From: a virus
IMG/VR virus record: IMGVR_UViG_3300021378_000131
Location: 1-27,497 of that record
DNA: 27,497 nt
Reading direction: 5' to 3' (one strand)
A program made the position numbers and the translations under genes. The notes under the pieces are model-generated. The model saw nothing but the letters and a program-made list of their open reading frames with translations. It was not told the origin of the DNA and searched no databases. This document shows, in pieces, positions 1-27,497 of the stretch (within the stretch, counting starts at the first letter, position 1; each line of letters opens with the position of its first letter).

Positions 1-507
1 TGTTCCAGAAGTAGTTTTTCGATGTGGCGTATCAATATGCAAAATATCGTTTCCACCGATGAAATTTATCTTATCTATATCAAACCCATTGGAAGCTTTT
101 AAAACGCCTCTAACACCTCTTAAAACTCGTTTAACGGCTATCTGCGAGTTATACTCTTGACCAGTTTCTAATCTGGAGCATAATTTTCCAATATGAATGT
201 CTGCTGGATCTAAAACCATTAAGTGTCCAGCTTTAGATTTTTCCCTTTTTATTTCTGGATATTTTGGGGAGTAATTATCTAATTCTTTGATTAGATCTTC
301 AACAAATTGATTTCTTTTTGCTGATTGGAAACTTGGGTTTTTTACAAATAGACTGGCATTATCACTTTTAAGCCAAGCGTGTTTTACATCGTCAATATGT
401 ACGCCACTTTCTTGGGCTATTTGTTTAAGTCCTCGATACTCATTGATAATATCGACTTCGTCTTCTTTTAATCTTAATCTTGTACTGTTTCGATTTTGTT
501 CTGACAT
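1..507 (-). CDS. Metallophosphoesterase, phage type (partial, 3' end off window)
   Basis: The gene reads leftward from an ATG at 507 and is still open at base 1, giving 169 N-terminal residues. The first ~60 residues look like a small helical, HTH-like domain with the TRLRLKEDE start common in phage homologues. A calcineurin-like phosphoesterase core follows: LDPADIHIGKL (D103, H105) matches the DxH metal motif, and FIGGNDILH (150-157) matches the GD/GND motif. Proteins of this kind in Bacteroidota phages are annotated as metallophosphoesterases or DNA-repair exonucleases related to SbcD/Mre11. The metal-dependent phosphodiesterase role is inferred from the motifs and the real substrate is unknown. 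The later His motifs lie outside the window. It is the last gene visible in the late direction, after the lysis genes. Confidence 0.8.
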   Translation of the reverse strand, partial: MSEQNRNSTRLRLKEDEVDIINEYRGLKQIAQESGVHIDDVKHAWLKSDNASLFVKNPSFQSAKRNQFVEDLIKELDNYSPKYPEIKREKSKAGHLMVLDPADIHIGKLCSRLETGQEYNSQIAVKRVLRGVRGVLKASNGFDIDKINFIGGNDILHIDTPHRKTTSGT

Positions 508-512
508 AATGA

Positions 513-528
513 ATTGTTAGCCAACAAT
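513..528. repeat. Short palindrome just upstream of the phosphoesterase start
   Basis: ATTGTT and AACAAT form a perfect 6-bp inverted repeat around a 4-base loop, ending 5 bases before the ATG at 507. In RNA it would put a hairpin in the ribosome-binding region. It has no T-tract, so it is not a terminator. It could be a weak translational control element or chance in A+T-rich DNA. Confidence 0.35.
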
Positions 529-536
529 ATACAAAA

Positions 537-713
537 TTATTTTTTCTTTTTCTTTGATTTGTTATTTTCTTTGATTAGATAGTACCAACGTGAGATTGTA
601 TATCCAAGTATTACAACTCCAGTAAGTGTCGCAATAAAGGTGTTAAATCCACTTAAATTTATATATAAACCCAACGTGCCGAGTATAGCCATTTTAATAT
701 CTGTAATATTCAT
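537..713 (-). CDS. Small membrane protein, holin-like candidate
   Basis: This 58-aa protein starts MNITDIKMAIL at an ATG at 713. That start follows an A-rich leader, which is the usual pattern here. An upstream GTG at 737 would add eight Lys-rich residues and overlap the previous stop, so it is possible but less likely. The protein has a hydrophobic stretch (about residues 8-20), then a stronger membrane segment with the core FIATLTGVVILGYTI, and it ends in a very basic tail (KSKKKKK). Small size, one or two membrane segments, a charged C-terminus and position next to the 3-TM-type holin gene suggest a holin or holin partner. No family was recognised, so the role is inferred from position and topology. 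Confidence 0.6.
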   Translation of the reverse strand: MNITDIKMAILGTLGLYINLSGFNTFIATLTGVVILGYTISRWYYLIKENNKSKKKKK

Positions 714-729
714 TTTATATTTTTTTTCT

Positions 730-1221
730 TTAATCACTTTTTTTAATTGTTTTCATAACCTTTTCAATGCCTCGACTTCCAAAATAAAATATAGTCATCG
801 TGCCGAATAAAGATTGTATTACTGGAACGTATAATGGATTTACTTTAAATTCTCCAATGTTTCCGTCAAAAAATACCATTGAAAGAAACAGAATAAACAT
901 ACAACCAAAAGTAACTGGTCTTATAAGTCTTGTTATAGTATGCTCATTGTCGATTTTTAGCCTCTTGGTCATTTCAACCATTTCAATCATATCATTTTCC
1001 ATTTCAAGTAGCAGTAACTCTTTATCTGGATTGGAAAGATTTTTGTCACTTCTAATGGCTTTTCCTAAATTAGACAAACCCTCGACGCCAGAAATTTGAC
1101 CAGCAAGATCTAAAAGTTCTGGTGCAACTTTTTTTCCAGTCATCGCTAACCAACGCAAAGCGTTTCCAACGTTTGTTCCTTTGCCTCCGTTTTTTATTAA
1201 TTTAGGATTTTTATTTTCCAT
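730..1221 (-). CDS. Holin-like membrane protein (GTA/3-TM holin type)
   Basis: The 163-aa protein has a soluble N-terminal half with an acidic, probably helical stretch (about 65-90). Two clear membrane segments follow, about 103-118 (TFGCMFILFLSMVFF) and 128-149 (PLYVPVIQSLFGTMTIFYFG), then a basic tail. This arrangement, with RLIRP just before the first membrane segment and FGSRGIEK after the last, matches the 'holin of 3TMs, for gene-transfer release' family. Such proteins sit in the inner membrane and let the endolysin reach the cell wall. The ATG at 1221 overlaps the preceding stop (TAATG), so the two genes are translationally coupled. The endolysin candidate is not next to it but about 24 kb away at 25258-25614. 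Confidence 0.75.
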   Translation of the reverse strand: MENKNPKLIKNGGKGTNVGNALRWLAMTGKKVAPELLDLAGQISGVEGLSNLGKAIRSDKNLSNPDKELLLLEMENDMIEMVEMTKRLKIDNEHTITRLIRPVTFGCMFILFLSMVFFDGNIGEFKVNPLYVPVIQSLFGTMTIFYFGSRGIEKVMKTIKKSD

Positions 1222-1562
1222 TATTCTGTAACCTCTAAAGTAATTGTTTCTGGATTTATTTGTCGCTCAATATTATATGCAATATTTTGTTCAATAAACG
1301 CTACTTCGTCAACTCCCATAGTTGTTTTAGTCCATTGCACAACTTCTGTATTGGTAACCTCATTAAAAGGTATAAAGTCCGTAATATCGTCTATATTTAA
1401 GTATTGCGTACCAACAAAATTAGATTTATAAGGATTTCCCTCTGCATCTAATTGCTCTGAAATTCCAGTTACAATATAATGTACGTTGTAGATTACATCG
1501 TTTTCTCCCTCTGATTGAATATAGCAATCTACTGTTTTACAATTCCATTCGTAAGTAATCAT
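1221..1562 (-). CDS. Small conserved phage protein, function unknown
   Basis: This 113-aa protein starts MITYEWNCKTVDCY. It continues with alternating beta-type sequence (VIYNVHYIVTGIS) and ends in a helical part with TKTTMGVDEVAFIEQNIA. The layout (a T/Y-x-W start, a strand-rich core, then W-x-x-x-x-G-x-x-x-V-x-x-I-E) resembles a small protein that many marine phages carry beside tail-fibre genes. I recall that resemblance and have not tested it. It lies between the adhesin gene and the holin gene and overlaps the latter by one base. It could be a fibre-associated or assembly protein, but its function cannot be assigned from the sequence. Confidence 0.65.
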   Translation of the reverse strand: MITYEWNCKTVDCYIQSEGENDVIYNVHYIVTGISEQLDAEGNPYKSNFVGTQYLNIDDITDFIPFNEVTNTEVVQWTKTTMGVDEVAFIEQNIAYNIERQINPETITLEVTE

Positions 1563-1589
1563 TTTTTTATCTTTTAATTATTATTTTTT

Positions 1590-2846
1590 TTAAATTTGCC
1601 CTCCGTCTGTTACAGTCCAGCCTCTTGAAATTAATGTATTATAATAGCCAGTACCGGTTACAGTTCTTTTTATTGTTCCCATTCCTAAAACCACATTTAA
1701 TTGACCTCCATTTACACAAGCAAGATAGAGAGCATCGCAATTTGAAGCACTAAAATCTGCTGGTGTTTTAAAACCCATAAATTGTTGCATAGTAGTAATA
1801 CTTGACAAGTCCCAACTACTTAAATCTTGGTCAAAACCATAACTTTGCTGAAACATATCAGTCATATCAGTAACGCCACTTACGTCCCAACTACTAATGT
1901 CTTGGTTAAAGTCAGAATTTTTTTGAAACATTTTTCTCATATCAGTTGCACTTGATGTATTCCAATTAGTTATATCTTGGTCAAATAGTGTATCTTGGAA
2001 CATAATACTAAAATCTACATTAAGACTTAAATTCCAATTACTTAAATCTTGGTCAAATACTAATGCGTCATTAAACATATTTTTAGTATTAAGAACATTA
2101 CCCATATTCCAACTATTTAATGGCTGATTAAAAACAGTACAATCTAAAAACATCATTTCTGTTGTGGTACAAATAGACAAATTAAAACTGTCTAACGGCT
2201 GATTATACGATGAACAACCTCTTAAAAATGACTCAAAAGTTTTAGCATTTTGTGTGTTCCAACCAGTTAAATTTTGATTAAAAAGTATGCAATCATAAAA
2301 AGTAAGCTCAAAGTTTTGTATGCCAGAAACGTCCCATTGTTCAATTTTATTAATTGATACCAGCTTTTCACAATTCCAAAACATACTTTCCATACTTGTA
2401 CCACTTATAACGCATAGATCTTGAACACTTGAGCCTCCTATTAATTCTGAACAATCTCTAAAATCAATTTGCACAAATCCGACACTTCCCCAATTTAATA
2501 TTTGTGTAATGTAATCTCTACTTGTTGCAGTTTGTGAAAATTGAAAATACGGACAACTACCAGAAATGCTTACAGTATAATTACCAGCAGTTGTGTAAGT
2601 ATGTGTTCTATTTGCGTAGCTTAATATTGATATTGTTCCGTCGCCCCAATCAATAGTTCCAGAATATACGCCAGTAGATATTAAAGGTAAATCAATTGCA
2701 AAGCTATTACTTGGAATTAACCAACGAGTTTCAAAATTTGGATTTGGTGCATCTGGATAAACTTGGTCAAGACCTAAATATGCTTTAGACACTTCAGTAG
2801 TACCTACATATATTTTATTAATCGCTCCGTCTAATTTTAATGCCAT
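1590..2846 (-). CDS. Tail adhesin with PKD-like domain and DUF285 (BspA-type) repeats
   Basis: The 418-aa protein begins with MALKLDG...KIYVGTTEVSKAYLG (residues 1-25), a start seen on many Bacteroidota phage tail-fibre and adhesin proteins and probably a virion-attachment region. A PKD-like segment follows, with WGDG at 67-70 and HTYTTAGNYTVSISG at 82-96. From about residue 150 there are DUF285/BspA-type repeats. Seven copies of an [N/D]Q-x-[L/I]-x-x-[W/F]-[N/D] core occur at about 190, 215, 240, 265, 289, 314 and 339, a period of 24-25 residues. DUF285 repeats are known from bacterial surface lipoproteins and adhesins. A receptor- or glycan-binding role at the tail tip is inferred from the gene's position directly after the fibre gene (1 base apart). 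Confidence 0.82.
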   Translation of the reverse strand: MALKLDGAINKIYVGTTEVSKAYLGLDQVYPDAPNPNFETRWLIPSNSFAIDLPLISTGVYSGTIDWGDGTISILSYANRTHTYTTAGNYTVSISGSCPYFQFSQTATSRDYITQILNWGSVGFVQIDFRDCSELIGGSSVQDLCVISGTSMESMFWNCEKLVSINKIEQWDVSGIQNFELTFYDCILFNQNLTGWNTQNAKTFESFLRGCSSYNQPLDSFNLSICTTTEMMFLDCTVFNQPLNSWNMGNVLNTKNMFNDALVFDQDLSNWNLSLNVDFSIMFQDTLFDQDITNWNTSSATDMRKMFQKNSDFNQDISSWDVSGVTDMTDMFQQSYGFDQDLSSWDLSSITTMQQFMGFKTPADFSASNCDALYLACVNGGQLNVVLGMGTIKRTVTGTGYYNTLISRGWTVTDGGQI

Positions 2847-2847
2847 A

Positions 2848-4431
2848 TTACGTAATTATATAAAATGTTGTTGCTTGTATAGTTCCAGCTATAACTCCAG
2901 CGTCATATTCTGCTTGAGTAAGGCTTACCATATTAATAACTTGGTCACTCCCAGTTGGCTCTGCAAGTGTTGAGGTACTAACTGCTTTTCCTCCATTAAA
3001 AAGAAAATCATCTGCTTTGACATTACCAGTTACGTCTAAAATTTCAGTTGGATTTGAATTAGCTATTCCAATACGCCCATTACTTCCTTTTATCCACATT
3101 CTTGACTGTGAATCAGTCAAAAACTCCAAATCAGTATCTGTAAGAGTATTCCCTCTTTTTGCTCTAATTCTTGTGTTTGGATTTGTAGAATCACTTGTTG
3201 AAATTAGAAAACTTAAATCTGCATAATCTCCACTTGTTGTACTTCCTCTTTGTATTGTTAAACCACGTCCATTAGTATCTGCTTTAATGTGTACTCTATT
3301 GTTTGCATTTGTAGTATTAAATCCACTAAAACCAGCATCGGTAATACGAACATATTCAATATCATTTGTGTACATAGTTAGTTCGTTTCCAACTGCTCCA
3401 ATTCCAGTAAGATTTCCAACAGTTGTCGCATTGTCCCTAAAAGCTATTGCTGAAGTTCCGTCTGTACTTTCAAACGTTGCTACTTCATTGTCTGTTCCTC
3501 CGTTAACGTGCAAGATAGTAGCTGGATTAGTTTCGTTTATACCGATTTTACCATTATTCATTATACGCATTCTTTCGTCAGTAGCGTTATAAAATTTTAA
3601 ATCGTTGTCGCCACTTCCGTATTTTATTGATGCAGTTTGCGATACTGTTTGACTGTCTTGGAATATTATACCACTATCGGTTTCAGCAGTATTGTTTATT
3701 TTAATATTTGGCGTATCTCCTTTAAGATCTAAAAGTTCAATTGGAGTTGTCTGACCAATACCAATATATTGAGTTGTGCCGTCTTGAAATATAACGCTAT
3801 CTCCTAACTGGTCTGTTGCAGTCCAAAAAGGAATATAATTAACAGTACCAGAGCCACCAATACCAGCGTTTGGCAAATCAATGTTTTTCCATACGGCATC
3901 AGCAGAAACATAAGACAAAATCTGTCCATTCTGAAGATTATTAATTAATACATCGTCAATAATAGGTATTGTAATTTTCGTAGCAACCCATTCAGTATTA
4001 GTAGTGTTAAACCTTAAAACTGACCAATTATCTGGATTAAAAGTACCTATATTTACATCTGTCAAATCGTTTAATGACAGAATACCAGCGTTTTGGTCAA
4101 CGTTAACCCATTCTTCATTGGTGCTATCATAAGCAATAACTTGTCCATTTGCAAGAGTATTCTCGTCAATTACAACGTCAGACAAATCTTCTAATAGAAT
4201 TACATTTGCCTCCCATTGATTTGTATTTACGTCCCATTTTAAGTAATTGTCAGTTTGTGGACTTGGTACGTTTACGTTTCCTACATCGTCCAAAGCCGAT
4301 ATACTTCCAGCGTTAAAATTTTGTGCCTCTTTTTGATAACTTACATTGCCTCTAACAACGTGAATTATATCTGTATCTTGAGAATTTGTTAATGCTGGTC
4401 TTTCCGTTAATTTTTCGTTATCTAATGCCAT
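2848..4431 (-). CDS. Phage tail fibre protein
   Basis: This 527-aa fibre has an N-terminal segment (1-40) with TNSQDTDIIHVVRG that resembles the N-terminus of the 157-aa protein at 17244-17717 and may be a shared virion anchor. About four imperfect repeats follow (about 43-190), built around L-x-D[L/V]-x-[D/N]V and a Trp near the end of each unit (for example LEDLSDVVI, LSLNDLTDVNIG, EEWVNVD, TEWVATK). The middle part has beta-helix-like fibre motifs such as IGIGQTTPIELLDLKGD and KIGINETNPATILHVNG, typical of trimeric tail spikes. The C-terminus has SLTQAEYDAG...TFYIIT, common at the end of Bacteroidota phage fibres. No enzymatic peptidase S74 or lyase motif was recognised. The role is host attachment. 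Confidence 0.85.
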   Translation of the reverse strand: MALDNEKLTERPALTNSQDTDIIHVVRGNVSYQKEAQNFNAGSISALDDVGNVNVPSPQTDNYLKWDVNTNQWEANVILLEDLSDVVIDENTLANGQVIAYDSTNEEWVNVDQNAGILSLNDLTDVNIGTFNPDNWSVLRFNTTNTEWVATKITIPIIDDVLINNLQNGQILSYVSADAVWKNIDLPNAGIGGSGTVNYIPFWTATDQLGDSVIFQDGTTQYIGIGQTTPIELLDLKGDTPNIKINNTAETDSGIIFQDSQTVSQTASIKYGSGDNDLKFYNATDERMRIMNNGKIGINETNPATILHVNGGTDNEVATFESTDGTSAIAFRDNATTVGNLTGIGAVGNELTMYTNDIEYVRITDAGFSGFNTTNANNRVHIKADTNGRGLTIQRGSTTSGDYADLSFLISTSDSTNPNTRIRAKRGNTLTDTDLEFLTDSQSRMWIKGSNGRIGIANSNPTEILDVTGNVKADDFLFNGGKAVSTSTLAEPTGSDQVINMVSLTQAEYDAGVIAGTIQATTFYIIT

Positions 4432-4437
4432 TTTTTT

Positions 4438-5016
4438 TTAATCGTTAAATATATAATTAGTTGCTGGGAGTCCGTTAAATATGTAATTTGTATCTGGGCT
4501 CTCGTTAAATATGTAATTCTTTTCTGTATCAATTATAAATTCTGGAAGTAAACTATCCATATAATACGCTTGGTTATTTTCTTTTGCAGTAATAGTTATT
4601 TGATAGCTATTAGCACTTGCCTTATCTGTTCCAGTTGTATCGGTAACAGTAGCCTCGCAACCATTATATAAACCAAGTATTCTAATATTACCAACTCGGT
4701 CAATAAAAATCGCTCTGTAATCTTTGTTTACCAGTTTCCATACTTCGCTACCCTCGTACGTTTTAAGTAACTCTAAATTTAAAGTCTGTGTCCAAGTCAC
4801 ATTGCCTTTTTCAAGGCTTGTATTCTCGCTAAAATCTGCAACTTGACTAAAATAAGTGTAAATCTGTGTTGTTGGAAACTCGACTAATTTCTGTCCTAAA
4901 GTTTTAATTTGTGATCTTGAATACTTTACAAAAGGAAACAAATAAATTGCATCAATTCCACCTTGTAAATTCTTACAAATCCTATCTTCTATATTTGAAA
5001 TATTACAATTACTCAT
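4438..5016 (-). CDS. Tail-tube-like structural protein, paralogue of 8044-8556
   Basis: The 192-aa protein aligns along its length with the 170-aa protein at 8044-8556. Both start MS(N)C(N/D)IS, share R-x-CK-x-x-L and GG-x-x-x-x-YL, and then match over about 80 residues: TQTL-x-L, DR-x-GN, L-x-L, TV-x-x-TTG, K-x-x-x-N-x-Y and a closing MDS. It overlaps the connector gene upstream by 8 bases and precedes the fibre gene. The family appears to be a tail-tube or tube-like virion protein of Bacteroidota phages. Having two divergent copies suggests that one forms the main tube and one a distal-tail or cap component. Its C-terminus carries a 10-residue tandem repeat (NYIFN...), absent from the paralogue. 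Assignment to the tail tube is an inference. Confidence 0.6.
   Translation of the reverse strand: MSNCNISNIEDRICKNLQGGIDAIYLFPFVKYSRSQIKTLGQKLVEFPTTQIYTYFSQVADFSENTSLEKGNVTWTQTLNLELLKTYEGSEVWKLVNKDYRAIFIDRVGNIRILGLYNGCEATVTDTTGTDKASANSYQITITAKENNQAYYMDSLLPEFIIDTEKNYIFNESPDTNYIFNGLPATNYIFND
4443..4519 (-). repeat. 30-bp tandem repeat inside the 192-aa structural gene
   Basis: The plus-strand string CGTTAAATAT starts at 4443, 4473 and 4503, exactly 30 bases apart, with flanking bases largely conserved. It encodes the 10-residue unit NYIFN(E/G)xP(D/A)T, repeated just before the stop codon; the terminal copy is cut to NYIFND. This looks like recent in-frame duplication at the C-terminus of a structural protein. 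Confidence 0.85.
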
Positions 5017-5581
5017 CGCATCCTAAATTACAGTCATCTAATAAATAATCGTTATACGTTTTTCTTGTATTATAATTATTTGCGTTTCCAAAATACCAGC
5101 CTCCAATTGTTCGCATCTTTTTTTCTGCGTCAACTTCCTCTTGACAAACTTTATATTCTGGTAATGGGTTTTTACAAATCCACTTTTCAAATCTGATAAT
5201 ATACATATCAGCCAATCCAGAATACTTTTGACTCAACATTACAATATCTTCCTTGTCCATTAATTGAGTATTTTCTGGTGTATATTTAAAAGCACCTCCA
5301 TTAGCTATGGTAAAAGGAGAAATTTCTATATAAGATGCTAAAGCTTGGTTTTTAGTTATTGGTTTTATATAGTTATTATACAATTCAAGGTACTTTCCAG
5401 CCAATGTATTGTTCTCGGCATTAGTTAGTATATAATTATATAGTTCTGTGCCTAAAAGAGCCTCTAATACAGTAATTTGAGTATTAGCAATACAGAAAAC
5501 ATATTTATCAATGTCAACATTACCTCCTAATATTGTGGTTTTAGCTATTTCTTGTGGTGTTACAAATAAAAACTCTGCCAT
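5009..5581 (-). CDS. Head-tail connector-like protein (DUF6712-type)
   Basis: This 190-aa, mainly helical protein starts MAEFLFVTPQEI. It has the pattern of the small head-completion/connector proteins found after the portal gene in Bacteroidota phages: LEALLGTELYNYI near residue 40, NNYIKPITKNQALASYIEI in the middle, then ISPFTIANGGAFKYTPENT, which is characteristic of that group. It starts 4 bases after the portal stop, which supports a head-tail joining role. The family name is from memory. The C-terminus is Cys- and Asp-rich (DDCNLGCDE) because this end overlaps the start of the next gene. Confidence 0.65.
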   Translation of the reverse strand: MAEFLFVTPQEIAKTTILGGNVDIDKYVFCIANTQITVLEALLGTELYNYILTNAENNTLAGKYLELYNNYIKPITKNQALASYIEISPFTIANGGAFKYTPENTQLMDKEDIVMLSQKYSGLADMYIIRFEKWICKNPLPEYKVCQEEVDAEKKMRTIGGWYFGNANNYNTRKTYNDYLLDDCNLGCDE

Positions 5582-5585
5582 TTGT

Positions 5586-7649
5586 CTATTTTTTATCTAT
5601 TTGTTTTAATTTCTTTGATGCCCAGTTTATTCCAGAAGTACCTCCCCAACCTAACCAAGCAACATAACCTTTGTCTTTCCAAGGAGTAGATTTATTCTCG
5701 GCACTAACTTCTGCGTTTTTCTTATGTCTTTGAAATGCTGACATTCTCGCAATCGTTGAACGGCTAATATTTTTGCCCTTTGCTAATTGATTTGCACGTA
5801 CCCAACCAACTCTTGTCATTCCCTTAACTTCACTTCCGTATTTTTCTCTCCATTTCAATACTTTTCGAGCATTATTTTTAGCACTTTCTGGATAGTCATT
5901 GTAGCTTTCAAATTCAACCTCAACATCTCTTGCGAATCTTTGAGGTGTTACTCCACTATCTCTATAATTTGGCGTCAAACTCCAGTAGTTATTTTTTTGC
6001 TCTCCAATTTGTGCAACTTGCTTTGGGTTTGTTTGCCATTTTGCATCTGCTCTTTCGCTTGGCTCTAATTCCAGTATCATTTTAACTGCCTTGTTTACTG
6101 ATATTCTCTGATTATCTTCTTTTAGGAAAATAACTCTTTCCCACCAATGCTTACAGTTAACTCCTCCCTTAAAAAGAAATATATTATAAGAATTTGAGCC
6201 TTTTGGAGCAAACTCTGAATTAGCAGTCGATTGTTTATTTAGATCTTCTGCTCTATAAAATCTATTAGCATTTAATACTTGACTACAAAACTCTCTTTGA
6301 TTACTTTGATTTGGTGCTCCAGCGTATCGGTATCTAACTTGAAATAAACTTGTATCTTGTTTACTGCTTTTTTCTGGTGTTGCTTTTGGTGGTCTTGACA
6401 TTTCCAGAAGATAATCGTCAAGGACTGCCTCTGTTAATGTTATTTCCTCACATCGTCTTGCATCAATTGGAACATATCCGTCAAGACTTTCATCTCCCAT
6501 TGCTATAAATTCAGCAATTCCGTCTTTTTTTTTTAATCCTATTCCAGTATTGTTCTCCTCGCTACTATCTTCTAACTCATCTTCAGTTAATGGTTTAAAC
6601 ATAAGATCTAAATTCATTCCGAATTGTGAAATTATATGCTCAAAACTTTCAGTCATAAAATCTTTTTTAGGCTGGATAACTCGCTTTACCATTTGACGCT
6701 CTGCCATATCCATTTCTTCTGCAACACTACTAAAGCCACTTGAGGTACTTAATCCAATAATACTTGGAGAAATCACTCTGTGTGCCGTCATAATCTGATT
6801 TTTAGCCTCGCCACTTAACCAATCCCATTGTTTATGTATAGCAGAATTTTGAGGCAATGGAGTAACTGTTATTTCAACATCGGCACCATTAAAAGATAAA
6901 ATAAACTGCGATGCGTTTGGTGTTCTGGTTAATCGATTTCTTACTTGTCTTTCAAAATCGTCTTTTTCTTGTGGCGTAAGTGATTTTCCGTTTGGTACAT
7001 TTATTATATATCCAGCACTTAAACCATTTTTAATTGAATTTATATTTAGGTTTGCCAGTTCCTCCTCAAATTCGCAATAAGGCATTCCAGCTAAATAATC
7101 TGGTGTTGCAAAATATACATCTCCAACAGTATAAGGACTTCCAACAAAAATACTTATTGGAGCATTTGCATCATAACCAAAAGCTGGGAATTGCTCTGGA
7201 GTATTTTGATTTATTTTTCTCCAGTTTCTCGAATACCAATAGCTATCAATTTCATAATCTTCATTGCATATACTCGGCACAACCATTTGTTTTGGAATAT
7301 GCTTTATGCTTGAAATATCTCCTCCTTTTGTCTGAATAACTTGACAAGCAAACTCTCCAAATACTTGGAAATCTGCAACCATTTTTCTAATGTCTGCTGG
7401 TCTTAATACTGTTTGTAATTTTGCCCAGTCATTAACTCCGTAAATTCCATTCTTGTAAGTTAAACCACCTCCGTAGATTAGACTGTTGTATGTTTTGTTT
7501 ATTGAAGAATTTGTTGGACTTCCGTTGTTTCTATCAATAATATATTGATAAAAGCTATTGTGATGTCCATTTAAAACGTAGCCTCTGGATTTGTTTTCTA
7601 CAACCTTTGGTCTTACGTAATTTGATAATGTTATTAATTTTATGTCCAT
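5586..7649 (-). CDS. Portal protein with two extra C-terminal domains
   Basis: The 687-aa protein is a portal over about residues 1-360. Supporting stretches are SFYQYIIDRNNGSP, QVFGEFACQV, HRVISPSIIGLSTSSGF and AERQMVKRVIQP, the last two typical of the stem/clip region in this portal group. The portal forms the dodecameric DNA channel and contacts terminase. About residues 430-560 hold a second module (QVRYRYAGAP, REFCSQVL, FKGGVNCKHWWERV), which in relatives occurs on head-maturation proteins. About 575-687 hold a third module (FESYNDYPESAKNNARKVL, VGWVRANQLAKGKNISRSTI, AWLGWGGTSGINWA), a domain of unknown function seen at the C-terminus of many phage portal or protease proteins. The ATG at 7649 follows TTATTATTA by 4 bases. 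Confidence 0.82.
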   Translation of the reverse strand: MDIKLITLSNYVRPKVVENKSRGYVLNGHHNSFYQYIIDRNNGSPTNSSINKTYNSLIYGGGLTYKNGIYGVNDWAKLQTVLRPADIRKMVADFQVFGEFACQVIQTKGGDISSIKHIPKQMVVPSICNEDYEIDSYWYSRNWRKINQNTPEQFPAFGYDANAPISIFVGSPYTVGDVYFATPDYLAGMPYCEFEEELANLNINSIKNGLSAGYIINVPNGKSLTPQEKDDFERQVRNRLTRTPNASQFILSFNGADVEITVTPLPQNSAIHKQWDWLSGEAKNQIMTAHRVISPSIIGLSTSSGFSSVAEEMDMAERQMVKRVIQPKKDFMTESFEHIISQFGMNLDLMFKPLTEDELEDSSEENNTGIGLKKKDGIAEFIAMGDESLDGYVPIDARRCEEITLTEAVLDDYLLEMSRPPKATPEKSSKQDTSLFQVRYRYAGAPNQSNQREFCSQVLNANRFYRAEDLNKQSTANSEFAPKGSNSYNIFLFKGGVNCKHWWERVIFLKEDNQRISVNKAVKMILELEPSERADAKWQTNPKQVAQIGEQKNNYWSLTPNYRDSGVTPQRFARDVEVEFESYNDYPESAKNNARKVLKWREKYGSEVKGMTRVGWVRANQLAKGKNISRSTIARMSAFQRHKKNAEVSAENKSTPWKDKGYVAWLGWGGTSGINWASKKLKQIDKK

Positions 7650-7652
7650 ATC

Positions 7653-7955
7653 TTAATAATAATACGCATTTTTTGTAATTAAATACTCTTGTGGCTCTTG
7701 ACTCGTTGCAATACTTAAACCTCGATAAATAACCTCATCGTTACTATCTAATATTTTTATTTGGTGCTTGTCACTTTCCGTAAATGTAAAATCAAAAGTG
7801 ATTTCAGTATATATATCTGCATTAGAGTAAGTCGCAGTAGGATTACTCGTTTCTTGAGTAGCCTCGTTATACAAAAATAAATTAATTGTATCTGTTGTAT
7901 AGTATCTTGGAACAACTCTAATTGTATGCGTTAAATTGTTTGGATTTATTACCAT
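7653..7955 (-). CDS. Small structural-type protein, function unknown
   Basis: This 100-aa protein is read from MVINPNNLTHTIRVV at 7955. A longer reading from an ATG at 8006 would place the first codons inside the terminator-like hairpin and add an implausible FFITKITFFYYY stretch, so it is rejected. The sequence is beta-rich and ends in a tail with EYLITKNAYYY. Similar small proteins precede portal genes in Bacteroidota phages and may be head or neck components, but no motif gives a function. The start is preceded by TTATTATTA-N4, as for the portal gene 3 bases downstream of its stop. Confidence 0.65.
   Translation of the reverse strand: MVINPNNLTHTIRVVPRYYTTDTINLFLYNEATQETSNPTATYSNADIYTEITFDFTFTESDKHQIKILDSNDEVIYRGLSIATSQEPQEYLITKNAYYY
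7654..7662 (-). promoter_or_regulatory. TTATTATTA translation-start element before the portal gene
   Basis: On the minus strand TTATTATTA is followed by exactly four bases (AGAT) and the portal ATG at 7649. It overlaps the stop of the upstream gene. The same element at the same spacing precedes three other virion genes (7955, 10713, 18990). There is no Shine-Dalgarno site, so this may take part in ribosome binding. Confidence 0.5.
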
Positions 7956-7959
7956 AACA

Positions 7960-7968
7960 TAATAATAA
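7960..7968 (-). promoter_or_regulatory. TTATTATTA translation-start element before 7653-7955
   Basis: TTATTATTA, four bases (TGTT), then ATG at 7955. It lies between the U-tract of the upstream hairpin and the start codon and helps fix the start at 7955. Confidence 0.5.
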
Positions 7969-7988
7969 AAAAAAGTGATTTTTGTTAT

Positions 7989-8022
7989 AAAAAAAACCCT
8001 AAACATTTCTGAATAGGGTTTT
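7989..8022 (-). terminator. Intrinsic terminator-like hairpin after the tail-tube-like gene
   Basis: Read on the minus strand, arms 8022-8014 and 8001-7993 (AAAACCCTA / TAGGGTTTT) pair perfectly over 9 bp around a 12-base loop, followed by a run of eight Ts. It lies 22 bases after the stop of 8044-8556 and 37 bases before the next ATG at 7955. No promoter match lies between it and that ATG, so readthrough or a regulatory use must be considered. Confidence 0.8.
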
Positions 8023-8043
8023 GGTCAATTATTATTTATATAA

Positions 8044-8556
8044 TTACGCTACTAATAACTCAAATGCAGTTTGTGTTGCACTATCCATTAATGGAGCCAA
8101 ATCTTTAGTCGTAGCTACACCAGTTAAGGTATATCCATTCATATCTGTTTTTGCTCCTCCAGTAGTTGAAACAACAGTAAAATCCATTCCGTCATCTAAC
8201 GCTAAACAATGCCAGTTTCCGTTTCTGTCAACCACAACTGCTTGTGGATATCCAGCTACTAATAAATTAAACTGTGCGTTTGTAGACGCATCAATTTTCT
8301 TTAGTGAAATGGTTAATGTTTGAGTGTTAACTTCTGTTCCAGTATTTCTGTCCCCAACTTGAGATTGTTCAAGAGTATTTAGATCTCCCTCTAATTCAAA
8401 TTTGTAAACTGCCGTTAAACCAGCATTAATCGCCGTTGCCTCTCCACCAGTAATAGTGAAAGCATCTTTAATACCATTATATAAATATAATACGGAGTTA
8501 CCTCCCAATCCGTCTTTACACGAACGTAAACGTCCTTGGCTAATATCACAACTCAT
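8044..8556 (-). CDS. Tail-tube-like structural protein (possible major tail protein)
   Basis: This 170-aa protein starts MSCDISQGRLRSCKDGLGG. The start with paired cysteines, the central TQTLTISLKK, GYPQAVVVDRNGNWHC and the DMNGYTLTG near the end are typical of a conserved Bacteroidota phage virion protein that I associate with the tail tube. It is a paralogue of the 192-aa protein at 4438-5016. It lies 26 bases downstream of the major capsid gene and ends at a strong hairpin, an arrangement that fits an abundant virion protein. A major tail protein is expected in this genome and no better candidate is seen, but this assignment is inferred and a head decoration role remains possible. Confidence 0.6.
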   Translation of the reverse strand: MSCDISQGRLRSCKDGLGGNSVLYLYNGIKDAFTITGGEATAINAGLTAVYKFELEGDLNTLEQSQVGDRNTGTEVNTQTLTISLKKIDASTNAQFNLLVAGYPQAVVVDRNGNWHCLALDDGMDFTVVSTTGGAKTDMNGYTLTGVATTKDLAPLMDSATQTAFELLVA

Positions 8557-8582
8557 TGTATTTTATTTTTTAAGGTTAATAA

Positions 8583-9527
8583 TTATGCAGTAGTACTTAA
8601 ATACCAAACGATTTCAGAGCCATAGTAGTAACCTACTGACGCTCCATAAACCATTTTTCCTCTTATCTGTCCAGTTAATAGTCCGATGCTATCTTCGTCT
8701 ACTAAAGAAATCTCGTTGAAATCTGCTTGTAATCCAGTAGCAAAAACAACATTAGCTTTTTCAAATACAACTATTGTATTGTCAGCTAATCCGTTTATTT
8801 CTGTTAAAGTGTAACGTCCGAAACGTACTTGCTTTGGCTCTGCGTTTCCGTCATTTGCAATTCCTTTAGATACTAAATAAAACCAGTATGCTTGGAATAC
8901 GTCTGGAGATACTGCAACAGTTAAATCTTTTCTTCTGATTGCAACTGGTACTGCTTCTAAAACTTTTTTAAGTTCAGCCTCAACGTTTGCCTCTGTTATC
9001 GGTGCTCCACCAGCAACAATTCCGTTGTTAGCTTTGATAACATCTCCGTCAGCAGTAAACTGTGCAATAAGTCCAGCAAACTCTCCGTCAGTTGCTCCGT
9101 TTCCATTCCAAATATCATTGTCAACTTGTTCAGCAGTACTCTCTAACATTTCTGTTTGAATAGCGTCTAAAATTTCAGTTGGCTCATTTGGATTTGATGC
9201 CGATGCTCCCATTTGGTCTTCTGACCAAGTTTGACGAAAATCTTCTTTACATACTTGGATTGGATTCATTATTTTTTTGATCTCCAATACTTTTTCTGAC
9301 AAAGTAACTGCACCAGCTGGAGTAAATCCACAAGTGTAATCAGTTAAACCACTTGCATAAGCGATTTTTCTTAAGTTTAATTTGTAATTTACGTTTTCAG
9401 CTACCGTTAATAAACCTAAACGTAATGTGTCAGCCTCTTTAAAAGCTGCTCCAATAATACCACCAGCTACTTTTCCAGCGTAATTTGACGCTACTGTTAC
9501 AGTGGTTGCTAAATTTACATTTTCCAT
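8583..9527 (-). CDS. Major capsid protein (HK97-fold)
   Basis: The 314-aa protein directly follows the protease-scaffold gene (19 bases apart), the normal place for the major capsid gene. Features of the group are an N-terminal arm (MENVNLATTVTVASNYAG), an early beta-rich part (VNYKLNLRKIAYASG), an acidic helical spine (EILDAIQTEMLESTAEQVDNDIWNG), then a peripheral domain with TVAVSPDVFQAYWFYL and a C-terminal strand region with FATGLQADFNEISLVDED. It forms the icosahedral shell. The N-terminal ~30 residues may be trimmed by the protease, but no cleavage site can be fixed from the sequence. Confidence 0.85.
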   Translation of the reverse strand: MENVNLATTVTVASNYAGKVAGGIIGAAFKEADTLRLGLLTVAENVNYKLNLRKIAYASGLTDYTCGFTPAGAVTLSEKVLEIKKIMNPIQVCKEDFRQTWSEDQMGASASNPNEPTEILDAIQTEMLESTAEQVDNDIWNGNGATDGEFAGLIAQFTADGDVIKANNGIVAGGAPITEANVEAELKKVLEAVPVAIRRKDLTVAVSPDVFQAYWFYLVSKGIANDGNAEPKQVRFGRYTLTEINGLADNTIVVFEKANVVFATGLQADFNEISLVDEDSIGLLTGQIRGKMVYGASVGYYYGSEIVWYLSTTA

Positions 9528-9546
9528 TTTAAATGTTCTTTTTTAA

Positions 9547-10713
9547 TTAATTTTTTGCGTTGTCAATTGCTTGTCTTAAACGCCCTTTTCTTGTTAATGC
9601 CACTTTTTGAGTAGCTGGTTTTGAAACTATCGGTTTTGATGCTGGTTGATTGCTCAATTCAGTAACCTCACTTTTTAGTTTCGCATTTTCTTCTTTTAGA
9701 GAAGTCAATTCAGTCGAGAAATTGTTAAATTTTTCTTCAAGTTTAGCGTCAATATCTTCAGAATACTTAACCAAAATTGATTTAATAGCATTTACTACAT
9801 CGCTATCTAACATTTCCTTTTTCTTTTTCTTTTTCATATCTTCATCTCCACCATATCCAAGTTCTTCATCTTCTCCAACTTTCTTGTCTACTTCTTCATC
9901 GCCCTCTGCTCTGATTTCCGATACTACTCCGTCATTTACTATCACTAACCCTATTTCAGTTGGATAGTCGCCGTCTGGTAAGCTAATACGCTCCTCATCG
10001 CTCATTACGAATACTGGCATACCAACTTCTAATTCTTCTCCGTCATAAGTGATAACAATTTCTCCACTTCTAACTTCTCCCATTTCAACCTTTTCAGTTT
10101 TTTTAGTCAAAATGTTTTCTGTAAACCAAACTTCCATTTGGCTCAATAATGATTTTTTTTCGTTTGACATTTCTTCTGTCTTTAAATTATTATTTGACAT
10201 TTCAATTTCTTGCAAATCTACCATTGCATCTACTGAAAAGCCGTTTACTTTTCCAGTCTTAACGTAGTTGTTCCAAATTTCGTCATTGTCAACTTTCATT
10301 GTAGCAATCCAAGATCCTTTTGGATATTCAAAACCAAAGTTGTAAGACTTGTCTACTTTAGGGTTTTCTACTAACCAACTTTCAACAAAACTAACGCCCT
10401 CTATTGACTCGTTATGTTCTAATTTACTATTTAATTGGAAACCACTTTGTAAAAAGTTTTGTGATAATTCTTTTATCGTTTCGGCACTAAAGTAGATATT
10501 AAACTCTTGACCTCCTTGATTTCGGTAAATTAGTTGGTCTGGTTGTAATACTAACCCCATTACAATACGTTGCTCTTTATCCACATCTGCCAGTCTTATC
10601 TCTTGAGGCTTGGACATTGCAATAAAGTGTTCTTGTGTTGCTGGATCGTCTACTAATGAAATGGCGAAAACGCCTTTAGAATTTTTTTTGAAATTTGCAC
10701 TATATGTTTTCAT
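9547..10713 (-). CDS. XkdF-like prohead protease fused to a scaffold domain
   Basis: The 388-aa protein starts with a Peptidase_S78_2/XkdF-like protease domain (about 1-170): LVDDPATQEHFIAMS, GLVLQPDQLIYR, LEHN (H100) and VESWL (S112) carry the probable catalytic His and Ser, and VNGFSVDAM closes the domain. A beta-rich insert follows (about 215-270, with DGEELEVGMPVFVM and SLPDGDYPTEIG), then a very acidic/basic low-complexity linker with MKKKKKKEM. A coiled coil at about 310-350 and a basic C-terminus (TRKGRLRQAIDNAKN) resemble scaffolding proteins that bind capsid subunits. Protease and scaffold are thus one polypeptide, which would be destroyed during prohead maturation. The start follows TTATTATTA-N4. 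Confidence 0.83.
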   Translation of the reverse strand: MKTYSANFKKNSKGVFAISLVDDPATQEHFIAMSKPQEIRLADVDKEQRIVMGLVLQPDQLIYRNQGGQEFNIYFSAETIKELSQNFLQSGFQLNSKLEHNESIEGVSFVESWLVENPKVDKSYNFGFEYPKGSWIATMKVDNDEIWNNYVKTGKVNGFSVDAMVDLQEIEMSNNNLKTEEMSNEKKSLLSQMEVWFTENILTKKTEKVEMGEVRSGEIVITYDGEELEVGMPVFVMSDEERISLPDGDYPTEIGLVIVNDGVVSEIRAEGDEEVDKKVGEDEELGYGGDEDMKKKKKKEMLDSDVVNAIKSILVKYSEDIDAKLEEKFNNFSTELTSLKEENAKLKSEVTELSNQPASKPIVSKPATQKVALTRKGRLRQAIDNAKN

Positions 10714-10717
10714 AACC

Positions 10718-10726
10718 TAATAATAA
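10718..10726 (-). promoter_or_regulatory. TTATTATTA translation-start element before the protease-scaffold gene
   Basis: TTATTATTA, four bases (GGTT), then ATG at 10713. One of four identical element/spacing combinations in the window. Confidence 0.5.
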
Positions 10727-10756
10727 ATAAAAAAGGTTATTGTTACACTTTTGCAA

Positions 10757-10792
10757 TAAAAAACCCCAAGCACTTCGCGATACTTGAGGTTT
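10757..10792 (-). terminator. Intrinsic terminator-like hairpin between tail and head genes
   Basis: On the minus strand 10792-10780 pairs with 10773-10761 over 13 bp including three G-U pairs, with a 6-base loop, followed by TTTTTTAT. It lies about 50 bases after the tape measure stop and 47 bases before the next ATG at 10713. It separates the tail operon from the head operon. Confidence 0.82.
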
Positions 10793-10842
10793 AAAAATTA
10801 AGTCAATTCAAAAAATTACAATGCTAATATACAAAAAATATT

Positions 10843-12870
10843 TTATAAACTACTATTATCAATAATATTTCTGTCCAATTCTTGACCAGTAGTTACGTCA
10901 CTTGTCACAACAAAAGCTTTAACTGGTTGTTGGCTCTGCTCATTTAGACTATTTGCAATCTGATTGTCAGCACTCCCCTCTACTAAATTAAAACTTGGTG
11001 GAGCTGGTGCTCCTCCTCCTCCTCCTCTATCAATACTTGGTGCTTGTTTTTCTATTGGTTTTGTCTGCAATATTTTTTGAACATTCTTTAAACCCATAAC
11101 TCCAATAGCAATAGAATTGGCTATTCTTAATGCTTGAGCGTATGGCTCTGGAAACGGTACTGTTGCACTCAAAGCTGAGGTTATACCTTGGTAAGTATTC
11201 ATTGTCGCTTGTGCTACCGCAACGCCTTTGGCTAAAGCACTCCCCTCCTCTGCTAATGCTCCTAAATTACCAAGCGTTTCACTTGCATATTGTATTCGTG
11301 CATCTTTAAGAGCCTCTGCGTCTTTTGTTTCTTGGTCTTTCGTTTTATTACTTTCTTCCTCTTGTTGTTTTAGTATCTTATTTTGTAACTGTAATTCTAA
11401 CTCATCGTAATATTCATCTAAAGCAAGTTTTGCCTCTCTTTTTTCTGTTTCTGTGCCAATTAAATTTTCAAGATCTTGCTCTGCTCTTTCTCTTTGTAAT
11501 TGTAATTTTTCTTCCTCTGTTGTGGCATATAATTCCTCGTCCTTTTTTAAAATATTATTTCTAAAATCGGATATTTTTTGTATTCTTGCCTCCTCACTTT
11601 TAGCATCTGCATCTAATTCGGCTTGTTCTTCTCTCCTCGCAGTTGTTAATTGAGTAGTTACTCTTTTTTGTTTATTTAATTTTGAGGTTTCTAAATTTAT
11701 TAAATTTGCTTGTAATTCAGCAACTTTATTTAAGTCCTCTGTTGTACTGTCACTTAACTTATTTTGTGCTATTTGATTTTGTAATCTTATTTTAGCAACT
11801 GCAATTTCTTTGTTTGTGATTTCTTCTTCTAATCTTCCAGCCTCCTCTAAAAATGCTATTCTTTCACTTGCTGAAAACTTCTCTTTGTCAACTGCTTTTT
11901 CTAATAACTCTGCTCTTGTTCTGTCTGCGTTTGCTCGGTCAATTAATAATTGTCTTTCAATTTTATCAGCCTTTGCTCTTTGGTCTGCAATTTGACCAGC
12001 TATTTTTAATTCTCTTTTTTGCTCATCTATAAAACCAGTTAAAGCATCTTTGCTTTTGTCAAGTGTATCTTTTACACCAGTCATAGTATCAATGTAAGAG
12101 CTACCAGCTTTCTTTGCATCCTCCATTGCACCAGCAAAATCTCTTTGAAATACTTTCTTTATTGCACTACCTAAAAAACCAAACGTATCAATTAAACTGG
12201 TTATTCTGTTTGTAATGTTTTCAACTATGGCATCTTTTAATTTTGTTATACTCTCTAATGGATTTTCAAAAACTTCAATAATTCCCCTACCTAATTTAGC
12301 GAGAATATCAGTTAAGTTTCCAACGACAACGCCAATTAAACCCATAAGTTTTTTAAACTTATTTTGTCCAGCCTCACTCGATTTAAAGGCTTGAACAAGT
12401 GACATTATACCGATAACTAAAGCACCAATTCCAGTTCCTATGATTGCAATCTTTAAAGCATTAAAACCTTTAGTCGCTCCACCAACTGCTTTAATCATAT
12501 TTTTAATTCCAGAAATAGCACCTCCGGTTAGACTGTCAAGTTTTCCAACAACTCCAGAATAATCTTTTTGGTTTTTAGTAGCCTCTTTTAATTCTTCATT
12601 TGCTTTTTTTCTGTCTTTAGTTACGTCTTTTAAGCCTTGTTTTTCTTCTTTTAATCTAAATTTAGACTCTTTTATTGCGTCATTAACTTTTTTTCTACCA
12701 GCTAAATTAGTTTTACTTGTTTTCTGTAAGGCTTTTTCAAGTTCAAATATTTCTTTCTCAAGATCATTAACTAATTTTTCTTGTAACTCGAAAGACTCGT
12801 TTAATTCTTCAACGTTTTTTTGTGCTTGTGCAACATCAACTTTTACATCAATTACTTTCTCGATTGCCAT
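10843..12870 (-). CDS. Tail tape measure protein
   Basis: The 675-aa protein has long heptad-rich segments at about 10-110 (KNVEELNESFELQEKLVNDL) and about 280-540, very rich in Glu, Lys, Ala and Gln. Hydrophobic helices at about 140-162 (FNALKIAIIGTGIGALVIG) and about 172-200, an Ala/Gly-rich region near 550-615 and a Gly-rich stretch (RGGGGGAPAPP) lie before the C-terminus. Length, coiled coils and central membrane-like helices are hallmarks of tape measure proteins, which set tail length and are ejected into the host envelope. By the rule of about 1.5 angstrom per residue the tail would be near 100 nm, an estimate only. A GGAG lies 5 bases before the ATG, one of the few Shine-Dalgarno-like sites here. 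Confidence 0.88.
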   Translation of the reverse strand: MAIEKVIDVKVDVAQAQKNVEELNESFELQEKLVNDLEKEIFELEKALQKTSKTNLAGRKKVNDAIKESKFRLKEEKQGLKDVTKDRKKANEELKEATKNQKDYSGVVGKLDSLTGGAISGIKNMIKAVGGATKGFNALKIAIIGTGIGALVIGIMSLVQAFKSSEAGQNKFKKLMGLIGVVVGNLTDILAKLGRGIIEVFENPLESITKLKDAIVENITNRITSLIDTFGFLGSAIKKVFQRDFAGAMEDAKKAGSSYIDTMTGVKDTLDKSKDALTGFIDEQKRELKIAGQIADQRAKADKIERQLLIDRANADRTRAELLEKAVDKEKFSASERIAFLEEAGRLEEEITNKEIAVAKIRLQNQIAQNKLSDSTTEDLNKVAELQANLINLETSKLNKQKRVTTQLTTARREEQAELDADAKSEEARIQKISDFRNNILKKDEELYATTEEEKLQLQRERAEQDLENLIGTETEKREAKLALDEYYDELELQLQNKILKQQEEESNKTKDQETKDAEALKDARIQYASETLGNLGALAEEGSALAKGVAVAQATMNTYQGITSALSATVPFPEPYAQALRIANSIAIGVMGLKNVQKILQTKPIEKQAPSIDRGGGGGAPAPPSFNLVEGSADNQIANSLNEQSQQPVKAFVVTSDVTTGQELDRNIIDNSSL

Positions 12871-13001
12871 ATTCTCCTAATTTTTCTGTTCAACCCTTTT
12901 AAAGAGGTTATCATTTCATTTTTTCCTTTTGCGATTTCCGTAAACTCTCCAGCACCATAAAAATCGTGTTGTCTTAATGTATTTATTATTTCTGCAATCA
13001 T
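12852..13001 (-). CDS. 49-aa small protein upstream of the tape measure gene
   Basis: An open frame begins with ATG at 13001, one base after the stop of the 887-aa tail gene, and ends at 12852, overlapping the tape measure start by 19 bases. The translation starts MIAEIINTLRQHDFYGAG and ends in a basic tail (NRKIRRIWQSRK). The exact fit between its neighbours supports a real gene. It may be a small tail-assembly factor, but nothing in it is recognised. Confidence 0.65.
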   Translation of the reverse strand: MIAEIINTLRQHDFYGAGEFTEIAKGKNEMITSLKGLNRKIRRIWQSRK

Positions 13002-13002
13002 A

Positions 13003-15666
13003 TTAGTTGGATTGTGCGATTAATGTTCTTTGTATTTCTGCTCCGTCTAAACTTAATGTTATAAATACTGACCTTGGTACTGCTCCAACATCTTGGTTAG
13101 CGTCAATTTCAATATCTAATCTGTTTGGGAATTTAACCCAATGTACTGTTGGTATATTAACCCAAAAAGTTCCAAAGCCATTATTTACTAAATTTATTGT
13201 ATAATTCTGCAAATTAGCTATCTCATATCGTACTGTTTGCTCCTCGCTTGTCAGTTGTATTAAGTCTGGCATCTGGATTAAAATTGTATCAAAAGCGTTT
13301 ATAAGTTCAAAATTTGTATTTCCATTTAGTAAGTCAACAGTAAATTTGTTTATTCTGTATTGATTATCTCTAATTTTTATTACGTCATTTAACTCAAGTT
13401 TATTAATAATATTTAAAGGCAAATCGTTAGCAGTATAATTCCAAATTCTTCTTTTTATATTAAAAATAGCACTAATATAATTTGACCAATGATTTTTATA
13501 AAGTGTATTTGTTACCAATGTACTATCCCAAGTCGAAAACTCGGTACCAAATAAAACAGAATAACTTGGTTGACTTAATCCAAAATCACTTGAAATGTTA
13601 TTTAGATTTCCAGCTATTTCAAAACCAACTTCGTCTTCATCTCGCATTTTTATAGACGTAAATTGTGGCATCGTTACATTATTAATATAATGGATTATTG
13701 GTGCTGGATTAACTGGGTTTAAATCTCGGTCATAAATTCCAGCAACTTGTATGTCTTTTAGATCTCCAGTATTCTGGTCAATTAATCTTTCATAAACTGG
13801 TTGCTCAAATGGTGTTTCTACTTTTAAAGTACCTCCGTCTAATGGTTTGCCGTTTGCGTCTTTTAAATCAACTTTCTCCTCTCCGTATGGCGTATTGTTA
13901 TTTTCTTTAAACTGAATAGCTAAATTAGTTGTCGGAGATACTGTCTTAAATTCGATTTCCTTTAATAACTCTCCTCTGTTGGCGTCGTATGTATCAAAAT
14001 TAATATAGTTCGTTAAATCGTAGTTAACGCCCTCTTGGTAGTAATTATTTAAAGTGTTTACGTAAAGTTGTCCGTCATCTTGAGCAATTACTACTAATTT
14101 AAACATATCAAATAAGCCTTTGAGAAAATCTATAATCTTTATCTCTGGCATATTTTTAGTAAACTGAAAATTAGGAAAAGCGTTATTTGTTGCTCCACTA
14201 CCTATTGCACTTCCAGTTGAAGTACCATTTACAAGAGCAAACCATTCAACTTGTTCTATATCTGTTGCGTTTGTAGTTATTTCAAAAAATGCAGTATAAG
14301 TACCACTTTCTGTTGGAACAAAAGTTGAATTAAAAACTGCTTTTAACTCGCTAAAACCTCCAAACTGTGAATATCTCCAGCCATAATTTCTGTTTAATTC
14401 TGCATAAACAACTCCGTTTATAATCAATTTTATATTTATACTTCTGTAATTTATTACATCTTGTGTTGGCAATGGACTTGGCATTACTCTTTCAGCTATA
14501 AAATTACACTTTAACTCATCTCCAGCATTTAAAGTAAACGTACCCTCGTTTGTAGTTGTGCTTATATTTGGACTTGTTGAGGTATCAAATTCAACTTTTC
14601 TAAAAACTTGACCTACTCCCTCTGTTGCATCGTCATCACACCATAAATATAAATTTTGAAATTCCTCTGTATCAAAAAACTGTCTTGAGAATGATAATCC
14701 TTGCTCATCTGTTCCGTACTTTATAATCGTAAAACCAGCCACCATATCTGTCGCAGTATATTGTTCAAATATTGGTGCTGGTTGGTAACCATTTTGAATA
14801 GAAATTATTGTTAATACTGCTCCGTTTTGTATTACTCTATATGCTGGAACAAAAGCCTCTAAATATTGTCTTACTTGTAATGCATTTGTTGTAGCAGTTC
14901 CGAATGTAACTGGTATTTCATAAGTAATTCCATTTAGCGTTATTTTACAAAAAGAATTAAAGCTATTTGTAGTAGGAACAATAACAGTAAATTGCACTAC
15001 TTGACTTGTGCCGTATTTGTATTCAATTGCATCAATTATTCTTATCAGTCTTAAACTTGGTCGTAGATCTTGGTAATCAACTCCGTTACTCGAATTGCCT
15101 CCAGAAATTCCGTCCCAATCTATATTAGATATTTGAGGCGTTTCGTCAAGTGAATTATTAGAATTATAATAATATCTTTTGCCAGACGCTAAAGTATATT
15201 TTACATCTCCAGCAAATAAGCTACTCTGTAAGCCAGTTTTTACGTTATCATAGGTAAAATCGTGTGAATAATTATCTAAATAGCTTAAATCCTTTAATTC
15301 ATCTTCTCCCAGTATATCTTTTAGCGATACAAAATTGCCAAAAAAGTTTATTGTATAGCTACTAACTTTTTGATTTTTAACATTTACTTTCGCTAATCTA
15401 AAAGCACCAATTCTAAATGGCATTCCGTCAATATCAATTCTTCCGTCAACTTTTACTCTGGCATCAAATTGATTATCTATATTAGCGTTATACCAATGCT
15501 TAAATAATATATTGTTATTCTTACTGGCTGGAACAGTAAAAGTCTTGGAATAGTCGCCTAAATTCTTCTCAATATTTGAAATATCCAGAACATTAGAAAC
15601 AACTGTTGCTGACTCATCTTTAAATTGGTCAATTTTTGTTCCTCCTATGTAAATATCTGACCTCAT
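13003..15666 (-). CDS. Large tail protein with C-terminal BACON-like domain
   Basis: This 887-aa protein starts MRSDIYIGGTKIDQFKDES and has DISNIEKNLGDYSKTFTVPA and LFKHWYNANID within the first 65 residues, a start shared by large tail or tail-tip proteins of Bacteroidota phages. The middle is beta-rich (about 200-640). At about 480-520 a stretch with KNMPEIKIIDFLKGLFDMF resembles the conserved core of this group. The last ~80 residues (about 805-887) end HWVKFPNRLDIEIDANQ, RSVFITLSLDGAEI and LIAQSN, matching the strand pattern and closing Gln of BACON/Ig-like carbohydrate-binding domains. It lies 3 bases after the 350-aa gene and before the tape measure. Role: tail hub or tip structure, possibly glycan binding; the exact position in the virion is inferred. 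Confidence 0.72.
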   Translation of the reverse strand: MRSDIYIGGTKIDQFKDESATVVSNVLDISNIEKNLGDYSKTFTVPASKNNNILFKHWYNANIDNQFDARVKVDGRIDIDGMPFRIGAFRLAKVNVKNQKVSSYTINFFGNFVSLKDILGEDELKDLSYLDNYSHDFTYDNVKTGLQSSLFAGDVKYTLASGKRYYYNSNNSLDETPQISNIDWDGISGGNSSNGVDYQDLRPSLRLIRIIDAIEYKYGTSQVVQFTVIVPTTNSFNSFCKITLNGITYEIPVTFGTATTNALQVRQYLEAFVPAYRVIQNGAVLTIISIQNGYQPAPIFEQYTATDMVAGFTIIKYGTDEQGLSFSRQFFDTEEFQNLYLWCDDDATEGVGQVFRKVEFDTSTSPNISTTTNEGTFTLNAGDELKCNFIAERVMPSPLPTQDVINYRSINIKLIINGVVYAELNRNYGWRYSQFGGFSELKAVFNSTFVPTESGTYTAFFEITTNATDIEQVEWFALVNGTSTGSAIGSGATNNAFPNFQFTKNMPEIKIIDFLKGLFDMFKLVVIAQDDGQLYVNTLNNYYQEGVNYDLTNYINFDTYDANRGELLKEIEFKTVSPTTNLAIQFKENNNTPYGEEKVDLKDANGKPLDGGTLKVETPFEQPVYERLIDQNTGDLKDIQVAGIYDRDLNPVNPAPIIHYINNVTMPQFTSIKMRDEDEVGFEIAGNLNNISSDFGLSQPSYSVLFGTEFSTWDSTLVTNTLYKNHWSNYISAIFNIKRRIWNYTANDLPLNIINKLELNDVIKIRDNQYRINKFTVDLLNGNTNFELINAFDTILIQMPDLIQLTSEEQTVRYEIANLQNYTINLVNNGFGTFWVNIPTVHWVKFPNRLDIEIDANQDVGAVPRSVFITLSLDGAEIQRTLIAQSN

Positions 15667-15669
15667 CTA

Positions 15670-16722
15670 TTATTGATTATTTACAAGATTATAACTCTTT
15701 TTAAATTTAATATCGTACTGGATTAACCTATCTTTTTGTCGTGTCTTATAAGTCATATTTTTACTTTCGATATTTAATGGTAAAAGATTATTATTTTCTT
15801 TGTACCATATTTTTTCCGATAGCAATAATTCAGTCAAAACAATATTCATTTCTTCGTCTATAAATCCAGTATTAAGATCTAAACTCTCTCTGCCGTTTAC
15901 GTTGTATCTTACAAATTGATGTTTTCCGTTTAATGCTTGACCTTGACTGCTTTGATATTCTTCGTCTGTTGTTGTAAAACTTTCTGTTCTCTCTTTAAAA
16001 AAAGTATATATCTGTTCTGCTCCCTCTTTATTTTGAAAGTAAATATCCAATGGCTCATATTTGCAATCCTCAACTGGATATAAACTAATAGTTTTTCCGT
16101 TAAATGTGATGTCAATATATTCGTCTGTTGGTGCGTCTGCAACTCTTACAAATAAATATTGTACTACTTCGCTACTTTGATTTGTCACTCCAACATTAAA
16201 GCTGGTATTTATTTCGTTATTTGGCTCACTTAATAAGGTAACGACTTCCGTTTTATTTGGAGATAATAAAGGTACAATAAACATACTTTGTCTGCTGGTT
16301 AAATATTCTATTGGTCTTATTAAAATATCATTTGCGATTGTAGTCACATTTTCGCCCTCATCTCCCCAGCTATAAGCAAGACTCATTATATCTGTTGCCT
16401 CTTGTTGAGGTGTTACAACGTCATTGTAGTAAACGCTATGTTTTACCCACATTTGATTACTTCCGTCAACTATTGATGTCGTTGTTATATCTTTTGGCGT
16501 AAAATTAATATAATCTGAAACTAATCTTGCAATATCTACTATGTCATTTCCAACTTCATTAGCTACATTATTTTTCGTAAATTGATACGTTGGTGTTGAG
16601 GGAGGAGTATTTTTATCTCCATTCCAAACATATATTAGCATAGTATAGCTATTGGCTTGATTACCTCCAACTGGATTTAACCAAGGTGTCGTTACATAAT
16701 ACGGACTTAAACTCTTAATCAT
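15670..16722 (-). CDS. Putative tail structural protein, 350 aa
   Basis: The protein starts MIKSLSPYYVTTPWLNPVGG and has a beta-sandwich-like N-terminal half (SYTMLIYVWNGD, NDIVDIARLVSDYINF). The central part has LTSRQSMFIVPLLSP and the end has RQKDRLIQYDIKFKKSYN. Proteins with this SPYYVTTPW...YIWNG opening occur upstream of the large tail-tip gene in many Bacteroidota phages and are annotated as hypothetical or structural. Its start overlaps the stop of the upstream gene by 4 bases, so it is translated together with the tail-completion gene. Specific function unknown. Confidence 0.65.
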   Translation of the reverse strand: MIKSLSPYYVTTPWLNPVGGNQANSYTMLIYVWNGDKNTPPSTPTYQFTKNNVANEVGNDIVDIARLVSDYINFTPKDITTTSIVDGSNQMWVKHSVYYNDVVTPQQEATDIMSLAYSWGDEGENVTTIANDILIRPIEYLTSRQSMFIVPLLSPNKTEVVTLLSEPNNEINTSFNVGVTNQSSEVVQYLFVRVADAPTDEYIDITFNGKTISLYPVEDCKYEPLDIYFQNKEGAEQIYTFFKERTESFTTTDEEYQSSQGQALNGKHQFVRYNVNGRESLDLNTGFIDEEMNIVLTELLLSEKIWYKENNNLLPLNIESKNMTYKTRQKDRLIQYDIKFKKSYNLVNNQ

Positions 16723-17243
16723 TTTATTGTTGTTTTTAATAAATTTTCGACTGTCAAACCATAAATTTCAACCACGTCATCTGGAAAACTTTTAAACTCA
16801 AGATCAAAAGGCTTTGTCAAAAAATCGGTTGTTTCAATACCAGTATGATAAACAGATTTTGCCAATGCAAACATTAATCCTTTTCGTGTTGTAAATTGCC
16901 CTTTTTTATTTCTTGGTGCTATTCCCTTTTTTATTGACCAGCCATTAAACACTTTTGTCGGTGGCATTTTATCTTTATACTTAAACTTGTTATTTGTTAC
17001 TCTTTTTACTTTCCAATTATCGCCATTTGCTTTACTGCCTCCTACTCCTTTGACTCCATAATCTACATATTTCCAATAATCTTCTGCATATATATCAACT
17101 TGGAAACTGTTTTTACTTACATTGACTTTATAGCTTAAACTTTCTTCCAAAGCACCTCCTCCTTTATCCTCTTTTACGAGATTAGATTTTGCCTTGTCTA
17201 CTACATTAGTAGCAAAAGTATTTATATAGTCAATTAACGCCAT
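16719..17243 (-). CDS. Tail-completion / neck protein (HK97 gp10-like candidate)
   Basis: The 174-aa basic protein has DIYAEDYWKYVDYGVKG in its first half and GWSIKKGIAPRNKKGQFTTRKGLMFALAKSVYHTGIET in its second. The 'YxxYVDxGxxG ... LaxaIxxkIyxxGI' arrangement is characteristic of HK97 gp10-like and related neck/tail-completion proteins, which join head and tail. It starts 1 base after the stop of the 157-aa gene and overlaps the next gene by 4 bases. The assignment rests on this pattern and the tail-gene setting. Confidence 0.6.
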   Translation of the reverse strand: MALIDYINTFATNVVDKAKSNLVKEDKGGGALEESLSYKVNVSKNSFQVDIYAEDYWKYVDYGVKGVGGSKANGDNWKVKRVTNNKFKYKDKMPPTKVFNGWSIKKGIAPRNKKGQFTTRKGLMFALAKSVYHTGIETTDFLTKPFDLEFKSFPDDVVEIYGLTVENLLKTTIK

Positions 17244-17717
17244 TTAAGATGCCTTTTTTTGTATAATAAACCACTCTGTGCCGTTACTCCAAACTTGTAT
17301 TCCCTCGTATGGCTTATTTATAACATACGCATTTGTACTTCCGTCTAAATTCTGTCCTAAAATCGGTGTTAGATTTACTCTTGTTGAGGTTGCAAATCCA
17401 CCATTTGAAATAAATCTTATTACTCTATTTACATTTATACTGTCTGTTGCGTCTGGTAGGTTTAAAGTCATATTACCATTTGAGCCATTCCAAGTCAATC
17501 TTATCATATCTGCAAACTGAAAAGATGCATTGTTTAGGTTTACAACCTCATCTGGAATAACTGTTAAGTCAGTCGGTGTTATATAGTTTCGTGTTGAGTA
17601 AGTTCTTACGTCATTTAACGTACTTTTTTTAGTTGTGCCTCCTTGCACTACTGCCAATTCTTCTGTGCCTTGTAAAGTGGACGCTTGAGGTAATTCTGAA
17701 ATTTTTAAATTTGCCAT
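17244..17717 (-). CDS. Virion-associated protein with fibre-type N-terminus, 157 aa
   Basis: The start is set at ATG 17717 (MANLKISELPQASTLQG), which overlaps the stop of the upstream gene as TAATG. A longer reading to 17789 would run 24 codons into that gene and is rejected. Residues 3-40 (KISELPQASTLQGTEELAVV, then GGTTKKSTLNDV) match the N-terminal motif common to tail appendage proteins of Bacteroidota phages and resemble the start of the fibre at 2848-4431. The rest is a beta-rich domain with MTLNLPDA, RFISNGG and GIQVWSNGTEWFIIQKK, like small knob or decoration domains of appendages. A minor virion appendage is likely. Confidence 0.65.
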   Translation of the reverse strand: MANLKISELPQASTLQGTEELAVVQGGTTKKSTLNDVRTYSTRNYITPTDLTVIPDEVVNLNNASFQFADMIRLTWNGSNGNMTLNLPDATDSINVNRVIRFISNGGFATSTRVNLTPILGQNLDGSTNAYVINKPYEGIQVWSNGTEWFIIQKKAS

Positions 17718-18235
17718 TATGTTTCTATTTTTCCGTTGTTTTCTTGTAATATTAATTCTCTTGTTTCTTGTGCTAAATAATCCTCGCAAATGCTAATTTG
17801 GTTTGTAGGTAATTCAACATTAAAATCTAACTCCCAGCCGTCCAATAGATTTTCATTTGCTAACTCTATTTTATTAACTGTTGGACTATCACTTGCCGTT
17901 ATATCCATATTTACAAACCCTCTATGTGCTTTAACCCAAACGCCATTTAAAGCAGACAATGTATTGTTCCAATTGTCAACTGCATTATCATTCTCGTAAA
18001 ACTTATCGTTTACTATTTCCTTGTTTATATCTCGAAGATCTAAACATTGTATTTGTACTGAAAATTGAATAGTTGCATTGCTGGTAAAAACTGCATTGTT
18101 TATTTCGATATTAGCCAAAGGAAATATATTGGCTCTGTTAATATCAATATCTTGACCAGTTGTTATGGTGTTAATAAACTCGCTCTCCTCAAGTCTTTGT
18201 CTTAAATATCTTAATAATTCTGTGTACTGGTTCAT
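17717..18235 (-). CDS. Putative tail terminator / tail-completion protein
   Basis: This 172-aa protein begins MNQYTELLRYLRQRLEESEF, a helix, then strands with NIFPLANIEINNAVF and IQFSVQIQCLDLRDI, and later GWELDFNVELPTNQ. The helix-plus-beta-sheet plan and a central I-Q-F-x-V-x-I-x-x-x-D segment are typical of tail terminator proteins of siphoviruses. Its ATG at 18235 directly abuts the TAG of the -1 frame of the tail-chaperone gene (TAGATG), which supports use of that frame. The family was not firmly identified. Confidence 0.6.
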   Translation of the reverse strand: MNQYTELLRYLRQRLEESEFINTITTGQDIDINRANIFPLANIEINNAVFTSNATIQFSVQIQCLDLRDINKEIVNDKFYENDNAVDNWNNTLSALNGVWVKAHRGFVNMDITASDSPTVNKIELANENLLDGWELDFNVELPTNQISICEDYLAQETRELILQENNGKIET

Positions 18236-18990
18236 CTATAATTCTATTGCGTTACTTCCTCGTCTTAATTTTTCTTCTTGCGTCATTTTATCAAATTTGT
18301 GTGCTAAAAATATATGCAATTCGTGTACTGGTATTTTAAACACTTTTTTCATATTTAGTATATTGTCATCTGCCAATAAAACTATTGTTGCGTACCAACC
18401 CCATTTTTCAAAGTATCTTGACGTTTTATTGCCTTCGCTATTACCTCGCTCGTATATTTCTGGATAGCTATTCTTAATTCTTTCGATAAACTCGAAAAAA
18501 AAACCAACGCTCCATTTACTATATTCATTGGTGCTTGTTTCATAATTTCGCCAGTCAATGCAGTACCAGAATATTTGATAATCCTATAATTGCCAAATGC
18601 ATCTTCATTTGATATTCTCCTAAATAATATAGCCATTACTTTATGCAATGTTTCTGGCTTTGTTCCATATTCTACCAAATCCACATATTCAGCCGTTGTT
18701 ATATCGTTGAGGTTTGGAATAAAACCATACTCCACTCCGTTAAGATAAAATCTGTTTTGAAATTTAACCTCCGTATTTAATGCAGTTGTTATTTGACTAA
18801 CAATATCTTCATAATCTATTAGCTTAACTCCGTCTAAACTATGATAATCTAAATTGCTAAATATACTAACTACTCTGGCAGTAAACTCTCGGCTGGTTAA
18901 ACCTTTTTTCTCCGTCAATTTTTGGTACTTCTGAAACTGCAATAATGTAATATCGCTATTGTTTTCTGGTAATGTTACTTTGACTTTCAT
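18236..18990 (-). CDS. Frameshifted tail assembly chaperone (gpG-T type), 251 aa
   Basis: After codon 165 of the 202-aa frame, a -1 shift on the T9 run (18503-18495) continues through an open frame of 86 codons to a TAG at 18236. That TAG abuts the next gene's ATG. The extension reads FEFIERIKNSYPEIYERG, then RYFEKWGWYATIVLLADDNIL, KVFKIPVHELHIFLAHKFDK and MTQEEKLRRGSNAIEL. The phrase 'KWGWY...LA...I...VTK...L...FL' is a recurring feature of this phage family, so the -1 frame looks like genuine coding sequence. In lambda-like phages a longer chaperone is made by -1 frameshifting just before the tape measure module. Either programmed frameshifting or a true single-frame gene with a miscounted homopolymer explains the data. 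Confidence 0.72.
18382..18990 (-). CDS. Tail assembly chaperone, zero-frame product (gpG type), 202 aa
   Basis: The protein starts MKVKVTLPENNSDITLLQFQ at ATG 18990. It contains SNLDYHSLDGVKLIDYED and VEYGFIPNLNDITTAEYVDL, then ETLHKVMAILFRR and MNIVNGALVFF. This layout (Q-F-x-x-[Y/F] start, a repeated beta-hairpin core, 'D-I-[T/S]-x-[G/A]-x-[Y/F]-[I/V]-D-L', then 'ilyRp') matches a Bacteroidota phage protein located between terminase and tail genes. The last 37 residues (after FF) are translated from the same DNA as the -1 extension and look less constrained. The start follows TTATTATTA-N4. Tail-chaperone function is inferred from the frameshift, position and size. Confidence 0.7.
   Translation of the reverse strand: MKVKVTLPENNSDITLLQFQKYQKLTEKKGLTSREFTARVVSIFSNLDYHSLDGVKLIDYEDIVSQITTALNTEVKFQNRFYLNGVEYGFIPNLNDITTAEYVDLVEYGTKPETLHKVMAILFRRISNEDAFGNYRIIKYSGTALTGEIMKQAPMNIVNGALVFFSSLSKELRIAIQKYTSEVIAKAIKRQDTLKNGVGTQQ
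18495..18503 (-). other. Candidate -1 slippery site (T9)
   Basis: In the zero frame the codons are GTT TTT TTT TCG. The heptamer T-TTT-TTT within them satisfies the X-XXY-YYZ rule for tandem -1 slippage. After the shift the next codon is TTC and the -1 frame is open for 86 codons. No clear downstream stimulatory stem or upstream Shine-Dalgarno site was found by eye. Confidence 0.65.
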
Positions 18991-18994
18991 ATAC

Positions 18995-19003
18995 TAATAA
19001 TAA
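18995..19003 (-). promoter_or_regulatory. TTATTATTA translation-start element before the tail chaperone gene
   Basis: TTATTATTA, four bases (GTAT), then ATG at 18990. It lies in the 33-base gap after the terminase large subunit stop. Confidence 0.5.
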
Positions 19004-19023
19004 AATTTTTAAGTTTTTGTTAT

Positions 19024-20229
19024 TTATCTAATTTCTATTCCGAATTGATTGCCTAAAACGTAAGATGCAACGTATCTCAAAGGGTCTATTGTATGGTTAA
19101 AATCGTCTACAAATAATTTACTGCCTTTGTCTGCATAAACATAGTTATTTAATTCTTTTCCAATATTCGTACTATGATCTTCAATTATTAATTTGTAGTC
19201 TAATAATAAACTTATTCCAAGTGATATTGAGCCTTGTCCTTTTATCGCTCCCATTATATTATTGCCTTGGTTATTTAACTCTTGTATAAGTCTTGGCTCG
19301 GCACTATCTCCAATTATCAAATTTTGACCAGCACAATTTTTATTTATTTCTGCTATTTCTCTGGTCGTTAATTTTGGAGCGTATAAATGCTCTTTAACCC
19401 ATATTATTTTTTCCCTTTTATCAATAGCCACTTCAATAAGTGTTGTTGGATCTATACTAAAGCCATAATCTTGACCAAATATAGTTTGCAGTCCTTTTGG
19501 ATTAAACTCTCCATATTCCCAATTTGTGAAAACAACGCCCTCTGCTTTTTCTAACCAAGAGCCATTTATTATATGCTCATATTTAGTTGGGTTTTTTGTT
19601 TTCATTCTTTCAACCTCATCTAAAAAAGACTGGTCTAAATGCTTAATATTATCCAAATAAGTAGTGTGAATATAAGTAACATTATTTTTTTGACCATTCC
19701 AACCAGCTTGGACTCCAGCATCTTCAAAAAATCTTTTGTATATCCAATGTTCTTTGGTGGCTGGATTAAGTATTAGAATAACTCTGTTTTGTGTTCCCTT
19801 TGTTCTTAATGATAAGTTTATTTTGTCAAATAGTTTTTCGTCAACCATTTCTTCTGCTTCATCTAATATCCAAGTAGTAATTCCTTGCAAAGATTTAAGC
19901 GATGCCGTTTGGTCTCCAGAAGATGTCTTTAATCCCTTAAATATAATTTCGCTACCAGACGCTTTATTTTGTATTGTAGTTCTGTTTATATCAAATACCC
20001 TTTGTAGATTTAATAGTTCTATTTTCTCCTTAAATTCTGGAATGATACTAATATGTGCCGAAGATAGTGTTTGCCTCGTAAATAGCACCTTATGGTTTTT
20101 CTCAAGGCTTAATAAAGCAATAAAAGTGTTGACCGAGAATGATTTTGTTGCTCCTCGCCCTCCAGTAACTATAAAAAACCTTGTATCGTTTTTAAATAAA
20201 GGCTTAAATTTGTCATTTAGTTTTATCAA
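19024..20229 (-). CDS. terL: Terminase large subunit (TTG start)
   Basis: The 401-aa packaging motor has an ATPase domain with Walker A GGRGATKS (23-30), Walker B TWILDEAEE (119-127) and coupling motif LILNPAT (152-158). The C-terminal nuclease domain has acidic residues at GQDYGFSID (D254), IIGDSAEPRL (D308) and DDFNHTIDPLRY (D382). It belongs to the PBSX/Terminase_3-like group. It drives DNA into the prohead through the portal and cuts concatemers. No ATG exists between the upstream in-frame stop and Walker A; the first usable start is TTG at 20229, 17 bases inside terS, which implies translational coupling. The length is normal for the family. Confidence 0.95.
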   Translation of the reverse strand: MIKLNDKFKPLFKNDTRFFIVTGGRGATKSFSVNTFIALLSLEKNHKVLFTRQTLSSAHISIIPEFKEKIELLNLQRVFDINRTTIQNKASGSEIIFKGLKTSSGDQTASLKSLQGITTWILDEAEEMVDEKLFDKINLSLRTKGTQNRVILILNPATKEHWIYKRFFEDAGVQAGWNGQKNNVTYIHTTYLDNIKHLDQSFLDEVERMKTKNPTKYEHIINGSWLEKAEGVVFTNWEYGEFNPKGLQTIFGQDYGFSIDPTTLIEVAIDKREKIIWVKEHLYAPKLTTREIAEINKNCAGQNLIIGDSAEPRLIQELNNQGNNIMGAIKGQGSISLGISLLLDYKLIIEDHSTNIGKELNNYVYADKGSKLFVDDFNHTIDPLRYVASYVLGNQFGIEIR

Positions 20230-20581
20230 ATGTTATTAAGTCTTTTATATTAAATCCAGAAACCTCCATTTTAGTATCTTGGTCAACCTCTATTTTTTCA
20301 ATGTAGCCTCTTTTTTTGCCTTTAGTTTTTAGATAAAATATTGTTGCACTTGTATTCCCCTCACTTATCTGTTTATGCAGTTGTGTTTCTGCAAAATCTA
20401 AAGCTACATTTGAAATATCATTTACTTTTTTTGCAAACTCTTTATCTTCTTTCAACCAAGCGTAAAATTGTGTTCTTCCAACATCAGAATTTTTACAAGC
20501 AGTTGTCACAACTCCAAGTGATTTTTCTAAAGCTTTAATAACTGCCTTTTTATGTTGTTCGGTTTTGTTCAACTTTTTCAT
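20213..20581 (-). CDS. terS: Terminase small subunit
   Basis: This 122-aa protein has an N-terminal helix-turn-helix (about 8-50: KKAVIKALEKSLGVVTTACK, then VGRTQFYAWLKED), followed by the oligomerisation region with FAETQLHKQISEGNTSATIFYLKTKGKKRGY, a sequence typical of phage small terminases. It binds the packaging start site on phage DNA and hands it to the large subunit, whose gene overlaps by 17 bases. It starts 6 bases after the ParB-like gene, so the packaging genes share a transcript with the PAPS-reductase-like cassette. Confidence 0.88.
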   Translation of the reverse strand: MKKLNKTEQHKKAVIKALEKSLGVVTTACKNSDVGRTQFYAWLKEDKEFAKKVNDISNVALDFAETQLHKQISEGNTSATIFYLKTKGKKRGYIEKIEVDQDTKMEVSGFNIKDLITFDKTK

Positions 20582-20587
20582 AGTTTT

Positions 20588-21085
20588 TTATTTTGGTTTC
20601 CAAGCCTTGCTAAACTCTGCGTCTTTAAAAACTTGTGATTTTGGTATTCCACTTCTAAATAATAATCTAACTACTTCTTCTTTTTCCATTTGTAGTCTTT
20701 GCATTATTTCTTCTCCACTTAAACCAGCATCTGACATATCTGTTATGATCTTGCTCATTTCTAAAACGCTATGCGTACCTCTGGCTCTATTATGTCTTAT
20801 TGTAGCCATTTGTTGTTGCTGGTCGTCTTTTGGCTCAATCATTACTGTTGGCACTTTGCCTTTTGTAAGTTTAAATATTTCGTCGTGACCAGAAACCGTC
20901 CAACGATGAAATCCGTCTACTATTGTTAAGTCTGGATTTATAACTATTGGTTGCGTCCAGCCGTCCTCTTTTATAGATATTTTTAGTAGTTTTAATTCTG
21001 TTGGTGCTACTTTATTTGGATTATAATTGTTAGGCTTTAATTCTTCTCTATCTCTCCAAGTTATTTTGTCTAATGGTTGTTTCAT
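20588..21085 (-). CDS. ParB-like nuclease-fold protein, IbrB type
   Basis: The 165-aa protein begins MKQPLDKITWRDREELKPNN, includes APTELKLLKISIKEDGWTQP and IVDGFHRW (55-62, the ParB 'G-x-x-R' box), then IRHNRARGTHS (96-106). A helical C-terminus carries LSGEEIMQRLQMEKEEVVRL, HTH-like. This is the short ParB/Srx-fold form that pairs with PAPS-reductase-like proteins (as IbrB does with IbrA in E. coli). ParB-fold proteins bind CTP or nucleotides and DNA; the biochemical role of this branch is not known to me. It starts 38 bases inside the preceding gene, so it is likely coupled with it. It lies last in the cassette, just before terS. Confidence 0.82.
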   Translation of the reverse strand: MKQPLDKITWRDREELKPNNYNPNKVAPTELKLLKISIKEDGWTQPIVINPDLTIVDGFHRWTVSGHDEIFKLTKGKVPTVMIEPKDDQQQQMATIRHNRARGTHSVLEMSKIITDMSDAGLSGEEIMQRLQMEKEEVVRLLFRSGIPKSQVFKDAEFSKAWKPK

Positions 21086-21563
21086 AATCTTTTATTTGTT
21101 TTTTAGAATAATCTATAATGTTTGCACTTTTTCTTTGGTTTTGCATTAACCATACCAACTCTTGCTCTTGCTCTATATTTCTTTTAATAGATAGTAGATG
21201 CTTAACATATAAGTCCCTTGTTTTTAATTTATGTAACAGTATATCCCTATCCTCTTTTTCTGGTGCTGGAGATCTATATGCTTTATTATCATTAATTGGT
21301 GCTTTATTTAATACTTGTATCGCTTTTAAAGGCCTCCCCATTTCCCAGTATTCGAAACCGTCCAATTCAAAATATAAATATTGTTTTGAGTAGAATGATT
21401 TTAGTACTGCATTTTCTCTTGCATAATATATAAATTTCTCAAAATAAGCATCATTTCCAACCCTATCTCGTGTTGTGTAGCTATGTGGATAGGTTTCTGA
21501 ATAACTCTTTGCAAATACCCATTCAACGCTCTCTATAAACGCTCTAAATTCTTCTTCCGTCAT
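21048..21563 (-). CDS. Uncharacterised protein linked to the PAPS-reductase-like gene, 171 aa
   Basis: Two parts can be seen. Residues 1-~95 carry FIESVEWVFAKSYSETYPHS, FEKFIYYARENAVLKSF and YLYFELDGFEYWEMG, a compact alpha/beta pattern rich in Tyr, Phe and Trp that I recall from phage genes beside PAPS-reductase-like genes. Residues ~105-171 are a charged helix or coiled coil (LLHKLKTRDLYVKHLLSIKR). The start overlaps the stop of the PAPS-reductase-like gene by 4 bases (ATGA) and the end overlaps the ParB-like gene by 38 bases. It is thus an integral part of the cassette, perhaps an accessory or substrate-recognition subunit. No function is known. Confidence 0.6.
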   Translation of the reverse strand: MTEEEFRAFIESVEWVFAKSYSETYPHSYTTRDRVGNDAYFEKFIYYARENAVLKSFYSKQYLYFELDGFEYWEMGRPLKAIQVLNKAPINDNKAYRSPAPEKEDRDILLHKLKTRDLYVKHLLSIKRNIEQEQELVWLMQNQRKSANIIDYSKKQIKDYETTIRQNNLER

Positions 21564-22729
21564 TTATATATTTTTTGTGCCTCACTTTCAGTAATTCCAA
21601 GTTTCTTTCTTCTGTTTGTAGCTAACCCATTTAATTGACTGCTTTGTCTACCCTTAAAATCGCCTCGCATTGCTACTCTACAAATAAACTGCCAAGATAA
21701 ACCACTTAATGGATGTGCCTCATCTTCTGGTATTGACTGGCTTGTTCTTGACTTATGTAGATTAATATACATATTTATCTGTTTTGATACGTCATTTTTA
21801 GCTTTTTTATTATAGCTATCCAGAACAACCTTTGTATATTGTTTGTACGTTAAATGCTCTGGTTTGCTTTTAGCGTTACTATATAACTCTGTGTTAGCGT
21901 ACCTCCAAGCACTCGCAACGCCTTGTACTCTGTGTAACATTTTGTGCCACATTTCTGGAAAACATTCTCCATAAACCCACAAACCTCTCAATGGCTCCTC
22001 TCCAAACGGAGGACATACCCTATGTGTTAAAAATCTATTATATAGTTTTGTTTGATTAAAAATGTCATAAGTTTTGTTATAGTCCCAACCAAATTTGTGT
22101 ACTGCTAACCATACGTCTTGACTACTCCAGTCATATACTGGAAACGCTCTATATTGGTTTTGCCCTTTCTCTGCTTTACTATTTAAAAAATGGTCATTTT
22201 TCTTTCTGGCTATTACTTGGTATCTTCTTAAACTTTCTTCTGTTCTTATGCCAGTCAACATTGCAACCTTTCCCTCGCTCCTATCATAAAGATACGGAGA
22301 AAACTCTTGGAATGTCATTCCCTTTTTAAATTTTTTATGTTTAGTTATTGCCTCTTTTGGCATTTCTCTAACCCATTTGTCTTTTGCCTCACTATCCCAA
22401 GTGTACCAAAATGGCTCGTCATTTGAACAAGCGTTTCTGTGTTTAAATTCTAAACAGTACCATTTTAAATCTACTTCTTCAAGATCATAAGTTCTTTTTA
22501 CGTATTCAATTGTTGGTGGATGTATAGCCTCCTCGTCAAAAAACACAACCTCTAATGGTAATTTATTTAGTTTTTTAGCAACTTCAAGTGTTGCGTTTAA
22601 AACGGCAGTACTGTCTTTGCCACCAGAAAAACTTACAACAACTTTATCAAAACTATTATAAAGATATTCTATTCGTTCTAACGCTTTTTCCCAAACATTT
22701 TTTTCAAGATATTCCTTTTTTCTTATCAT
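21560..22729 (-). CDS. PAPS-reductase-family PP-loop protein (IbrA/DUF3440-like)
   Basis: The 389-aa protein has the PP-loop VVSFSGGKDSTAVL (S35-S40), FFDEEA (64-69), TGIRTEES (159-166) and FPVYDWSSQDVW (196-207), the standard elements of the PAPS-reductase/adenine nucleotide alpha-hydrolase fold. The C-terminal part has THRVCPPFGEEPLRGLW (235-251) and PEMWHKMLHRVQG, diagnostic of the IbrA/DUF3440 branch rather than assimilatory CysH. The branch is expected to activate a substrate with ATP by adenylation, perhaps for sulfur transfer; the true substrate is unknown. The CysH C-terminal ECG-C-H motif is absent. It overlaps the cupin gene and the 171-aa gene by 4 bases each. An IbrA-IbrB style partnership with the ParB-like protein at 20588 is likely. 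Confidence 0.85.
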   Translation of the reverse strand: MIRKKEYLEKNVWEKALERIEYLYNSFDKVVVSFSGGKDSTAVLNATLEVAKKLNKLPLEVVFFDEEAIHPPTIEYVKRTYDLEEVDLKWYCLEFKHRNACSNDEPFWYTWDSEAKDKWVREMPKEAITKHKKFKKGMTFQEFSPYLYDRSEGKVAMLTGIRTEESLRRYQVIARKKNDHFLNSKAEKGQNQYRAFPVYDWSSQDVWLAVHKFGWDYNKTYDIFNQTKLYNRFLTHRVCPPFGEEPLRGLWVYGECFPEMWHKMLHRVQGVASAWRYANTELYSNAKSKPEHLTYKQYTKVVLDSYNKKAKNDVSKQINMYINLHKSRTSQSIPEDEAHPLSGLSWQFICRVAMRGDFKGRQSSQLNGLATNRRKKLGITESEAQKIYK

Positions 22730-23508
22730 TTTGTTTGTATTCCGTCTATTGTACTGGCTGGTTTTCCTTTTACTATTGTTCTATTTATCATTGGATGATT
22801 AATGTCGGTCGCTCCAAAATCGCTATCTGGATGAAAAGCAATTACGTCCATATCTTCCAAGTAAGTATAAAAACAATGGTTGCCTATTTCATAATCGTTT
22901 CCGTCTATTCCTTTTCTAAACGTCACTCCGTCCCATTCCTTAATAATAAAAATCATATCTTCCTCAAGATCTAAATTGCCAAAAGGTGTTACGCATTCGC
23001 CAGAGCCTTTTGATACTATCCCTATTCTGTGGCTTGGGTGCGTATGTGGTGTTTGTGAAATATTGCTTGGAAAATGCAAATGATTAAAACAAGGATCTCC
23101 CATTTTAATTGGTGGTATAAGTAAACTATCAGTACAACCGTCAATATATTTAAGTCTTCCCTCTTTTTCTACTCTGCCAACGTGATACATAGCCTTATAG
23201 TTGGTTTCTGGATAAACTCCTTTTGTATGATGTACTTCAATAAGTATCATTTTAAAACAATGATGTAATGTAAATTTGCCATTTAAAGAAAAGTAATTAC
23301 CTTTTTTTAATAAAGTACATTGCTGGTCGTGTGATAGTATAGCCTCTCCAGAATACATATAACCATAGTAGCTACAATTTTCTTTTGGCTCAATTCCGTC
23401 TGCGTCTATTACATTGTAATAACTTATTGGATATTTTTTGTGATTGCTCTCGTCCATTAGCAACCCAACTTTTGTATTGTCAAATACTTTAAATGCTTCG
23501 TTTTCCAT
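22726..23508 (-). CDS. Two-domain cupin protein in the PAPS-reductase-like cassette
   Basis: The 260-aa protein appears to hold two beta-barrel cupin halves. The first (about 15-100) contains YSGEAILSHDQQCTLLKKGN and YFSLNGKFTLHHCF. The second (about 140-230) contains HLHFP (143-147), TPHTHPSHRIG (153-163), GSGECVTPFG and DMDVIAFHPDSDFG. H155 and H157 with H226 could form the metal site of the second cupin; the usual Glu of motif 1 is not where expected. Cupins include dioxygenases, isomerases and sugar-nucleotide enzymes, so the reaction cannot be named. The gene overlaps ParB-like gene 23489 by 20 bases and the PAPS-reductase-like gene by 4 bases, so its product is probably made in step with them. 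I know of no standard annotation for this combination. Confidence 0.68.
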   Translation of the reverse strand: MENEAFKVFDNTKVGLLMDESNHKKYPISYYNVIDADGIEPKENCSYYGYMYSGEAILSHDQQCTLLKKGNYFSLNGKFTLHHCFKMILIEVHHTKGVYPETNYKAMYHVGRVEKEGRLKYIDGCTDSLLIPPIKMGDPCFNHLHFPSNISQTPHTHPSHRIGIVSKGSGECVTPFGNLDLEEDMIFIIKEWDGVTFRKGIDGNDYEIGNHCFYTYLEDMDVIAFHPDSDFGATDINHPMINRTIVKGKPASTIDGIQTK

Positions 23509-24070
23509 AATCTACTAATACCATTAAGGCATCTTCTTGTTTTTCTAAATTATTCTTTTCTTTAATTTGATTTAAAACTCTTATTAGTTCTAATTTGTTT
23601 TGATGTACCATTATCATTTCAAATTGACTATATCCGTCGTCCATTATACTTGCTTTTGGCTCTTGTTCTTCTGAAGTATCTTCCAATTCAAACATATCAT
23701 CTGCATTCCAAACATCTAATCCCCAATCTTGTATTTGCGTATTGTTCCAGTTGTCAGCTAAATTATCCCAATCCCATTCTCCAAATCCTATATTATCTTT
23801 AATTATAAACTCACGTTTTTGTTTTTCTGTAAGTCCTTTAGCTATTGTAATTGGCACTTCTTGAAGTCCAGCCTCTATACAAGCCTTATGCCTCATATTA
23901 CCTCCTAAAATAATCATATCTTCATCTACAACTATTGGTCGTAATTCAAGCATTTCTGGAAACTCATTAATTGACTTAACAAGTTTTTTAAATTTAGTGT
24001 CTTTTATCCAGCGAGGATTTGACTCATTACTTTTAATGTCGTGAATATTAACCTTTGTTTGTTTTTTCAT
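23489..24070 (-). CDS. ParB-like nuclease-fold protein (methylase-associated type)
   Basis: The 193-aa protein starts with the classic phage ParB N-domain: NPRWIKDTKFKKLVKSINEF, RPIVVDEDMIILGGNMRHKA (GGNMR at 56-60) and VPITIAKGLTEKQKREFIIK. Then comes DNIGFGEWDWDNLADNW and IQDWGLDVW, the segment that in many phages links a ParB domain to a DNA methyltransferase. Here no methyltransferase domain follows, only about 70 further residues with FEMIMVHQNKLELIRVLNQI. The gene overlaps the cupin gene by 20 bases. It is a second, divergent ParB-like protein in the same cassette. DNA or nucleotide binding is inferred from the family. Confidence 0.8.
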   Translation of the reverse strand: MKKQTKVNIHDIKSNESNPRWIKDTKFKKLVKSINEFPEMLELRPIVVDEDMIILGGNMRHKACIEAGLQEVPITIAKGLTEKQKREFIIKDNIGFGEWDWDNLADNWNNTQIQDWGLDVWNADDMFELEDTSEEQEPKASIMDDGYSQFEMIMVHQNKLELIRVLNQIKEKNNLEKQEDALMVLVDYGKRSI

Positions 24071-24182
24071 TTTTGCATTGTTTTAATTCTTCGTCCATTT
24101 CTGTAATCTTAACATATAGTTTTGATACTACGGTTTCAAGTACGGATAACCTTTGTTTAGTTGTATAATTTTTAGGCTTCAT
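24048..24182 (-). CDS. 44-aa coiled-coil-like small protein
   Basis: An ATG at 24182 opens a frame ending at 24048. It overlaps the Cys-rich gene by 11 bases and the ParB-like gene by 23 bases, a tight fit that supports it. The translation has TTKQRLSVLETVVSKLYVKI with Leu/Val at heptad spacing, so a short helix or coiled coil is likely. Function unknown. Confidence 0.6.
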   Translation of the reverse strand: MKPKNYTTKQRLSVLETVVSKLYVKITEMDEELKQCKNEKTNKG

Positions 24183-24615
24183 AACTATGATAAACTTTAT
24201 CTAATTCGTTACTCATCTTTAAAAGCAGTTTTCCACTTCCATTGCAGTTTTTACATAAGTCTATTTTTCTGTATTGCGTAGCAAATATTTGAGAATAAGA
24301 TTCAATTAGTAAATCAATTTCATTGTCATTCCATAGCTTTAATGTTCTATTTTTAATATATTTTGTATATCTTTTATATAGATCTTCAGTAAAACATCTT
24401 ACTGGTTTGCGTCTTATTGGAAAAATTTTATTTAGTTTCTGCTTACGCTCCTCACAACCACAATCGTCATTGTCTTTAAATATAGCTTTTTTAATAACTT
24501 TAGTCAATGGTTTAATTGGTTTACTTTCCAATACATTTTCTACAACATCGCCAAGTCCAGCTGGTGTAACTTTTACCTTTGTTGTCTTTTTCTTCCTTAC
24601 TTGTTTTTTTGCCAT
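24172..24615 (-). CDS. Cys-rich small phage protein (possible zinc binder)
   Basis: The 147-aa protein has a very basic start (MAKKQVRKKKTTKVKV), then GLGDVVENVLES, DDCGCEERKQKLNKIFP (C52, C54), a single C74 and LCKNCNGSGK (C121, C124). The CxC...CxxC spacing could bind a metal. The 'D-C-G-C-x-x-R-x-x-x-L-N-x-[I/L]-F' string is widespread in small proteins of Bacteroidota phages near terminase and sigma-like genes. It overlaps the sigma-like gene by 19 bases. A nucleic-acid-binding or regulatory role is plausible from the basic N-terminus but unproven. Confidence 0.65.
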   Translation of the reverse strand: MAKKQVRKKKTTKVKVTPAGLGDVVENVLESKPIKPLTKVIKKAIFKDNDDCGCEERKQKLNKIFPIRRKPVRCFTEDLYKRYTKYIKNRTLKLWNDNEIDLLIESYSQIFATQYRKIDLCKNCNGSGKLLLKMSNELDKVYHSYEA

Positions 24616-25079
24616 TTTAAATTACTGTTTTGATATTTATAATAATCTTCGTCTAATATTTCTTGAATTCCTAATTTTGTTTCTCTAAATACAAAGCCAT
24701 AATTTATATCGTACATTTCGGCTATTTCTCTATTACTTCGGTCGTAACTTTCTTTAATGAATTCCAGCCTATGCCATTTTATACTTTCTGCCTTGTCTAA
24801 TATATCTTGTTCTGCGTCTGTTGGCTCAAATTTCTTTGTTGTATCTTCTATATAATAAAAAGCGTCTAAACTAACCGGCTCTTTTTTTGCCTTGTTCATT
24901 TTAGCTCTAAATAAGTTTTTAAGTGTTCTAAATATATATCCAGCCGTTACGTTTTGTTTGTCCATTACCAGCAAATACATTTCTTGGGTAATTTCGTCAG
25001 CCATTTCTTTATCCCTATTACAAACGTAATAAGCCATTTTTCTCCATTGGATATCGTTTTTTGCTAACTCTATAAGCAT
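24597..25079 (-). CDS. Sigma-70-like (ECF-type) regulator
   Basis: With the start at ATG 25079 (MLIELAKND) the protein is 160 aa. A longer reading to 25169 would run through a hairpin in the leader and add a Phe/Lys-rich stretch, so it is rejected. Region-2-like sequence is KEMADEITQEMYLLVMD (about 24-40), followed by TAGYIFRTLKNLFRAK. A region-4-like HTH lies near the end (SNREIAEMYDINYGFVFRET). Small sigma-like proteins of this kind in phages are thought to direct late transcription, which suits its position just ahead of the terminase and virion genes. The region matches are weak, so a DNA-binding HTH regulator rather than a true sigma factor is possible. Confidence 0.68.
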   Translation of the reverse strand: MLIELAKNDIQWRKMAYYVCNRDKEMADEITQEMYLLVMDKQNVTAGYIFRTLKNLFRAKMNKAKKEPVSLDAFYYIEDTTKKFEPTDAEQDILDKAESIKWHRLEFIKESYDRSNREIAEMYDINYGFVFRETKLGIQEILDEDYYKYQNSNLKWQKNK

Positions 25080-25124
25080 TTTATGTGGCTTGTCCAAATT
25101 TAAGTAAAAGTTATTAACAAAACA

Positions 25125-25157
25125 AAAACGCCTAAACTTTAGAGGTTTAAGCGTCTT
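25125..25157 (-). terminator. Hairpin with U-rich tail in the sigma-like gene's leader
   Basis: On the minus strand 25157-25145 pairs with 25137-25125 over 13 bp including two G-U pairs, with a 7-base loop, followed by TTTTGTTTTG. It is 45 bases before the ATG at 25079 and about 100 bases after the M15 peptidase stop. It could end the upstream operon. A promoter match sits upstream of the hairpin, so it could also act as an attenuator in the leader. Confidence 0.72.
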
Positions 25158-25171
25158 AAAACAAAACAAAA

Positions 25172-25204
25172 CAAATCTACTATCGTGAAGATTTATTACT
25201 CAAA
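25172..25204 (-). promoter_or_regulatory. Bacteroidota-type promoter for the sigma-like/terminase operon
   Basis: On the minus strand TTTG (25204-25201), 21 bases, then TAGATTTG (25179-25172) match the Bacteroidota sigma consensus TTG-N17-23-TAnnTTTG. The start of transcription would be near 25165, just before the hairpin. It lies in the 178-base gap between the M15 gene and the sigma-like gene. The rest of that gap is A+T-rich with nothing else recognised. Confidence 0.65.
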
Positions 25205-25257
25205 TATAGTATTTGTATTGATATTCCTAATATATTTTAACAATTTTTATTCACAAA

Positions 25258-25614
25258 TTAATAAACCCAAATAACGTTTTCGTGTTTTTCGCAGTCAACG
25301 TCACAATGTATAAAAGTTTTAGCTATTCCAATGCGATTTATTCCAGCCTCTAATAAGGCATTAACTATTATAAATCTGTCTGTGCTATAACTACAAGCAA
25401 TGTCAACGGCTAATCCTTTCAAATGGCTCGATTGGGAAGCCCCTCCAACCTTTTTATTGTGTCTTGGTGTTCTGTAACCAGAATTAATTTTAAAAGGCAC
25501 TCCAGCTATGTGACGTGCCTTATTAAGTTTATCTAATAATTCTTTTTGCATTTTACTTCCAGAGCCTTTTAAATCTGGACTGGCAAATTCGCTTTCTTTA
25601 AAGTATTTTTTCAT
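25258..25614 (-). CDS. M15-family peptidase, probable endolysin
   Basis: The 118-aa protein carries SGYRTPRHN (45-53), SSHLKGLAVDIAC (62-74, with H64 and D71) and FIHCDVD (101-107, with H103), the zinc and catalytic residues of Peptidase_M15_3/D-Ala-D-Ala carboxypeptidase-like enzymes. It would cut peptidoglycan stem peptides. It has no signal peptide or membrane segment, so release by a holin is expected; holin-like genes lie far away at 537-1221. Its start overlaps the upstream nuclease stop (ATGA). It closes the first operon ahead of the hairpin at 25125. Confidence 0.88.
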   Translation of the reverse strand: MKKYFKESEFASPDLKGSGSKMQKELLDKLNKARHIAGVPFKINSGYRTPRHNKKVGGASQSSHLKGLAVDIACSYSTDRFIIVNALLEAGINRIGIAKTFIHCDVDCEKHENVIWVY

Positions 25615-26042
25615 AACTGTATTTTTACCTCAAGTAAAGATGCTAAACGTTTTGGTAAATTCCTATGTAATTTGTATATTTTTTTATCATTGTAATAATG
25701 ATTATGCTCCATTAATTTATTGTACTCTGGCAATTTAATTATTTCGTTTATTTTTTCCGTAATGTTAAATGCAGTTAATCCGTTTTCGTCCATTACAATA
25801 TAAATAAATTTTTTATCTAATAATTGTGACTTCTGATAGTTGACTGACAACTTCATACTTTCAATTAATTTGGTGGCATATACTTTCCCAAAACGATGCT
25901 TTATTTCAATAATATGATTTTCGCCCTCAAGATCAAAAGTGCTAAATTCATCTTCAGCTAATTTAACATTTAGTTTAAATCTGCTATTTAACCAGTCAGC
26001 AACATCTTTTTCTTTTTGTTTTATCTTGGCTTTTAATGTCAT
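25611..26042 (-). CDS. PD-(D/E)XK-type nuclease
   Basis: The 143-aa protein has a helix (1-22, KEKDVADWLNSRF), then STFDLEGENHIIEIKHR (34-50), giving the D37...E46-x-K48 pattern of PD-(D/E)XK nucleases, followed by a helix with MKLSVNYQKSQLL and a strand KFIYIVMDENG. This is the order of active-site elements in small phage nucleases and Holliday-junction-resolvase-like proteins. A DNA-cleaving role in replication, repair or packaging is inferred; the substrate is unknown. It overlaps both neighbours by 4 bases, so it is translated in step with the M15 gene. Confidence 0.65.
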   Translation of the reverse strand: MTLKAKIKQKEKDVADWLNSRFKLNVKLAEDEFSTFDLEGENHIIEIKHRFGKVYATKLIESMKLSVNYQKSQLLDKKFIYIVMDENGLTAFNITEKINEIIKLPEYNKLMEHNHYYNDKKIYKLHRNLPKRLASLLEVKIQL

Positions 26043-26284
26043 AATTTGTCGTAGTGATTATTTATGTATTCATTTATAACTCTGGAGGCTTTTTTCTTTT
26101 CAGCTATTAATTTCTGAAATGCCTTGTCTGTTTCATATAAGTTTTCAGTATTTGGCAAAATCCTAAAATCTTTAACGTCAAAATTGTTATATAAAAATTT
26201 CTCTGCCTCAATAAAATCTTGCTCTGAAATATTTATTGTAAATGATACTTTTAAGTTCTTAAATTTCATTGTCAATTTTTTCAA
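26039..26284 (-). CDS. Hypothetical protein, 81 aa
   Basis: Not recognised. The protein has a beta start (KFKNLKVSFTINIS), then a helical part (DFIEAEKFLYNN) and a Lys-rich C-terminal helix (FQKLIAEKKKASRVINEYI). It overlaps the nuclease gene by 4 bases (ATGA) and the 43-aa gene upstream by 26 bases. It is probably a small early regulatory or accessory protein. Confidence 0.6.
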   Translation of the reverse strand: MKKLTMKFKNLKVSFTINISEQDFIEAEKFLYNNFDVKDFRILPNTENLYETDKAFQKLIAEKKKASRVINEYINNHYDKL

Positions 26285-26390
26285 TGATTTCTCTTAACTC
26301 GCTTTTCTCAAATTCTCCAAGATTTATACCTTTAATAATTAGCATAAAATAATCTTCTTTTGTTCCAATACATTTAATTAATTTTTCCAT
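26259..26390 (-). CDS. Hypothetical small protein, 43 aa
   Basis: An ATG at 26390 opens a 43-codon frame ending at 26259. The translation begins MEKLIKCIGTKEDYFMLIIK and ends in an acidic amphipathic helix (FEKSELREIIEKIDNEI). It fills the gap between the 77-aa and 81-aa genes and overlaps the latter by 26 bases. Unknown function; support comes from spacing and protein-like composition. Confidence 0.55.
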   Translation of the reverse strand: MEKLIKCIGTKEDYFMLIIKGINLGEFEKSELREIIEKIDNEI

Positions 26391-26407
26391 TTATTCTTTT
26401 TTTTCGA

Positions 26408-26641
26408 TTAAAATAAGTGATTCATTACACAATCATAAACAAAATCATAATCTTCGTTTAGATCTTCAAGTTGGTCATCAGTCATTTCTACTCCGTCATA
26501 TTCTGCGTAGCTAATAAAAGCATCGCAAAAATCTGGATAGTCTTTTGTGTCAATTCCGTCAACTTCAATATTGCTTACTCTATTTGTATCAAATATTTCT
26601 GGTTGCTCGTTTGCATTTAATTTGTTAAAATTTAAACTCAT
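26408..26641 (-). CDS. Conserved small acidic phage protein, 77 aa
   Basis: The strongly acidic protein includes VDGIDTKDYPDFCDAFISYA, then EMTDDQLEDLNEDYDFVYDC and MNHLF at the end. I recall this 'V-D-x-x-D-x-x-D-[F/Y]-x-D-A-[F/Y]-I...L-[T/D]-x-[E/D]-x-L-[D/E]-x-L-N' pattern from small proteins in many phages and plasmids, always without known function. The acidity might mimic DNA, but this is speculation. It is followed after 17 bases by the 43-aa gene. Confidence 0.7.
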   Translation of the reverse strand: MSLNFNKLNANEQPEIFDTNRVSNIEVDGIDTKDYPDFCDAFISYAEYDGVEMTDDQLEDLNEDYDFVYDCVMNHLF

Positions 26642-26643
26642 AA

Positions 26644-26778
26644 TTATACGTTAAATAAAATTGATGCTAATACTCTAAATGCAAAGTAAGATATTGCAAA
26701 TATTAAAAACCACTTTGTTAGTTTTTTAAAAAACTTTCCAGCTTTAGATCCGATACTTTCTTTTTTTTGATTTTTCAT
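26644..26778 (-). CDS. Small single-pass membrane protein, 44 aa
   Basis: An ATG at 26778 gives MKNQKKESIGSKAGKFFKKL, a basic cytoplasmic part, then one membrane segment (WFLIFAISYFAFRVLASILF) and a stop at 26644, two bases before the next ATG at 26641. Positive-inside topology and close packing support it. Possible superinfection-exclusion or early membrane protein, but no family is recognised. Confidence 0.6.
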   Translation of the reverse strand: MKNQKKESIGSKAGKFFKKLTKWFLIFAISYFAFRVLASILFNV

Positions 26779-26786
26779 TATGTCTT

Positions 26787-26969
26787 TTATTTAATTAAAT
26801 TTAATCCTAAATAACTCGCTACATAGTTAATATGCTTTTGAGTAGTCATTGACCAGTAACCTAACTGGTGCAAATCGTTTCCGTCTATTTTAGCCACAAT
26901 AGTTGTGTAAGACCAAACATTGTTTCCGTTAATTGTTAAATTTTGCTTGTACTTTGGTAATTTTCTCAT
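26787..26969 (-). CDS. Conserved small phage protein, 60 aa
   Basis: The protein starts MRKLPKYKQNLTINGNNVWSY and contains DGNDLHQLGYWSMTTQKHI followed by NYVASYLGLNLIK. The 'L-x-Q-L-G-[Y/W]-W-S-x-T-T-x-K-H-I-N-Y-[V/A]' string is a compact conserved motif that I recall from small phage proteins of unknown function. The start codon is preceded by AAAACAAAACAAA and, 17 bases upstream, by a G+C-rich hairpin. Confidence 0.68.
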   Translation of the reverse strand: MRKLPKYKQNLTINGNNVWSYTTIVAKIDGNDLHQLGYWSMTTQKHINYVASYLGLNLIK

Positions 26970-26982
26970 TTTGTTTTGTTTT
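26970..26982 (-). promoter_or_regulatory. AAAACAAAACAAA translation-start element (copy 3)
   Basis: AAAACAAAACAAA directly precedes the ATG at 26969, identical to the leaders at 27156 and 27428. An A-rich unstructured leader is the probable ribosome-loading signal here in place of a Shine-Dalgarno site. Confidence 0.55.
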
Positions 26983-27004
26983 AAAAGGGAGGTTTTACCC
27001 TCCC
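26983..27004 (-). terminator. Hairpin with short T-tract between small genes
   Basis: GGGAGG and CCTCCC pair perfectly around a 6-base loop (GTAAAA) and are followed by TTTT on the minus strand. It is the most G+C-rich spot nearby, 8 bases after the stop of 27013-27156 and only 17 bases before the next ATG. There is no room for a promoter between them, so a partial terminator or RNA-stabilising stem is more likely than a full stop. Confidence 0.7.
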
Positions 27005-27012
27005 AGATTAGT

Positions 27013-27156
27013 TTATAGATCTTTAACTATTTCGGATAAATCAATACCTCTATCGATATTCTTATTCCATTCATCAGTTCCTTGCAAATTTTTGTTTGCT
27101 TTAAACCAAAAGTCTAATTGTTGTAACTCGTATTCTGCTCTTTCTACTCTATTCAT
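27013..27156 (-). CDS. Hypothetical small protein, 47 aa
   Basis: An ATG at 27156, preceded by the AAAACAAAACAAA leader shared with two neighbours, gives MNRVERAEYELQQLDFWFKA and ends LSEIVKDL at 27013. It is helical and charged, with aromatic residues in the middle. The shared leader is good evidence for translation. No function recognised. Confidence 0.65.
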   Translation of the reverse strand: MNRVERAEYELQQLDFWFKANKNLQGTDEWNKNIDRGIDLSEIVKDL

Positions 27157-27169
27157 TTTGTTTTGTTTT
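27157..27169 (-). promoter_or_regulatory. AAAACAAAACAAA translation-start element (copy 2)
   Basis: AAAACAAAACAAA directly before the ATG at 27156; one of three exact copies at the same distance from the start codon. Confidence 0.55.
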
Positions 27170-27182
27170 AAATTATTAATTT

Positions 27183-27428
27183 TTATACTGTTTGTACTAT
27201 TACTTCTTCCATTTCAAAAATACCATTATCGCCAGAAAAAGTAATCGTAAATCCGTCAGTACCTTTGTAAATATCAACCTTACCTCCATCGTTCATTTCT
27301 AAGTCCCAAAAGATTTCGTTGTGCCATTCTTCCAGCCAGTTAAATAGTTTTTCATCGATGTTTTTTTGATCAAGGTCGACTTGTACTAATCTTCCACTTC
27401 TACCTTGCATTTGAAATAATATTCCCAT
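27183..27428 (-). CDS. Hypothetical acidic protein, 81 aa
   Basis: The protein starts MGILFQMQGRSGRLVQVDLD, then a helical Trp-rich part (LFNWLEEWHNEIFWDLEMND) and strands ending EMEEVIVQTV. It is very acidic overall. No family was recognised. It is the first gene of the window in the direction of transcription; the 69 bases upstream to the window edge are A+T-rich leader with no clear promoter match. Confidence 0.65.
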   Translation of the reverse strand: MGILFQMQGRSGRLVQVDLDQKNIDEKLFNWLEEWHNEIFWDLEMNDGGKVDIYKGTDGFTITFSGDNGIFEMEEVIVQTV

Positions 27429-27441
27429 TTTGTTTTGTTTT
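27429..27441 (-). promoter_or_regulatory. AAAACAAAACAAA translation-start element (copy 1)
   Basis: AAAACAAAACAAA directly before the ATG at 27428, preceded by more A residues. Identical to the leaders of the next two genes. Confidence 0.55.
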
Positions 27442-27497
27442 TTTATAGTTAATTTTAGAATGATAATGCGTCCGAAACTATTTTATTAAAAATAGCA

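Follow-up and report, generated by a model that had tools for sequence, protein, structure and literature searches.

The E. coli and prophage IbrA–IbrB proteins (YbdN–YbdM type, DUF3440 plus ParB) are annotated only as co-activators of prophage gene expression, and we found no DNA mark or biochemistry assigned to them. In databases, phage IbrA-like proteins are labeled PAPS reductases and classed as auxiliary metabolic or moron genes (phrog_2302, phrog_424). A precedent for PP-loop chemistry on phage DNA is provided by CmoY, an amide ligase that joins glycine to 5-carboxymethylcytosine in phage DNA; many CmoX/CmoY contigs carry ParBc genes, and some of the ligases have a glutamine amidase domain (PMC12783734). 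DpdB of the Dpd system and DndB of the Dnd system are precedents for ParB-like NTPases in DNA modification (PMC12839542, PMC10853773). Our literature searches on IbrA with DNA modification, or on ParB and PAPS reductase with DNA modification, returned no description of a system such as the one presented here, an earlier mention in the Iyer 2013 base-modification paper being possible.

Gene content of the cassette

The window, i.e., the whole stretch of viral DNA analyzed (27,497 nucleotides; IMG/VR record IMGVR_UViG_3300021378_000131), had been predicted to contain a unit of five overlapping genes. All five open reading frames were found on the minus strand with overlaps of 20, 4, 4 and 38 bases, and they are listed here with their neighbors:

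23489..24070, minus strand: ParB1, ParB-N domain protein of 193 aa (PF02195 match); first gene of the modification slot
22726..23508, minus strand: bicupin of 260 aa, probable metal enzyme (AlphaFold2 fold, invariant residues)
21560..22729, minus strand: IbrA, PP-loop ATP-pyrophosphatase of 389 aa, PAPS-reductase-like plus DUF3440 (PF01507, PF11922)
21048..21563, minus strand: U171, optional accessory protein of 171 aa, no family
20588..21085, minus strand: ParB2, IbrB-type ParB of 165 aa (phrog_2159)
20213..20581, minus strand: terS, terminase small subunit, slot boundary outside the cassette (phrog_4044, E 3e-7; conserved neighbor)
19024..20229, minus strand: terL, terminase large subunit, anchor for the slot comparison (TIGR01547, 120 bits, above cut-off)
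24172..25169, minus strand: u147 and sigma-like regulator genes, the other slot boundary, outside the cassette (identity to L392)

A gap of 6 bases separates ParB2 from terS, which in turn overlaps terL. The u147 and sigma-like genes are 92% and 88% identical to their counterparts in contig L392 beyond the segment replaced there, and the sigma-like regulator scored only 14.1 bits with the sigma-70 family model. Comparison of the window with contig L002 gave dN/dS values of 0.06 for the cupin, 0.09 for ParB2 and 0.19 for ParB1, with dS saturated for IbrA.

The proposed relationship to IbrA/IbrB was supported, as IbrA exceeded the cut-offs of PF01507 (PAPS_reduct, 53.9 bits) and PF11922 (DUF3440, 44.2 bits) and ParB2, which matched phrog_2159 (220 bits; E 9e-65), adjoined IbrA in 123 of 123 IbrA-seeded loci. 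IbrA also matched phrog_2302 (290 bits). Its AlphaFold2 model (pLDDT 88.6) had the PAPS domain of FAD synthase (Z 15.7), APS reductase and CysD as best folds, and no true match emerged from a sequence search against the PDB. In the family, PP-loop and substrate residues (SGGKDS, D65, E67, R162, E165, R169) are invariant. Every cysteine that the close clade conserves is variable across the wider IbrA alignment; a TtuA/NcsA-like Fe-S site with three cysteines was dropped because C92, C101, C239 and C256 vary independently. The CysH models NF002537 and TIGR00434 scored 22.3 and 17.2 bits (cut-offs, 154 and 165.1), and the DndC model TIGR03183 scored 34.8 bits (cut-off, 290.4; PADLOC DndC, E 1.4e-12). 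The hint of sulfur chemistry in the original prediction is thus disfavored, since no cysteine is conserved family-wide and both sets of models fall far below their cut-offs; cysteine-dependent sulfur chemistry is not a feature of this family. IbrA is presumed to be the ATP-dependent core enzyme, and ATP-dependent adenylation or ligation is the better fit.

The cupin matched Cupin_2 weakly by sequence (16.7 bits, below cut-off) and was modeled as a confident two-domain fold (pLDDT 94.5), whose nearest folds were DUF861/(S)-ureidoglycine aminohydrolase (Z 17.6–19.4) and BacB (Z 16.8–17.0), yet the aminohydrolase likeness had no NCBIfam or PDB sequence match. Its putative metal ligands are H155, H157 and H211, with R161, C125, H226 and H238 as further invariant residues. 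Given that the metal-site and C-terminal residues are invariant across 131 non-redundant sequences, the suggested role as a sensor is unlikely, and the protein is probably a conserved bicupin enzyme that prepares a small molecule. An AraC-like sensor was rejected on the same invariance and a score of only 15.8 bits. Bicupins elsewhere often adjoin Asn-synthetase-type PP-loop genes, and cellular ones also occur in NRPS-like neighborhoods; a NeuB-type neighborhood in Maricaulis was set aside as lying on the opposite strand in one genus.

ParB1 passed PF02195 (29.0 bits; cut-off, 26.3) and matched phrog_498 "DNA methyltransferase" within its N-terminal ParB part (E 1.4e-26), and it is a homologue of the ParB portion of phage ParB-methyltransferase fusions. 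ParB2 has an HTH region like that of ParB and two NTP-site motifs, DGFHRW and RHNRARGTH; its residues 13–143 align with the Spo0J/ParB structures 1vz0 and 4umk. A chromosome or plasmid partition role was rejected, with TIGR00180 giving 21.7 bits for ParB2 and 23.0 bits for ParB1 against a cut-off of 58.45. U171 resembles the N-terminal part of Microbacterium phage Rasputia gp155, which adjoins the Rasputia IbrA homologue (pairwise E 4e-9), and a short form (89–93 aa) was present in 8/8 type-B IbrA slots seen.

Linkage, mobility and the terminase slot

Uncultured phages repeatedly carry the core ParB1–cupin–IbrA–ParB2, and the idea of a coupled unit is supported. Besides the invariable ParB2, IbrA-seeded loci contained ParB1 (72/80) and the cupin (52/67, and 33/33 among closest-clade loci with enough flank), counts that exceed chance and led us to reject a chance neighborhood. 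The anticipated co-occurrence with IbrA was therefore upheld for the cupin and failed for the 171-aa gene, which was found in 18/123 loci and is optional in the cupin type rather than an integral part. The cupin–IbrA link rests on IMG/VR and genome contigs, because a tblastn search of cultured phages (E<=1) gave no cupin match; almost no DUF3440 was found in 198 genomes of one phylum. L002 and the window have TerL proteins only 30% identical, yet their cupins, ParB2 and IbrA proteins are 88%, 86% and 83% identical, and the cassette appears to be horizontally mobile as a unit. The cupins beside IbrA include bicupins, single-domain Cupin_2 proteins and EctC fused to ParB, suggesting repeated recruitment. 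Genes of the glycosyltransferase-like, GNAT, methyltransferase and AdoMet-decarboxylase kinds are neighbors or fusion partners of IbrA relatives, and some IbrA-ParB pairs are located away from the terminase.

The contents of the ParB1–X–terS–terL slot were compared in two terminase lineages with TerL as the anchor, using contigs that are partial and related by descent, and cluster classes were assigned by Pfam tests of representatives. Among 67 contigs with related TerL, the slot held TAGT with or without Tet_JBP in 34, IbrA modules in 12, Mom in 6, ParB-MTase fusions in 4, ABC plus GNAT genes in 3, other genes in 7, and GTP cyclohydrolase/PTPS/QueE-like (7-deazaguanine-type) genes in 1. ParB1 opened 61/67 slots in this lineage. 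In the other, to which the window's TerL belongs, it opened 13/13 modification slots; there, a modification module occupied all 13 slots with ParB1 (12 without the single IbrA slot) versus 0/37 without ParB1 (Fisher p 2.8e-12). In L392, the closest relative of the window (flanks 81–98% identical), a TET plus ADDT module of the thymine-hypermodification type (Tet_JBP, 103 bits; ADDT, 36.3 bits, above cut-off) stands in place of cupin–IbrA–U171–ParB2; a search of L392 for HMUDK_hel gave no match. Relatives with Mom in the slot include L330, L358 and L442. Less easily accommodated are sodium:solute symporters (L258, L262, L266) and a TctC binding protein (L234), and ALDH, SDR and cupin genes also occur there; these accessory genes encode enzymes and transporters, with no regulators among them. 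The slot elsewhere also holds accessory genes missing from the window.

The window cassette lies between ParB1 and terS-terL, where its relatives carry modification enzymes. We read it as post-replicative DNA hypermodification because the slot elsewhere holds known DNA-modification modules; the earlier suggestion that the set could modify phage DNA is the best-supported reading, since the cassette substitutes for such modules at the same locus. Position thus carries the most weight in this reading, as evidence of an indirect kind. We place at about 75% the probability that it is a late, horizontally mobile phage DNA hypermodification module, in which both DNA as the substrate and the late timing are inferred.

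Proposed mechanism and alternatives

In our model, the NTP-binding ParB1 and ParB2 would direct the enzymes to phage DNA ahead of packaging or while it proceeds, and the bicupin would prepare or reshape a small metabolite. IbrA would use ATP for adenylation, with release of PPi; its target would be either this metabolite or the carbonyl group of a base, and the outcome a new bond to a DNA base, most likely C-N. The added group may be varied or elaborated by U171 and, in relatives, by a second PP-loop protein, glutamine amidotransferase, SDR, glycosyltransferase, GNAT, methyltransferase or AdoMet decarboxylase. Modified virion DNA would then be shielded from host nucleases. At even odds, in our judgment, IbrA and IbrB-type ParB are the prototype of a widespread and so far undescribed class of DNA hypermodification enzymes. 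In this class, a PAPS-reductase-type PP-loop ATPase would form a new, probably C-N, base bond and interchangeable cupins, amidotransferase, AdoMet decarboxylase and glycosyltransferases would give rise to a family of bases; many of the viral "cysH" genes would on this view serve DNA modification.

Transcriptional reprogramming, with IbrA/ParB2 as a co-activator like E. coli IbrA/IbrB and the cupin as a ligand sensor, would agree with the annotation of phage PhiR5_2 IbrA/IbrB ("co-activator of prophage gene expression"), the HTH-like region of ParB2 and the position of the cassette directly after regulator-like genes. We consider it unlikely, as the slot is shared with DNA-modifying enzymes, the catalytic residues of IbrA are invariant, the cupin retains its enzyme-like site and the accessory genes are not regulators; an expression effect could itself result from DNA modification. 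A cysH-like cassette for sulfur or organic-acid utilization, for which the PAPS-reductase-like fold and annotation of IbrA and the cupin, ALDH, SDR, symporter and TctC genes of relatives might speak, is quite unlikely in view of the CysH score (22.3 versus 154 bits), the absence of a conserved cysteine in the IbrA family, the constant adjacency of ParB2 (123/123) and the replacement of the cassette by TET, Mom and MTase modules.

TET, Mom, TAGT and MTases act on polymeric DNA, and as slot partners, together with the adjoining packaging genes, they render improbable any chemistry at the level of dNTPs, a second messenger or a host defense molecule, in which the ParBs would be enzymes that use NTPs, despite the NRPS-like and Asn-synthetase gene neighborhoods of cellular bicupins and the finding that ParB/Srx members can be NTPases (PMC12839542). 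Phosphorothioation of DNA, with IbrA in the place of DndC and a DndB-like partner of the ParB superfamily, draws on the weak DndC profile matches and on the former placement of DndB in the ParB superfamily (PMC10853773); it is highly improbable given the TIGR03183 score (34.8 versus 290.4 bits), the unconserved IbrA cysteines and the absence of DndD/DndE or SspC/SspB partners among the five genes (PADLOC).

If the DNA-modification reading holds, the slot evidence would move this IbrA branch from auxiliary metabolism to DNA modification and so correct one point of viral ecology. The reading predicts at least one unknown DNA base, whose attachment would probably be ATP-dependent and of a mechanism new to DNA. 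Cultured phages bearing on this prediction include Gaia (EctC-ParB fusion; M. smegmatis mc2 155), XCL1123, Microbacterium phages and streptococcal phages, with Rasputia/Hendrix and D4276 among the cultured IbrA phages.

Comparison with known systems

The closest solved folds to the cupin are the bicupins (S)-ureidoglycine aminohydrolase, BacB and AerE (Z 15.5–19.4), to which it has no sequence match. The partners of DpdB and DndB, DpdA (TGT-like) or DndCDE, were not found in the window cassette. CmoX/CmoY serve as a precedent for our reading of IbrA, being a system in which a PP-loop ATP enzyme modifies phage DNA, with ParBc genes in many contigs, whereas CmoY is of the Asn-synthetase type and IbrA of the PAPS-reductase type; the window cassette lacks a CmoX-like methyltransferase, and none of its five proteins had an Asn_synthase or DNA methylase Pfam match. 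The TET/JBP modules with TAGT or ADDT occupy the identical ParB1-X-terS slot, including that of L392, but these genes are absent from the window cassette and the enzymes differ. Mom (phage Mu-type DNA adenine modification) is a single GNAT-like enzyme with no sequence relation to the cassette proteins; it shares the slot in relatives and, by analogy, suggests the late, post-replicative logic. The window IbrA (32% identical to that of PhiR5_2) and ParB2 are homologous to the IbrA–IbrB pair and in the same order, whereas ParB1, the cupin and U171 are present in the window and are not neighbors of that pair at its own locus. The DNA-modification reading would explain this long unexplained pair.

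Cassette organization and the terminase-proximal slot

The five overlapping minus-strand ORFs of the original prediction were confirmed on this 27.5-kb virus contig, with overlaps of 20, 4, 4 and 38 bases, and they are followed by terS (20213-20581) and then terL (19024-20229).

23489-24070, minus strand: ParB1; PF02195 over cut-off; top phage profile phrog_498, the ParB half of ParB-methyltransferase proteins
22726-23508, minus strand: cupin, weak by sequence in the profile search
21560-22729, minus strand: IbrA; PAPS_reduct and DUF3440 both over cut-off; phrog_2302
21048-21563, minus strand: U171, a 171-aa protein to which profile searches gave no family
20588-21085, minus strand: ParB2; phrog_2159 in the profile search

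The suggestion that this cassette modifies phage DNA is favored, because the same slot in relatives holds known DNA-modification modules; judged from sequence comparison, we put the probability that it is a hypermodification module at roughly three in four. In the closest relative, L392, genes on both sides of the slot are 81-98% identical to those of the window and ParB1 is 63% identical, whereas the interval between ParB1 and terS holds a Tet_JBP dioxygenase (103.1 bits), an ADDT-family protein (36.3 bits; cut-off, 26.2) and two further genes instead of cupin-IbrA-U171-ParB2. TET and ADDT (alpha-glutamyl/putrescinyl-thymine pyrophosphorylase) are members of phage base hypermodification pathways, and the pattern in this cleanest case resembles an allelic exchange, with one DNA-modification module substituted for another.

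Searches with two TerL alignments defined two lineages, in which slot protein clusters were typed through representatives with Pfam and PHROGs (TET-associated glycosyltransferase [TAGT], up to 130.5 bits; Tet_JBP, 42.9 and 49.7; Mom, 150.5 and 107.8; N6_N4_Mtase, 33.4; GTP_cyclohydroI, 208). The slot was visible in 67 contigs of the first lineage, 61 of them with ParB1, and contained TAGT with or without Tet_JBP (34/67), IbrA modules (12; 5 with cupin, 7 of a second type), Mom (6), ParB-methyltransferase fusions (4), ABC+GNAT proteins (3), a GTP-cyclohydrolase/PTPS/QueE-like set (1) or others (7). In the window's own lineage, ParB1 occupied the slot of 13 of 50 contigs, and a modification module was present in all 13 of these but in none of the 37 lacking ParB1 (Fisher p 2.8e-12); because these contigs share descent, this value exaggerates how independent the cases are. 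Eight of the 13 modules were ParB fusions bearing a DPPY or DPPF motif; the others comprised TET, Mom, TAGT and ABC+GNAT modules and a single IbrA module. IbrA-ParB pairs also occur outside the terminase region, a placement that the modification reading does not account for.

Upstream of terL, L441 and L442 have flanking genes of similar size but different slots (a 493-aa ParB-methyltransferase fusion versus ParB1 plus Mom). Five slot proteins of alignment A6 match phrog_6059 'queuine tRNA-ribosyltransferase' and five match Tet_JBP; should both sets consist of the same proteins, the former label is misleading. In the window's structural region, the protein at 9547-10713 matches only the C-terminal part of phrog_1530 'DNA methyltransferase' and also matches protease profiles, so that label is probably wrong. 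An M15 peptidase (25258-25614; Peptidase_M15_3, 69.7 bits), just upstream of a regulator-like gene, is likely the endolysin.

Linkage and accessory genes

IMG/VR was scanned with cupin, U171 and IbrA as queries, each listing the best 80 loci at most, with a bias towards abundant environmental phages. The order ParB1-cupin-(second PP-loop protein)-IbrA-(U171)-ParB2-terS-terL recurred in dozens of uncultured phages among the matches listed. Among listed IbrA-seeded, non-identical loci with sufficient flank, IbrA was accompanied by ParB2 in 123/123, ParB1 in 72/80, cupin in 52/67 (33/33 in the closest IbrA clade) and U171 in 18/123; the idea of a non-chance unit thus held for the cupin, with U171 as an optional member. 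In L002, TerL is only 30% identical to that of the window while cupin (88%), ParB2 (86%), IbrA (83%) and ParB1 (70%) are far closer, indicating that the cassette travels as one unit; dN/dS between the two was 0.06-0.19 for the three genes with unsaturated dS.

The slot may also carry a second PP-loop protein, a class-II glutamine amidotransferase, an SDR or an aldehyde dehydrogenase. In uncultured phages, sodium:solute symporters or a TctC solute receptor replace the cupin between ParB1 and IbrA (L258:4581-6026, L262:4590-6026, L266:919-2343, L234:5151-6008); one guess is that they import the molecule to be attached. The second IbrA type has a short U171 in 8/8 seen, and its companions are GNAT, a methyltransferase, an AdoMet decarboxylase (76.9 bits) or a glycosyltransferase-like protein, the last of which is joined to IbrA in L326. 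Phage S-adenosylmethionine decarboxylases adjoining IbrA (L326:2217-2585; L334:3376-3744) suggest aminopropyl or polyamine-type chemistry. U171 corresponds to the N-terminal portion of gp155 in Microbacterium phage Rasputia, which adjoins an IbrA homologue and a group of genes with glycosyltransferase, acetyltransferase and methyltransferase annotations. Upstream of terL, L346 has ParB1 and then just a short U171, with IbrA absent, possibly a remnant or a sign of IbrA-independent function. A stable core surrounded by variable decorators would be expected from an arms race in which DNA modifications are at stake.

In a Crocinitomicaceae genome (G001:C13:119450-128476), two DUF3440 genes lie roughly 8 kb from each other; one is within the phage-type cassette, and the other belongs to the full-length type of DUF3440 (268.7 bits).

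The cupin as a putative enzyme

The cupin model (pLDDT 94.5) is a bicupin nearest to DUF861/(S)-ureidoglycine aminohydrolases (Z 17.6-19.4), then BacB and AerE. Residues H155, R161, H211, H226, H238 and C125 were invariant in 131/131 sequences and H157 in 130/131, cellular ones included, which argues for an enzyme and against the sensor proposed as an alternative. This bicupin family is common in Bacteroidota, Cyanobacteria, Planctomycetes and others, sometimes adjoining NRPS-like genes, and no characterized member was found among these loci (L090-L169). In cellular genomes, the cupin adjoined IbrA in 4/80 loci among the matches listed; 27 of the other 76 had an Asn-synthetase-type PP-loop gene at most three genes away on the same strand, and such genes made up 29/197 cupin neighbors versus 1/290 control ORFs. 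Single-domain cupins adjoin IbrA in L257, L267 and L270, and in Mycobacterium phage Gaia, gp104 (L305:4808-5707), encoded immediately after IbrA, joins an ectoine-synthase-type cupin to an IbrB-type ParB, while cupin and ParB are separate genes next to IbrA in Pseudoalteromonas phage XCL1123 (L307:4811-5741). Since several independent cupin kinds adjoin PP-loop/IbrA genes, cupins have been recruited repeatedly to PP-loop/ParB systems, where they presumably make the small molecule.

IbrA chemistry and comparison with CmoY

The AlphaFold2 model of IbrA (pLDDT 88.6) grouped with the PAPS-domain of FAD synthase, APS reductase and CysD. Across 103 non-redundant sequences, the SGGKDS PP-loop, D65, E67, G160, R162, E165, R169, P197, D200, D205 and W207 were (nearly) invariant, whereas C92, C101, C239 and C256 varied independently and were missing in several relatives. 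ATP-PPi chemistry is therefore a conserved feature, unlike sulfur transfer through cysteines, so the sulfur chemistry initially envisaged was not borne out. IbrA may activate a base carbonyl in the manner of lysidine synthetase (TilS) or GMP synthetase; alternatively, it could activate a small acid like a ligase. No description of the core IbrA-ParB pair in a DNA-modification role was found in the searchable literature, and the cassette chemistry is possibly new. The cassette would be expressed late, and ParB1 and ParB2 may guide its enzymes to phage DNA.

That PP-loop enzymes can act on phage DNA has a precedent in CmoY, which joins glycine to 5-carboxymethylcytosine; other such ligases bear a glutamine amidase domain, and a ParBc gene is found in many contigs (PMC12783734). 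IbrA belongs to another PP-loop branch and the cassette has no CmoX-like gene; therefore, attack on the base, or its activation, would follow a different route.
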